Part shown: piece after piece, positions 1-50,125 of the stretch
Layout: every line of letters begins with the position of its first letter
How positions within the stretch are numbered: position 1 is the first letter of the stretch
Assembly (NCBI GenBank): GCA_017516925.1
Contig: JAFXAQ010000007.1
Span: forward strand, 1 to 50,125
Source: Oscillospiraceae bacterium
GTDB taxonomy: Bacteria; Bacillota; Clostridia; Oscillospirales; Oscillospiraceae
Direction of reading: 5' to 3'
Length of the DNA: 50,125 nucleotides
Notes under the pieces: model-generated
What the model was told of the DNA's origin: nothing
The model's database searches: none
Seen by the model: only the letters and a program-made list of their open reading frames with translations
Made by a program: the position numbers and the translations under genes

Positions 1-1
1 C

Positions 2-754
2 AACCTGGACGCTGACTCCGAACCCGATATCTACAACGCTATCCGCCGCAACGCTCTGCTGGAGAACGTGACTGTTGACGAAAACGGCAAGTGTGACTTC
101 GCTGACGGCTCCGTCACTGAGAACACCCGTGTTTCCTACCCCATCAACCACATTGAGAAGATTGTCCGTCCCAAGTCCTGCGGTCCCGACGCTAAGAACG
201 TCATCTTCCTGTCCGCAGATGCTTTCGGCGTTCTGCCTCCCGTGTCTATCCTGACTCCCGAGCAGACCAAGTACTACTTCCTCTCCGGCTTCACCTCCAA
301 GCTGGCCGGTACCGAGCGTGGCATCACTGAGCCCACTCCCACCTTCTCCGCTTGCTTCGGCGCAGCCTTCCTGGAGCTGCACCCCACCAAGTACGGCGAA
401 GAGCTGGTCAAGAAGATGGAGAAGTCCGGCGCAAAGGCTTATCTGGTCAACACCGGCTGGAACGGCACCGGCAAGCGTATCTCCATTAAGGATACCCGCG
501 GCATCATCGACGCAATTCTCGATGGCTCCATCCTGAAGGCCGAGACCAAGAAGATCCCCTACTTCGACTTCGAGGTTCCCACTGCCCTTCCCGGCGTGGA
601 CAGCGGCATTCTGGATCCTCGCGACACCTACGCTGATGCAGCCCAGTGGGAGGCCAAGGCAAAGGATCTGGCAGCTCGCTTCCAGAAGAACTTCACCAAG
701 TATACCGGCAACGAAGAGGGCAAGGCTCTGGTCGAGGCTGGTCCCAAGCTGTAA
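2..754 (+). CDS. pckA: Phosphoenolpyruvate carboxykinase (ATP), C-terminal part
   Basis: The reading frame is open from base 2 to a TAA at 752-754, so the 5' half lies outside the window. The protein segment has the features of ATP-type PEP carboxykinase: a [14 protein letters not shown] stretch, the [10 protein letters not shown] segment, [17 protein letters not shown] and the adenine-binding [12 protein letters not shown] stretch. The enzyme interconverts oxaloacetate and PEP with ADP/ATP in the cytosol. In anaerobic gut bacteria it often works in the carboxylating direction, making ATP on the way to malate or succinate. The codons are strongly biased, as in highly expressed genes, like the gap gene at the other end of the window. 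A strong hairpin terminator follows at 785-820. The family call is secure; only the truncation limits the annotation. Confidence 0.97.
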
Positions 755-784
755 TCAGACGGTCACAAAATCACCGAATATCTT

Positions 785-820
785 AAAACGCTATGGACAG
801 AGATGTCCATAGCGTTTTTT
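785..820 (+). terminator. Intrinsic terminator of pckA
   Basis: A perfect 15-base stem (785-799 with 804-818) with a GAGA loop, followed by a T run to 820, lies 31 bases after the pckA stop codon. Confidence 0.93.
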
Positions 821-1234
821 ACTGACTACCACGGGCTTGTGAATTTATGTATGATTGCCCCCGGCAATCATTACTATTTTAGATTCGCTGCGCGGAGCAC
901 CACCCTCGCAGTGACATTCGTTAATTATCGTCATTGCCAGCGCTGAAGGCGCGTGGCAATCAGTTTCTTTGCTTATAAGGACACTTGTTTCCCACAGGGG
1001 GGAAATTGTTACAATCCGTTACGAGAACGTAACGGAATCTTGGTTTACATAAATTTTAAAAAGGGGGTAAAAATCCAGAGGGAAAACCCTTGAGTTCTCC
1101 ACACTTTCCACAGAGTTTTCCACAGGGAAACCGCAAAAATCCCCAGCAACCGTCAGGCTACTGGGGATTTCTACGTGAATAAGTGGATTTTCGACAGGTT
1201 TCTAAAAAATACGATTTGGTTTACAGAACAACAC
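821..1234. other. Non-coding region with DnaA-box-like tandem 9-mers and inverted repeats
   Basis: No gene is supported here. The left part (about 850-960) contains GC-rich interspersed-repeat-like sequence with the string CAATCA twice. A perfect 8-4-8 palindrome (CCGTTACG, AGAA, CGTAACGG) lies at 1016-1035. An AT-rich patch follows, then three adjacent 9-mers close to TTATCCACA: TTCTCCACA (1095-1103), CTTTCCACA (1104-1112) and TTTTCCACA (1116-1124). A weaker TTTCCCACA lies at 988-996. The genes on either side converge on this region. Confidence 0.6.
1137..1170 (-). terminator. Hairpin downstream of the thioesterase gene
   Basis: A 10-base stem, AAATCCCCAG (1137-1146) and CTGGGGATTT (1161-1170), closes a 14-base loop between the convergent pckA and thioesterase genes. 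On the minus strand it is followed by TTTGCGG, so the T tract is weak. It could serve as a terminator for the minus-strand operon. Confidence 0.5.
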
Positions 1235-1975
1235 TTAAAACAGCACCTGCGCCGCAAAAATACGCGGCGGATTTTCGTCGGTACCCTCTGCCATAGCAGT
1301 GCCCTCTGTTCGCAGACAGGGACCGTCCTGCAGAGCATAATGCAGGGCAACGTTCTGCCCCTCTTTTGCCTCGTTCAGGTAGCAAACGGTCAGCTCCTTG
1401 GGAAGGTGGTTTTGGTGGAAATCACTGCTCAGCAGGTCCTCCACCCAGTCCAGATATTTGGTGTTGTTCATATGCCCGTTCCGGTCCAAATCAGAAAAGT
1501 TTACCCGGCGCATAGCCTGCGTGACGTAAGGCTGGGGCGCCAGAGAGGCGGGGGGTGCCAGCTCGTTGCCGGTGAGCATACCTTCCACCTGAACACCGCT
1601 TTTTCCCGGCAGCACCATTGCCCGGGTGTTGCAGTCCATTAAAACCCACAGGCTGATGCAGCGGAACAGCTCATTGCCCTTTGCGTCATACCCTGCGCAG
1701 GCACGGGGGTAGGCAGTACGGGTGGTGGGCATAGGCCAGGTTTTCACGGTGACGGTTTCCCCAATCAAAGGAAGCCGGGAAATTTGCACCTTGTGCCGGA
1801 CAACTGCCCAAAAGAGGTTTTGCTTGTGCAGCTCCTCCCAGCCCAAGGACAGGTCCAGGCAGTGACCCTCGGCGGCAGCCTGGGCAAAATACAGCAAAGC
1901 CGACAGCTTCAGCCGACCGAAACGGTTCACGTGCAGCGCTGTCAGGGTGTGTGTTTGAGAATACATTTGCATCAT
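1235..1975 (-). CDS. Acyl-ACP thioesterase family protein
   Basis: The 246-residue protein matches the acyl-ACP thioesterase family (two hot-dog domains). It begins with a segment like the family's FNRFGRLKLSALL region, and a second hot-dog repeat starts near YVTQAMRRVNFSDLDRNGHMNN, with the family N-x-H element (HMNN). These enzymes release free fatty acids from acyl carrier protein in the cytosol. An AAGGAG ribosome site lies six bases before the ATG pair at 1970-1975. The gene starts 10 bases after the stop of the PDZ gene and is the last member of a minus-strand unit with a response regulator and histidine kinase, so it may be co-expressed with membrane or envelope stress functions. Substrate chain length cannot be read from the sequence. 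Confidence 0.85.
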   Translation of the reverse strand: MMQMYSQTHTLTALHVNRFGRLKLSALLYFAQAAAEGHCLDLSLGWEELHKQNLFWAVVRHKVQISRLPLIGETVTVKTWPMPTTRTAYPRACAGYDAKGNELFRCISLWVLMDCNTRAMVLPGKSGVQVEGMLTGNELAPPASLAPQPYVTQAMRRVNFSDLDRNGHMNNTKYLDWVEDLLSSDFHQNHLPKELTVCYLNEAKEGQNVALHYALQDGPCLRTEGTAMAEGTDENPPRIFAAQVLF

Positions 1976-1985
1976 ATAACGCTCC

Positions 1986-2510
1986 TTAGTCCAGCCGGAA
2001 TGCCACGGAGTATTCTGCGCCGCTGCGGTGCAGCCGCAGCTTTACGGTATCTCCGGAGGTGTGGGAATACAGGATTTCCTTCAGGGTATTTAAGCTGCTT
2101 GCCCGGGTGTTGTTAAAATACAAAAGAATATCTCCCGGCTGGATGCCCGCTTTCTCTGCGCAGCTGCCGGGCTCCACAGCGGTGATATAAAACCCCTTGG
2201 GGATTTCATAACACTGCTGCTCAAAGGCGGAAATCTCTTTTCCGGTCAGTCCCAAAGCAGGCAGACCCGGGGCGCCGCTGGCGGCTCTGGTTTTCCCGGA
2301 GAATTGCACAGAGGCCGGCGCGAGGGCGGCATCGCTGGTGATTTCCCGGAACAGGCGGATGTTCAGCAGCCGGAAGGCGGTGTTGATTCCCCCAAAGAAA
2401 ATCACAAGCACCAATAAGACGGAAACAGGTCCCCGCTTTTGCTTTTTCGGTTGTGTAAAGCCGGTGCGGTAGCAGGTCTGTTCCTGCTCCGACCAATTCT
2501 TTTCATACAT
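1986..2510 (-). CDS. Membrane-anchored PDZ-domain protein without a protease domain
   Basis: The protein has about 174 residues. A basic cytoplasmic N-terminus (about residues 1-28) is followed by one membrane segment (about 29-50, VSVLLVLVIFFGGINTAF), a short linker, and a C-terminal PDZ domain with GFYITAVEPGSCAEKAGI and a GD(I)LLYFNN turn. PDZ domains of this type occur at the C-terminus of HtrA/DegP and site-2 proteases, but no trypsin or metalloprotease domain is present. A GTG further upstream (2522) is also in frame. I prefer the ATG at 2510 because TGAGG sits six bases before it. The gene follows the histidine kinase stop directly, suggesting a sensor or anchoring role in the same signalling unit; that role is inference. 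Confidence 0.8.
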   Translation of the reverse strand: MYEKNWSEQEQTCYRTGFTQPKKQKRGPVSVLLVLVIFFGGINTAFRLLNIRLFREITSDAALAPASVQFSGKTRAASGAPGLPALGLTGKEISAFEQQCYEIPKGFYITAVEPGSCAEKAGIQPGDILLYFNNTRASSLNTLKEILYSHTSGDTVKLRLHRSGAEYSVAFRLD

Positions 2511-2523
2511 AAAAAACCTCACA

Positions 2524-3951
2524 TCAATTCGCCAATGGCAGAGTAAAGGTAAATTCGGTGGTGCCGTCTGCGCTGGAAACGGAAATATCCTCGCCGTGGG
2601 CGCACACCAGCGTTTTTACAATATAAAGACCCAGTCCCCAGCCGTCCCGGTTTTGGCTGCGGCTTTTATCCAGCTTGTGAAAACGCTCGAACAAAAGGGG
2701 CAGCTCCTGAGCAGGGATGGTCTGACCGTTATTGGAAATGCGCACAAAGACCTTTTGCCCGCCCTCCCGGACGGAAAGCCCCAAGCTGCCGCCCTGGGGA
2801 CAGAACTTTACGGCATTATCCACCAGATTGTAAATCACCTGAGTAATGTAATCCCGGCAGGCGTAGGTAATTACCGGGTGCTCCGGGAAGCTTACCTGCA
2901 CATCCAGCTGCTTGTCGTTGATTTTACTTTCGAAGGTAATCAGCACCTGACCGGCGCATTCTGTAATATCAAACCGGCTTTTTTTCTCCTCCGGTACCAC
3001 ACCGTCCTGCATCTGGGACACGTCCAGCATACTGCGCACCAGCCGGCTCAACCGCTTGGTTTCCCCCGAAACGATTTGCAGATATTTTTCCTGCTGCTGG
3101 GGCGGAATGGTTCCGTCAAGGATGCCGTCCACAAAGCCACCGATGGTGGTCATCGGGGTTTTCAGCTCGTGGGACACGTTGGCGACAAATTCTTTGCGTC
3201 CGTGCTCGATTTTTTCCAGAGATTGGGCCATATTGTTAAAGGCCAGCGCCAAATCCCGAATTTCCTCGGGGGCATCCTCCGGCACCTGCGCCCGGGCTTT
3301 CAGGTTGCCGTGACCGAAGGCGGCGGCGGTTCTTGCCATATCCCGCAGGGGGCTGCTGCTTTTCCGGGCATACACCGTCATAATCACAACAGCTGCCAGC
3401 ACAACCAGCACAGATACAAACAGGTAAATGTCAGAAATCCGCTTCAGGACGGATTGGGTGTTGGCGGTGGGCGCAGAGACCATTACAAGCCCCAGAAATT
3501 CTTCCCCGGGACCCCGGATGGCGGTGGAAACCACGTACCGGTTGTCCGTGTAAAGTCCCTCCACCAGACCGCTGGAAACCACAAAGGTTTCTGCGGTAAC
3601 CTTCTGCAGGTAATCCCGGCTGGTAATGGCAAGCCCCTGATGGGCGCAGCCCAAGGGAGCGGAGGAGCACAGAAGAATTTGCCCCTGGGCGTCGCAAATC
3701 ACCGTATCATTGCCGGAAACCCGCTCCGCCACAGCCAGCGATACCAGAAAATCCTGACTGTTTACCGTGTCCTGGCGGAGATAGGCGGAGGCAATCTGCG
3801 CCACGGCGGCGCTGTCGCTTTTCAGGTCCTCGTAGACCTGCTCTGTGAGAAAGTTCCGCACCAGAAACTGAAAGGAAACGCCAACCAACAGCAGCGCTGC
3901 CAGCAAAATCACCGCATAGGCAAAAAAGCTGCGGCTAAAGGTGGTTTTCAT
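2524..3951 (-). CDS. Sensor histidine kinase (HAMP, HisKA, HATPase)
   Basis: This 475-residue membrane kinase has a first membrane segment at about 11-31, an extracytoplasmic sensor region to about 170, and a second membrane segment at about 174-195. A HAMP linker follows, then the H-box FVANVSHELKTPM with the phospho-acceptor at His261. An HATPase_c domain contains DNAVKFCPQGG (N box) and GWGLGLYIVKTL (G box). It should autophosphorylate and pass the phosphate to the OmpR-type regulator encoded just upstream. A GAGGTG ribosome site precedes the ATG. The 179-base gap to the regulator gene is filled by an unusual hairpin array (3977-4144). The stimulus is unknown; the sensor region has no domain I recognise. 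Confidence 0.93.
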   Translation of the reverse strand: MKTTFSRSFFAYAVILLAALLLVGVSFQFLVRNFLTEQVYEDLKSDSAAVAQIASAYLRQDTVNSQDFLVSLAVAERVSGNDTVICDAQGQILLCSSAPLGCAHQGLAITSRDYLQKVTAETFVVSSGLVEGLYTDNRYVVSTAIRGPGEEFLGLVMVSAPTANTQSVLKRISDIYLFVSVLVVLAAVVIMTVYARKSSSPLRDMARTAAAFGHGNLKARAQVPEDAPEEIRDLALAFNNMAQSLEKIEHGRKEFVANVSHELKTPMTTIGGFVDGILDGTIPPQQQEKYLQIVSGETKRLSRLVRSMLDVSQMQDGVVPEEKKSRFDITECAGQVLITFESKINDKQLDVQVSFPEHPVITYACRDYITQVIYNLVDNAVKFCPQGGSLGLSVREGGQKVFVRISNNGQTIPAQELPLLFERFHKLDKSRSQNRDGWGLGLYIVKTLVCAHGEDISVSSADGTTEFTFTLPLAN

Positions 3952-3976
3952 TCTTTATAACACCTCGAATGTATAA

Positions 3977-4098
3977 AGTGAAGTTGGCGATGCCAGTGAA
4001 GTTTGGCTTACGCCAAGTGAAGTTAAGTTTGCCCAATAACACTTCGCCGAAGGCGAAACTTCACTACGCAGGAACTTCACTGCGATAGCAACTTCACT
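3977..4098. repeat. Hairpin array built on AGTGAAGTT units
   Basis: AGTGAAGTT occurs as direct copies at 3977, 3995 and 4016, and as inverted copies (AACTTCACT) at 4057, 4073 and 4090. Most intervals are self-complementary: GGCGATGCC, TGGCTTACGCCA, CGCCGAAGGCG, GCGATAGC, and after the last copy TGCCGTCAGGCA. It lies between the response regulator and histidine kinase genes, so it would be transcribed in their mRNA. Confidence 0.85.
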
Positions 4099-4121
4099 TG
4101 CCGTCAGGCAAACTTAGTTCA

Positions 4122-4144
4122 ATTTGAAGTTCAAAGAACTTCAA
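4122..4144. repeat. Inverted repeat across the response regulator stop codon
   Basis: TTTGAAGTTC and GAACTTCAAA are arms of a short-loop hairpin that covers the last codons and TGA stop of the response regulator gene. The arms carry the GAAGTT core of the adjacent array. No T run follows on the minus strand, so it is not a clear terminator. Confidence 0.75.
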
Positions 4145-4817
4145 ATTTATAACCCACACCCCAGACGGTTTTCAGGCACCATTTGGGGGAGATGCCCTCT
4201 AATTTTTCCCGGAGACGCTTTACGTGGACGTCCACGGTGCGGGAGTCTCCGAAATAGTCAAAGCCCCAGACCTCGTCCAGCAGCTGGTTTCGGGTGTAGA
4301 CCCGGTTGGGAGAGGATGCCAGATAGAACAAAAGCTCCATTTCTTTAGGGGGTGTATCCACTTTTTTGCCGTCCACAGTCAGCTCAAAAGCGTCCATATC
4401 AATGGTCAGCTTGTCAAAAGTAAGCTTGCGGGCGGCGCTTTCTCCGGCGCAGCGCTCGCTGCGGCGAAGCACAGCCTCAATCCGCGCCAAAACCTCTTTC
4501 ATTTCAAAGGGCTTGGTGATATAGTCATCGGCACCGCTTTTCAGACCGGCCACCTTATCGTCCACCTCGCTCTTGGCGGTAAGCATAATCACCGGTACCT
4601 GAGAGCTTGCCCGGATTGCCCGGCAGACAGCCCAGCCGTCCATCACCGGCATCATCACGTCCAAAAGCACCAAGTCCGGTCCGATAGCACGGAATTTGTC
4701 CAGCCCCTGACCGCCATCGGTGGCTAAGGTTACGGCATAGCCCTCCTTTTCCAGATACATCTGCAAAAGCTCTGCAATATTTTTGTCGTCTTCCACGATT
4801 AAAACGGAAACAGCCAT
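4131..4817 (-). CDS. OmpR/PhoB-family response regulator
   Basis: The protein has 228 residues. The receiver domain (1-120) has the acidic pair at Asp10/Asp11, the phospho-acceptor Asp53 in LVLLDVMMPVMDGW and the conserved Lys in VIMLTAK. A winged-helix DNA-binding domain (about 130-228) contains NRVYTRNQLLDEVWG and SRTVDVHVKRLREKL. The start is the ATG at 4817: GGGAGG lies seven bases upstream, and the longer frame would need a TTG inside that ribosome site. It is the partner of the downstream kinase, in a probable four-gene transcript with the PDZ and thioesterase genes. The target genes cannot be told from the sequence. Confidence 0.94.
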   Translation of the reverse strand: MAVSVLIVEDDKNIAELLQMYLEKEGYAVTLATDGGQGLDKFRAIGPDLVLLDVMMPVMDGWAVCRAIRASSQVPVIMLTAKSEVDDKVAGLKSGADDYITKPFEMKEVLARIEAVLRRSERCAGESAARKLTFDKLTIDMDAFELTVDGKKVDTPPKEMELLFYLASSPNRVYTRNQLLDEVWGFDYFGDSRTVDVHVKRLREKLEGISPKWCLKTVWGVGYKFEVL

Positions 4818-4900
4818 AGCGATACCTCCCAAGTCTATTTCCTTTATTATAATACATTTTTGGCGCTTGGGGTGAACAATTTGTAAAAACTAAGTTTCCC

Positions 4901-4929
4901 TTGCAAATTTACCCATTTACCAGTACAAT
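4901..4929 (+). promoter_or_regulatory. Promoter of uppP
   Basis: TTGCAA (4901-4906) and TACAAT (4924-4929) are separated by 17 bases, 30 bases upstream of the start codon. The spacer holds two ATTTACC motifs that recur upstream of the first DUF4838 gene. Confidence 0.7.
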
Positions 4930-4959
4930 GAGGTTGATTATATTATAAGGAGTGTGCGT

Positions 4960-5793
4960 ATGGAATTTTTGTTTGAAATTTTAAAAGCGATTTTGTTCGG
5001 TATTGTGGAGGGTGTCACCGAGTGGCTGCCGGTTTCCTCCACAGGACATATGATTTTGCTGGACGAGTTTGTACATCTGAATGTATCCGAGGCGTTTTAC
5101 GAGATGTTCCAGGTGGTGATTCAGCTGGGCGCCATTTTGGCGGTGGTTCTGCTGTTTTTCCACAAGCTGAACCCCTTCTCCCCCAAAAAGAACGAGACCC
5201 AGAAAAAAGACACCTGGCAGCTGTGGTTTAAGGTGATTGTGGCGGTGCTGCCCGCTGCGGTGATCGGTGTGCTGCTGGACGACTGGATGGATGCGCACCT
5301 TTATAACTATGTTGTGGTTGCCATTACCCTGATAGTCTACGGTGTTGCGTTTATTCTGATGGAAAAGCGGAACCAAGGCAGAGAAATGAAAATCACCGAT
5401 GTCTATGCCATTGACTACCGCACTGCAATTTTCATCGGCTGCTTCCAGTGCCTGAGCCTGATTCCCGGAACCTCCCGTTCCGGCGCCACCATTTTGGGCG
5501 CCATCGTGCTGGGGGTCAGCCGTCCTGCCGGTGCGGAATTTTCCTTCTTCCTGGCAATCCCGGTGATGCTGGGCGCCAGCGCATTGAAGGTTCTCAAGTT
5601 CCTACTGGAGGGTGTCAGCGCCACCGGACAGGAGCTTGCCGTGCTGCTGGTGGGCTGTGTGGTCAGCTTTATTGTGAGCCTGCTGGTAATCAAAGCCCTG
5701 ATGGAGTATGTGCGGAAGCACAGCTTTGCCTCCTTCGGCATCTACCGAATTGCGCTGGGCGCATTGGTTTTGGGCTACTTTCTGCTGAAATAA
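4960..5793 (+). CDS. uppP: Undecaprenyl-diphosphatase UppP/BacA
   Basis: The 277-residue polytopic membrane protein carries both signature regions of the BacA/UppP family: EGVTEWLPVSSTGHMIL near the N-terminus and LIPGTSRSGATI near residue 170. It dephosphorylates undecaprenyl diphosphate at the membrane, recycling the lipid carrier for peptidoglycan and other wall polymers, and it confers bacitracin tolerance when abundant. The start is ATG 4960, seven bases after AAGGAG; an in-frame GTG six bases earlier overlaps that ribosome site. It is divergent from the two-component operon at 4817 and is probably a single gene, because a separate promoter precedes the next gene. Confidence 0.96.
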   Translation: MEFLFEILKAILFGIVEGVTEWLPVSSTGHMILLDEFVHLNVSEAFYEMFQVVIQLGAILAVVLLFFHKLNPFSPKKNETQKKDTWQLWFKVIVAVLPAAVIGVLLDDWMDAHLYNYVVVAITLIVYGVAFILMEKRNQGREMKITDVYAIDYRTAIFIGCFQCLSLIPGTSRSGATILGAIVLGVSRPAGAEFSFFLAIPVMLGASALKVLKFLLEGVSATGQELAVLLVGCVVSFIVSLLVIKALMEYVRKHSFASFGIYRIALGALVLGYFLLK

Positions 5794-5800
5794 GCGAAGA

Positions 5801-5840
5801 ATGTGATATAATTTACCCATAAAATGTGATAAAATTTACC
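5801..5840. repeat. Direct repeat upstream of the first DUF4838 gene
   Basis: A 17-base unit beginning ATGTGATA and ending ATTTACC occurs at 5801-5817 and 5824-5840 with a single mismatch and a 23-base period, about two helical turns, upstream of the -10 box at 5864. This would suit a regulator bound twice on one DNA face; that is inference. Confidence 0.6.
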
Positions 5841-5860
5841 AGTATTTTTTCAGCGAGGTA

Positions 5861-5869
5861 TGGTATGAT
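5861..5869 (+). promoter_or_regulatory. Extended -10 promoter of the first DUF4838 gene
   Basis: TGG-TATGAT (5861-5869) is an extended -10 element without a clear -35. The same arrangement, followed by the same AAGAAAAACAC leader, precedes the second paralogue at 7956. Confidence 0.55.
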
Positions 5870-5895
5870 GAAGAAAAACACCTAAGGAGGATGTT

Positions 5896-7857
5896 ATGTT
5901 AACCATCAATAAGCTACGCTGTGACAGCGCCATCGACTACGCTGCGCTGGAAATGAAGAAGTATCTTAGGATGATGATGCCCGAGGGCGGAGAAATTGAG
6001 ATTTTCTACAATCCTGAGGCGAAGGACGGTTTCCGTCTGGGTCTTTTGGAGGACTTCGGTCTGCCCTTTGAGGGTAAGGACGCAAAGCTGGACGATGTTT
6101 TGCACATTGAGACCGACACCCAGGGTGGTATCCTTGCCGGCTCCAACCCCAGAAGCGTACTGTTCAGCGTTTACCGCTACCTCCGGGAAAACGGCTGCCG
6201 CTGGCTCTATCCCGGCATCGACGGAGATTACGTACCTATGCAGGACATTGTGCCTGTTTCCTATCATAAAGCGGCAGACCATCGCTACCGGGGCTTTTGC
6301 GATGAGGGACATTCCTCCCAGACCAATATGCTGGAGTGTATCGAGTATTATGCCAAGCTGGAGCTGAACGTTTTTAACCTGGAGTTCTTTAACCCTATTG
6401 TTTACTACAACCACTATTACAACCATGAACAAAATGAGACCCATCGTATGCCGGAGCCTGTCACGGAAGAACAGGTGCTGCAGTGGCGCAGAATGTGCGA
6501 GGTAGAGCTGGGCAAGCGTGGCTTTAATATCACCGGCATCGGTCACGGCTGGACAGGCCGTGCTATGGGCTTTCAGGAAAATCCCGGAGGACCACCGCTG
6601 GGAGAGGGAGACTTCGAGAAGCTGACGGAAGAACAGCGCAGCTGTATTGCTATGCTGGGCGGCGAACGAAAGCCATACTCCGGACGTTTGAATTACTCCC
6701 AGCTTTGTATGTCCAACCCCCTGGTCCAGGAAAAGATGTCGGATGCGGTGGTGGACTTTGCCAAAAATCATCAAAATTATACCAGAATCAGCTTTGCTTT
6801 GGCAGACGGCAACAAGAACTTTTGCGAATGTCCCGAATGCAAGAAAATGCGCCCTGCGGACTGGAGAAACATCATTCTCAACAAAATTGATGAGAAGCTG
6901 ACCAAGGCCGGTCTGGACACCAAAATCGGTTTTAGCATGTATGTGGACACCTTATTTGCCCCGGAGCATATCAAGCTGAACAATCCTGACCGTTTTGTAA
7001 TGAGCTACTGCCCCATCACCCGGGATTATACAACCAGCATTACAGAGGACACCCCGGTGCCGGAGCTCCCCGAGTATATTTACAACGGCTGGAAAGCTCC
7101 CACCACGGAGGAAGGCTATGCCCTGCTTAAGAAGTGGCAGGAATGCTTCTCCGGCGATTACTTCTGCTATGACTATCACTTCTGGCGCGTTCAGTACCGT
7201 GATCCCAGCGGATATTATCTGGCAAAGCGTATCTATGAGGACGTGCGCAGCCTGAAGGTTATGGGTATGGTGGGTATGCTGGAGGACGGCTCTCAGCGGT
7301 CTGCCTTCCCTAACGGCTTCCCTGTTTACATTTATGCGGAAACCCTGATGAACCGGGACTGCGACTTTGAAGCTGTCCGCGCCGACTATTTTGAACATAT
7401 TTACGGCAAGGACTGGCAGCAGGTGGACGCTATTTTGCGCAATGTTTCCGAGGCCTTCGACTTTGAATATATGCAGGGTCTGCGTTCAGAAAGACCCGAG
7501 TTTACCCAGTACTATGCGCCCAGTCGTGTACCCCGCTTGAATCTGGTGCACGATTTTGCGGCGCAGCTTCGCTATCGCTTCCAAGCCCATAAGGTTATGC
7601 CCTACCGCGTCCAGACCGTGTCCTGGCGTTTGCTGAACCGCTATTCCGAGTGGTTGGATTGGATGGCAGACATTACTGTGCTGAAAGCCCAGGGACGGGA
7701 TTGGGAGGCCAAGGAGGTGGCGGTGAAGTTCGCCCAGGACTTCGGCAAGTATGAGCTGGAGCTGGAACGTTATTACGACCACGGCCTTTGCCACTACCAC
7801 ACAACCGGCGGCTTCTGTGCCGTTTACAGCAACAGAGCGCAGGTTATCTTTGAATAA
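5896..7857 (+). CDS. DUF4838-family protein, predicted carbohydrate-active (paralogue 1)
   Basis: The 653-residue protein has no signal peptide or membrane segment. The N-terminal part (about 1-115) has the AGSNPRSVLFSVYRYLRENG stretch seen in alpha-glucuronidase-like N-terminal domains. The central part contains a DGNKNFCECPECKKM cysteine motif typical of DUF4838 proteins, and WRNIILNKIDEKL follows. These families resemble glycoside hydrolases with a TIM-barrel core, but substrate and catalytic residues have not been worked out here. AGGAGG lies upstream of the ATG. A close paralogue follows 133 bases downstream. The pair is preceded by uppP and has its own promoter. A cytosolic role on an imported oligosaccharide is inference. 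Confidence 0.75.
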   Translation: MLTINKLRCDSAIDYAALEMKKYLRMMMPEGGEIEIFYNPEAKDGFRLGLLEDFGLPFEGKDAKLDDVLHIETDTQGGILAGSNPRSVLFSVYRYLRENGCRWLYPGIDGDYVPMQDIVPVSYHKAADHRYRGFCDEGHSSQTNMLECIEYYAKLELNVFNLEFFNPIVYYNHYYNHEQNETHRMPEPVTEEQVLQWRRMCEVELGKRGFNITGIGHGWTGRAMGFQENPGGPPLGEGDFEKLTEEQRSCIAMLGGERKPYSGRLNYSQLCMSNPLVQEKMSDAVVDFAKNHQNYTRISFALADGNKNFCECPECKKMRPADWRNIILNKIDEKLTKAGLDTKIGFSMYVDTLFAPEHIKLNNPDRFVMSYCPITRDYTTSITEDTPVPELPEYIYNGWKAPTTEEGYALLKKWQECFSGDYFCYDYHFWRVQYRDPSGYYLAKRIYEDVRSLKVMGMVGMLEDGSQRSAFPNGFPVYIYAETLMNRDCDFEAVRADYFEHIYGKDWQQVDAILRNVSEAFDFEYMQGLRSERPEFTQYYAPSRVPRLNLVHDFAAQLRYRFQAHKVMPYRVQTVSWRLLNRYSEWLDWMADITVLKAQGRDWEAKEVAVKFAQDFGKYELELERYYDHGLCHYHTTGGFCAVYSNRAQVIFE

Positions 7858-7955
7858 TCGGAAGAGCTTGCCGGTTGACCAATAATCTGGTGCCGATATA
7901 AGCCAAGAAATCTATAAAAAAAGCCAAGATATTGATACTTTTTTTCAAAATCCTA

Positions 7956-7964
7956 TGGTAGAAT
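7956..7964 (+). promoter_or_regulatory. Extended -10 promoter of the second DUF4838 gene
   Basis: TGG-TAGAAT (7956-7964) matches the promoter of paralogue 1 in position and in the downstream leader. Upstream, AAGCCAAGA occurs twice, so the two genes may be controlled by different factors despite a shared core promoter. Confidence 0.5.
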
Positions 7965-7990
7965 AAAGAAAAACACACAAGGAGGATGTT

Positions 7991-9955
7991 ATGTTAACCA
8001 TCAACAAGCTGCACTGTGACAGTGCCATCGACCACGCCGCCCTGGAGCTGAAGAAATATCTCCGGATGATGATGCCCGAGGCTGGCGAAGTGGAGATTTT
8101 CTACAATCCGGAGGCAAAGGACGGTTTCCGTCTGGGCTTTTTGGAGGATTTTGGTGTCCCCTTTACCGGCGAAAAGCAGGAGCTGGACGATGAAATCTAC
8201 ATTGAAACCGATGTCAACGGCGGTATCATTGCCGGTTCGAACCCCCGAAGCGTTCTGTTCGCCGTTTACCGCTACCTCCGGGAGAACGGCTGCCGCTGGC
8301 TCTACCCCGGTATTGACGGCGACTATGTTCCTATGCAGGATATTGTCCCTGTTTCCTATCACAAGCTGGCTGACCACCGGATCCGTGGTTTCTGCGACGA
8401 GGGCTATACCTCCCAGACCACAATGCTGGAGGCCATTGATTACTACGCAAAGCTGGAGATGAACACCCTCAACCTGGAGTTCTTCATCCCCATGAACTAC
8501 TACACCCGCTACTATTCCCACTACCACAACGAAGAAAATCGTATGCCCGAGCCTGTGGATGAAAAGCAGGTGCTGCAGTGGCGTCGTCAGTGCGAGGTGG
8601 AACTGGCAAAGCGTGGCTTCCGGGTTACCGGTATCGGTCACGGCTGGACCAGCCGCGCCTTCGGCTTCAAGGAAAATCCTGACCTGGATCCTTCTGCAGA
8701 AATTCAGAATGAGGCAGATTTCCCCCAGGAAACCATCGATATGCTGGCACTTGTGAAGGGCAAGCGGAAGTTCTTTACCGGCAGACCCCCCTACACCCAG
8801 CTGTGTCTGTCTAAGCCCATCGTTCGCACCAGAATTGCTGATGCATTCGTGGATTATGCGAAAAACCACCAGAACTATAAGCGCATTGCCTTCTCTTTCT
8901 CTGACGGCAGCCGTAACTACTGCGAGTGCGAAGAGTGTGTGAAGATGCGCCCCTCCGATTGGCGGAATATGATCCTCAACGAGATCGACGAAAAGCTGAC
9001 AGAGGCTGGCCTGGATACACAGATCGGCTTCAGTATGTACGTAGACACCCTGTTTGCGCCCCAGCATATCAAGCTGAACAATCCCGACCGCTTTGTGATG
9101 TCCTACTGCCCCATTACCCGTGATTATACTACCAGCATTACCGAGGACACGGTCGTTCCGGAGCCGCTGCCCTACATTGTCAACGGCTGGAAAACCCCTA
9201 CCACTGAGGAAGGCTATGCCCTTCTGAAGGAGTGGCAAAAGGTATTCAAGGGTGATATTTTCTGCTATGACTACCACTTCTGGCGCAACCAGTACATGGA
9301 TCCCGGCGGTTATGCTTTGGCAAAGCGGATTTATGAGGACGTGCGCAGCCTGAAGATCATGGGTCTTTGCGGTATGGTAGAAGACGGCAGCCAGAGAAGC
9401 TACTTCCCCAACGGTTTCCCGGTGTATATTTACGCAGAAACTCTGATGAACCGGGATGCAGACTTCGAGGCTGTCCGGGCAGATTACTTCGAGCATATTT
9501 ATGGCCAGGATTGGCAGAAGGTAGATACGCTCCTGCGGGATGCTTCCAATGCCTTTGATTTTGCCTATATGGAAGGTGTTCGCTCCATCGATGAAGATGT
9601 TTCCCTGTACTATGATCCCAAGCGTGTAGCCCGGTTAAATGCGGCGCACGATGTGGCTTCCCGCCTGCGCTTCCTGTTCAAGACCCACCACGTTATGCCC
9701 AACCGTCCCCAGACCGTTTCCTGGCGGCTGATCAACCGCTACACCGAGTGGCTGGATTGGTTGGCGGATATTGTTAAACAAAAGGCAGTGGGCAACGACT
9801 GGAAGGCCCGGGAGCTTTCTCTGCAGTTTGCCACGGACTTCGGTAAGTATGAGATCGAAATGGAGCGCTACTATGACCACGGTCTGTGCGCCCACCATAC
9901 GACAGCCTTCTTGTGCCGCACCAAGGCAAACGCCAAGAAAATTATCGTGGAATAA
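7991..9955 (+). CDS. DUF4838-family protein, predicted carbohydrate-active (paralogue 2)
   Basis: The 654-residue protein is a tandem paralogue of the preceding gene. The first 60 residues differ at only about eight positions, and long identical blocks occur later (for example NPDRFVMSYCPITRDYTTS). The middle (about residues 225-265) and the last 20 residues diverge. The cysteine motif is kept as DGSRNYCECEECVKM. It has no signal peptide. AGGAGG and the first codons are nearly identical to those of paralogue 1, so the duplication included the leader. A bidirectional terminator follows. Divergence in the middle segment while framework residues are kept may mean a changed specificity; this is inference. 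Confidence 0.75.
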   Translation: MLTINKLHCDSAIDHAALELKKYLRMMMPEAGEVEIFYNPEAKDGFRLGFLEDFGVPFTGEKQELDDEIYIETDVNGGIIAGSNPRSVLFAVYRYLRENGCRWLYPGIDGDYVPMQDIVPVSYHKLADHRIRGFCDEGYTSQTTMLEAIDYYAKLEMNTLNLEFFIPMNYYTRYYSHYHNEENRMPEPVDEKQVLQWRRQCEVELAKRGFRVTGIGHGWTSRAFGFKENPDLDPSAEIQNEADFPQETIDMLALVKGKRKFFTGRPPYTQLCLSKPIVRTRIADAFVDYAKNHQNYKRIAFSFSDGSRNYCECEECVKMRPSDWRNMILNEIDEKLTEAGLDTQIGFSMYVDTLFAPQHIKLNNPDRFVMSYCPITRDYTTSITEDTVVPEPLPYIVNGWKTPTTEEGYALLKEWQKVFKGDIFCYDYHFWRNQYMDPGGYALAKRIYEDVRSLKIMGLCGMVEDGSQRSYFPNGFPVYIYAETLMNRDADFEAVRADYFEHIYGQDWQKVDTLLRDASNAFDFAYMEGVRSIDEDVSLYYDPKRVARLNAAHDVASRLRFLFKTHHVMPNRPQTVSWRLINRYTEWLDWLADIVKQKAVGNDWKARELSLQFATDFGKYEIEMERYYDHGLCAHHTTAFLCRTKANAKKIIVE

Positions 9956-9964
9956 CAATTGAAA

Positions 9965-9997
9965 AAAGCCCGGACAGGCATTGCCTGTCCGGGCTTT
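9965..9997. terminator. Bidirectional terminator between DUF4838 gene 2 and jag
   Basis: AAAGCCCGGACAGGCA (9965-9980) pairs with TGCCTGTCCGGGCTTT (9982-9997). The A and T tracts on the two sides allow it to work on both strands, between convergent genes. Confidence 0.9.
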
Positions 9998-10008
9998 CGC
10001 TTATTTGC

Positions 10009-10854
10009 TTATCTTACGTACTCAATCACAACACGGCGGTTGGGCTCGGAACCTACGGAATAGGTGGTAATCCGGTCGGTGTCCTGCAGGGTTGCGTGGA
10101 TTACGTGACGCTCATAAGCGTTCATAGGCTCCAGCGTGGTGCGGCGGTGTGCCTTGAGCACCTGCTGCGCCTTCTTCTGTGCGTAACGGCGCAGGGAATC
10201 TTCCCGCTTCTGGCGGTACTGCTCAGCGTCCACGTTGATGCGGATGTGACCCTCCACGCTGCGGTTAACAGAGTAGTTGGCAAGATGCTGCAGCGCATCC
10301 AGGGTGTCGCCCCGGCGACCAATCAGGTAGCCCAGGTCCTCACCAACCAGGTCAACGTTGTAGGTTTCCTCGTCTTCCTTCCAGGCGTGGGGCACAGCGG
10401 CAGAGCCCATATGCTCCAGAAGTCCCTTCAGGAAGCTTTCAATCTTTTCCTCCACAGAGCCGGGCTGGGCAGGTGCGTATTCCTTGGGAGCCACCGGCGC
10501 CTTCTTTTCCTGTGTCTTGGGGGCAGCAGGCTTTTCTGCCTTGGGCTGGGGCTTGGGTACCTCAGGCTTGGGAGCGACGGGCTTTTCCTCCTTGGGAGCC
10601 TCGGGCTTCTTGACAGCCTTGGGCTTGGAACGGGAGGCAGAACCGAAAGCGGACTTAGGTGCGGCAGGCACTTCATCGGGCGCTTCGTAGGTCACTTCGA
10701 TTTTTGCGGGGGCAGCGCCAATTCCCAGGAAGCCGGGCTTTGCCTGGGCCAGGACCTGTACGGAAATGTCATCCCGGGTCAGACCCAGCTGGGTCAGGGC
10801 ATTCTCAATGGCAAGGTCCATAGTCTTGCCGGTTACAATTATGGTCTTTTCCAT
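10009..10854 (-). CDS. jag: Jag/KhpB RNA-binding protein
   Basis: The protein has 281 residues. The Jag N-terminal domain (about 1-53) has the KPGFLGIGAAPAKIEV segment. A long Pro/Lys/Ala-rich linker (about 60-135) follows, with many PKP and EKP turns. Next come a KH-type domain (about 150-205) with the GYLIGRRGDTLDALQ loop, and an R3H domain ending in SEPNRRVVIEYVR. Jag (KhpB, SpoIIIJ-associated) binds RNA and influences cell division and elongation. It follows yidC in most Firmicutes. Here the ribosome site overlaps the end of yidC. The linker is longer than in many relatives. Confidence 0.95.
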   Translation of the reverse strand: MEKTIIVTGKTMDLAIENALTQLGLTRDDISVQVLAQAKPGFLGIGAAPAKIEVTYEAPDEVPAAPKSAFGSASRSKPKAVKKPEAPKEEKPVAPKPEVPKPQPKAEKPAAPKTQEKKAPVAPKEYAPAQPGSVEEKIESFLKGLLEHMGSAAVPHAWKEDEETYNVDLVGEDLGYLIGRRGDTLDALQHLANYSVNRSVEGHIRINVDAEQYRQKREDSLRRYAQKKAQQVLKAHRRTTLEPMNAYERHVIHATLQDTDRITTYSVGSEPNRRVVIEYVR

Positions 10855-10856
10855 AT

Positions 10857-12110
10857 TTATTCCTCCGTAGATTGGGTGTCATACCGATGGGCATCGTAAG
10901 CGCGACCTTTGCAGAAAGGACGGTCTTCCACACCGGACATGGGTGCGGCGCTCTCTTTTGCTTCCTCGATGACAATTCCCTTCTTGGCAGCATATTCCTT
11001 GGCAGCGGCGGCCTTTGCCTCCTCCTGCTCCTTTTGCTTGGCTTGCTGCATTTTCTTTTTGCTGGTATTAGTGGTGATGCCGTCAGGGTTGGCGGCGCGG
11101 CGCTCGGCGCGGACTCTTTCCTTTTCCGCCTCGATAGCCTCTTCCTCCATAGCCTTCTGCAGCCGGACTGCGTCCTCGGCATCATAGATTTTGCGATACT
11201 TCTGGGTCAAAATGAAGTCGGAAACGGCGGTAACAACACCCTGTGCCAGCCAGTACAGGCTCAAAGCGCCGGGAACGGTAAAGCCAATCCACAGGGACAT
11301 CAGGGGCATCATCCACATCATCATTTTGCTCTGCTGGGCGCTCTGGGACTTTTTGGCGGTCTCCTTGTCCTGAATGCCCTTCTCGTTGGTCACAACGGAG
11401 TTGTTGGACTTCTGGGACAGCAGCATAGAAAGGAACTGGGAACCGCAGGACAGCAGAGGAACCAATGCGCCGCCGATGTGCGCCCAGTCCCACTTCCAGC
11501 TTTCGGCAAAGACGTTAAACGCAGGAACAACACCCAGGTCGATGCCCAGGAAGGTGAAGTTAATACCCTCCAGCGTGGCATCCTTGACAGCCAGCCCGGC
11601 CTCCTTGATTTGCGCAGCAAACTCAGGAATTCTCGGGGCGGCAATCATTTGCGCATAGAAGGAATTGTTGGAGGTAAACAGCTCCGGCAGTTCCTTCTGA
11701 ATAATTTCTACAATCTTACCGGCGACCTCGGTACTTTCGTGGAGCATATATTCGATAGGCTCACGAACAACCGTATACAAGGGGAACAGCAAAAGCAGCG
11801 GGAGCAGGCTCCACAGGCAGCCGCCGCCCAAAGAGACGCCTTCTTCTTTGTAAATGGCGGTAATGGCTTCATTCTGCTTGGCTTGGTCGTTTTCGTATTT
11901 GTCTTTCACCGCCTGAATCCGGGGAGCCAGACGGGACATTTTCATCATGCTTTTTTTGCTCTTGGCAGAGGCCGGGAGCAAAACCAGCTTGACGATAAAG
12001 GCGAACAAAATCAGGGCCAGACCGTAGTTGCTGGTAAACTGATACAGGAAAGCCAACAGGTAGCCAAAGGGCACCTGAACAAGGTCCGGCAGGCTAAATG
12101 CGAGAATCAT
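10857..12110 (-). CDS. yidC: Membrane protein insertase YidC
   Basis: The 417-residue protein shows the YidC/Oxa1 core: a hydrophobic segment near the N-terminus, a cytoplasmic coiled loop (about 55-90) with KSKKSMMKMSRLAPRIQ, then membrane segments near 95-115, 210-235, 275-300 and 305-325. A long charged C-terminal tail (about 330-417) is rich in Ala, Glu and Lys. It inserts membrane proteins with or without SecYEG. The start of the protein is short and lacks a lipobox Cys, unlike Bacillus SpoIIIJ. It lies between yidD and jag, in the order usual for the origin-proximal cluster. Confidence 0.95.
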   Translation of the reverse strand: MILAFSLPDLVQVPFGYLLAFLYQFTSNYGLALILFAFIVKLVLLPASAKSKKSMMKMSRLAPRIQAVKDKYENDQAKQNEAITAIYKEEGVSLGGGCLWSLLPLLLLFPLYTVVREPIEYMLHESTEVAGKIVEIIQKELPELFTSNNSFYAQMIAAPRIPEFAAQIKEAGLAVKDATLEGINFTFLGIDLGVVPAFNVFAESWKWDWAHIGGALVPLLSCGSQFLSMLLSQKSNNSVVTNEKGIQDKETAKKSQSAQQSKMMMWMMPLMSLWIGFTVPGALSLYWLAQGVVTAVSDFILTQKYRKIYDAEDAVRLQKAMEEEAIEAEKERVRAERRAANPDGITTNTSKKKMQQAKQKEQEEAKAAAAKEYAAKKGIVIEEAKESAAPMSGVEDRPFCKGRAYDAHRYDTQSTEE

Positions 12111-12122
12111 AATGTATCCTCC

Positions 12123-12335
12123 TTAAGGAACAGGGTCATGGGGATCGCCTTTGTAAAAGGGATGGCACCGGCAGATACGCTTGAGGGCAAGCCAGGAGCC
12201 TTTCAGCGCCCCATGCTTTTCAATAGCTTTGCGGGCGTATACGGAGCAGGTGGGAACAAACCGACAGGTGGGAGGCATGCAGGGAGAGATATGACGCTGA
12301 TAGAACCGGATCAGGGCGATAAGAAGCTTTTTCAT
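12123..12335 (-). CDS. yidD: Membrane protein insertion efficiency factor YidD
   Basis: The 70-residue protein matches the YidD family closely: [32 protein letters not shown] and the [14 protein letters not shown] end. YidD is a small membrane-associated protein that assists YidC. The start overlaps the end of rnpA by four bases, indicating translational coupling. Confidence 0.95.
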
Positions 12336-12664
12336 TGCAAAATCCCCGCTTTTTCCGCCAGGGCAAGATAGCTCTGGGTGAGCTTTTCAAAGCTGACAGT
12401 CAGGCAGCGGCTTCTTGCCACCACCACAATATCCCACCCCGGAGCAAACCGGCTTTCGTTCAGCCGATAAACCTCCCGAAGGCGCCGGCGAATGCGGTTA
12501 CGCACCACAGCGCGCCCCAATTTCTTGCTGACGGTGATGCCCACACGGTTGGCTTGCGAGCCGTTTTTCCGTGCGTACAGCACCAGACACGAATTGGCGT
12601 GACCGGAGGTGGCATAGAGCCTGCGGAAAATATGGTTTAATTTCAGCGCTTTGGAGAATTTCAT
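12332..12664 (-). CDS. rnpA: Ribonuclease P protein component
   Basis: The 110-residue protein has the RNase P protein signature [17 protein letters not shown] and the preceding [11 protein letters not shown] strand. It binds the RNase P RNA and helps process the 5' ends of tRNAs. GGGAGAG lies ahead of the ATG. Unusually, rnpA is separated from rpmH by about 400 bases holding a terminator, so it probably relies on its own promoter; a TATAAT box (12737-12742, minus strand) lies about 75 bases upstream. Confidence 0.96.
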
Positions 12665-12985
12665 AAATACTCTCTCCCAAACATCACGAAAGGCATTCCT
12701 CTGTCTGGAACACCCGGGCAGCAGCTGCCCTTAAAAATTATACCCCTCTATGGCAAATCCAAATAAGAACTTTTCCGAGGCAAGCTCGCAGCAAAAATAA
12801 ACTCACCTCAGGCAAGCTCGCTGCGGGTTATCATCCATTATTCGGCGAGGAATTTTTTTACAGCGGAAGGCTTGCTCGCCGCAGAAATACTTTGTGTATT
12901 TCAAGGCGGGCAAATGCACCGCTGGGAAAAAAGGCCCGGCGAAGATGGATTAGAACACGCAAGAGTTTGCCCAAATAAAAAGGGG
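12665..12985. other. Long non-coding spacer between rpmH and rnpA
   Basis: No gene is seen. AGGCAAGCTCGC occurs twice (12778-12789, 12810-12821), and a related inverted form (GGCTTGCTCGCC) lies near 12869. A TATAAT box on the minus strand (12737-12742) without a good -35 is the best candidate start site for the rnpA transcript. The adjoining bases to 13012 form the rpmH terminator. Confidence 0.5.
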
Positions 12986-13012
12986 GCGGGGCGAATAATG
13001 CATTCACCCCGC
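12977..13012 (-). terminator. Terminator of rpmH
   Basis: On the minus strand an 11-base stem, fwd GCGGGGCGAAT (12986-12996) with ATTCACCCCGC (13002-13012, one G-T pair), is followed within a few bases by a T5 tract (fwd A run 12977-12981). It separates rpmH from rnpA transcription. Confidence 0.8.
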
Positions 13013-13073
13013 ATGGACTCCCATTTCGCTATGCGCGATTATTCACTGTGGTAATCCCACGGGACATAAGCGC

Positions 13074-13208
13074 TTACGCAGACAGAACCTTGCGGCCCTT
13101 TGCACGGCGACGAGCCAGAACCTTACGACCATTGGAAGTAGCCATTCTCTGACGGAAACCGTGAACCTTGGAACGATGACGACGGCTGGGTTGATAGGTA
13201 CGCTTCAT
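13074..13208 (-). CDS. rpmH: 50S ribosomal protein L34
   Basis: The 44-residue basic protein has the full L34 pattern: [18 protein letters not shown] at the start, then [11 protein letters not shown] and [12 protein letters not shown]. It is a component of the large ribosomal subunit. AGGAGG precedes the ATG. It is the first gene of the rpmH-rnpA-yidD-yidC-jag cluster. dnaA, which usually lies on its other side, is not here; typA is. Confidence 0.98.
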
Positions 13209-13299
13209 TTGTGTACACCTCCTGTCAAATCACATATGCTCAACAGCCCAAAGGCCGCAGCAACGCATAATAACAGACCATAAATGGTCATTCTGCCAT

Positions 13300-13328
13300 A
13301 TTATAACCGAAAATTGTCCATAGGTCAA
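13300..13328 (-). promoter_or_regulatory. Promoter of rpmH
   Basis: On the minus strand TTGACC (13323-13328) and TATAAT (13300-13305) are exactly 17 bases apart, about 90 bases before the rpmH start. Confidence 0.85.
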
Positions 13329-13344
13329 CAACTTTTTTTGCAAA

Positions 13345-13376
13345 AGAACACGGGGCTGCAAATCCACAGCCCCGTG
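13345..13376 (-). terminator. Terminator of typA
   Basis: CACGGGGCTG (13349-13358) pairs with CAGCCCCGTG (13367-13376), four bases after the typA stop; the minus strand continues TTCTTTTGC. Confidence 0.8.
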
Positions 13377-13379
13377 GCA

Positions 13380-15209
13380 TTATTCCTGGTTGCGCTTTTT
13401 CATCAGGTTGCGCATACGGGTGGCATGGTCCAGCTCCCGCTTGCGGATACGCAAGCTCTTGGGTGTGCACTCCAAAAGCTCGTCATCTGCCAAAAATTCC
13501 AGACATTGCTCCAAGGAGAACACTCTGGGAGTGACCAGCCGCAATGCTTCGTCAGAACCGGAGGCACGCATATTGGTCAGCTGCTTTTTCTTGCAGACGT
13601 TGACGTTCATATCCTCGTTGCGGCTGCAGATGCCCACCACCATACCGGCATATACCGGGGTGCCGGGACCGATAAACAGGGCGCCACGCTCCTGGGCATT
13701 GAAAAGTCCGTAGGAGCAGGCTTCGCCGGTTTCAAAGGAGACCAGAGAACCGGTGAGGCGGCGCTCAATTTCGCCCTTCATGGGCGCATAGCTGTCCAGT
13801 ACGCTGGACATAATGCCCTCGCCCCGGGTGTCGGTGAGGAATTCGCTGCGGTAGCCGAACAGACCTCTGGAGGGCACCAAAAATTCCAGACGGTACCGGT
13901 TGCCCATAGGGGTCATACCCAAAAGGTCACCCTTTCTGCGACCCATTTTCTCAATCACTGCGCCCATACATTCTTCCGGCACGTCGGCAATCATCCGTTC
14001 AATGGGCTCGCACAGCTTGCCGTCGATTTCCTTTGTCAGCACACGGGGGGTGGAAACGGCAAACTCATAGCCCTCCCGGCGCATGGTTTCCATCAAAATG
14101 GAAAGGTGCATTTCGCCACGTCCGGCAACGTTGAAGCTGTCGGTGCTTGCCTCGGTGACGTGCAAGGACACGTCCTTGAGAAGCTCCTTTTCCAGCCGGT
14201 CCCGCAAATTACGGGAGGTCACAAACTTGCCCTCCTGTCCGGCAAAGGGAGAGTCGTTTACCGCAAAGGTCATTTCAATGGTGGGGTCGGAGATTTTCAC
14301 AAAGGGCAACGGCTCAACGGCCTCGGTTGCGCACAAAGTTCTGCCGATGGTGATGTCCGCCATACCGGAAAGCGCTACGATTTCGCCGGCGGAGGCTTCC
14401 TGGATGGGGGCTTTGCCCAGTCCGTCATAGGTGTACAGGGCGACCACCTTGCCTTTTTGCCTGATTTCGTCGTTGTGGTAGTCGCAAATGGTCACTTCCT
14501 GATTGACCTTGATGGTGCCACGCTCCACACGACCCACAGCAATTCTGCCCACATATTCATTATAATCAATGGAGGAGACCAGCAGCTGCAGCGGTGCAGC
14601 TTCGTCGCCCTCCGGCGCCGGAATGTAGTTTACAATGGTCTCAAACAGGGGCACCAAATCCGTACCCACCTCGTCCGGACCGTAGGCGGCAGTTCCCTGC
14701 CGTCCGGAGCAGAACACCGTGGGAGAATTAAACTGCTCGTCGGTGGCATTCAGGTCCAGCAGCAGCTCCAGAACCTCGTCCATTACCTCGTGAATCCGGG
14801 CGTCGGGCTTATCGATTTTGTTCACCACCACAATGACCTTGTGACCCAGCTCCAGCGCCTTTTGCAGCACGAACCGGGTCTGGGGCATAGGACCTTCCGC
14901 CGCATCCACCAGCAACAGCACACCGTTGACCATTTTCAAAATGCGCTCCACCTCGCCGCCAAAGTCGGCGTGACCGGGGGTGTCCACAATGTTAATTTTG
15001 GTGTCCTTGTACTGGACAGAGGTGTTTTTCGCCAGAATGGTAATACCACGCTCACGCTCCAAATCTCCGGAGTCCATCACCCGGTCCTGGGTAGCCTGAT
15101 TTTCCCGGTAAATGCCACCCTGCTTTAAAAGCTCGTCCACCAAGGTGGTTTTGCCGTGGTCAACGTGGGCAATAATAGCAATGTTGCGAATATTTTCCTG
15201 TTGTGCCAT
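13380..15209 (-). CDS. typA: Translational GTPase TypA/BipA
   Basis: The 609-residue GTPase has G1 [11 protein letters not shown]3 [15 protein letters not shown]4 [11 protein letters not shown], translation-factor domains II and III/V, and the C-terminal TypA domain ([23 protein letters not shown]). TypA binds the 70S ribosome and helps ribosome assembly and stress adaptation. The frame stays open 243 bases further upstream, but the family start [12 protein letters not shown] at 15209 has AAGGAG nine bases before it, so I use that. It is divergent from the IMP dehydrogenase gene. Confidence 0.97.
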
Positions 15210-15247
15210 AATTAAAATCTCCTTGTCGCATATCCTCTCAGTGTAAA

Positions 15248-15276
15248 AATATACCACAACCATTTCGGCTTTGCAA
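15248..15276 (-). promoter_or_regulatory. Promoter of typA
   Basis: On the minus strand TTGCAA (15271-15276) and TATATT (15248-15253) are 17 bases apart, upstream of the typA start. Confidence 0.6.
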
Positions 15277-15330
15277 TAAAGTTCCCAAAAAAACAGGAAA
15301 AATATTCTGTTATTCTGCTGTTTTGAACGC

Positions 15331-15359
15331 TTGACCAAATATGGCGGGTGTGATATGAT
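15331..15359 (+). promoter_or_regulatory. Promoter of the IMP dehydrogenase gene
   Basis: TTGACC (15331-15336) and TATGAT (15354-15359), with a 17-base spacer containing TGTGA just before the -10, lie 64 bases upstream of the start codon. Confidence 0.75.
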
Positions 15360-15422
15360 ATTAGACAACAAACCAGCAGCGTAAGGGCTGCTTTGCAAAC
15401 ACGTTTTACAGGAGGAAATATT

Positions 15423-16928
15423 ATGGCATTTTATTATTCCGAGCCCAGCCACACCTTCAGTGAGTATTTGCTCATTCCCGGCTACACCTCACCGGAATGT
15501 ATTCCGGACAATGTGAGTCTGCGCACGCCCCTGACCAAGTATCGCAAGGGTCAGGAGGAGCCGGCAATCTCTTTGAATATTCCGATGGTTTCTGCTATTA
15601 TGCAGTCCGTTTCCAATGATACGTTGGCAATTGCCCTGGCAAAGGAGGGTGGTTTGAGCTTTATCTTTGGCTCTCAGTCCATCGAGTCTCAGGCGGCAAT
15701 GGTGGCAAAGGTCAAGAGTCACAAGGCGGGCTTTGTTGTCTCCGCCTCCAACCTGACCCCCGACGCTACCTTGAATGATGTGCTGGCGCTGAAGGAGCAA
15801 AACGGCTTCTCCACCGTAGCCATTACCGACGACGGCACTGCCAACGGTAAGCTTCTGGGCATTGTCACCGGACGTGATTACCGTGTCAGCCGTATGGATG
15901 GCACAGAGAAGGTCTCCAGCTTTATGACCCCCAGAGAGAAAATGGTGGTTGCCCCGGCAGACACTACGTTGAAGGTTGCCAACGACATCATTTGGGACCA
16001 TAAGCTGAATTCTCTGCCCATTGTGGATGAGAACGACCACCTGCTGTACTTCGTTTTCCGTAAGGACTATGCCTCCCACAAGCGTCATCCCCTGGAATTG
16101 CTGGACAGCCACAAGCGTTACCTGGTAGGCGCAGGCATCAATACCCGGGACTACGCTGAGCGTATTCCTGCTCTTCTGGAGGCTGGCGCAGACGTGCTGT
16201 GTATCGACTCCTCCGAGGGCTACACCTGCTGGCAGGCAAACACCATCGCCTGGGTTCGTGAAAACTACGGCGACAGCGTGAAAATCGGCGCCGGTAACGT
16301 GGTGGACCGGGACGGTTTTCTGTTCCTGGCAAAGGCCGGTGCGGACTTTATTAAGGTCGGTATCGGCGGCGGCTCCATCTGCATCACCCGGGAAACCAAG
16401 GGTATCGGCAGAGGTCAGGCAACGGCTTTGATTGAGGTTGCCGCAGCCCGGGACGAGTACTTCAAGGAAACCGGTATTTACGTGCCTATCTGCTCCGATG
16501 GCGGCATCGTCCACGATTACCATATGACCCTGGCGCTGGCTATGGGCGCGGACTTTATGATGCTGGGACGCTATTTTGCCCGGTTCGACGAAAGCCCCAC
16601 ACCCAAGGTGATGGTAAACGGTGCATATATGAAGGAATACTGGGGCGAAGGCTCCAACCGTGCCCGGAACTGGCAGCGCTATGACCTGGGCGGCAAGACC
16701 AAGCTGAACTTTGAAGAGGGTGTTGATTCCTACGTTACCTACGCAGGACCTCTCCACGATAACGTGGAGGCGAGCCTGTACAAGGTCAAGTCTACCATGT
16801 GCAACGTTGGCGTGATCAACATCCCCGACCTGCAGAAGGATGCCAAGCTGACCCTGGTTTCCTCCGTTTCCATCGTGGAAGGCGGCGCCCACGACGTGAC
16901 CCTGCGCTCCACCAATACCGTAAAGTAA
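15423..16928 (+). CDS. guaB: IMP dehydrogenase, divergent subclass
   Basis: The 501-residue protein keeps the IMPDH layout: N-terminal barrel part, a CBS pair (about 110-225), then the rest of the barrel. The active-site loop reads [12 protein letters not shown] with the catalytic Cys at 320, followed by GIGRGQ. Common bacterial IMPDHs have GPGSICTTR and GVGVPQ. The flap has WQRYD (the Arg-Tyr pair) and FEEGVDSYV. It should oxidise IMP to XMP with NAD+, the first step to GMP. The start is ATG 15423 behind GGAGG; a longer frame from 15393 lacks a ribosome site. GMP reductase is a less likely alternative, because the CBS domains and EGV motif favour IMPDH. Confidence 0.88.
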
Positions 16929-16934
16929 CAAACA

Positions 16935-16966
16935 GGGCGCATTGCGATTTGCAATGCGCCCTTATT
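16935..16966 (+). terminator. Terminator of the IMP dehydrogenase gene
   Basis: GGGCGCATTGC (16935-16945) pairs with GCAATGCGCCC (16951-16961), followed by TTATTT, six bases after the stop codon. Confidence 0.8.
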
Positions 16967-16968
16967 TC

Positions 16969-16998
16969 GTAGGGGCGGATGCCCACATCGTCCCCTAC
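16969..16998. repeat. GTAGGGG...CCCCTAC inverted repeat
   Basis: GTAGGGG-CG-GATG and CATC-G-TCCCCTAC face each other across CCCA. Hairpins with GTAGGGGCGGAT arms are, to my knowledge, common interspersed repeats in Clostridia of the gut; copy number in this genome cannot be seen. Confidence 0.6.
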
Positions 16999-17051
16999 AA
17001 TATTTTACAGAAATGTCAGAACCAAAGGGAACATAATGACGGTAGGAACGA

Positions 17052-19334
17052 TTATTGTTTGTTATACGAAACAATGCAGGCGTCCGCTTTTAGGTTTTCG
17101 CCCAGTACGACATCCAGATTTCCGGCGACTTCGATTGTGACGTGAATCTTTTCCGTTTCTCTTGCCCAGCGGACAGAAACAGAGCCGTGATCGTTGGTGT
17201 AGGAACCCTGTGCGCTTTCCAACGCCTGAATAAAGTGGGGATTTATTACAACCCGGTCCGGGTTGTTGCATGCCGGGTTCACGTGGATACCGGCAACAGC
17301 TTTCAGATACCAGGAGGAAACGTCTGCCATAAAATGATGGTTACGGGAGCCGATAGCCTTTCCGGGAACAGCAAACCGTTCACAGATGGAGGTTTCGCCC
17401 CGGAAAATCATATTGGCGTAAGAGGGGAAAGAAGGCTTTGTAATCATTTTATAGGCAAGGTCGGAATGGCCATACGCCGTCAGCACGTGGAAGATAGCCC
17501 GCAAGCCCAGGAAGCCGCAGTCAAAAGAATTTTTGCTTTGGGTGATGAGAGAGACCAGGGTGTCGACTGCGGTTTGCTTTTCACTTTCTTCGAAGATTCC
17601 GCAAGCCAGGCCGATTGCCTGAGAAGTCTGGCAAATGCGATAGGACGGCTGGCGGTATTGTTCGGCTTTGCCGATTGTAATGATGCCGTTTTCGTTGTAT
17701 TCATCCCGGATTGCATTTCTTAGTTTTGCATGGCTTTGCTGCAAAAACGCAAGGTTTTCTGTCAGCCCAACGGCTTCAAACATTTTTTTCGTAGTTGCAA
17801 GGCAGGAAAGCAGCGCACAGGAAGCGCAGAAGCCTAACGGAGAAGCATATACATCGGCAGGGCTGCCTACCGGAAGCCAATCGCCATAGCCGTTTTCGGT
17901 AAGACCCCGTTCGTCCAGCAGGGAAAGGTGCAAACGCAGATTTTTCATCATAGCGTCTGCATTGTCGGTTATGATTTTTGTGTCCCCGGTGTATTTGTAC
18001 ACCTGATAAGGAAGCGAATAAAGGGCGCTGTCCCACACTATAAAGTGCCGGAATTCACCGGAGGATGGAACGATAACAGGTAAGGCGCCAGTCTGGTTTT
18101 GCGCAAGCTTCAGGCAATGGATCCAGTCTGCGAACACCTTTTCCATTCCGTAGAGGAACATAAAATGCTCTGCAGAAACAGCTGCGTCCCCTGTCCAGCC
18201 GTTCTTTTCCCGGGTGGGACAGTCGGTGATCATATAGAAGGTGTTAGCCAGGTCACTTCTTACGCAGGCATCAAAAATTTCGTTGGATATTTCGTCTGAA
18301 CACCGGAACGTGGCTTTTCGTTTTACGTTATTGTGCAGCACGACGTAAGTCAGCAGGTCCTCTGTTGCCTGTTCCGGTGTAATGCCGTAGATATAGCAGT
18401 ACCGGAAGCCGTGGTAGGTAAAGGGTGGGATAAATTCCTCAATGCCTTCTCCGGAGCAGATATACACATCCTTCTGGCAACAGCCATCCGGAAGGGTGTT
18501 CATATTAAGATTGTCTAAAAACCCTTCATAGCGGCACTCGCAGAACTGCATTTGAATTTTTTGCCCTTTTTTGCCTTTGATTTTCAGGCAGGGAACACCG
18601 GCGCAGTTCTCACCGAAATCATAAATATAACCGCCAAAACGAGGGGTTATTCCCATAATGGTTTCCCCGGAATAAATATTCAGACCGGGTCGCACATGGT
18701 AAGCGTGCATCGAGCCGGGAAAAAATTTAACCGGCTTAATTCGTCTGGTTTCATCCACGCTTTCGCAGGTAGTCAGCTTTTTCGATGAGTGAGAATAATC
18801 GCAAGCCTGCGGCTTGTTCCAGCCCACATCATCGTAGCCCGGGAGATACCACGCTTTTTCATAAAGGGTCATATCGCAGTAGCAGCCGCAGCGGTAATCA
18901 TCAAAGAGAATATGCGACCGGTTCCATACCATATCGCAAGCCTCAAAGCTGGTGTTACCCCAAACGCATTTCAGCGCAAAAGCAGGTGCTGCGTGGTTGC
19001 GCTTGCTATGACCCCACAGGGCGCCGCCAATGGGATTTGCGTGACCGTTGCCCAGAATGACGCAAAGAACGTTTTCTCCCACGTTCAGCTTGCCACTTAA
19101 ATCATAGTGATTGTAGAAAACAACGTCGTCCGGATTGGCAATATAGGGCATCAGGTAGCCGGCTGTAATTTTTTCGCCGTTTAAAAACAAATCGTAAAAA
19201 CCGGTACAACCAACGGTAAGAGTGGCAGCATCCGCCAAATCGGCAAAAAAACTTTTTCTGAAAATTGGCGCAGGCACGGGGTTCTCAAAAGTGGCGGCTT
19301 CGTTTGACGCACATACAAATTTGGTTGGCAGCAT
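17052..19334 (-). CDS. Alpha-L-rhamnosidase-like protein (GH78)
   Basis: The 760-residue protein has the rhamnosidase N-terminal beta domain (about 1-150, GFYDLFLNGEKI, GNGHANPIGGALWG), a concanavalin-like domain (about 220-330, RFGGYIYDFGENCAG, PPFTYHGFRY), and the six-hairpin domain with the DCPTREKNGWTGDA signature (about 380-395). GH78 enzymes release terminal alpha-L-rhamnose. No signal peptide is present, so it should act in the cytosol on imported glycosides. It is somewhat shorter than many GH78 proteins. GGAGG lies ahead of the ATG. Its start lies only 17 bases after the lrgB stop codon, so it is probably transcribed with lrgAB. Confidence 0.88.
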   Translation of the reverse strand: MLPTKFVCASNEAATFENPVPAPIFRKSFFADLADAATLTVGCTGFYDLFLNGEKITAGYLMPYIANPDDVVFYNHYDLSGKLNVGENVLCVILGNGHANPIGGALWGHSKRNHAAPAFALKCVWGNTSFEACDMVWNRSHILFDDYRCGCYCDMTLYEKAWYLPGYDDVGWNKPQACDYSHSSKKLTTCESVDETRRIKPVKFFPGSMHAYHVRPGLNIYSGETIMGITPRFGGYIYDFGENCAGVPCLKIKGKKGQKIQMQFCECRYEGFLDNLNMNTLPDGCCQKDVYICSGEGIEEFIPPFTYHGFRYCYIYGITPEQATEDLLTYVVLHNNVKRKATFRCSDEISNEIFDACVRSDLANTFYMITDCPTREKNGWTGDAAVSAEHFMFLYGMEKVFADWIHCLKLAQNQTGALPVIVPSSGEFRHFIVWDSALYSLPYQVYKYTGDTKIITDNADAMMKNLRLHLSLLDERGLTENGYGDWLPVGSPADVYASPLGFCASCALLSCLATTKKMFEAVGLTENLAFLQQSHAKLRNAIRDEYNENGIITIGKAEQYRQPSYRICQTSQAIGLACGIFEESEKQTAVDTLVSLITQSKNSFDCGFLGLRAIFHVLTAYGHSDLAYKMITKPSFPSYANMIFRGETSICERFAVPGKAIGSRNHHFMADVSSWYLKAVAGIHVNPACNNPDRVVINPHFIQALESAQGSYTNDHGSVSVRWARETEKIHVTIEVAGNLDVVLGENLKADACIVSYNKQ

Positions 19335-19351
19335 TTGCGTTTCCTCCGTAA

Positions 19352-20044
19352 TTATATAAAATGGATAACCAAGGGGAATACAATAACGGTGACGATACCG
19401 GCGATGGCCAGGGAAAGACTGCTGACTGCCCCCTGAAGCTCGCCTAATTCATTTGCCCGGGTGGTGCCTACTACGTGGGAGGCGGTTCCCAGGGCAACGC
19501 CCTGAGCAATGGGCTCGGTGAGCCTGAAAAGTTTACATAACATAGAACCGGCGAGGTTGCCCAGATTGCCGGTGATGATGATTGCCGCGGTGGTCAGGGA
19601 GCCATAACCACCGGATTGCTCAGACAAAACCATACCGATTGCGGTGGTGATGGATTTGGGGAGCAGGGAGATGGTCAGGGCATCGTCCAAGCTGAGCAGT
19701 TTACATAACGCAAAAATAAACACCAGGCTTGTGACCGTGCCAGCCAGAATTCCGGTCAAAATAGCAGGCAGGTGCTTTTTCAGAATCTTTATTTGCTTAT
19801 AAAGGGGCAACGCCAGGCAAACGGTAGCCGGGGTCAGCAGCCAGGAGATACCGGAAGCACCTGTCTGGTACACCTGCAAATCGATACCGCACAGCAGGAT
19901 TACCCCGATTGTCAGCACAACAGCAATCAAAATGGGGTTTAAAAGAGGCGATTTCCACTTCTTTTGGCACCACAAGCCAATTTGGTATGTGCCAAAGGTC
20001 AGCGCCAAGGGAAACAGGGACAGCCCTTCCAGAAACTCAGCCAT
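19352..20044 (-). CDS. lrgB: LrgB/CidB-family membrane protein
   Basis: The 230-residue protein is almost wholly hydrophobic with about six to seven membrane segments. It contains LGTASHVVGTTRANELGE and LLPKSITTAIGM stretches that characterise LrgB. Relatives act with LrgA: historically as murein-hydrolase export modulators, and in B. subtilis (PftAB) and plant plastids (PLGG1) as pyruvate or glycolate/glycerate carriers. The gene overlaps the end of lrgA by eight bases and is followed at 17 bases by the rhamnosidase gene. Confidence 0.92.
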   Translation of the reverse strand: MAEFLEGLSLFPLALTFGTYQIGLWCQKKWKSPLLNPILIAVVLTIGVILLCGIDLQVYQTGASGISWLLTPATVCLALPLYKQIKILKKHLPAILTGILAGTVTSLVFIFALCKLLSLDDALTISLLPKSITTAIGMVLSEQSGGYGSLTTAAIIITGNLGNLAGSMLCKLFRLTEPIAQGVALGTASHVVGTTRANELGELQGAVSSLSLAIAGIVTVIVFPLVIHFI

Positions 20045-20396
20045 TTTTCTTGTCCCCCTTTTTCAAAAATGCCTGGGTCACAAGACCAGATACACCGAAC
20101 ACAACGAAGGTGGAGCTGACCACAATGATACAAATAGGCACCAGCGCAGGAGCAATCAGCCCGTAATAGGACAAAATGTTTACCGCCGGCGCTACAAATA
20201 AAATGCCCATACCGGAAATGAGAAAGGTTGCGGTTTCTGAGATGTCAGTTTCCTTGACAGCTCCTATAAACAGGGATAAAAACAGCAGCACAAAACCGTA
20301 AATTGCCGCAGGAACCGGCAGGGGTATCACCTTTGCCAGCAGCTCTCCCAGAAAGGAAAAGAGCAAAATTATCAGGACTTGTTTTATGTATTTCAA
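20037..20396 (-). CDS. lrgA: LrgA/CidA-family membrane protein
   Basis: The protein has about 119 residues and four membrane segments, with LPVPAAIYGFVLLFLSL and SGMGILFVAPAVNI typical of the LrgA/CidA family. The frame is open to 20438, but its first codons there overlap a good -10 box. I therefore choose the TTG at 20396, which has GGGGG seven bases upstream. This start is less certain than the identity. It forms a pair with lrgB, with overlapping ends. Confidence 0.88.
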   Translation of the reverse strand: MKYIKQVLIILLFSFLGELLAKVIPLPVPAAIYGFVLLFLSLFIGAVKETDISETATFLISGMGILFVAPAVNILSYYGLIAPALVPICIIVVSSTFVVFGVSGLVTQAFLKKGDKKNG

Positions 20397-20405
20397 AAAT
20401 AACGC

Positions 20406-20455
20406 CCCCAGGAAATTATTGTACTGATTATAGCACAAAAATTTCCTGGGGACAA
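20406..20455 (-). promoter_or_regulatory. lrgA promoter inside a 12-base inverted repeat
   Basis: On the minus strand TTGTCC (20450-20455) and TATAAT (20427-20432) are 17 bases apart. A perfect 12-base inverted repeat, CCCCAGGAAATT (20406-20417) and AATTTCCTGGGG (20440-20451), flanks the -10 box with a 22-base interval. It may be an operator, or, for transcripts arriving from the upstream esterase gene, a hairpin terminator ahead of TTATTTTTG. Confidence 0.75.
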
Positions 20456-20459
20456 CTGT

Positions 20460-21398
20460 TTACAGATATTTCTGGAAGAAATACATCACGTCCAGCATTT
20501 GGTAGGCAGGACCGGAGTGGGGAGAGTAGGGATAGTAGCGAATTTCCTTTTCGCAGTTTAGCGCCTTGTAGGCGGAGTAGGTGAACTGGGGCAGACAAAC
20601 CTTGTCGTCCATGGTCAGCCCTACAAAGGTAGGAACCGTAATGTCCGGAGCGTGGTTCAGTCCGTCAAAATAGCGCACGTTGTCCCAAATCAGCTCCAGA
20701 TGCTCCGGGTGGCGGAAAATGTAGTCGGTAATTCTGCCAATGACACCGCTGCGGTTTTCCATCCGGTTGTGAATGCAGGTATAGGAGGGGCAGTGCACAT
20801 CCGCAGCCTTGACCCGCTTATTCAGCGCCGCTGTGACCAGCGCCATACCGCCGCCTTGGCTGCCGCCGGAAACACCGATACGCTCCGGGTCTACTTCTTC
20901 CAACAGGGCAGCGACTTCCACAGCCCGGTAGGCATCCAGATAGACGTTGCCCAGATAATACTCGTTTTTGTCCAGAATACCGGACTGCATACCGTGGTTA
21001 TAGTCACCACCGGAGTGGTAAACGCCGTTATCCACGGTTTCGCCACCCTGTCCCCGGACGTCAATCATCAAACAGCACATACCGGCGCCCACAATGGTCC
21101 AGGCAATTCCCTTTTGACCGCTGCCGCCGTGGAAACGAACAATGCAGGGCTTCTTGCCGGGGATATTCTTCGGCACCTGGAGCCAGGCTACAACCTCGGT
21201 ATCGTCTGCGGCATTATATCGGATTTCGTACAAATCCAAAAGGCAGTAGGGAGTTTTGACCTCCTTGCGGGTGTAGGCGATGGGTTTGTCCTGGGAGCGC
21301 TTTACCATTTGCGCCCAGAATTCGTGAAAATCCGCCGGTACGTTGGGTTTGATTACAGCTTTTTCGTATTTTTCAATATGCATATCATAATAGGACAT
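20460..21398 (-). CDS. Acetylxylan esterase / cephalosporin-C deacetylase family
   Basis: The 312-residue alpha/beta hydrolase is of the AXE1 family. The nucleophile Ser180 lies in GGSQGG, the catalytic Asp in GLTMDDKVC and the His in YSPHSGP. The GQGG(E)T loop around residue 117 is typical. These enzymes remove acetyl groups from small xylo-oligosaccharides in the cytosol; there is no signal peptide. The start is the ATG at 21398, nine bases after AAGGAG, because the ATG nine bases upstream sits directly on that site. It is on the same strand as the following lrgAB-rhamnosidase unit, but separated from it by a promoter and hairpin. Confidence 0.93.
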   Translation of the reverse strand: MSYYDMHIEKYEKAVIKPNVPADFHEFWAQMVKRSQDKPIAYTRKEVKTPYCLLDLYEIRYNAADDTEVVAWLQVPKNIPGKKPCIVRFHGGSGQKGIAWTIVGAGMCCLMIDVRGQGGETVDNGVYHSGGDYNHGMQSGILDKNEYYLGNVYLDAYRAVEVAALLEEVDPERIGVSGGSQGGGMALVTAALNKRVKAADVHCPSYTCIHNRMENRSGVIGRITDYIFRHPEHLELIWDNVRYFDGLNHAPDITVPTFVGLTMDDKVCLPQFTYSAYKALNCEKEIRYYPYSPHSGPAYQMLDVMYFFQKYL

Positions 21399-21426
21399 AG
21401 AAAACATCTCCTTTTTCTTTGGAATT

Positions 21427-21455
21427 AGCTTATCATAACGGCGCAGAAATTGCAA
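21427..21455 (-). promoter_or_regulatory. Probable promoter of the esterase gene
   Basis: On the minus strand TTGCAA (21450-21455) and TAAGCT (21427-21432) are 17 bases apart, 28 bases before the chosen start codon. The -10 match is weak. Confidence 0.4.
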
Positions 21456-21509
21456 CGCACTTATCAAAAAGCGGATAAAATGCAATGGCATTTATGCTAT
21501 TTGCAAGAA

Positions 21510-21538
21510 AAACTCCCGAAGAACTCTTCGGGAGTTTT
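21510..21538 (-). terminator. Terminator of rny
   Basis: CTCCCGAAGA (21513-21522) pairs with TCTTCGGGAG (21525-21534), and T-rich sequence follows on the minus strand, four bases after the rny stop codon. Confidence 0.88.
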
Positions 21539-21541
21539 GGG

Positions 21542-23092
21542 TTATTTTGCGTATTCCACAGCCTTGGTTTCCCGAATGACGTTGACCTTAATCTGTCCGG
21601 GATATTCCAGCTCAGATTCGATTTGCTTGGCAATGTCACGGGCGAGAATAATCATATTATCCTCAGTAACCTCCTCGGGCTTGACCATAATCCGCACCTC
21701 ACGACCTGCCTGAATGGCGAAGGCCTTTTCAACACCGGGGTAAGAGCCGGTAAGCTCCTCCAGCTTCTGCAGACGGCGGATGTAGTTTTCCACATTCTCA
21801 CGGCGGGCGCCGGGACGGGCAGCGGAGACGGCATCGGCGGCCTGCACCAGAACGGCAATAATGGTCTTAGGCTCCACGTCACCGTGGTGCGCCTCAATGG
21901 CATTGACAATAACAGGATTTTCCTTGTACTTCCGTGCCAAATCTGCACCCAGCTGTACGTGGCTGCCTTCCACCTCGTGGTCAATGGATTTGCCCAGGTC
22001 ATGCAGCAGACCTGCACGCTTTGCCAGGGTTACGTCCACACCCAACTCTGCGGCCATCAGACCGGCAATGTGGGCAACCTCCATAGAGTGGTTCAGCACG
22101 TTCTGACCGTAAGAGGTACGGTATTTCTGGCGACCCAGCACCTTCACAAGCTCCGGGTTCAGGCCGTGAACACCGGTCTCGAAGCAGGCACGCTCGCCTT
22201 CCTCACGAATGGTGCGGTCCACATCCTTGCGGGCCTTTTCCACGCAGTCCTCAATGCGGGTGGGGTGAATTCTGCCGTCACCGATGAGCTTTTCCAAAGC
22301 CAGCCGGGCAATTTCCCGGCGGACAGGGTCAAAGCTGGAAACGGTAATGGCTTCCGGAGTGTCGTCGATAATCAGGTCCACACCGGTGATGGTCTCCAGA
22401 GTGCGGATGTTCCGACCCTCACGACCGATAATCCGACCCTTCATTTCATCATTGGGCAGCGGTACCACAGAAACGGTTGCCTCCGCAGCGTGGTCGGCGG
22501 CGCAGCGCTGGATGGCAATGGAGATAACCTCCCGTGCCTTCTCGTCAGCTTCGTCCTTCATTTGCTGCTCAATTTCCTTGATTTTCATTGCGGTTTCGTG
22601 GCGGATATCCTCCTCCACAGTCTTCAGAAGGAACTGCTTTGCCTGCTCCTGACTCAGACCGGAAATCTGCTCCAGGGTAGCCAAATGTGCCTTCTTCACA
22701 GCCTCGGCTTCCTCCTTGGCGGCGGCCACTTCTGCCATACGGCGGGCCAGCTCCTCTTCCTTCTTTTCAAAGGTTTCAGACTTCTTATCCAGGGTTTCTT
22801 CCTTTTGCTGCAGACGACGCTCCTGCTTTGTCAGCTCAGCGCGACGTTCTTTTACTTCTTTTTCGTACTCTGTGCGGGATTTATGGATTTCATCCTTGGC
22901 TTCCAGAAGCATTTCCTTCTTGCGGCTTTCACCGCTGCGGATAGCTTCGTTAATCAGCCGGGTGGCTTCCTGCTCTGCGTTGCCGATTTCCCGTTCAGCA
23001 AAGCGCTTGCGCATAGCACTGCCAACGACAATGCCGATCACAAGACCAACAACGGCACCAAGGACAATAAAAATAATGTCCATCATTTCCAT
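21542..23092 (-). CDS. rny: Ribonuclease Y
   Basis: The 516-residue protein has an N-terminal membrane anchor (about 5-25), a long Glu/Lys/Arg-rich coiled coil (about 30-190), a KH domain with [15 protein letters not shown] (about 215), and an HD domain with [12 protein letters not shown] (about 360) and a later EAHHGD. RNase Y is the membrane-bound endoribonuclease that starts mRNA decay in many Firmicutes. AAGGAGG lies 14 bases before the ATG, longer than usual; no better in-frame start exists. The gene has its own promoter and terminator. Confidence 0.97.
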
Positions 23093-23345
23093 AAATGTTC
23101 AGCACACCTCCTTGTTTAGAATAGGCAAAACACAGAGGTGAGCGCAACAGCCTCAGGTGTTCAATTGTAAAATGTTACACAAATAAACGCCCTCAGGCGA
23201 TAAACGCAAACCTCGGCTCCTGCCGGGTTATAAAATGAAACATGCCACATTCGGCAATGTACACTATACCAAATCTATTTTACTCATCCCGGACAGGAAA
23301 GTCAAGGAAAATCGCAGAAAAAGATTACGTAAACAAGATTTCGCA
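23093..23345. other. Intergenic region between rny and the HAD gene
   Basis: This divergent intergenic region holds the rny promoter (23277-23305) and an rny leader of about 180 bases. The leader includes several CCTCAGG/CTCGG-type short repeats and a small inverted repeat around CATGCCACATTCGGCAATG. No gene is seen. Confidence 0.5.
23277..23305 (-). promoter_or_regulatory. Promoter of rny
   Basis: On the minus strand TTGACT (23300-23305) and TAAAAT (23277-23282) have a 17-base spacer. Confidence 0.7.
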
Positions 23346-23374
23346 TTGACAGAAAATTTCTACCGTGCTAAAAT
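23346..23374 (+). promoter_or_regulatory. Promoter of the HAD phosphatase gene
   Basis: TTGACA (23346-23351) and TAAAAT (23369-23374) have a 17-base spacer, 30 bases upstream of the start codon. Confidence 0.82.
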
Positions 23375-23404
23375 AGCGTCAATATGAAAGAAGGAGGGCG
23401 TGCA

Positions 23405-24040
23405 ATGAAGCGTATTCGTAACTTCATCTGGGATTTCGACGGAACGCTGTTTGACACCTATCCTCTCATCATTGAGAATTTGCGGAAGGCGTTGCAGGAA
23501 TATGACTGCGATTGCGACCCCACAGAGGCTATGCGCTTGATGCTGGACAATATCGCTGCTGCCCGCAACTATTATGCGAGCAAATACGGTCTGGACCCGG
23601 AGCAGCTGCTGGAAGCATACAACCGCCATCATCAAAAGGTGATTGCCGCTTTGCAGGCAAAGCCTATTGCTGGGGTGCAGGCGGTGCTGGAGCATATTCG
23701 AGCCACCGGGCGGCGCAGTTATATTTTCACCCACCGGAAATATGATGAAACCGTAGCGTTTTTGAAAAAATACGGGCTCGAGGGTTATTTTCAGGAAATT
23801 GTTGGGCAGGATACGGCGCACTTTGCCTGGAAGCCTGCTCCGGATGCATTGCTGTACTTAATGGAAAAATATAAAATGAAGCCGGAGGAAACGGTGATGG
23901 TGGGAGACCGGGACTGCGATTTGGGCAGCGCCCGCAATGCAGGCATTCTGACGGCGCACCTGGTATGCGCAGTTGCACCGGAAACCCTGGACTGCAACTG
24001 GCGGCTGAAGGATTTTGACCAAATGCTTTCGATTTTGTGA
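23405..24040 (+). CDS. HAD-superfamily phosphatase, phosphoglycolate-phosphatase-like
   Basis: The 211-residue protein has HAD motif I WDFDGTLFDT (nucleophile Asp10, acid Asp12), a helical cap (about 20-85), motif II in the YIFTHRKYDE segment (Thr rather than Ser), motif III Lys in WKPAPDAL and motif IV VGDRDCDLGSA. Such enzymes hydrolyse small phosphate monoesters in the cytosol; the substrate is not evident. The start is ATG 23405, behind AAGGAGG; the ATG at 23384 lies before that site. It stands alone before the tRNA-Leu region. Confidence 0.88.
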   Translation: MKRIRNFIWDFDGTLFDTYPLIIENLRKALQEYDCDCDPTEAMRLMLDNIAAARNYYASKYGLDPEQLLEAYNRHHQKVIAALQAKPIAGVQAVLEHIRATGRRSYIFTHRKYDETVAFLKKYGLEGYFQEIVGQDTAHFAWKPAPDALLYLMEKYKMKPEETVMVGDRDCDLGSARNAGILTAHLVCAVAPETLDCNWRLKDFDQMLSIL

Positions 24041-24054
24041 GTAATTCAATAAAT

Positions 24055-24195
24055 GCGGGCGTGGCCACGTTGCTCCGCGCTGCCGGTGGCAGAAGAAGCG
24101 GAGAAAAAGTGTGTGCCGCGGTCGGCAGGAAACAAGCCTGCAAGGACAGGCGCAGTTTCTGCCGGGTACCGCAAACGGGGGAATTGGCAGACACG
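24055..24195 (+). pseudogene. tRNA-Leu fragments upstream of the intact tRNA-Leu
   Basis: GCGGGCGTGG (24055-24064) equals the 5' end of the intact tRNA-Leu at 24236, and GGAATTGGCAGACACG (24180-24195) equals its D-arm. They are in the right order but separated by about 115 unrelated bases; the latter is followed by CAGGTTCC, resembling later parts of the tRNA. No anticodon or acceptor 3' strand is present. This looks like a broken tRNA-Leu copy. Confidence 0.5.
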
Positions 24196-24235
24196 CAGGT
24201 TCCTATATAGGTAATTTTTATAATATTTGCAAAAT

Positions 24236-24318
24236 GCGGGCGTGGTGGAATTGGCAGACACGTTGGATTTAGGTTCCAATGGGTAACCGTGCAGGTTCAA
24301 GTCCTGTCGCCCGTACCA
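24236..24318 (+). tRNA. tRNA-Leu (anticodon UAG)
   Basis: Acceptor arms GCGGGCG and CGCCCGT (one G-T pair) close the molecule. The D-arm is GTGGAATTGGCAGACAC. The anticodon stem TTGGA/TCCAA holds the loop TTTAGGT, so the anticodon is TAG, reading CUN leucine codons. A short variable arm and a T-arm CAGGTTCAAGTCCTG follow. The discriminator A and CCA are encoded (24315-24318). Confidence 0.96.
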
Positions 24319-24319
24319 G

Positions 24320-24345
24320 AAAAAGCACGCGACCGCGTGCTTTTT
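24320..24345 (+). terminator. Terminator after tRNA-Leu
   Basis: AAAAAGCACGCG (24320-24331) pairs with CGCGTGCTTTTT (24334-24345), directly after the CCA end. Confidence 0.88.
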
Positions 24346-24367
24346 CAGCTATATTCGCCTCACGGCG

Positions 24368-24515
24368 AGTTATATTGGCTACGCCAGTGATATTTGCTTC
24401 GCAAGTGATATGCCTGCGGGCGTTAGGGGCGAATATAATATCACTGAAACCGCAGGTTTCAATATCACATTTTGCATAGCAAAATATATCACTCCGTTGA
24501 AGACGGAATATCACT
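24368..24515. repeat. Hairpin array built on AGTGATATT units
   Basis: Direct copies start at 24368 (AGTTATATT variant), 24386 and 24404, with an exact 18-base period. Inverted copies (AATATCACT or near) start at 24437, 24461, 24485 and 24507, 22-24 bases apart. The intervals are self-complementary: GGCTACGCC, TGCTTCGCA, GCCTGCGGGC, GAAACC-GCA-GGTTTC, TTTTGC-ATA-GCAAAA, CCGT-TGAAG-ACGG. The layout matches the array at 3977-4098. Confidence 0.88.
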
Positions 24516-24533
24516 AAAAATAGAGATAAACAC

Positions 24534-24605
24534 GATTTATAGATTGCAAAAGTCATTGATATCTCTAACCCTTTAACCAAATCCTATAACCCAACCCGTA
24601 CCAAA
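24534..24605 (+). repeat. Cassette-boundary repeat, copy 1
   Basis: This is the first of three related direct repeats of about 72 bases. The right end AAATCCTATAACCCAACCCG (24579-24598) is identical in copies 1 and 3, while the left part is more diverged. A terminator-like hairpin follows at 24603. Confidence 0.75.
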
Positions 24606-24634
24606 GCCCTAAAGGCAACTGCCTTTGGGGCTTT
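24603..24634. terminator. Hairpin after boundary repeat 1
   Basis: AAAGCCC-T-AAAGGCA pairs with TGCCTTT-G-GGGCTTT. It has A and T flanks and could terminate in either direction. Confidence 0.65.
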
Positions 24635-24837
24635 ACTTATTACCTCTTATCTTCACTTTTCACTAAAAACGCATTCCGGATTTTTGGAAGCAATAAGTAA
24701 TAGTGAATAGTGAAGAAGTTGTGGTATCCGCTTCGCGGATGATTGAAATATCTAGTTTTCAAAAGGGAATGCAGTAGTGACATATCTATAAATTTTAAGC
24801 ATCGCATATTTCAGCGATGCTTAATTTATTATCTTCC
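24635..24837. other. Non-coding stretch with a TTCACT/AGTGAA inverted repeat
   Basis: No gene is seen. CTTCACTTTTCACTA (about 24650-24665) faces TAGTGAATAGTGAAG (about 24703-24717) across a short interval. A small hairpin around ATCCGCTTCGCGGAT lies at about 24727-24741. Confidence 0.5.
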
Positions 24838-25161
24838 TTATTGTCTTGCTACCGCGGTCACGATACCGGATTTTTGGGGGAAAGCGGGATCGCTACGGGT
24901 CATAAACAGCAATCTGCAAGCTGCTCCTTCCGGGTGATTCCGTCCGGCTTCCCATGCTTCCACAGTCTTGACCGACACACCCATATATTTGGCAAACATG
25001 ATCTGTGTTAGCCCTGTGCTATTTCGAATCGAACGAATCTCGTCAGGCTTAAAGGTTTCAACAGGTTCAACTGTCAAAATGGTGGTTCTTGCCTTCAAAT
25101 TACCTTTTTCATATTCGATTGCCTGACCAAGGCCGGTTTTGATATCATCAAAAAGGCTCAT
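24838..25161 (-). CDS. higA: HigA-type antitoxin, XRE-family HTH
   Basis: The 107-residue protein has an N-terminal helical region and a C-terminal HTH (about 55-90) with GLTQIMFAKYMGVSVKTVEAWEAGRNHPEG, matching antitoxins of the HigA/NadS type. It should bind the toxin encoded just upstream and repress their shared promoter. AAGGAGG overlaps the toxin stop codon, so translation is probably coupled. As in HigBA systems, the toxin gene comes first. The cassette is more AT-rich than its surroundings and is bounded by repeats 1 and 2. Confidence 0.85.
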   Translation of the reverse strand: MSLFDDIKTGLGQAIEYEKGNLKARTTILTVEPVETFKPDEIRSIRNSTGLTQIMFAKYMGVSVKTVEAWEAGRNHPEGAACRLLFMTRSDPAFPQKSGIVTAVARQ

Positions 25162-25173
25162 ATTGCACCCTCC

Positions 25174-25521
25174 TTACTTTGCGTTCTCTTTTAGCAGCTC
25201 CTCAAGTGCGTGAATCATTTGCTTGATTTCGTTTCTTTCTGCGTCAGTCAGATTGTCTTTCTCATTCTTAGGATATGCGGTTATCAGGAAAATTTTCTCG
25301 TAAACCTCAAAATCGACATAAATCACACGAACGCTGCCGCTTTTGCCTCTTTGCTCGAAAGCAAACCGCATTTTCCGCACACCGCCGGTTCCACGCATAA
25401 CCGCACCGATTTTAGGGTCTGACAGCAGTTCCTCCTGCAAACGTTTTAAGTCATCATCGTTCAGTCCCATATCTTTCCATCTGGAACGGAAAATTGGCAA
25501 TTCCACAAATAGTCTTGTCAT
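25174..25521 (-). CDS. higB: RelE/HigB-type toxin
   Basis: The 115-residue protein resembles RelE-superfamily toxins of the HigB-2 kind: the MTRLFVELPIFRSRW start, a GTGGVRKMRFA strand, SVRVIYVDFEVYEKIFLITAYPKNEKDNLT and a C-terminal helix. This family typically cleaves mRNA on the ribosome. AGGAG precedes the ATG. It is the first gene of a two-gene unit with the antitoxin 12 bases downstream. The promoter contains a palindrome, as expected for autoregulation. Confidence 0.85.
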   Translation of the reverse strand: MTRLFVELPIFRSRWKDMGLNDDDLKRLQEELLSDPKIGAVMRGTGGVRKMRFAFEQRGKSGSVRVIYVDFEVYEKIFLITAYPKNEKDNLTDAERNEIKQMIHALEELLKENAK

Positions 25522-25552
25522 TCTGGTTCTCCTATTTCTCTTTTGTACTCAC

Positions 25553-25581
25553 ATTATACCCTATTAAATAGGGTGTGTCAA
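25553..25581 (-). promoter_or_regulatory. higBA promoter with palindromic operator between -35 and -10
   Basis: On the minus strand TTGACA (25576-25581) and TATAAT (25553-25558) are 17 bases apart. The spacer contains a perfect 7-1-7 palindrome, CCCTATT-N-AATAGGG (25559-25573), which a HigA dimer could cover to block the promoter. Confidence 0.88.
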
Positions 25582-25622
25582 GGTTTTTGTCATACGAGTT
25601 GCATTAAAAATCAAAAATGTAC

Positions 25623-25694
25623 TGTTTGTCAACAGCAAAAGCCATTGGTATTACTCACTTTTTGCTTAAATCCTATAAAACAACTCGCACCAAA
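25623..25694 (+). repeat. Cassette-boundary repeat, copy 2
   Basis: This copy matches copy 3 across about 72 bases with roughly a fifth of positions changed; TTGGTATTACTCA and TTTTTGCTTAAATCCTATAA are shared. It separates the higBA cassette from the next one. Confidence 0.8.
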
Positions 25695-25728
25695 AATCGG
25701 CAATTCTCGACAGAGGATTGCCGATTTT
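25693..25728. terminator. Hairpin after boundary repeat 2
   Basis: AAAATCGGCAAT (25693-25704) pairs with ATTGCCGATTTT (25717-25728), placed exactly as the hairpin after repeat 1. Confidence 0.7.
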
Positions 25729-25826
25729 ACTTATTCACTTTTTACTATTCACTCGTCACTATAGATTACTTACTATATGGTTCTATCTAAATCACAAATG
25801 ACATCTCCTTCCGTCTAGTGCCCCTC

Positions 25827-25854
25827 TTGACAAAGCCCCGAAAATATGTACAAT
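25827..25854 (+). promoter_or_regulatory. Promoter of the toxin-like cassette
   Basis: TTGACA (25827-25832) and TACAAT (25849-25854) have a 16-base spacer, 44 bases before the ATG at 25899. The operator-like palindrome begins at the next base. Confidence 0.78.
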
Positions 25855-25880
25855 TATATTAGAACAAAAGTTCTAATATA
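25855..25880. promoter_or_regulatory. Operator-like palindrome with a LexA-type core
   Basis: Perfect 11-base arms, TATATTAGAAC and GTTCTAATATA, flank AAAA. The core GAAC-N4-GTTC fits the Gram-positive LexA (DinR) box. It covers the expected transcription start of the next gene. A hairpin in the 5' leader is an alternative reading. Confidence 0.65.
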
Positions 25881-25898
25881 AGAAGGGAGTGATTTGAT

Positions 25899-26446
25899 AT
25901 GAATCAAGAATTTTTAGATGCATCAAGGAATCCGTACAGATTTCACAACAGAAATGGGTTAAATGGCAACACGAGATGATCGGCATTATTCACTGCGGCT
26001 CATGTCTTGCGTTACATGATTGTTGGTTTGTATTTGGCAACGAACCCATTGCACCGCTACACGAGAAATGCCATTGTACGACAGTAGCAATCCCTACATC
26101 ACAGGTAAAAAGCCGGGCAAAGGCAACCAGCGATTATAGTAAGTATGATCCATACCTATTTAATACATGGGGTATTCATCTGCACGGAAAGGATAAGCTG
26201 TTTGAAAGCTGGGGATATAGCGTAGAGGATGCGCACTGGTTACAAGAAGAAATCGAACGACAAGGTCGTATCAATTATCTTTCTGGCAACTACACTCTTG
26301 GAAAACTAAATTTGTTCGGGCAAAGACTAAACATCCGTGTTGAAATACCAAGGAAAGACGGTCAGGGTGTCGTTTCGTTTATTACTGGATGGACCGCACG
26401 CCCTCACGGAGAAATAAAACTAAACACACCATACGGAGGTGCTTAA
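25899..26446 (+). pseudogene. Toxin-like protein gene, apparently frameshifted near its start
   Basis: GAAGGGAG precedes an ATG at 25899, but that frame stops after 26 codons. A second frame is open from 25900 to a TAA at 26444-26446 with no good start before ATG 25976 (156 residues, no ribosome site). Adding one T to the T5 run near 25912 would join them into about 181 residues. The joined protein has KWVKWQHEMIGIIHCGSC, further Cys residues and LHEKCHC, like the Cys-rich segment of phage MuF/minor-head-linked toxins. A C-terminal domain with GKDKLFESWGYSVEDAH and TARPHGEIKLNTPYG resembles DUF6883. Family names are tentative. A small partner gene follows. Confidence 0.6.
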
Positions 26447-26447
26447 G

Positions 26448-26699
26448 ATGAAAGAATTAGATTGTGTAGAAGTGGTCGTTGAAAAAAAGCGATATGCTGA
26501 TGAAGGTATCTATAAAGGTATGCAGGGTTGGATTTGCGACGAAAGAATAATTGAGGGGCGTCGACTGGTAAATTTCCCTCAACATGGAGAGAAAGAAGAT
26601 ATCGCAACGCTTGATATTTTGGAATCAGATCTAAAGAAAATCCCCATCATGGATGCCTGTGTAAATGAAAGAATCCGTGCTCAGCATGAGGCGAAATAA
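26448..26699 (+). CDS. Small acidic protein, possible immunity partner
   Basis: The 83-residue soluble protein starts at ATG 26448, eight bases after GGAGG and one base after the stop of the preceding toxin-like gene. The sequence (MKELDCVEVVVEKKRYADEG, GMQGWICDERI, ending in a charged helix) suggests a small beta-rich fold like those of DUF4926-type proteins, some of which sit beside toxins; I am not certain of the family. Close coupling to the upstream gene suggests an immunity or antitoxin role, by inference only. Confidence 0.65.
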   Translation: MKELDCVEVVVEKKRYADEGIYKGMQGWICDERIIEGRRLVNFPQHGEKEDIATLDILESDLKKIPIMDACVNERIRAQHEAK

Positions 26700-26754
26700 G
26701 ACTGATTCATTGCAGCCAGGATGCAAAAAATCACAGTAATATCGAGATAAGTCC

Positions 26755-26826
26755 CGTTTGTCGATTGTGAAAACCGTTGGTATTACTCATTTTTTGCTTA
26801 AATCCTATAACCCAACCCGTGCCAAA
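26755..26826 (+). repeat. Cassette-boundary repeat, copy 3
   Basis: This copy ends the second cassette. Its right end matches copy 1 (AAATCCTATAACCCAACCCG at 26800-26819) and its left half matches copy 2. It lies 1132 bases after copy 2; copies 1 and 2 are 1089 bases apart. Confidence 0.8.
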
Positions 26827-26830
26827 GCAC

Positions 26831-26932
26831 AAAAGCACCCCCAAGGGCGACGCCCCGTAACGCAGCATGGCGCAAATTTATGCCTTTTCCAGGCGATGTT
26901 GCGCTACGGAACGTCGCCCAAGGGGTGCTTTT
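26831..26932. repeat. Long imperfect hairpin after boundary repeat 3
   Basis: AAAAGCACCCC at the left end and GGGGTGCTTTT at the right end begin a stem that continues through GGGCGACG/CGTCGCCC and CGTAACGCAGCAT/ATGTTGCGCTACG with few mismatches, about 40 pairs, around a loop near 26872-26893. It occupies the position of the shorter hairpins after repeats 1 and 2. Confidence 0.8.
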
Positions 26933-27010
26933 GTTGTATCCGGGAAAGAACAGGATTTGTTTTTCATGGGGGGTATTTTGACAAAAAATGTTTCAGCAAG
27001 CCATATTTTG
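26933..27010. other. Intergenic DNA before the exporter promoter
   Basis: No gene is seen here. The bases after the promoter (27040-27173) form a leader containing a small hairpin, CGAAAC-CGGTTTCG type, near 27096-27117. Confidence 0.4.
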
Positions 27011-27039
27011 TTGATTTATCCGATGTGGTTCATTATAAT
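27011..27039 (+). promoter_or_regulatory. Promoter of the ThrE-like exporter gene
   Basis: TTGATT (27011-27016) and TATAAT (27034-27039) have a 17-base spacer; the leader to the start codon is about 130 bases. Confidence 0.7.
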
Positions 27040-27173
27040 AAAAGCACCAAGCATAATGGAAACAACGTCTGTGAATGCGACAAAAAGACTGGGGCGAAAC
27101 GGTAACCGGTTTCGGGAAGTGACAGTTTTCCTGCTGCATATTGTTCACAGAAATTTGGCCAGGAGCACGACTT

Positions 27174-28430
27174 ATGGAATACAATGTTTTGATGAATTTG
27201 GTATCGGAAATCGGTTCCCGTTTGGCGATGGCAGGGGCAGAGACTTATCGGGTAGAGGAGAGCGTTATCCGAATCCTCTGCGCCTATGGGCTCACGGCTA
27301 AGGTTTACTCCGTGCCGAACAGCTTGATTATTACGATTCTGGTTCCGGACGGACTTCCCATTACCCAGCTTTGCCGGGTGGACAGCCACGGAAATGATTT
27401 GGATGCGGTAGAACAGTATAGCAACCTCAGCCGCCGGATTTGCGCGGAAGTTCCCCCGCCTCAGCTGGCGCTGCAATGGCTGCAGCATACCGAAAAAGCC
27501 CGCAGGCACTATAACCTTCCCATGACCTTGCTGGGGCATATGTTGGTAGCTAGCGGTTTTTGCATTTTCTTTGGCGGCAGCCTGAAGGATTGCCTGTGCG
27601 CCGGCCTGTGCGGACTGCTGTTAGGTCTTGTGACCCATTATCTGGATAAGGTGAAGACCAATACTTTCTTCCAGAAAATTGCGGCAGCCTTTATAATGGC
27701 CTTCTGCGCCTACACCCTTGATATGCTGGGCATTGCGGACAATGTAGACACTGCGGTCATCGGCACGCTGATGCTTTTGGTGCCGGGTTTGTTGTTCACA
27801 AATGCCCTTCGGGATATTATCTTTGGGGATACCAATTCCGGTATCAACCGGATTGTTGAAGTGCTGTTGATTGCTGCAGCGGTTGCGCTGGGTACTGCCG
27901 CTGCCTGGAACTTGAGCACTTCTCTTTGGGGGCACCTTGCTGTCACACCGCCCCTGTCCCACGGTCCGCTACTTACCTGCCTTATAAGCTTTGTGGCCTG
28001 TGCGGGCTTTGTGCTTGTATTCAACATTCACGGCTACGGTAACCTCCTGTGTGCGCTGGGAGGCAGCATCACCTGGGGAACCTATTGCATTGCGGCATAC
28101 TTTGGCTGCGGGGACCTTTTGTGCTATTTCATTGCCACCATCATAGCAGCAATTTTCGCAGAGGTGATGGCCCGGGTGCGTAAATACCCTGCCATCTCCT
28201 ATCTTATCATCTCCCTGCTTCCGTTGATACCAGGCGCCGGCATTTACCATACGGCGCAGCAAGCTGTGCAGGGCAATGTGGATGGGTTCATCTCCTACGG
28301 TGCCCAGACCCTGGCCATTGCCGGTGCGATGGCGGTTGGAATTCTATTGGTTAGCACCGTTGTGCGAATCGTACAGGCACGGCGCAGCGTTAGAAAGTGT
28401 CTTCCGGGAAAAGAACGGGATCGAGTATAA
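27174..28430 (+). CDS. Threonine/serine exporter (ThrE) family protein
   Basis: The 418-residue protein combines the two ThrE parts that are separate genes in some Firmicutes. The N-terminal domain (about 1-250) has GAETYRVEESV, VPNSLIITI and the DTNSG loop, and a second set of membrane segments (about 260-410) ends in YLIISLLPLIPGAGIYHTA. Around ten membrane segments are expected. Relatives export threonine and serine, or in YjjP/YjjB-like forms succinate, across the inner membrane. The start is ATG 27174, eight bases after AGGAG; the frame extends 33 bases further without a ribosome site. The next gene begins 18 bases downstream. Confidence 0.88.
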   Translation: MEYNVLMNLVSEIGSRLAMAGAETYRVEESVIRILCAYGLTAKVYSVPNSLIITILVPDGLPITQLCRVDSHGNDLDAVEQYSNLSRRICAEVPPPQLALQWLQHTEKARRHYNLPMTLLGHMLVASGFCIFFGGSLKDCLCAGLCGLLLGLVTHYLDKVKTNTFFQKIAAAFIMAFCAYTLDMLGIADNVDTAVIGTLMLLVPGLLFTNALRDIIFGDTNSGINRIVEVLLIAAAVALGTAAAWNLSTSLWGHLAVTPPLSHGPLLTCLISFVACAGFVLVFNIHGYGNLLCALGGSITWGTYCIAAYFGCGDLLCYFIATIIAAIFAEVMARVRKYPAISYLIISLLPLIPGAGIYHTAQQAVQGNVDGFISYGAQTLAIAGAMAVGILLVSTVVRIVQARRSVRKCLPGKERDRV

Positions 28431-28448
28431 ATTTTATGGGTGGTCAAT

Positions 28449-29189
28449 ATGTTTTTTGTAACCAATGATAACATACCGGAGGGCGTGGGCTTTCGGGCTT
28501 ATGGGCTGACCCATCTTCTTTGGCTTTTGGCTGGGCTGCTTTTATGGGTTGGGGGCTGCGTTTTCTACCGGAGGCTTTCTGCCCGCAAGCAGAAAATGAC
28601 CCTGAGAATTCTGGGCGCTTATATTTTCCTGCAGGAAATGGTGAAAAATCTGGTGCTTATCTGCCTGGGGGAATTTGGCTGGGGCAGTCTGCCATTTCAC
28701 CTTTGCGGCATCAATATTTTGCTGATTGCCTTTGATGCGGTAAAGCAAACAAAAGTGGTGCGGAGCTTTTTGTATTATTTTGCCATTCCCGGCGCAGCGC
28801 TGGCGCTGCTTTTCCCCAACTGGACGGAAATGCCGGTTTGGAATTTCTTCCATATTCACAGCTTCACCATCCATATTTTACTGGTGCTGTATCCTTTGCT
28901 GCTGGTGACCACCAATCAGGTGTCCACAGACCTGAAATCTGCCCTCAAGGGAGTTGGTCTGCTTGTGGCAATGGCCATTCCGGTGTATTTTTTGAATTTG
29001 CTTTGGGATACCAATTTTATGTTTTTGATGGAGCCGGATTCCGGCAATCCTCTGGAGCTGTTTCAGCAGCTGCTGGGGTCTCATCTCTGGGGCTTCCCTA
29101 TTCTTCTGCCGGTTGTGATTTTGATGATGTATATTCCTGTGCGCATATTTAAGAGCCGAAAAACCAGACAAATCGCATATGAAAAATAA
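28449..29189 (+). CDS. YwaF/TIGR02206-like integral membrane protein
   Basis: The 246-residue protein has about seven hydrophobic segments. GWGSLPFHLCGINILL (about 78-93) is the characteristic stretch of the YwaF family; other shared features are the HLLW start near residue 20 and NLLWDTNFMFLMEPDSGNPL. Its function is unknown. The start is ATG 28449 with GGGTGG five bases before. It lies 18 bases after the ThrE-like gene, so they probably form one transcript ended by the hairpin at 29189. Confidence 0.82.
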   Translation: MFFVTNDNIPEGVGFRAYGLTHLLWLLAGLLLWVGGCVFYRRLSARKQKMTLRILGAYIFLQEMVKNLVLICLGEFGWGSLPFHLCGINILLIAFDAVKQTKVVRSFLYYFAIPGAALALLFPNWTEMPVWNFFHIHSFTIHILLVLYPLLLVTTNQVSTDLKSALKGVGLLVAMAIPVYFLNLLWDTNFMFLMEPDSGNPLELFQQLLGSHLWGFPILLPVVILMMYIPVRIFKSRKTRQIAYEK

Positions 29190-29224
29190 AAAAATGGTAG
29201 ACACGAAAGTGCCTACCATTTTTT
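29189..29224. terminator. Bidirectional terminator
   Basis: AAAAAATGGTAG-A-CAC and GTG-C-CTACCATTTTTT enclose a GAAA tetraloop between the convergent YwaF-like and aldehyde dehydrogenase genes. Confidence 0.9.
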
Positions 29225-29226
29225 GC

Positions 29227-30660
29227 TTAATAAACGTCCTTCAGGACGATGGTTTTGACCTTGGTCATTTCGTGGAGGGTGTACATAGTGCCCTCGGAGC
29301 CCACGCCGGACATTTTGTGTCCGTTGAAGGGCTGCTGGGTCAGCCGGTAGTTGCCGTTGCCGCCCACCACACAGGCGCCGGCATCCACCTTCAGGGCAAA
29401 TGCCATTGCCTTTTTCATATCCTTGGTCAGGATACCGGAGGACAGACCGTAGCAGGAGTTGTTGGAAATTTCAATGGCCTCCTCCAATGTGTCAAAGCCG
29501 ATGATGGGGAAGGCGGGTCCGAAGATTTCCTCGTTGGTGGCAACGTCGCTGTCCTTGGGTACGTTGTTGATAACCGCCGGTGTGACGAAGCAGCCGTTGC
29601 GGGTACCGCCGTAAACCAGCTGGCCGCCCTGTTCCACAATGTGCTGGACTTGCTCCACAATATGGATAGCAGCCTTTTCGTTGATAACCGGGCCGATTTG
29701 CACGGTTTCGTCCAGGGGGTCACCCAGCTTCATTGCAGACAGCGCCTTTGCCAGCGCCTCGGCAAATTGGTCTTTTATGGTGTTCTGCACCAAAAAACGC
29801 TTGCTGGAGCAGCAAATCTGACCGGCATTGGCAATTCTGCCACCCAGCGCCTGCTTTACAGCCTCGTCAATGTCGGTGTCGTCGAAAATCACCAGCGGGT
29901 CATTGCCGCCCAGCTCCAGACAATAGGGCTTGAGCTGCTTGGCGCAGATGCCGGCAATGTGCAGACCTACCTGGGTGCTGCCGGTGAGGGTAACGGCATT
30001 GACCCGGGGGTCTTCAGCCAGCGCGTTGCCCACCAAGGCACCGCCGCCGGTAATGCACTGGGCGGTATTGCCGGGGACACCGGCCTCCAGCAAAAGCTGG
30101 GTCATCATCATCGTTGCGCCGGGGGTGTCGGAGGCGGGCTTGAGGATGATGCTGTTGCCGGCGCACAGGGCAGCGGCAGACTTGTGAGAGAACAAAACAC
30201 CGGGGAAGTTGAAGGCACAGATACATGCCACAACACCCAGGGGCTCAAATACCGTAAAGCACACGTCGCCCACACCTCTGGGCTCGGGGCTTAAGGGGAT
30301 GGACTTGCCGTACATGGTCCGGGCTTCTGCCATATACAGACGGAAAGCATCCTTCACACGGGAAACCTCACCCCGGGCCTGGCCGATGGGCTTGCCGCCT
30401 TCCTGGGCCATTTTCCGGGCGATGGCTTCCTCGTTCTGCTCTGCCAGCTGCACGAACTTTTCCAGAATTTCCATCCGCTTGTGGAAGGGCATTGCTGCCC
30501 ACTCCTTTTGTCCCTCCACTGCGTTGGAAATGGCAGTTTCCACGTCTTGAGCAGTGGCATAGGGAACGGTTTCAATGACCTCGCCGGTGGCGGGGTTTAT
30601 GTTGTTGTAGGTTTTGCCGTCGGAGGCATCTACCAGCTTGCCGCCAATAAGCATTTTCAT
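29227..30660 (-). CDS. Aldehyde dehydrogenase family protein
   Basis: The 477-residue NAD(P)-dependent aldehyde dehydrogenase has the Rossmann motif LTGSTQVG (about 225-232), general base Glu249 in CLELGGNDP and nucleophile Cys283 in NAGQICCSSKR. It oxidises an aldehyde to a carboxylate; the subgroup is closest by eye to lactaldehyde or semialdehyde dehydrogenases. The start is ATG 30660, eight bases after AAGGAGG. It is the last gene of the operon with the DapA-like and Ldh2-like genes, 13 bases after the latter, so the aldehyde probably comes from the aldolase or dehydratase step. Confidence 0.92.
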   Translation of the reverse strand: MKMLIGGKLVDASDGKTYNNINPATGEVIETVPYATAQDVETAISNAVEGQKEWAAMPFHKRMEILEKFVQLAEQNEEAIARKMAQEGGKPIGQARGEVSRVKDAFRLYMAEARTMYGKSIPLSPEPRGVGDVCFTVFEPLGVVACICAFNFPGVLFSHKSAAALCAGNSIILKPASDTPGATMMMTQLLLEAGVPGNTAQCITGGGALVGNALAEDPRVNAVTLTGSTQVGLHIAGICAKQLKPYCLELGGNDPLVIFDDTDIDEAVKQALGGRIANAGQICCSSKRFLVQNTIKDQFAEALAKALSAMKLGDPLDETVQIGPVINEKAAIHIVEQVQHIVEQGGQLVYGGTRNGCFVTPAVINNVPKDSDVATNEEIFGPAFPIIGFDTLEEAIEISNNSCYGLSSGILTKDMKKAMAFALKVDAGACVVGGNGNYRLTQQPFNGHKMSGVGSEGTMYTLHEMTKVKTIVLKDVY

Positions 30661-30673
30661 AGTGGTATCCTCC

Positions 30674-31717
30674 TTACACACAAACGCTCAGGTCAAGCCC
30701 TGCCATCTGTGCCAGGGCTTCTGCTGCTGCCTGCATTTCGTCAGTCAGCTTCAGACCGTTCTGTACGGCATTGTCGTAGGCAATCCAGTTGGGCTCGCCG
30801 GGGTAGAAAATCTTGTCGGAGCCCAGAGCCTTGGGTGCGCCGGTGATTTCCTGGGTGTAGGCTTCCAGACGCTCAGCAAACTGGGTGGGGTCCATCATCT
30901 TCTTCAGGTCGATAACCAGCATGGTATGTCCCAGACCGGAATGAGAATCCGGTGCGCCGAACAGCCAGCTGCCGATATTGAAGGTACCGCCGGAGAGAAC
31001 GGTGGTCAGGGTCTCCACGAAGAATGCCAGACAGTAGCCCTTGTGGGCGGACATGGGGCACATAGAGAAGTTGTTGCCCTGGGGGTTGTTGGTGGGCAGA
31101 CCGTCCTGGTCAACCACCCAGCCGTCGGGAACGCTCTTGCCCTCTTTCTGGTACTGCACCACCTTCAGCTTGGCAACCTCGCTCAATGCGATATCCATAA
31201 AAATGGGGTGCTGACCCTCCCGGGGCAATGCGTAGGAAATGGGGGCATTGCCGATAATGTTGCCCTTGCCGCCGGGCACGCACATCAGCTTTACGGTGTT
31301 ACTCATGGCAATGGCCAAAAAGCCCTTTTCCGCAGCATACACAGAGTAGCAGCTGCAGGCGCCGCAGTGACCGCTGTCGGAAATGGTGACCAGCGCCATA
31401 CCGGACTGCTCCGCCTTTGCCATAGCCATATCCATAGCGTAGCGACCGTTGTACATACCAAAGCCGTTGTTGCCGTTCAGCCGTGCCCAGGTGGGACCCT
31501 CGGTAATCACGTCGGGGGTAGCATTGCCGTCCAGACCGCCGGCTTTCATCTTGTTTACGTACTTGGGCAGGTTCACAGAACCGTGGGTGGAAATGCCCAT
31601 CATATCGGAACGGACAGCGCAGTCTGCCACAGCCTCGGCAGCCTCCGGCTTCAAGCCGCACTTGATAAGGGCTTCCCGGCAAAATGCCAGATATTTTTCA
31701 GCGTTTACGGTCATCAT
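30674..31717 (-). CDS. Malate/L-lactate dehydrogenase family (Ldh2) oxidoreductase
   Basis: The 347-residue protein belongs to the family that includes malate/sulfolactate dehydrogenase, 2,3-diketogulonate reductase and ureidoglycolate dehydrogenase. Features are GISTHGSVNLPKYV near residue 42, NGNNGFGMYNG, SDSGHCGACSCYSVYAAEKG with the conserved His, and NPQGNNFSMCPMSAHKGY. It uses NAD(P)H on a 2-oxo acid or 2-hydroxy acid. The start overlaps the stop of the upstream DapA-like gene by four bases (ATGA). It is not related to the classical LDH at 42643. Confidence 0.92.
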   Translation of the reverse strand: MMTVNAEKYLAFCREALIKCGLKPEAAEAVADCAVRSDMMGISTHGSVNLPKYVNKMKAGGLDGNATPDVITEGPTWARLNGNNGFGMYNGRYAMDMAMAKAEQSGMALVTISDSGHCGACSCYSVYAAEKGFLAIAMSNTVKLMCVPGGKGNIIGNAPISYALPREGQHPIFMDIALSEVAKLKVVQYQKEGKSVPDGWVVDQDGLPTNNPQGNNFSMCPMSAHKGYCLAFFVETLTTVLSGGTFNIGSWLFGAPDSHSGLGHTMLVIDLKKMMDPTQFAERLEAYTQEITGAPKALGSDKIFYPGEPNWIAYDNAVQNGLKLTDEMQAAAEALAQMAGLDLSVCV

Positions 31718-32646
31718 AATACGCTCACCACGCCTTCCTTCTCGAACAGCTCCTCACAGATAGCCATCTGCTTGTGGATTTTCTCCACTTCCGCAGGAGA
31801 AACACCGTCCTGGGGCTGCATCACCCGTGCGTCGCACAGACCCAGCCGGGAAGCGGCATACTTAACCGCAGCGGTACCGTTCTTGGCGCTGGCATAAACC
31901 TTGCCTGCGGCGCCGATGAGGGTGTTGAACTTCCGCATCAGCTTCACATCGCCGGAAACAGTTGCCTCGTAAGCGGCGGAGAAAACTCTGGGGTAAACGG
32001 AAGCCATACCGGGGACACAGCCGTCACAGCCCAGCAGGGCAGAGCCCATATACTGCACAGGGGTACCGGACAAAATGGAGAAATCATCCCGATCGGACAG
32101 GGCGCCCAGAACCTTGACGGTGTCGCCGTAAGCGCCGGCGCTGTCCTTGTAAGCCTTCACAGCGTCAATATCTGCCAGACGGACAACGGTTTCCGGGTTA
32201 ATCTTTTCCACAACGAAGGTGGGAATGTTGTAGGCGACCAGATCAATGTCGGTGGCATTGGCAACTGCCTCAAACAGACGGACAATCTCGTCCTGAGAGG
32301 TGTGGCGGTCATAGAACACCGGGGTGATAACGGCGGCGTCGCAGCCCACGTCGGCAATGCGCTTGATGTTTTCAATGACCCGGCGGGTACTGGTGTCCAT
32401 CACACCGGCAAACACCTTTGCCTGACCCTTGCACTCGTCGGCGGCAATGCGGATTGCCCGGTCACGCTGCTCCTGGGTCAGCGCCATGGTCTCGCCCATA
32501 GTGCCGCAGGGGAAAATGCCCTGCACACCGTTGTCGATGCAGTAACGGATGACACGGCGATAAGCCTGCTCATCCACGTCCTCGTTGGGCAGCACCGGTG
32601 TAATCACAGGTACGGTAATGCCGCTGTACTTCTTTTGCTTGAACAT
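31714..32646 (-). CDS. DapA/NanA-family aldolase or dehydratase
   Basis: The 310-residue TIM-barrel protein is of the dihydrodipicolinate synthase / N-acetylneuraminate lyase superfamily. It shows PCGTMGETMALTQEQR (the GTTGE-type motif, here GTMGE), VAYNIPTFV with the Tyr of the catalytic set, and the Schiff-base Lys in VKAYKDSAG. Members cleave or form 2-oxo acids such as 2-keto-3-deoxy sugar acids. The start is ATG 32646, behind AAGGAG. In an operon with an aldehyde dehydrogenase and a 2-oxo-acid reductase, sugar-acid breakdown is more likely than lysine synthesis. The regulator is transcribed divergently. Confidence 0.9.
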   Translation of the reverse strand: MFKQKKYSGITVPVITPVLPNEDVDEQAYRRVIRYCIDNGVQGIFPCGTMGETMALTQEQRDRAIRIAADECKGQAKVFAGVMDTSTRRVIENIKRIADVGCDAAVITPVFYDRHTSQDEIVRLFEAVANATDIDLVAYNIPTFVVEKINPETVVRLADIDAVKAYKDSAGAYGDTVKVLGALSDRDDFSILSGTPVQYMGSALLGCDGCVPGMASVYPRVFSAAYEATVSGDVKLMRKFNTLIGAAGKVYASAKNGTAAVKYAASRLGLCDARVMQPQDGVSPAEVEKIHKQMAICEELFEKEGVVSVL

Positions 32647-32680
32647 AATAAACACTCCTTTTTATATTATGAGAATATAC

Positions 32681-32708
32681 TTGACCGCAAATGCGGAGGT
32701 GCTATAAT
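32681..32708 (+). promoter_or_regulatory. Promoter of the AraC-family regulator gene
   Basis: TTGACC (32681-32686) and TATAAT (32703-32708) have a 16-base spacer containing GCAAATGC. The divergent operon must start from the same 80-base region; its own promoter is not clear. Confidence 0.75.
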
Positions 32709-32729
32709 AGAAGAAAAGGGGGTGCACAA

Positions 32730-33503
32730 ATGGAGGATCGCTTTCAGGGGATGGTAATCCGCAGCATGTTCAAGGACCATTCCGTGGGAGGTAGCCGCAC
32801 AATGAACGGTCGGAACTTCCACGGCTTCTTGATAAAGCTGCAGGGGGAAACAGAGTATTTTGACGGAGAAAGTATTTTGCTGCTGTCTCCGGGGGATATT
32901 CTGTTTGTGCCCCAATATGCCAGCTACGCAATCCGGGAGGTGACCCCGGGCTATTCCTGCGTGGTGAACTTTGACGGCTGTGCCGGCTGGGAGAAGATGC
33001 AAAAGCTTTCCGTTCCGGCGGGTGTGGATGCAGAGGCCTTTGCGGAAAAGCTGTATCGGCGCTGGCAAAAGGAGGACAGCATTTACGGCGTGCTGTCTCA
33101 GCTGTACGGGCTTTTGGACAAAGCTGCCGCCGCTGCCCGGACAAAGGAATACCTGTCCCCGGGGGAACGGCAGTTTTTACAGCCGGTTATGGATTATTTG
33201 AAAGAAAACCTGACAGACCCGGGGCTGCAGATTTCTGCTTTGGCAGGCAAAGCCGGTGTCAGCGAAACCTATCTGCGACGGATTTTTAAGAAGAAATACG
33301 GACTGTCCCCGGCAGGCTATATTACCCGGGAACGGATGCGTCAAGCCAAAAATCTCCTGGAAAGCGGAGAGGAAATGACCATACAGCAGGTGGCGCTGCA
33401 GGTAGGCTACCGGGACGCGCTGTACTTCAGCAGGACATTTCGAAAGCATTTCGGGGTCTCCCCTACGGAATATTACCGCCAATATATTCAAAACATCTTC
33501 TAA
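32730..33503 (+). CDS. AraC-family transcriptional regulator
   Basis: The 257-residue protein has an N-terminal cupin-like sensor domain (about 1-110, with LLLSPGDILFVPQYASYAI) and a C-terminal double HTH (about 155-257, DPGLQISALAGKAGVSETYLRRIFKKKYG and the second helix pair ending FRKHFGVSPTEY). It probably senses a sugar or sugar acid and activates the divergent three-gene operon. The start is ATG 32730, behind GGGGGTG. Confidence 0.92.
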   Translation: MEDRFQGMVIRSMFKDHSVGGSRTMNGRNFHGFLIKLQGETEYFDGESILLLSPGDILFVPQYASYAIREVTPGYSCVVNFDGCAGWEKMQKLSVPAGVDAEAFAEKLYRRWQKEDSIYGVLSQLYGLLDKAAAAARTKEYLSPGERQFLQPVMDYLKENLTDPGLQISALAGKAGVSETYLRRIFKKKYGLSPAGYITRERMRQAKNLLESGEEMTIQQVALQVGYRDALYFSRTFRKHFGVSPTEYYRQYIQNIF

Positions 33504-33550
33504 AATTGTACCGCAACTGGAAGAAAAGTCAATGCACCAGACGAAACATA

Positions 33551-33577
33551 TGGACAAAACGAAACAAAAATTGTCCA
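33551..33577. repeat. Inverted repeat after the AraC gene
   Basis: TGGACAA (33551-33557) and TTGTCCA (33571-33577) enclose 13 A-rich bases. Its T tract is poor, so it is only a weak terminator candidate for the AraC gene. Confidence 0.4.
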
Positions 33578-33611
33578 GAGGTCATAGAAGCCCCAAATCG
33601 TCAAAACACAA
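33577..33611 (+). repeat. Short copy of the dispersed AGCCCCAAA...TCAAAACAC element
   Basis: This copy starts like the full element at 36321 (AGAGGTCATAGAAGCCCCAAA) and then passes directly to TCGTCAAAACACAA, lacking the central hairpin. Its last 23 bases (33589-33611) are identical to 47252-47274. Confidence 0.7.
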
Positions 33612-33665
33612 CGATATTGAAAGACAAGCTGCTGGTATTAAGTTGTCATAGAATTTTATAGCGCT

Positions 33666-33691
33666 AAAAAAGAGCTGGCAGTTGCCAGCTC
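33666..33691 (-). terminator. Terminator of the CapA-like gene
   Basis: GAGCTGGCA (33672-33680) pairs with TGCCAGCTC (33683-33691), with a T6 tract on the minus strand. Confidence 0.88.
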
Positions 33692-33692
33692 C

Positions 33693-34925
33693 TTATTTTC
33701 CTGCTATACGGGCTTCAATGCGTGTCAGGGCATATGCCATAGCTTCATAGGTTTCCGGAGTAACCTTTCCCAGGAAGCTGTCGTCATAGGCCTTCATAGC
33801 CGGGGCAATCCGCACAACCCGCAAAGGCTGCTCCGCCTCTGCTACAGTGAAGATAGGGGTATAGGTGTAATTGGTAATCTGGGTCTGTCCGGTGGTGCCG
33901 CTTTTGGTGATTTCCAGCTCCAGAATGATGGAGTACTCCGAGCCTGCCTTTTGGGCATCGGAGAAGAAATCGCCCAGAGAATACGCAACAATTGTGCCGT
34001 TTTGGGGATTATAGTCAATTTTTTGCACGTAATGGGAGTGGGTACCCAAAATGGCGTCCACCCCTTTTTCCTGCAAGAGGGCGCAAATTTCCTGCTGGCT
34101 TTCGCTGATATTGTTGTTGTATTCGCTGCCCCAGTGGAGCATTGCCACAGTAATGTCCGGCTTTTCCTTGTTTACCGCATCCAAAATTTTGGTAATGCCC
34201 TCGGTATCCACCGCTTGATAGTCTGTGGAATAGTCGGTGTAGAGCAAATTGACGCAGCCGGCGTTGCCCTCCGGCAAAGCCATTCCGTCCATACCCTTGG
34301 TGAAGGCAACAAAGGCAATTTTAATGCCCTGAACCTCTTTCATAAGATAGCCTTTTTCCGCCCGGGCCTCTGCGGCGGAGGCATAAGCGCCCAGCGGCTC
34401 CAGACCGGCGCCTTTTAACGTGTGGATGGTCTTTGCCAGTCCGTCCATGCCTTTATAAATAGAATAGGAATTGGCAAGCTGGACGATGTCCACACCGGCA
34501 GCATCCAGCGCCTGCGCCAGCTCTGCCGGGGCAGAACGGTCAGCGCCATAGGGGGCGCCGTAAAAATTGCCCTCAAAATTCAATACACTGATATCCGCTT
34601 CCGACAAAACCGGAAGCACATCCATAAAGGCATTTGTATAGTCATAGGTGTTGCCGCCGGCGGCAACTACCTTTTCCGTCACGTTCAAATCACCGGCGGC
34701 AGCCAGACGGATTACCGTATCCGGCAGGGCGGTGGGGTCAGCGGTGGTTTGGGTGGGGGCTTCTGCGCCGGTGCGGGAGGAAATCAGGGCAACAGCCAGC
34801 GCCAAAACCAATACGGCCGCAACGGCAATTACCACAAAGCGGACAATGCGCTTCTGCTTTTTCTTCTGCCGCTGCTGCTGCCGCAGCTCCCGGCGTCTAT
34901 GCAGTTCTTCCGGGTCAATGGCCAT
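33693..34925 (-). CDS. CapA-family (PGA_cap) membrane-anchored protein
   Basis: The protein has 410 residues: a very basic N-terminus rich in Arg and Gln (8-28), one membrane segment (about 28-49), then a CapA-type metallophosphoesterase-like domain outside the membrane. Preserved motifs are AAAGDLNVTEKV (Asp79), SVLNFEGNF, MLHWGSEYNN, LGTHSHYVQ and YSLGDFFSD. The usual ANNHxxDxG metal-site motif reads ANSYSIYKG (151-159), so the Asn-His pair is lost. Relatives act in poly-gamma-glutamate capsule synthesis. With this change the protein may be catalytically altered. AAGGAGG lies before the ATG. It shares a divergent promoter region with the CYTH gene. Confidence 0.88.
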   Translation of the reverse strand: MAIDPEELHRRRELRQQQRQKKKQKRIVRFVVIAVAAVLVLALAVALISSRTGAEAPTQTTADPTALPDTVIRLAAAGDLNVTEKVVAAGGNTYDYTNAFMDVLPVLSEADISVLNFEGNFYGAPYGADRSAPAELAQALDAAGVDIVQLANSYSIYKGMDGLAKTIHTLKGAGLEPLGAYASAAEARAEKGYLMKEVQGIKIAFVAFTKGMDGMALPEGNAGCVNLLYTDYSTDYQAVDTEGITKILDAVNKEKPDITVAMLHWGSEYNNNISESQQEICALLQEKGVDAILGTHSHYVQKIDYNPQNGTIVAYSLGDFFSDAQKAGSEYSIILELEITKSGTTGQTQITNYTYTPIFTVAEAEQPLRVVRIAPAMKAYDDSFLGKVTPETYEAMAYALTRIEARIAGK

Positions 34926-34957
34926 AGTACCCCTCCTTCCTGATGATAGCTATCTCT

Positions 34958-34986
34958 ATTTTACACTATTTTATTCTCTTTGCCAA
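34958..34986 (-). promoter_or_regulatory. Promoter of the CapA-like gene
   Basis: On the minus strand TTGGCA (34981-34986) and TAAAAT (34958-34963) have a 17-base spacer. Confidence 0.7.
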
Positions 34987-35001
34987 GTACTAAATCTGTG
35001 G

Positions 35002-35030
35002 TTGCAAGCATACGTGTTGGGGTGTATAAT
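35002..35030 (+). promoter_or_regulatory. Promoter of the CYTH-exonuclease genes
   Basis: TTGCAA (35002-35007) and TATAAT (35025-35030) have a 17-base spacer, back-to-back with the CapA promoter and only 15 bases from its -35 box. Confidence 0.8.
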
Positions 35031-35048
35031 AACAAAAGGAGTGATAGT

Positions 35049-35621
35049 ATGGGCTTTGAATTCGAACTGAAGTTCCGGACAACACCGGAAACCCTGGAAA
35101 AAATCCGGGAGGCTTACCCCGGCGGTCAGGTGATACAGATGGAAACTGCCTACTATGATACACCGCAGGGCTGCCTCTCTGCAAAAAAATATACCCTGCG
35201 CCGGCGGCGGGAAAACGGGGAAAGCGTATGCACCCTAAAAACCCCCGGGGCTGGACCGCTGCGGGGCGAATTTGAGACCCGGTGTGAGAAAATCGAAGAC
35301 GCAATCCCGGAATTATGCAAACTAAGCGGAGCCGGGTTGCCCACAGCCGGACTGACAGAGGTTTGCGGCGCAAAATTTACCCGGTACGCAAAGGACGTGA
35401 CCCTGCCCGGCGGCACTCTGGAGCTTGCTGCAGACAAAGGTGTGCTGACAGGCGGCGGAAAGGAACAGCCCTTCTGGGAAATTGAGGTGGAGCTGAAAAG
35501 CGGCAGCCGGGAAAGCGTTGTGGTATTTGCAAAGGCGCTTTCCGAAAAATATGCTTTGGAAGCGGAAGAAAGAAGCAAATTCAAACGAGCATTGGAGCTG
35601 GCAAAATATGGCAGATTTTGA
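35049..35621 (+). CDS. CYTH-domain phosphatase-like protein
   Basis: The 190-residue protein is a single CYTH (triphosphate tunnel) domain. It has the N-terminal EFELKF signature (ExExK), TAYYDTPQGCLSAKKYTLRRRRENG with a basic cluster, and late strands WEIEVELKSG and a C-terminal SKFKRAL. These proteins hydrolyse triphosphate compounds (inorganic triphosphate, thiamine triphosphate) or make cAMP. No CHAD domain is fused. The start is ATG 35049, behind AAAGGAG. It overlaps the next gene by 14 bases. Confidence 0.9.
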   Translation: MGFEFELKFRTTPETLEKIREAYPGGQVIQMETAYYDTPQGCLSAKKYTLRRRRENGESVCTLKTPGAGPLRGEFETRCEKIEDAIPELCKLSGAGLPTAGLTEVCGAKFTRYAKDVTLPGGTLELAADKGVLTGGGKEQPFWEIEVELKSGSRESVVVFAKALSEKYALEAEERSKFKRALELAKYGRF

Positions 35622-36297
35622 AACATTATTTTCCAAATATGACAGGCTGTTTTTGTTTGATACAGAAACCACAGGGTTGGACTATGCCCGGGATGAAATT
35701 ATTGAGTTTGCCGCAGTGGTGGTGGAAAATATAGGCGGCACAGCCACCATTGTGGAGGAATACGATGAGCTGATTACCCTGACGCCCGGAAATGTGGTGC
35801 CGCCCCAGATTGAAGCCCTCACCGGCATTACCACTGAGGATATCCGGCAAAGGGGCATTCCCAAGGGGCAGGTGTGTCAGGATATTGCCCGGATGCTGAC
35901 GGAAAATACCCTGCTGCTGGCATACAATGCCCATTTTGATTTGAGCTTTTTGTATTACCTGTTGCTGCGAAACGGCGACCCCTGTATCCTCAAAGGCAAG
36001 GATAAGCTGGACCTGCTGACGGTGTATAAGGACCGGAAGCCCTACCCCCACAAGCTGTGCCATGCCATTGAAAGCTACGGTTTGTCCGGGCAGGTGGTAA
36101 ACTCTCACCGGGCGGTGGATGATGTGGTGGCTACCGTGGCGGTGATGAAGGCAATGGAGCAGGAAAAACCGGACCTTGAACGTTATGTAAACCTGTTTGG
36201 CTATAATCCCAAATACGGCATCTCCGGAAAAGCCATTGGTTCCATTACGTATAAGCCCCAAAAATTCGACCCACCCCAGCCCTTATACATAGAATAA
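35608..36297 (+). CDS. DnaQ-like DEDDh 3'-5' exonuclease
   Basis: The 229-residue protein has the four DEDDh motifs: FLFDTETTGLD (Asp18, Glu20), YNAHFDLSFL (Asp), and HRAVDDVVA (His and Asp). It resembles the epsilon proofreading subunit, and its C-terminal tail (YNPKYGISGKAIGSITYKPQ) is common in stand-alone Firmicutes exonucleases. It would remove 3' nucleotides from DNA or RNA in the cytosol. The start ATG 35608 lies inside the CYTH gene with GGAG upstream, so the two are translationally coupled. The last third of the intergenic region behind it holds repeats. Confidence 0.9.
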   Translation: MADFETLFSKYDRLFLFDTETTGLDYARDEIIEFAAVVVENIGGTATIVEEYDELITLTPGNVVPPQIEALTGITTEDIRQRGIPKGQVCQDIARMLTENTLLLAYNAHFDLSFLYYLLLRNGDPCILKGKDKLDLLTVYKDRKPYPHKLCHAIESYGLSGQVVNSHRAVDDVVATVAVMKAMEQEKPDLERYVNLFGYNPKYGISGKAIGSITYKPQKFDPPQPLYIE

Positions 36298-36320
36298 AAA
36301 TAGTTTTCTCGACAAGCGGG

Positions 36321-36430
36321 CAGAGGGTCAAGAAAGCCCCAAAGACAAGCAAACGGTCGGCGTAGGCGTACATAGGTACGTTAGTCCGACCGTTTGCGCA
36401 GTAAGTCAAAACACCTTGCGACAGCAAGCT
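36321..36430 (+). ncRNA. Dispersed structured element, full copy A
   Basis: About 110 bases. The 5' part CAGAGGGTCAAGAAAGCCCC leads to a 12-base perfect stem GCAAACGGTCGG (36349-36360) / CCGACCGTTTGC (36386-36397). The stem encloses an apical palindromic hairpin CGTAC-ATAG-GTACG. The 3' part reads AAGTCAAAACACCTTG and ends in a small CTTGC-GACA-GCAAG hairpin and T5. A second copy lies at 47392-47498 on the other strand with compensatory stem changes. Whether it is an expressed RNA or a mobile hairpin repeat is not known. Confidence 0.7.
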
Positions 36431-36433
36431 TTT

Positions 36434-36500
36434 TACCCCTCATCCGTCAAAAATCAAATAGATTTTTGCCACCTTCTCCCCGGGGAGAAGGCTTTTTTGC
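36434..36500. repeat. Double-hairpin interspersed repeat
   Basis: CCCTCATCCGTC leads to AAAAATCAAATAGATTTTT and then CCTTCTCCCC-GGGGAGAAGG followed by a T run. I recall similar sequence as a common interspersed repeat of gut Clostridia. The second hairpin with TTTTTT could terminate transcription arriving from the exonuclease gene. Confidence 0.6.
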
Positions 36501-36546
36501 AACAAAATTTTGTGTTTTGATGGTTTGGGGATTTATTGATACTCTG

Positions 36547-36577
36547 AAAATCCCTCTTGACAGGAGGGGATTTTTAT
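36547..36577 (+). terminator. Terminator-like hairpin enclosing the gntR -35 box
   Basis: AAAATCCCTC (36547-36556) pairs with GGAGGGGATTTT with one bulge and is followed by T residues. The loop contains the TTGACA of the gntR promoter. Confidence 0.55.
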
Positions 36578-36603
36578 TGTATGGTAACTGTACTAATACA
36601 GTT
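36557..36603 (+). promoter_or_regulatory. gntR promoter with adjoining operator palindrome
   Basis: TTGACA (36557-36562) and TATGGT (36580-36585) have a 17-base spacer. A perfect 7-4-7 palindrome, AACTGTA-CTAA-TACAGTT (36586-36603), begins right after the -10 box, where the GntR protein could repress its own operon. Confidence 0.75.
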
Positions 36604-36633
36604 CATACACTTCATACAGCAAGGAGGTTGCCT

Positions 36634-37005
36634 ATGGTACATTTGGACTACCGGGACGCAAGACCTATTTATGCCCAGCTGATTTCCGGCTTTCAGGAGC
36701 AGATTGTATCCGGCATTTTGCAGCCGGGAGATAAGCTGCCCTCGGTGCGGGAGCTGGCAGGACAGCTGGCAATCAATCCCAACACCATTCAGCGGGCATA
36801 TCGGGAGTTAGAGCACGACGGCTGGATTGCCACGGTGGCAGGCAAGGGCTGTTTTGTGTGCGATGTGCCCCAAAAGGAAGAAACGGAAGATTGGCTCGCC
36901 CAATTTGATAAAGCGGTGGCGGCACTGCTGAAAACCGGAATGACCCGGGAGGAGCTTATGAAACGATTGGAAAAAGGAGGAAATGAAAATGCTGGAAGTT
37001 TGTAA
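36634..37005 (+). CDS. GntR-family regulator, YtrA type
   Basis: The 123-residue protein has a winged-helix GntR domain (about 8-75, PIYAQLISGFQEQIVSGILQPGDKLPSVRELA, INPNTIQRAYRELEHDGWI) and a short C-terminal helix without a ligand domain, typical of the YtrA subfamily that controls ABC transporter operons. The start is ATG 36634, behind AAGGAGG; the frame is open further upstream through repeat sequence, but no ribosome site exists there. It overlaps the ABC ATPase gene by 17 bases. Confidence 0.93.
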   Translation: MVHLDYRDARPIYAQLISGFQEQIVSGILQPGDKLPSVRELAGQLAINPNTIQRAYRELEHDGWIATVAGKGCFVCDVPQKEETEDWLAQFDKAVAALLKTGMTREELMKRLEKGGNENAGSL

Positions 37006-37870
37006 TCTGACCAAAACCTTTGGTAGTTTTAAGGCGCTGGATGATTTGTCTATGACCGTTCCCAAGGGTGCGGTGTACGGCTTGGTGGGTCCTAATGGCG
37101 CAGGTAAGTCAACTGCCATCCGCCATATCACCGGCGTTTACCGCCCGGACTGCGGAACGGTGCGTATGGATGGGGTATCTGTGTATGAGGTGCCGTCCAT
37201 TAAAAGAAGAATGGGCTACATTCCCGACGATATTTTCTTCTTCCCATCTGCAAGCATCGAGGATATGTGCGATTTTTACCGGGGCATTTACCCCCAGTTT
37301 GATATGGATTTGTATCACCGGCTGTTCGACGTGTTCCAGCTGCCGAAGAAATCCCCTATCCGCCGGTTTTCCAAGGGTATGCAAAAGCAGGCGGCATTTC
37401 ACCTGAGCATTTGCACCCGTCCGGATATGCTGATTTTAGACGAGCCGGTGGACGGTCTGGACCCGGTGATGCGGCGGCAGGTGTGGAGCATTATTCTCTC
37501 CGAGGTTGCCCAGCGGGAGACCACGGTGCTGATTTCCTCCCATAACCTCCGGGAGCTGGAGGATATCTGCGACCACGTGGGTATTATGGACAAGGGCAAA
37601 ATGCTGCTGGAGCGTTCCTTGGAGGATATGCAGGGCACCACCGTGAAGCTGCAAATCGTGGGTGAGGCTCCGGAAAACCTGGAGATTTTGCACGAAAGCA
37701 GCTCCGGCAGGCTGAAAACCCTGGTGGTCCGGGGCTCTGCGGAGGAGGTTGCCGCCAAGGTGCAGACCACAAGTCCTGCCTACTTTGATGTTTTGCCCCT
37801 GTCACTGGAGGAAATCTTCATTTACGAATTGGGCGGCGTGGACTACGAAGTGAAAAACATCGTCCTGTGA
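36989..37870 (+). CDS. ABC transporter ATP-binding protein
   Basis: The 293-residue ATPase has Walker A GPNGAGKS (about 37-44), a signature region FSKGMQKQAAFHLS in place of LSGGQ, Walker B MLILDEP and switch His in LISSHNLRELEDI. A C-terminal extension (about 215-293) is typical of YtrB/EcsA-like export ATPases. It powers the permease encoded 14 bases downstream. The start is ATG 36989, eight bases after AGGAGG; the ATG two codons upstream is too close to that site. Confidence 0.93.
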   Translation: MLEVCNLTKTFGSFKALDDLSMTVPKGAVYGLVGPNGAGKSTAIRHITGVYRPDCGTVRMDGVSVYEVPSIKRRMGYIPDDIFFFPSASIEDMCDFYRGIYPQFDMDLYHRLFDVFQLPKKSPIRRFSKGMQKQAAFHLSICTRPDMLILDEPVDGLDPVMRRQVWSIILSEVAQRETTVLISSHNLRELEDICDHVGIMDKGKMLLERSLEDMQGTTVKLQIVGEAPENLEILHESSSGRLKTLVVRGSAEEVAAKVQTTSPAYFDVLPLSLEEIFIYELGGVDYEVKNIVL

Positions 37871-37884
37871 GAAAGGAGAAGGCT

Positions 37885-39705
37885 ATGAAAGGAAAGTATT
37901 TCAGCGGAACGGTCCTGAAAAAGGACATTACCCGCTTTGCCCCCATTTGGGGTCTTTACACCGTGTTTATGCTCATATTCCTGTTCTTTTTGTGGGATGT
38001 GGACCGGAATGAATTTGCCACCAGCGCGCCCCAGATTATGGCGATGATGGGCGTATTGAATCTGGCATATGCCGGGATTGCCGCAATTATGCTTTTTGGT
38101 GACTTGTTCCAGAGCCGGATGTGCAATGCCCTCCACGCTATGCCTCTGCGCCGGGAAGGCTGGTTTTTGACCCACCTGACGGCAGGGTTGCTCTTTAGCG
38201 CAGCGCCGAACCTTTTGGGGGCGGTGCTGGCAGGTATGATGCTGGAAAGAATGGCATTTCTGGCATATGTGTGGCTGGCAATGGTGCTGCTGAGTTACGT
38301 GTTCTTTTTCGGCGTGGCGGCATTTAGCTGTATGTGCGCCGGTAACCGGCTGGGCGCAGTGGCGATTTATGCCATTATCAATTTTCTGGCGGTGGTGGTC
38401 ACCTTCTTCGTGCAGGTGTTCTATGTGCCGTTGCTGTACGGTGTGGAGCTGGATATTTTCTCCTATTACAGCCTGAGCCCTGTGGTTGCCATTACCCAGA
38501 GCAGCTATGTGAATGTGGACTGGGTTAACCAGGAGGCGGTGTTCCGGGGATTCTACGGGAGCCATTGGCAGCATTTGTTTATTACCTTTGCCGTGGGTGT
38601 GGTATTTTTGGCGCTGGCGGTGCTGATTTACCGGAAACGGCAGCTGGAAAGCGCCGGAGATTTTGTGGCGGCAAAGCCTGCAGCGCCCATTTTCCTGGTG
38701 GTATTTTCCCTGTGCGCCGGGGCGGTGCTGTACCTGATTGCCGATGAGCTCGCCGGAAGCTCGGCAAAATATCTGTTTTTGATGCTGGGCATTGCCATCG
38801 GCTTCTTTACGGGACAAATGCTCCTGAACCGCCGGGTCAATGTGTTCAATAAGAAGGTGTTCCTGCAATTTGGTATTTTGACGGTCGCCTTTGCCTTCTC
38901 CTTAAGCATCACAGCGGCAGACCCCCTGGGTATTACCCGGTACGTGCCCAAAACGGAGGATGTGGCGGCGGTGTGGATTAGCCCCTATCCCTCCTGGAAT
39001 TTCCGCAGCGGAGAAAATATTCTCACCCTGGATGAAGCGGAGGAAGTGGAGGAAATTACCCAGCTGCACCGGGAGATTGCATACAGCCGTCCGGCAGGAG
39101 AGAGTATGACGGTGAATATGAAATACTTCCTTACCTCCGGAAAGCAAGTGACCCGGCAGTATCAAATCGGCGCAGACACCACCTGGGGACAGACCCTGAA
39201 AACCTACTATAACACGCCGGAATGTGTTTTCGGCACTGAGGACACCTACAAAATGCTGGAAAACACCATTATGATTGAGGGCTGGCCCTATACCGATGAA
39301 TATGGGCTTCCTTATGTATCTATGGTGCTGAAAAACAGCATACAGGAGGAGTACTATGGGGAACTGGATGATAAAGCTGGGCACAATGCGAAAGTGTTTG
39401 CTCTGCTGACGGATAACCGGTTCAACAAGGAGCCAATCATTATGGGGCTGGTAGATGCCATCAAAAAGGACTGCGCCGAGGGCAATATGGCGCAGGTTTG
39501 GGATTACCACCAGTTTGACCAGGAGGTCGGCTACCTGGCTTTTGAATACTACGACGAGTTTGGAGAGCTTGACCGGCGAACCATCAATATCTTTGCCAGC
39601 AGTACAAATACCATAGAATATTTGAAGAGCCTGCCGGCAATGAATATGGAGTCATGGGACAGCGAAACAGCAGAAGCCGAGCCCACAGAACCGGCGGAGC
39701 TTTAA
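37885..39705 (+). CDS. ABC-2-type permease with large C-terminal extracytoplasmic domain
   Basis: The 606-residue protein has about eight membrane segments in residues 20-350: an early one after KKDITRFAPIWGLYTVFML, more near 55-75, 100-200, 240-260, 275-300 and 320-350. A mostly hydrophilic region of about 250 residues follows (EEVEEITQLHREIAYSRPAGE and later). The latter probably faces outside. Together with the upstream ATPase and YtrA-type regulator it forms an exporter like the cell-envelope-stress transporters of Firmicutes. The cargo is unknown. A strong terminator follows. Confidence 0.82.
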   Translation: MKGKYFSGTVLKKDITRFAPIWGLYTVFMLIFLFFLWDVDRNEFATSAPQIMAMMGVLNLAYAGIAAIMLFGDLFQSRMCNALHAMPLRREGWFLTHLTAGLLFSAAPNLLGAVLAGMMLERMAFLAYVWLAMVLLSYVFFFGVAAFSCMCAGNRLGAVAIYAIINFLAVVVTFFVQVFYVPLLYGVELDIFSYYSLSPVVAITQSSYVNVDWVNQEAVFRGFYGSHWQHLFITFAVGVVFLALAVLIYRKRQLESAGDFVAAKPAAPIFLVVFSLCAGAVLYLIADELAGSSAKYLFLMLGIAIGFFTGQMLLNRRVNVFNKKVFLQFGILTVAFAFSLSITAADPLGITRYVPKTEDVAAVWISPYPSWNFRSGENILTLDEAEEVEEITQLHREIAYSRPAGESMTVNMKYFLTSGKQVTRQYQIGADTTWGQTLKTYYNTPECVFGTEDTYKMLENTIMIEGWPYTDEYGLPYVSMVLKNSIQEEYYGELDDKAGHNAKVFALLTDNRFNKEPIIMGLVDAIKKDCAEGNMAQVWDYHQFDQEVGYLAFEYYDEFGELDRRTINIFASSTNTIEYLKSLPAMNMESWDSETAEAEPTEPAEL

Positions 39706-39740
39706 AAAATGGGACTGCCATCGGCAGTCCCAAAATTTTT
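39704..39740 (+). terminator. Terminator of the gntR-ABC operon
   Basis: TGGGACTGCC (39710-39719) pairs with GGCAGTCCCA (39723-39732), followed by AAATTTTTG. Confidence 0.9.
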
Positions 39741-39741
39741 G

Positions 39742-39769
39742 TTGAAAAACCTGAGTGTTATGATATACT
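39742..39769 (+). promoter_or_regulatory. Probable promoter of the SH3-domain gene
   Basis: TTGAAA (39742-39747) and TATACT (39764-39769) have a 16-base spacer, 30 bases before the GTG start. Confidence 0.6.
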
Positions 39770-39799
39770 GGAAATATCTACACAAAAGGAGGTTTTTTT

Positions 39800-40321
39800 G
39801 TGGCAAATTGCAGTGGTTGTCCCTATCGTTGGCACGATAGTGATTGTGAGTATTGCTCCGCTAAGGGCGATGAAATTATCGACTCTAAAAGTTATTCCAA
39901 GGAAACCTGCGGTATCTACAAGGCGTATAAAGAAAGCCAGGGCTCCGGCAGTTCTTCCTCCTCCGGCAGTTCCTCTTCCTCCTCCAGCAGCTATTCTTCC
40001 TCCGGCAACGGCGGCTGTATCGGTTGTGCTGTAGTGATTGTGATCCTTGCGCTGATCCTGACGCTTATATCCACCGGCACGCTGTCCTTTGGTAAAACAA
40101 AGCCGAATAAAATTTCGACCACTGGCCAAACGGCTGTTGTTTATAACGTAGACGAAGCGGCCAATATGCGGGATAAGCCAGGCGGTGACAATAAGCTGAT
40201 TACCTCCATTCCCAAGGGCGAAACTGTGGAAATTGTGGATAAAAGTGGTAAGTGGTGGCTGGTCAAATACGGCGAATATGAAGGCTACTGCAACTCCAAA
40301 TATCTGGACATTCAGGATTGA
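39800..40321 (+). CDS. Cys-rich, Ser-rich-linker membrane protein with SH3-like domain
   Basis: The protein has 173 residues and starts at GTG behind AAAGGAGG. The N-terminal module (1-40) has Cys-x2-Cys, Cys-x2-Cys and a further Cys plus His (CSGCPYRWHDSDCEYC), suggesting a small zinc-binding unit. A low-complexity Ser/Gly run (about 47-71) is followed by one membrane segment (about 74-95) and a C-terminal bacterial SH3-like domain (about 107-170) with AANMRDKPGGDNKLI, GETVEIVDKSGKWWLVKYG and GYCNSKYL. The topology would place the Cys module inside and the SH3 domain outside, touching the wall. I do not know a named family with this order. Confidence 0.8.
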   Translation: MANCSGCPYRWHDSDCEYCSAKGDEIIDSKSYSKETCGIYKAYKESQGSGSSSSSGSSSSSSSSYSSSGNGGCIGCAVVIVILALILTLISTGTLSFGKTKPNKISTTGQTAVVYNVDEAANMRDKPGGDNKLITSIPKGETVEIVDKSGKWWLVKYGEYEGYCNSKYLDIQD

Positions 40322-40325
40322 TAAT

Positions 40326-40859
40326 TTACACCTGATGAAAAGAAACCGGCACATGGGGCGGCACGTCCCAGGTGTTTAATTCTTTTTCCATCCAGACGGT
40401 GCCGTACCAGGTGCCAAACTTAAAGCCGCAATTAGGCATTGTGGCGGTGTAGCGGTAACCCGCTGCCCGGTGAAAGGCAATGGAATCTTCATTGGCGGTG
40501 GTGATGATGGCATAGACCTTCTTATAGCCCTGCTGTTGCAAAAGCTGCTCCAGTTCCCTATACAGCTTTTTGCCGATACCTCTGCCCCGGGCTTCAGGGC
40601 AAAGGTAGATGGAGGCTTCTGCGCACCACTGATAGGCAGCTCTTTCAAAGGGCAAGCTGCCGTAAGCATAGCCCAGAACCGCACCGCCTTCTTCCCAAAC
40701 CAGCCAGGGAAACCGGGTGGTAATTTCCAAAAATCTTTGGGTAAACACTTCGAGACTGGGAACCGCATATTCAAAGCTGATGGCGGTATTTTCCACATAG
40801 GGGGCATAAATTTCCAAAATCCGGGGCACATCCTGCTCCGTTGCCTGCCGAATGGACAT
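40326..40859 (-). CDS. GNAT N-acetyltransferase, phosphinothricin-acetyltransferase-like
   Basis: The 177-residue GNAT protein is closest to the Pat/Bar/YncA group: IRQATEQDVPRILEIYAPYVENTAISFEY at the start, AYQWCAEASIYLCPEARGRGIGKKLY containing the acetyl-CoA loop, and later FHRAAGYRYTATMPNCGFKFG. Such enzymes acetylate amino groups of amino-acid-like compounds (methionine derivatives, phosphinothricin). GAGGGAG precedes the ATG. It is convergent with the SH3 gene, with only four bases between stops, and has its own promoter. Confidence 0.9.
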   Translation of the reverse strand: MSIRQATEQDVPRILEIYAPYVENTAISFEYAVPSLEVFTQRFLEITTRFPWLVWEEGGAVLGYAYGSLPFERAAYQWCAEASIYLCPEARGRGIGKKLYRELEQLLQQQGYKKVYAIITTANEDSIAFHRAAGYRYTATMPNCGFKFGTWYGTVWMEKELNTWDVPPHVPVSFHQV

Positions 40860-40888
40860 ACAATCACTCCCTCAAAACAGATAGCACC

Positions 40889-40917
40889 ATTGTACGACAG
40901 TTTCTGTCTGCCGTCAA
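40889..40917 (-). promoter_or_regulatory. Promoter of the GNAT gene
   Basis: On the minus strand TTGACG (40912-40917) and TACAAT (40889-40894) have a 17-base spacer containing CAGACAGAAACTGTC, itself an imperfect palindrome. Confidence 0.72.
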
Positions 40918-40970
40918 CAGCGATATGGATATCTGGCAATACTATTCAGAATACCGGAGGAAAAGCGCAA

Positions 40971-42557
40971 ATGCTGAAAAATTTTAATAAGTTCGGCGTG
41001 ATGGTCGACTGCTCCCGCAATGGGGTGATGACCGTTGATGCGCTGAAAAAATTCATAACCATCCTTGGGAAAATGGGCTATAATCAGGTCCATTTGTATA
41101 TGGAAGACACCTATGAGGTGGATGGAGACCCCCAGTTTGGCTATCTTCGGGGCAAATACACCAAGGAAGAATTAAAGGAGCTGGACGATTTTGCCTTTGC
41201 TTTGGGCATTGAGCTGGTGCCGAACATCCAGACCCTTGCCCATTTGAGCACCTATCTGCGCTGGCGCAGCGAGATTGTGGACACCAATGACATTATGTTG
41301 GTGGGGGATGACCGGGTTTATGACCTGATTGGACGGATGTTCCGGTCTTTGCGGGCGTGCTTCCGCACCAACACCCTCCACATCGGTATGGACGAAGCCC
41401 ATATGCTGGGTAGGGGCAAATATTATGACCTCCACGGACCGGAAAACCGGTTTCAGATTTTGTGCACCCATTTGCAAAAGGTCTGTGCCCTTGCTACCCA
41501 ATACGGCTTCCAGCCGATGATGTGGAGCGACATGTTCTACCGCATTGCCAACGGCGGTCGCTATTACGAAAGCGGCTCCAAATTCGACCCGTCAATTAAA
41601 GCACAAATCCCCGAAAATCTGACCCTTGTGTACTGGGATTATTTCAGCCATGACCGGAAGCGGTATGACCGGATGATTCGTGGTCACCGCCAGCTGAGCC
41701 AGCAGCTTGCCTTTGCCGGCGGCGCCTGGAGATGGTCCGGCTTTGCGCCCCACAACGACTTTGCCATCAAAGCGACAAAAGTGGCGCTTTCCGCTTGCAT
41801 AAACGGCGGCATCCGGGAGGTTATTATGACTATGTGGGGAGATGACGGTGCCGAGTGCTCCTCCTTTGCGGTGCTGCCCACCCTGTGCTATGCCGCCTGT
41901 ATCGCCCAGGGCATCACAAAAATGGCGGATATCCGTGCAAAGTTCCGGGAATGGGTCGGTCTGCGGTTTGAGGACTTTATGCTTTTGGACGCACCCAACC
42001 GTATTGAGCCGAGCAAGAAAGTAATCAATCCATGCAAATATATGCTGTATGCGGACTGCTTCCTGTCCATATTCCAAAATCTGGAGAAGGCGGAAGCTGC
42101 AAGGACCTATGCTGCCTTTGCCAGAAAGCTATCCTATGCTGCCAAGCGGGCAGGAGAATATGCCTATCTGTTTGAAACCATGGCAAAGCTTTGCAGCGTG
42201 CTGGAAATCAAGCAGGATATTTGCACAAGGACACGGAAAGCCTATGAAAGCGGTGACAAGCAGCAGTTGGATGCGGTTATCCGGGATTATAAGAAGATGA
42301 TTAAGCGCACGGAGGCCTTTTACAATGCCTTCCGTGCCCAGTGGTATTCGGAAAACAAGCCCCATGGCTTTGATGTTCAGGATCTGCGTCTCGGCGGACT
42401 GCTCCAGCGGATGCGCACCTGCCGTGACCGGCTGGTGGCATACCGGAACGGCGCAGCTTCTTCTATTCCTGAGCTGGAGGAGGCTATCGTGCCTTTTGCG
42501 GAAAAGCATATGGTCTATAACAGCTGGCAGAAAACTGCCTCCGTAAATCCGGTGTGA
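40971..42557 (+). CDS. GH20-family beta-N-acetylhexosaminidase-like protein
   Basis: The 528-residue protein starts directly with the GH20 barrel: FGVMVDCSRNGVMTVDALKKF, GYNQVHLYMEDTYEV and the catalytic Asp141-Glu142 pair in HIGMDEAHML. WRWSGFAPHNDF and VIMTMWGDDGAECS supply later substrate-binding residues. The C-terminal 180 residues are helical. GH20 enzymes remove terminal GlcNAc or GalNAc by substrate-assisted catalysis. No signal peptide and no N-terminal GH20b domain are present, so it probably works in the cytosol on imported glycan pieces. The start is ATG 40971 behind GGAGG; the frame stays open 500 bases upstream on the antisense side of the GNAT gene. Confidence 0.9.
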   Translation: MLKNFNKFGVMVDCSRNGVMTVDALKKFITILGKMGYNQVHLYMEDTYEVDGDPQFGYLRGKYTKEELKELDDFAFALGIELVPNIQTLAHLSTYLRWRSEIVDTNDIMLVGDDRVYDLIGRMFRSLRACFRTNTLHIGMDEAHMLGRGKYYDLHGPENRFQILCTHLQKVCALATQYGFQPMMWSDMFYRIANGGRYYESGSKFDPSIKAQIPENLTLVYWDYFSHDRKRYDRMIRGHRQLSQQLAFAGGAWRWSGFAPHNDFAIKATKVALSACINGGIREVIMTMWGDDGAECSSFAVLPTLCYAACIAQGITKMADIRAKFREWVGLRFEDFMLLDAPNRIEPSKKVINPCKYMLYADCFLSIFQNLEKAEAARTYAAFARKLSYAAKRAGEYAYLFETMAKLCSVLEIKQDICTRTRKAYESGDKQQLDAVIRDYKKMIKRTEAFYNAFRAQWYSENKPHGFDVQDLRLGGLLQRMRTCRDRLVAYRNGAASSIPELEEAIVPFAEKHMVYNSWQKTASVNPV

Positions 42558-42584
42558 TTGCAAGGGAGTGTCGCAACAAATACG

Positions 42585-42630
42585 AAAACAGCACAAAATT
42601 TGCGCATTTTCGCAGATTTTGTGCTGTTTT
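42585..42630. terminator. Bidirectional terminator between GH20 and ldh
   Basis: AAAACAGCACAAAAT (42585-42599) pairs with ATTTTGTGCTGTTTT (42616-42630); an inner TGCG/CGCA pair extends the stem. The genes on both sides converge. Confidence 0.9.
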
Positions 42631-42642
42631 TGCTTGGTGAGG

Positions 42643-43587
42643 TTAGAGGGTGATTTGGGAAAGAACTTCTTTGAGCTTGTTGGCACTGGTATGGAACTTT
42701 GCCACTTCCTCGTCGGAAAGCTTCGTGAGAATTTTGCCCCGGACACCGCTGCGGTCAACCAGGCAGTGGGCAGACAGGCAGACATCCTCGATGCCGTATT
42801 CTCCGTGCATCATGGTGGAAACGGTCAGGGCAGTTCCGGCATCGGAGAAAATACACTTACAGATGTGGCACACGGACATGGCAACCGCATAGAAGGTGGC
42901 GCCCTTGTTCTCGATAATCAAGCCGCCGGATTTTTTTACATACTGCTCAACCTCTTCGTAATCGCCGTTCCAGTCAATACGGTCCCGGTCCGGAGAGGTG
43001 TTTTTGTATTCATCCACATGGTTGTTGGCAATGGTTGCCAGAGACCAGGGCACAAAGGAGCTGTCGCCGTGCTCGCCGTACACGTGGGCGTGGACATTCT
43101 TGGGGCTGATGTGGAAGCGCTTTGCCAGCTCTGCCTGCAGGCGGCTGGTGTCCAGAATGGTACCGGAGCCGATGACCTGCCGTTCCGGCAGACCGGACAG
43201 CTTGGTGAAGGCATAGGTCAGGATGTCCACCGGGTTGGACACAATCACGTAAATGGCTTCCGGCGCCTGGGGCACCACGTTTTTAATCACGTCCTTGAGG
43301 ATGTTGACGTTGGTCTGTGCCAAATCCAGGCGGGTCATACCCGGCTTTCTTGCCATACCGCAGGTGATGACCACAATGTCAGAATCCTGAGCATCCACAT
43401 AGTCACCGGAGCGAACAATGGCGGGAGAATTGAAGGTTGCGCCCTGATATACGTCCAGTGCTTCGCCCTTAGCCTTTTTTTCGTTGATATCAATCAGGAC
43501 GATTTCGGAAGCCACACCTTGAATCATCAAGTCGTTGGCAACGGTAGCGCCTACATTGCCGGCGCCGATAACACTGATTTTGCTCAT
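42643..43587 (-). CDS. ldh: L-lactate/malate dehydrogenase family protein
   Basis: The 314-residue protein has Rossmann GAGNVGATVA (8-17), catalytic His173 in VYGEHGDSS, and SGTILDTSRLQ. These regions are LDH-like. The substrate-specificity loop reads CGMARKPGMTRLDL: Arg80 occupies the place of the LDH-typical Gln (QKPGETR) and matches malate dehydrogenases (RKPGMTR). It therefore reduces either pyruvate or oxaloacetate with NADH. AGGAG precedes the ATG. The promoter is overlapped by a palindrome, so expression is probably regulated. Confidence 0.9.
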   Translation of the reverse strand: MSKISVIGAGNVGATVANDLMIQGVASEIVLIDINEKKAKGEALDVYQGATFNSPAIVRSGDYVDAQDSDIVVITCGMARKPGMTRLDLAQTNVNILKDVIKNVVPQAPEAIYVIVSNPVDILTYAFTKLSGLPERQVIGSGTILDTSRLQAELAKRFHISPKNVHAHVYGEHGDSSFVPWSLATIANNHVDEYKNTSPDRDRIDWNGDYEEVEQYVKKSGGLIIENKGATFYAVAMSVCHICKCIFSDAGTALTVSTMMHGEYGIEDVCLSAHCLVDRSGVRGKILTKLSDEEVAKFHTSANKLKEVLSQITL

Positions 43588-43614
43588 ATGCTACACGCTC
43601 CTATATTTCAGGTT

Positions 43615-43654
43615 TTATCAATAACAGTATATCGATAAAAAAATAATTTGTCAA
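43615..43654 (-). promoter_or_regulatory. ldh promoter and operator-like palindrome
   Basis: On the minus strand TTGACA (43649-43654) and TATACT (43626-43631) have a 17-base spacer. TTATCAATA (43615-43623) and TATCGATAA (43630-43638) form a near-perfect dyad over the -10 box. Confidence 0.8.
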
Positions 43655-43694
43655 TCAAAAAAACGTTGAAAAGTATAATTTATCAGAATAAACA

Positions 43695-43725
43695 AAAACC
43701 CACAGGCAAAAGCCTGCGGGTTTTT
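43695..43725 (-). terminator. Terminator of the small P-loop gene
   Basis: AAAACCC-A-CAGGC and GCCTG-C-GGGTTTT close an AAAA loop, with T-rich sequence on the minus strand. Confidence 0.88.
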
Positions 43726-43738
43726 ATATTTTGATGTA

Positions 43739-44146
43739 TTACAGGAACTTTTTGATTTCCTCGGAAGCGTTAGCAGGGTCATCGGAGACGGTGATGGTGA
43801 TGTTCATCTTGTTTGCTTCAGCAAACTTGGCGCACCACAGCAGGAACTCCTCACCGGCGGCACGGTCGGTACCGATGGTTTTGTAGAGGTTATCGATGTA
43901 CACATTGGTAATATCGAAGTTGCCGGCATGCAGACCGCTGAGCAGACCCTTCAGCATATCGGGGTTAGAGATGCCGTACTCCTGAGAATCCACCAAACGG
44001 ACGCGGTAGTTTACGTCATAGGTCAGCTTCTTGCCGTATTCGATGCAAACCACATCGCCCTGGGCGCTGGCCACAGCCTCGTTGATGGCGTTAATCAGCT
44101 TCTTGGTTTTGCCTGAACCCTTCAGGCCCATAATAATTTGAATCAT
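43739..44146 (-). CDS. Small P-loop NTPase of unknown function
   Basis: The 135-residue protein begins with a Walker A motif, MIQIIMGLKGSGKTKK (GxxGxGKT at 7-14). It contains GDVVCIEYGKKL, an NVYIDNLYKTIG segment that could serve as Walker B, and FLLWCAKFAEANKMNITITVS like a compact RecA/thymidine-kinase-type core. I do not know its role; similar small proteins occur in Clostridia without assigned function. AAAGGAGG precedes the ATG. It has its own promoter and terminator, so it is a single gene between ldh and pgi. Confidence 0.78.
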   Translation of the reverse strand: MIQIIMGLKGSGKTKKLINAINEAVASAQGDVVCIEYGKKLTYDVNYRVRLVDSQEYGISNPDMLKGLLSGLHAGNFDITNVYIDNLYKTIGTDRAAGEEFLLWCAKFAEANKMNITITVSDDPANASEEIKKFL

Positions 44147-44188
44147 AGGAAATTCCTCCTTTGCTGTCCAGCTTGTTGCTGTACTATA

Positions 44189-44217
44189 ATTTTAGCAGTT
44201 CTTGCGGGATTTTTCAA
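44189..44217 (-). promoter_or_regulatory. Promoter of the small P-loop gene
   Basis: On the minus strand TTGAAA (44212-44217) and TAAAAT (44189-44194) have a 17-base spacer. Confidence 0.7.
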
Positions 44218-44245
44218 CAACTATTTGTAAATATTTATTACTTTT

Positions 44246-45550
44246 TTATACTTCGTAGCCGGGCTTGCCCAAAAGCTGGAACATATTGCGCTTGTAGAAC
44301 TCCACACCGGGCTGGTTGAAGGGGTTGACACCCAGCATATAAGCGGAAACGCCGCAGGCCAGCTCAAAGAAGTAGAACATCTCGCCCAGCTTCTGATTGT
44401 TCAGCTCGCCCATATCCATGGTAATCACAGGTACGCCGCCGTCCACGTGGGCAGCCAGAGTGCCAAGGAATGCCTTCTCGTCCACAAAGTCCAGCGTTTT
44501 TCCGGCCAGGTAGTTCAAGCCGTCCAGATTCTTGTAGTCGCTGTCAATTGTCAGCTTGTTCTGGGGAGCGTCGAAGCGAACCATCGTTTCAAAAATGTTT
44601 CGCTCGCCCTGCTGAATCATCTGTCCCAGAGAGTGCAGGTCGGGGGTGAATTCGGCGGTAACCGGGAAAATGCCCTTGCCGTCCTTGCCCTCGCTTTCGC
44701 CGAAGAGCTGCTGCCACCAGCCGCCCATCATCTTAAAGCCGGGCTCGAAGGATTCCAGAATTTCCAGACACTTGCCACGGCGGTACAGCAAATTCCGGGC
44801 AGCCACGTACAGCCACATGGGATTTTCAAAGGAACGCAGGTCGTAGGTCTTTTTGGCTTCTGCAGCGCCAGCCATAACCTCCATAGGGTCAATGCCGGCA
44901 ACTGCCATAGGCAGAAGACCCACGGCGGTGAGCACGCTGTAACGTCCGCCTACGTTGGGGGGGATAACGAAGGTTTCCCAGCCCTCCTCGTCAGCCATCT
45001 GGCGCAAAGCGCCCTTGACCGGGTCGGTGATGGCATAGGTCCGGGCCTTGGCGCCCTCGGTGCCGTACTTGCGCTCCAAAAGCCAGCGCAGCGCCCGGGT
45101 GGCGATGGCAGGCTCGGTGGTGGTGCCGGATTTGGAGATGATGGCGATGGAGAAATCCTTACCCTCCAGAAGCCGCTGCAGCTCATTCCAGTGCCGGGTG
45201 GACAGGGTGTTGCCGGCATAGTAAATCTGGGGATTGCCCTTGCCCTTGCCGATGTTGTGGTTGGCGCCCTGCATCAGCTCAATGGCGGCACGGGGACCTA
45301 AGTAGCTGCCGCCGATGCCGATGACCACAAACACATCGGAATTTTCCCGGATGCGCTTGGCAGCGGCACGGATGCGGCGGATTTCGTCGGTTTCCTCTGT
45401 GACAGGCAGGTTCAGCCAGCCCAGAAAGTCGTTGCCCTCGCCGCTGCCGTCGGTCAGGGTCATATGGGCATCGAAAATTTCCTTTTCCGTAGCCAGCAGG
45501 TCAGGCAGGGACAGCTCGCCCCAAATGTTGGAAATGTCAACTTTAATCAT
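44246..45550 (-). CDS. pgi: Glucose-6-phosphate isomerase
   Basis: The 434-residue protein is of the compact bacterial type. It has VVIGIGGSYLGPRAAIE, AIISKSGTTTEPAIA, the PGI signature region around GGRYSVLTAVGLLP, and a C-terminal part with the catalytic Lys in NPFNQPGVEFYKRN. It interconverts glucose 6-phosphate and fructose 6-phosphate. AAAGGA lies ahead of the ATG. It is divergent from the ROK glucokinase gene at 45688, so both enzymes of glucose entry lie side by side. Confidence 0.97.
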   Translation of the reverse strand: MIKVDISNIWGELSLPDLLATEKEIFDAHMTLTDGSGEGNDFLGWLNLPVTEETDEIRRIRAAAKRIRENSDVFVVIGIGGSYLGPRAAIELMQGANHNIGKGKGNPQIYYAGNTLSTRHWNELQRLLEGKDFSIAIISKSGTTTEPAIATRALRWLLERKYGTEGAKARTYAITDPVKGALRQMADEEGWETFVIPPNVGGRYSVLTAVGLLPMAVAGIDPMEVMAGAAEAKKTYDLRSFENPMWLYVAARNLLYRRGKCLEILESFEPGFKMMGGWWQQLFGESEGKDGKGIFPVTAEFTPDLHSLGQMIQQGERNIFETMVRFDAPQNKLTIDSDYKNLDGLNYLAGKTLDFVDEKAFLGTLAAHVDGGVPVITMDMGELNNQKLGEMFYFFELACGVSAYMLGVNPFNQPGVEFYKRNMFQLLGKPGYEV

Positions 45551-45687
45551 ATTTGTGAATCCTTTCTAATGGTTTGGGTATATGTTACCGCAAAACCGGC
45601 AGAAAGGCAAGAGAAGAAAGAAGAAATTTTTATAGCATTTTCAGACGGAACTATGTATAATGTAAGAAAGCGCACAGGAGGTATGTT

Positions 45688-46629
45688 ATGAAATTTGGAT
45701 TTGGTGTGGATTTGGGCGGTACCACGGTGAAAATCGCCTGGTTTGAGGAAACGGGAAAAATGCTGGACAAGTGGGAAATTCCCACAGTGACAGACAATGG
45801 GGGCAAGAGAATTTTGCCGGACATTGCCGCTTCCCTGCTTGCCTTTCTGAAAGAAAAAAACATCCCCAAGGAGGATGTTTTGGGTATCGGCATCGGTGTG
45901 CCCGGTCCGGTGCGCCCGGACGGTACCGTGAATAAGTGCATCAATCTGGGCTGGGGCGTATTTAATATGGAAGAAGCGCTGGAAAAGCTGACCGGCTTCC
46001 CGGTGAAGGCGGGCAATGACGCCACAGTGGCTGCCCTGGGCGAATGCTGGAAGGGTGGCGGCGCAGGCTGCCGGAATATGGTCTTTGCCACGCTGGGTAC
46101 CGGCGTTGGCGGCGGCATTGTGGTAGACGGAGGGGTGATTCACGGCATCCACGGCGCCGGTGGCGAGATTGGACATATGGTGCTTAATCCCCGGGAAACG
46201 GAAAGCTGCAATTGCGGCAAAAGAGGCTGCGTGGAGCAGTACTGCTCTGCCACCGGCATTGTCCGGCTGGCAAAAAAATATTTGGAGGAAACCGGGTGCG
46301 TTTCCTCTCTGCAGGCTGTTCCGGAGCTTACCTGCAAGGCTGTGTTTGACGCAGCCAAGGACGGCGATGCCGCCGCAAAGGAAATTTTGGAGCAGGTATA
46401 TGATTATATGGGCCAGTTTTTGGCAAATATTTGTAATGTGGTGGATCCGGAGGCGGTGGTGCTGGGCGGCGGTGTCAGCAAGGCCGGGCAGCCCCTTTTG
46501 GAGGGCGTGGAAAAGGCCTTCGGCAAGTATGTGTTCCACGCTGTGTCCCCGGTGAAATTCTCCCTGGCAACTCTGGGCAATGATGCCGGCGCTTACGGCG
46601 CCTTTAAACTGATTTTGGACAAGGAGTGA
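45688..46629 (+). CDS. ROK-family glucokinase
   Basis: The 313-residue sugar kinase has phosphate-1 DLGGTTVKIAWF, GIGVPGPV, the catalytic Asp in GNDATVAALGE, GTGVGGGIVVDG and the ROK zinc motif HMVLNPRETESCNCGKRGCVEQY. There is no HTH, so it is a kinase and not a repressor. The most likely substrate is glucose. A TATAAT box (45656-45661) lies 26 bases before the start; its -35 is weak. AGGAGG precedes the ATG. The stop overlaps the ribosome region of the next gene. Confidence 0.93.
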   Translation: MKFGFGVDLGGTTVKIAWFEETGKMLDKWEIPTVTDNGGKRILPDIAASLLAFLKEKNIPKEDVLGIGIGVPGPVRPDGTVNKCINLGWGVFNMEEALEKLTGFPVKAGNDATVAALGECWKGGGAGCRNMVFATLGTGVGGGIVVDGGVIHGIHGAGGEIGHMVLNPRETESCNCGKRGCVEQYCSATGIVRLAKKYLEETGCVSSLQAVPELTCKAVFDAAKDGDAAAKEILEQVYDYMGQFLANICNVVDPEAVVLGGGVSKAGQPLLEGVEKAFGKYVFHAVSPVKFSLATLGNDAGAYGAFKLILDKE

Positions 46630-46634
46630 TTGTG

Positions 46635-47234
46635 ATGGATGTGCGCGCGCTTTTTAAACTGAGCTACGGTCTTTTTGTGCTGACGGCAAGGGAAAACGGT
46701 AAGGATAACGGCTGTATTATCAATACCGCTATGCAGATTACCGACGAGCCCAAGCAGCTTATTGTGGCGGTAAATAAGCAGAATTACACCCACGATATGA
46801 TAAAAAATACCGGCGTTTTCAACCTCTCGGTGCTTTCTCAGGATGCGGTGTTCTGGATTTTCCAGCACTACGGCTTCCAGTCCGGACGGGATGTGGATAA
46901 ATTTGCGAATTTGCCGGAGGCACGGACGGAAAACGGACTTCGGTATGCGGAGGGTTGTACCAATGCGGTCATCAGCGGCAAGGTGGTATCTACGGTGGAT
47001 TGCATCACCCATACCCTGTTTGTGGCAGAGGTGACGGACGCAAAAATCCTCTCTGATGTACCCAGCGTCACCTATCAGTATTATTTTGACCACATTAAGC
47101 CAAAGCCCCAGCCTAAGGAAAAGAAAAGCTGGGTGTGTAAAATCTGCGGCTACGTCTATGAGGGCGAGGAGCTGCCGGCGGATTATATCTGTCCCTGGTG
47201 TAAACACGGCGCAGAGGCCTTTGAAGAACAGTAA
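46635..47234 (+). CDS. Flavin-reductase-like protein fused to rubredoxin (Hrb type)
   Basis: The protein has 199 residues. An FMN-binding split-barrel flavin reductase domain (about 1-145, FKLSYGLFVLTA, NGCIINTAMQIT, NKQNYTHDMI) is followed by a Pro/Lys linker and a C-terminal rubredoxin (about 160-199) with CKICGYVYEG and CPWCKHG, giving four iron-binding cysteines. High-molecular-weight rubredoxins of this type pass electrons from NAD(P)H to flavodiiron proteins or rubrerythrins, removing O2 or peroxides in anaerobes. The start is ATG 46635, eight bases after AAGGAG, which overlaps the end of the glucokinase gene. Confidence 0.93.
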   Translation: MDVRALFKLSYGLFVLTARENGKDNGCIINTAMQITDEPKQLIVAVNKQNYTHDMIKNTGVFNLSVLSQDAVFWIFQHYGFQSGRDVDKFANLPEARTENGLRYAEGCTNAVISGKVVSTVDCITHTLFVAEVTDAKILSDVPSVTYQYYFDHIKPKPQPKEKKSWVCKICGYVYEGEELPADYICPWCKHGAEAFEEQ

Positions 47235-47391
47235 GCACCAGAGTGCAGGAGAGCCCCAAATCGTCAAAACACAATAATATTATAGAGTGAATTGATCGTA
47301 ATTAGAAAGTCATTGCTCGACGACGAAAGAACTCTCGGAGCAAAGCGACATAGAGTTCTTAGTGCACAGCTGGCAATCCGTTAGCCAAAAC
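47235..47391. other. Non-coding region with short element copy and a hairpin
   Basis: No gene is seen. The short copy of the dispersed element lies at 47241-47274. AAGAACTCT and AGAGTTCTT form a 9-base stem with a 16-base loop at about 47327-47360. The region continues into the full element copy B at 47392 and ends at the Noc gene (47533). Confidence 0.5.
47241..47274 (+). repeat. Short copy of the dispersed element (second)
   Basis: AGCCCCAAATCGTC leads to AAAACACAA (47252-47274), identical over 23 bases with 33589-33611. Like that copy it lacks the central hairpin. Confidence 0.75.
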
Positions 47392-47498
47392 AGCTTGCTG
47401 CACAAGGTGTTTTGACTTGCTGCACAACTCGAACCTTACCGTACCTATGTACGCCGACAGGTTCGAGTTGCTTGTCTTTGGACCTCTCTTGCCCTCTG
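47392..47498 (-). ncRNA. Dispersed structured element, full copy B
   Basis: Read on the minus strand it follows copy A (36321-36430) base for base in the flanks. The central stem is different, GCAACTCGAACC / GGTTCGAGTTGT (forward arms 47460-47471 and 47424-47435), yet fully paired with one G-U. The apical GGCGTACATAGGTACG is identical. Expression is unproven. Confidence 0.7.
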
Positions 47499-47532
47499 GC
47501 CAACATATCAAGAATATTTTCCGACAACGCAT

Positions 47533-48315
47533 TTATTTGGGGATGGTGATGGTCAGGACGATTTGGCTTTCTGTTTCCCGGCGCTCGGAGATGGCAGGAA
47601 TGCCGCACCGCTGAATGCGGCTTAGGGTCTGGGTGACGTTTTTCAGGAAAGCGCCGATGTCGGCTTTTGGGGCATCTTCCCGGCGGTCAGCCAGAAGGCT
47701 TTCTATGTACTGCTCGGTGCGGGAGACGCTCATATGGAGCTTGGAAACGGTGTCGATAGCCTTGAGCTTTTCGGGCTCCGTAGGCAGCTTTAAAAGTGCC
47801 CGGGCGTGGCGCTCTGTCAGGTTTTCCCGGCGCAGCGCCTCCAAAACCGGGGGGCTGTGGCGCAGAAGCCGCAGCTTGTTGGCAACACTGCTCTGGCTCT
47901 TGCCCAGAAGCTGCGCCGCCTGCTCCTGACTCATGGCGTATTCCTCCATCACCCGGCTGATTCCCCGGGCTTCCTCAATGAAGTCCAAATCCTGCCGCTG
48001 GAGATTTTCCACCAGGGCAGTAAGCCCGGATTCCTTTTCGTCCATTTGCATCACAATGCAGGGGATTTCTGTCAGTCCTGCCAGAATCCCTGCCCGTAGC
48101 CGCCGTTCCCCGGCAATCAGCTCATATCCGCCGACCACCCGGCGCACGGATAAGGGCTGCAAAATGCCGTGACGGCGGATACTTTCTGCCAGCTCGGACA
48201 GGGCTTCCTCCCGGAATACCTTCCGGGGCTGCTGGGGATTGGGGCGGAGCGCCTTTGGAGGCAGAAAAATCACCCGCCCCGTTTCCATATAGGTTTTCAG
48301 TTTTTGACATTGCAT
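47533..48315 (-). CDS. ParB/Noc-family DNA-binding protein
   Basis: The 260-residue protein has an N-terminal ParB nuclease-like domain (about 15-110) with NPQQPRKVF, ELAESIRRHGILQPLSVR and GERRLRAG, a central HTH region (about 120-210) with YAMSQEQAAQLLGKSQSSVANKLRLLR, and a C-terminal dimerisation part. It would bind parS or the Noc site and spread, acting in chromosome segregation or nucleoid occlusion. No parA neighbour is present, which favours Noc. The start is ATG 48315 behind GAGGAGG; a longer frame to 48384 lacks a site. It is about 34 kb from the rpmH cluster. Confidence 0.93.
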   Translation of the reverse strand: MQCQKLKTYMETGRVIFLPPKALRPNPQQPRKVFREEALSELAESIRRHGILQPLSVRRVVGGYELIAGERRLRAGILAGLTEIPCIVMQMDEKESGLTALVENLQRQDLDFIEEARGISRVMEEYAMSQEQAAQLLGKSQSSVANKLRLLRHSPPVLEALRRENLTERHARALLKLPTEPEKLKAIDTVSKLHMSVSRTEQYIESLLADRREDAPKADIGAFLKNVTQTLSRIQRCGIPAISERRETESQIVLTITIPK

Positions 48316-48335
48316 AGCCTGTCCTCCTCTCTGGC

Positions 48336-48356
48336 AACATTTTACAGAGAAATGTT
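48336..48356. promoter_or_regulatory. Dyad upstream of the Noc/ParB gene
   Basis: AACATTT (48336-48342) and AAATGTT (48350-48356) face each other across seven bases, 21 bases before the Noc start; a possible operator or leader hairpin. Confidence 0.45.
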
Positions 48357-48398
48357 CCAGAAAAACCACGAAAGGACAGGTCATTTTCTAAAAATTCC

Positions 48399-48428
48399 TC
48401 GACAATTGCTACCGATTTGTGGTACAAT
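48399..48428 (+). promoter_or_regulatory. Probable promoter of the AlaX gene
   Basis: TCGACA (48399-48404) and TACAAT (48423-48428) have an 18-base spacer, 22 bases before the GTG start. Confidence 0.55.
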
Positions 48429-48450
48429 CACGGACAAAGGAGTGGGTTTT

Positions 48451-49572
48451 GTGGAAACAAGAAAATTATTTTATGAAGACAGTGCCTTAAAAAGCTTTAC
48501 GGCGAAGGTGACACAGGTCCGGGAGGGCTGGGTGGCGCTGGACGCTACCGCCTTTTATCCTGAAGGGGGCGGTCAGCCCTATGATTTGGGAACCCTGGGG
48601 GAAACGGCTGTGCTGGAGGTGCAGGAAGAAGACGGCGTTATCTGGCACAAAACGGAAAAGCCTCTGACAGTTGGAGAAACAGTCCGGGGAGAAATTGATT
48701 GGCAGCGGCGGTTTGACCTGATGCAGCAGCATACTGCCGAGCACATTATTTCCGGCGTTGCCAACCGGCTTTACGGCTGCCACAATGTGGGCTTCCATAT
48801 GGGCGCCGATGTCATTACGCTGGATTTTGATAAGGTGCTGCCGGAGGATGCGATGTCGAAAATAGAGCAGCTTGCCAATGAGGCGGTGTTTGCGAACATT
48901 CCGGTGCGGTGCTATGTGCCGGCAGAAGACGAATTGCCCGGTATTCCCTACCGCACCAAAAAGGCGCTGCCGTATCCGGTGCGGCTGGTGGAAATTCCCG
49001 GTTACGACACCTGCGCCTGCTGCGGTGTCCACACCAAAACCACCGGAGCGCTGGGGCTTATTAAATTGCTCAGCTGCGTAAAATTCCACCAGGGCGTGCG
49101 AATAGAAATGGTGGCAGGCTGGCGGGCATACCGGATGTTCTGTCAGGTATTTGACCAGAACCGGCAGGTCAGTCAGGCGTTTTCTGCAAAAATTCTGGAA
49201 ACAGGAGAGGCTGCCCGCCGGATGAATGCAGCCCTGACCGCAGAGAAATTCCGAAGCACAAGTCTGGAACGGCAGCTGATGGAGGCGATTGCCCAAAGTT
49301 TTGCCGGACAGGAAAAAGCCATCTGCTTTACCAAAGAGCTGCCGGCACGTCCGCTGGCTGAGCAGCTTGCCGCCAAGGGCGCAAAGCTTGCGGCGGTGTT
49401 CCGGGGCAGTGACGGCGAGGGCTACAGCTTTGCCCTGATCAGCAAGACGGAAAACGTGGCGGACTTGGGAAAAGCCCTGACCCAGACATTTTCCGGCAAG
49501 GGCGGCGGCAGAGATGGGTTTTTCCAGGGCAGTATCACCGCCACGGAGGCACAAATCTGGGGTTTTTGGTAA
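48451..49572 (+). CDS. Alanyl-tRNA editing protein, AlaX-L type
   Basis: The 373-residue protein starts at GTG with AAAGGAG eight bases upstream. The N-terminal part (about 1-80) resembles the AlaRS C-terminal beta domain with AFYPEGGGQPYD. The editing domain has the zinc ligands His94 and His98 in QQHTAEHI and the CACCGVH set (Cys190, His194). A helical linker and a DHHA1 domain (about 290-373) with GKGGGRDGFFQG complete the long AlaX form. It hydrolyses Ser- or Gly-tRNA(Ala), preventing mistranslation. It is divergent from the Noc gene. Confidence 0.94.
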   Translation: METRKLFYEDSALKSFTAKVTQVREGWVALDATAFYPEGGGQPYDLGTLGETAVLEVQEEDGVIWHKTEKPLTVGETVRGEIDWQRRFDLMQQHTAEHIISGVANRLYGCHNVGFHMGADVITLDFDKVLPEDAMSKIEQLANEAVFANIPVRCYVPAEDELPGIPYRTKKALPYPVRLVEIPGYDTCACCGVHTKTTGALGLIKLLSCVKFHQGVRIEMVAGWRAYRMFCQVFDQNRQVSQAFSAKILETGEAARRMNAALTAEKFRSTSLERQLMEAIAQSFAGQEKAICFTKELPARPLAEQLAAKGAKLAAVFRGSDGEGYSFALISKTENVADLGKALTQTFSGKGGGRDGFFQGSITATEAQIWGFW

Positions 49573-49624
49573 GCTGTTCCAATTTTTGCCTTGGGAAAAT
49601 TATGCTTTTTTACAAAATCACTAC

Positions 49625-49653
49625 TTTACAACCCAGTGCGGTTATAGTATAAT
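49625..49653 (+). promoter_or_regulatory. Promoter of gap
   Basis: TTTACA (49625-49630) and TATAAT (49648-49653) have a 17-base spacer. The leader contains a small hairpin, GAGGC-GAAAA-GCCTC, near 49665-49679. Confidence 0.82.
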
Positions 49654-49737
49654 AGATGCCGTATGAGGCGAAAAGCCTCGAAAAACCAGTCTAATATGCT
49701 GCAAAACGCAGCAAGTTATTAAATGGAGGAAAAAACT

Positions 49738-50125
49738 ATGTCTGTTAAAGTTGCTATCAATGGTTTTGGCCGTATCGGTCGTCTGGCTTTCCGTCAGATG
49801 TTCGGCGCTGAGGGTTACGAGGTTGTGGCTATCAACGACCTGACCTCTCCCGCTATGCTGGCTCACCTGCTGAAGTACGACTCCACTCAGGGCAATTACG
49901 CTGCTCAGGGTCACATCGTCGAGGCTGGCGAGGACAACATCGTGGTTGACGGCAAGAAGATCACCATCTACGCCAAGGCGAACGCTGCTGAGCTGCCCTG
50001 GGGCGAGCTGGGTGTCGATGTCGTTCTGGAGTGCACCGGTTTCTACACCTCCAAGGACAAGGCTATGGCTCACATCACCGCTGGTGCCAAGAAGGTCGTT
50101 ATCTCTGCTCCCGCCGGCAACGATC
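49738..50125 (+). CDS. gap: Glyceraldehyde-3-phosphate dehydrogenase, N-terminal part
   Basis: The gene starts at ATG 49738 behind GGAGG and runs off the window after 129 codons. [20 protein letters not shown] is the NAD-binding start of GAPDH, followed by [20 protein letters not shown] and later [15 protein letters not shown]. The catalytic Cys lies beyond the window edge. It oxidises glyceraldehyde 3-phosphate in glycolysis. The strongly biased codons match high expression. Confidence 0.97.

What the first reader, a model, noticed from the sequence alone, without database searches (positions are those of the whole stretch)
36321..36430. Dispersed ~110-bp element with a covarying 12-bp stem (two full copies, opposite strands)
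Copies at 36321-36430 (plus) and 47392-47498 (minus) share nearly identical flanks and an identical apical hairpin CGTAC-ATAG-GTACG. The stem below it differs at seven of twelve positions (GCAAACGGTCGG against GCAACTCGAACC), yet every change is compensated on the other arm. That is the signature of a conserved structure, as RNA or as folded single-stranded DNA, and not of a simple sequence repeat. I do not recognise the family.
Basis: seen in the sequence. Interest (0 to 1): 0.75.

Follow-up and report, generated by a model that had tools for sequence, protein, structure and literature searches.

The report
Folded mobile element duplicating gene terminators
The two repeats are the left halves of a roughly 220-260 base pair non-coding element from gut bacteria that is predicted to fold along its whole length, and most full-length relatives examined sit between two copies of a local, mostly terminator-like hairpin, as if they insert there and duplicate it.

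Summary
A covariance model from six own-genome copies matches 24 of 101 same-genus genomes and 9 of 200 in the family. Of these, 90 carry an extra palindrome (H0) on the left; 83 of the 90 have the left flank repeated directly after the right end, against 2 of 25 without H0. In 79 of the 85 the repeat is a hairpin starting 0-3 nt after the element. IS1182-family transposons of the same genus have similar ends and also duplicate hairpins. One copy holds transposase and element within one hairpin pair. I read these as structured MITEs moved by IS1182-type transposases that insert at hairpins and duplicate them; published IS1272 (IS1182 family) removes its target hairpin. Against: both window copies lack H0 and duplication; no IS1182 match in the own genome; element and transposase do not co-occur above chance; the fold's role is unproven.

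The parts
36321..36546 (+). Copy A, whole element (226 bp), H0-less form
   Evidence: model match 36317-36435 for its left part
36321..36343 (+). Copy A, left strand of end helix P1
   Evidence: Fold
36349..36360 (+).
36386..36397 (+). Copy A, P2 3' arm
36405..36414 (+). Copy A, P3 5' strand (GTCAAAACAC)
   Evidence: Fold
36415..36428 (+). Copy A, terminator-like hairpin inside the element
36512..36521 (+). Copy A, P3 3' strand (GTGTTTTGAT)
   Evidence: Fold
36524..36546 (+). Copy A, right strand of end helix P1
36547..36574 (+). Terminator-like hairpin abutting the right end of copy A; no copy of it on the left
47239..47498 (-). Copy B, whole element (260 bp), H0-less form
   Evidence: model match 47387-47502 for its left part
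47477..47498 (-). Copy B, left strand of end helix P1
   Evidence: Fold
47460..47471 (-). Copy B, P2 5' arm
47424..47435 (-). Copy B, P2 3' arm
47239..47260 (-). Copy B, right strand of end helix P1

Best explanation
The pair belongs to a family of non-autonomous mobile elements (structured MITEs) of uncultured Oscillospiraceae. Shown: most full copies carry on the left an extra palindrome (H0, CAGTCTGTCAAAAAA...TTTTTTGACAGACTG) and are flanked on both sides by copies of one locus-specific hairpin, often terminator-like, whose foot touches the right end. Shown: IS1182-family transposons of the same genus have similar ends and duplicated hairpins, and one locus holds folded element plus transposase inside a single hairpin pair. 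Inferred: an IS1182-type transposase, acting in trans, uses H0 and the right end as transposon ends, joins them to the 5' feet of a target hairpin, and repair duplicates the whole hairpin, so both flanks keep a terminator. Inferred and weakest: the fold acts at DNA level, for example by extruding P2 so that the interrupted left repeat matches the uninterrupted right repeat. The two window copies are the H0-less form, read as old copies that lost the outer end.
For: Size, fold and pairing. H0 and duplication go together: 83 of 90 with H0, 2 of 25 without. In 79 of 85 duplicated cases a hairpin starts 0-3 nt after the element; hairpin lengths 20-41; repeat length follows hairpin length, Spearman 0.81, n=77. 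Downstream of one gene (tsaD by my reading) in 30 same-genus loci, the hairpin is duplicated in exactly the two with an inserted element, single in 21, not detected in 7. Transposase: NF033551 379.7 bits, cut-off 270. Transposon ends and hairpins. Composite copy. Multi-copy, patchy spread; 5 of the 10 exact-flank own copies lie within about 50 bases of a contig end, as repeats do.
Against: Neither window copy has H0 or the duplication. No IS1182, DDE_Tnp_1 or IS30 match in the own genome (MAG 83.55% complete; other transposase families not searched there). Of 101 genomes, 24 have the element and 20 a transposase match (fragments and distant relatives included); 4 have both, about 4.8 expected, so no association. 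The fold is absent from the other transposon copies (one strong match, L317, and four weak ones, E 3e-4 to 1e-3, in 30 loci). 7 of 90 copies with H0 lack the duplication. In 6 of 79 the two hairpins match better inverted. Of nine transposons with both ends in view two have no duplication and one only an imperfect one. Empty sites are from other species, not strains. All data are assemblies; no experiment.
Confidence: 0.7

Rival explanations
1. The folded body is a structured RNA (a small RNA or 3'-end element affecting mRNA decay or termination) that hitch-hikes on IS1182 ends; covariation is kept by RNA function.
For: Covariation in P2 and paired ends also in H0-less copies; strong fold; a terminator-like hairpin inside copy A.
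Against: In most full copies hairpins on both sides would stop read-through into it. No promoter-like site inside either window copy (simple scans). No Rfam family. At one locus examined only 2 of 30 genomes carry it, in opposite orientations, unlike a conserved RNA gene.
Confidence: 0.2
2. The compensated stem changes come mainly from a mutation process acting on palindromes (template switching or conversion between arms), not from selection for a fold.
For: Flanking hairpins with reversed loops (6 of 79), a diverged but still paired hairpin pair (L046) and perfect palindromes built from half of P2 (L037, L076) show that palindromes are rewritten in these genomes.
Against: P1 and P3 strands lie up to 200 bases apart and still match their own partner better than others (P1 90 of 90 and 24 of 25, P3 108 of 115); the uneven cap of P2 stays conserved while the stem changes. 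Shared ancestry was not removed.
Confidence: 0.2
3. Another transposase moves it, for example an IS30/IS1630-type enzyme, and the likeness to IS1182 ends is incidental.
For: IS1630 of Mycoplasma fermentans is named as targeting and duplicating inverted repeats of variable length (title in reference lists). Element and IS1182 matches do not co-occur above chance.
Against: No IS30 match in the own genome (not tested in others). IS1182-type transposons of the same genus have like ends and themselves duplicate hairpins; the composite copy L317.
Confidence: 0.1

Closest known systems
IS1272 / TnSha1 (IS1182 family, staphylococci; passages of PMC5678879 and PMC4923244)
   Same: IS1182-family transposase; inserts at stem-loops without sequence preference, often terminators
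   Different: IS1272 is reported to remove the target stem-loop and give no target duplication; here the whole hairpin is duplicated. Wan et al. drew such duplication only as an alternative pathway (Fig 13 b, legend and text passages)
IS1630 (IS30 type, Mycoplasma fermentans; seen only as a cited title and as 16/23/25/26-bp duplications in passages of PMC3317919)
   Different: Other transposase family; no covarying mini-element known to me
Bacterial MITEs (passages of review PMC10969869)
   Same: Short, non-coding, multi-copy, terminal inverted repeats, target duplication, ends like those of a transposon
   Different: Whole-length covarying fold with a conserved side hairpin interrupting the left repeat; the duplication is a whole hairpin
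REP sequences with RAYT (recalled, no call)
   Same: Dispersed hairpins 3' of genes
   Different: Paired transposon-like ends and hairpin duplication; RAYT not searched for

Membership tests
MITE | Short, non-coding, many dispersed copies | tested here: met
   165-403 bp, median 221 over 115 copies; many copies in several genomes
MITE | Terminal inverted repeats | tested here: met
   Ends pair in 115 of 115 folds
MITE | Target duplication | tested here: met
   85 of 115 full copies; the two window copies: not met
MITE | Autonomous relative with the same ends | tested here: met
   Similar, not identical ends; composite copy L317; none in the own genome
MITE | Movement by that relative's transposase | not testable with these tools
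   Needs an assay
IS1182 family (the partner transposon) | Transposase over the curated score | tested here: met
   379.7 against 270 bits
IS1272-type target removal | Target hairpin deleted, no duplication | tested here: not met
   Hairpin duplicated in 83 of 90 copies with H0 and in 7 of 9 transposons, one imperfectly
IS30 / IS1630 | IS30 transposase present | tested here: not met
   Own genome only: none
Known Rfam RNA family, group II introns included | Match at gathering score | tested here: not met
   No match at either copy; copy A also permissive
REP/RAYT | Y1 tyrosine transposase linked to the repeats | not tested
   No search was made

The most novel reading that the evidence does not exclude
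A self-folding nucleic-acid parasite: the P1-P2-P3 fold itself is read by the hairpin-seeking IS1182-type transposase, as extruded DNA or as a transcript, so one enzyme reads shape both in the element it moves and in the terminator it enters, and duplicates that terminator so that the host barely notices.
Probability: 0.25. Interest if true: 0.8.

Novelty: new variant of a known kind. Interest (0 to 1): 0.57.

Why it matters
It supplies many natural examples of a hairpin-duplicating outcome in the IS1182 family, whose studied member IS1272 is reported to remove the hairpin; Wan et al. drew duplication only as an alternative pathway. It suggests how an element can enter the 3' end of genes cheaply: both sides keep a terminator. 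A MITE whose whole length covaries as a fold makes a question testable: does a transposase read DNA shape in the donor as well as in the target? For annotation, it warns that strong covariation in an intergenic repeat does not by itself prove a non-coding RNA.

Tried and rejected
Rfam: nothing at the element. IS30 as mover: no match in the own genome. DDE_Tnp_1: matches in 6 of 28 handles, two of them apparently one genome (G029/G326); one hit led to L256. A transposase between left and right end in the loci then held: none found. A conserved, vertically inherited gene: rejected, since at the one locus tested 2 of 30 genomes have the element, in opposite orientations; that locus was picked because two copies shared it. 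'Always between convergent genes', my first impression, was dropped: a crude longest-ORF test gave mixed orientations (whose script stopped with an error after the table) and one locus has tandem genes. Viral collection: two matches; L188 is a diverged copy beside genes that look phage-like to me (no family search). Alignment A1 had rows on the wrong strand and was not used. Papers: eight searches ran; the last two saw listings only; passages were read in six papers.

Rows dropped or merged: one search found 135 copies and kept 78; one search found 183 and kept 115 (both ends and enough flank; duplicates merged). The H0 rule was too loose (it flagged window copy A) and was replaced, whose numbers are quoted. 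The alignment uses 100 chosen sources of the loci then held, some of them sequences the model was built from. In one search the script missed the outer ends of L317 and the right ends of L328 and L329; these three were judged by eye. One search covers 31 handles, some apparently the same genome twice (G029/G326, G214/G325).

Full report
What was checked first. Both copies exist as described. The shared flanks are far beyond chance, and the two stems differ at seven of twelve positions with each change compensated. The own genome (1.65 Mb, 67 contigs, 83.55% complete) holds ten copies with exact flanks and at least three different stems; five of these ten lie within about 50 bases of a contig end. 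A covariance model (R1) was built from six own-genome copies; it includes copy B and leaves out copy A. It gives 39 matches in the own genome at E<=0.1, the last dozen weak, partial or antisense.

Distribution. With R1, 24 of 101 same-genus genomes match at E<=0.001, own genome included, and 3 of the 28 high-quality ones (stricter filters). In the family it is 9 of 200 genomes and 6 of 106 genera.

The element is longer than the finding. Copy A is 36321-36546, copy B 47239-47498. In 115 of 115 full copies at least 8 of the first 12 bases pair with the last 16.

Covariation. On 101 distinct sequences P2 is 97.4% paired, with double-sided changes in 11 of 12 pairs; no shuffle of 500 reaches the score and slid controls stay far below (first set). 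The alignment was fitted to the model and leans towards it. For the other helices I compared the pairing of a copy's own strands with pairing to other copies' strands: P1 own is better in 90 of 90 copies with H0 (means -25.5 and -19.0 kcal/mol) and 24 of 25 without (-29.1 and -20.7); P3 in 108 of 115. This does not remove shared ancestry, and subfamilies share both ends.

The flanks. Most full copies have an extra palindrome, H0, directly left of the left end, and a hairpin special to the locus on both sides. In the final set a direct repeat of the left flank starts within 6 nt of the right end in 83 of 90 copies with H0 and 2 of 25 without. In 79 of these 85 a hairpin starts 0-3 nt after the element. 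Those hairpins are 20-41 long (median 29), and repeat length follows hairpin length (Spearman 0.81, n=77), which a fixed stagger would not give. Of the 79, 56 have a T-rich end like an intrinsic terminator and 32 are identical on both sides. Both window copies belong to the H0-less group; A has one terminator-like hairpin on its right, B none found.

Occupied and empty sites. Downstream of a gene that reads as tsaD to me (no family search), in 30 same-genus loci, the hairpin after the stop codon is duplicated in two, single in 21 and not detected in seven; some of the single ones are weak, AT-rich stems. The two are the own genome, where element and hairpin repeat in tandem, and L230, which carries a different mini-element with ends of the same type. 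This compares species, not strains.

The likely mover. In a roe-deer MAG (L256/L298, and L317 with an identical protein) two identical 37-bp hairpins enclose the folded element, H0 and a 474-aa transposase gene. It is IS1182 family: 379.7 bits against a cut-off of 270. Relatives at E<=1e-30, fragments and proteins down to about 30% identity included, are in 25 of 136 same-genus genomes. The closer ones end in CAGCTTGTCAAAAAACTT and TTCTTTGACAGACTG, like H0 and the element's right end. Of nine with both ends in view, seven have a duplicated hairpin (L317, L318, L319, L322, L323, L327, L329; L322 imperfectly) and two (L328, L342) have different hairpins on the two sides (three of the nine by eye). 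For the two most distant long ones (L334, L337) I recognised no ends. Among 30 transposase loci R1 has one strong match, L317, and four weak ones, so the fold is not a regular part of the transposon.

What speaks against. No IS1182, DDE_Tnp_1 or IS30 match was found in the own genome. Among the 101 genomes, the 24 with the element and the 20 with one search match overlap in 4, about what chance gives. In 6 of 79 cases the flanking hairpins match better inverted than direct, which a plain target duplication does not explain. At two loci two species carry the element in opposite orientations: later inversion or repeated insertion, I cannot tell.

Mechanism. Shown by sequence: the ends, the fold, the flanking hairpins, the partner transposon. 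Inferred: the transposase joins the element's 3' ends at the 5' feet of a target hairpin and repair duplicates it; Wan et al. 2017 drew this as an alternative pathway while proposing hairpin removal for IS1272 (PMC5678879, passages; removal also in PMC4923244, passages). Inferred and weak: the role of the fold. P2 interrupts the left repeat while the right repeat runs on; if P2 is extruded, both ends have the same geometry. I put about 0.45 on a DNA-level role, 0.2 on an RNA role and 0.2 on mutation bias as the main cause of the compensated changes.

Known or new. Hairpin-seeking insertion is known for IS1272, and both papers cite a review by Siguier et al. for IS1182 members that target palindromes (the review itself not seen). 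I recall that IS catalogues list direct repeats of 0-60 bp for IS1182, so duplication in this family may already be on record without detail. Duplication of inverted repeats is in print for IS1630. I found no description of this element family, nor of a MITE that covaries over its whole length, in what the eight searches showed, which cover only the held library and were mostly seen as listings. Hence: a new variant of a known kind.

Noticed in passing
window 24236-24315 and 24346-24416 (+): A tRNA followed 30 bases later by an Rfam Gut-1 RNA (53.1 bits, gathering 50).
   Followed up: no
L156, L130, L106, L184 (also L038, L171): The two hairpins flanking one element match better inverted than direct, i.e. 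the loop is reversed (6 of 79).
   Followed up: partly
L193, about 60-460: An own-genome copy appears split inside its P2 loop by another repeat with ends GGCTGAGAGAACTCGAACC / GGTTCGAGTTCTCTCAGCC.
   Followed up: no
L230, downstream of the tsaD-like gene: A different mini-element, ending in ...TTTTCGACAGACTG, also sits between two copies of the gene's terminator hairpin.
   Followed up: partly
L289, from about 2570 to the contig end: H0, left end and P2 run into coding sequence of another IS1182-like transposase: real junction or assembly join.
   Followed up: partly
L336, after the transposase fragment: Spaced repeats ATTTCAACCC.GCACCCC...GGGGTGCGAC, CRISPR-like to my eye, follow an IS1182-type transposase fragment.
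   Followed up: no
right halves of many own-genome copies, e.g. L051, L053, L060: The variable middle often holds another repeat, GGATTGCCACAACCAGTGTTGCGACACTGGTTTCGCAATGAC.
   Followed up: no
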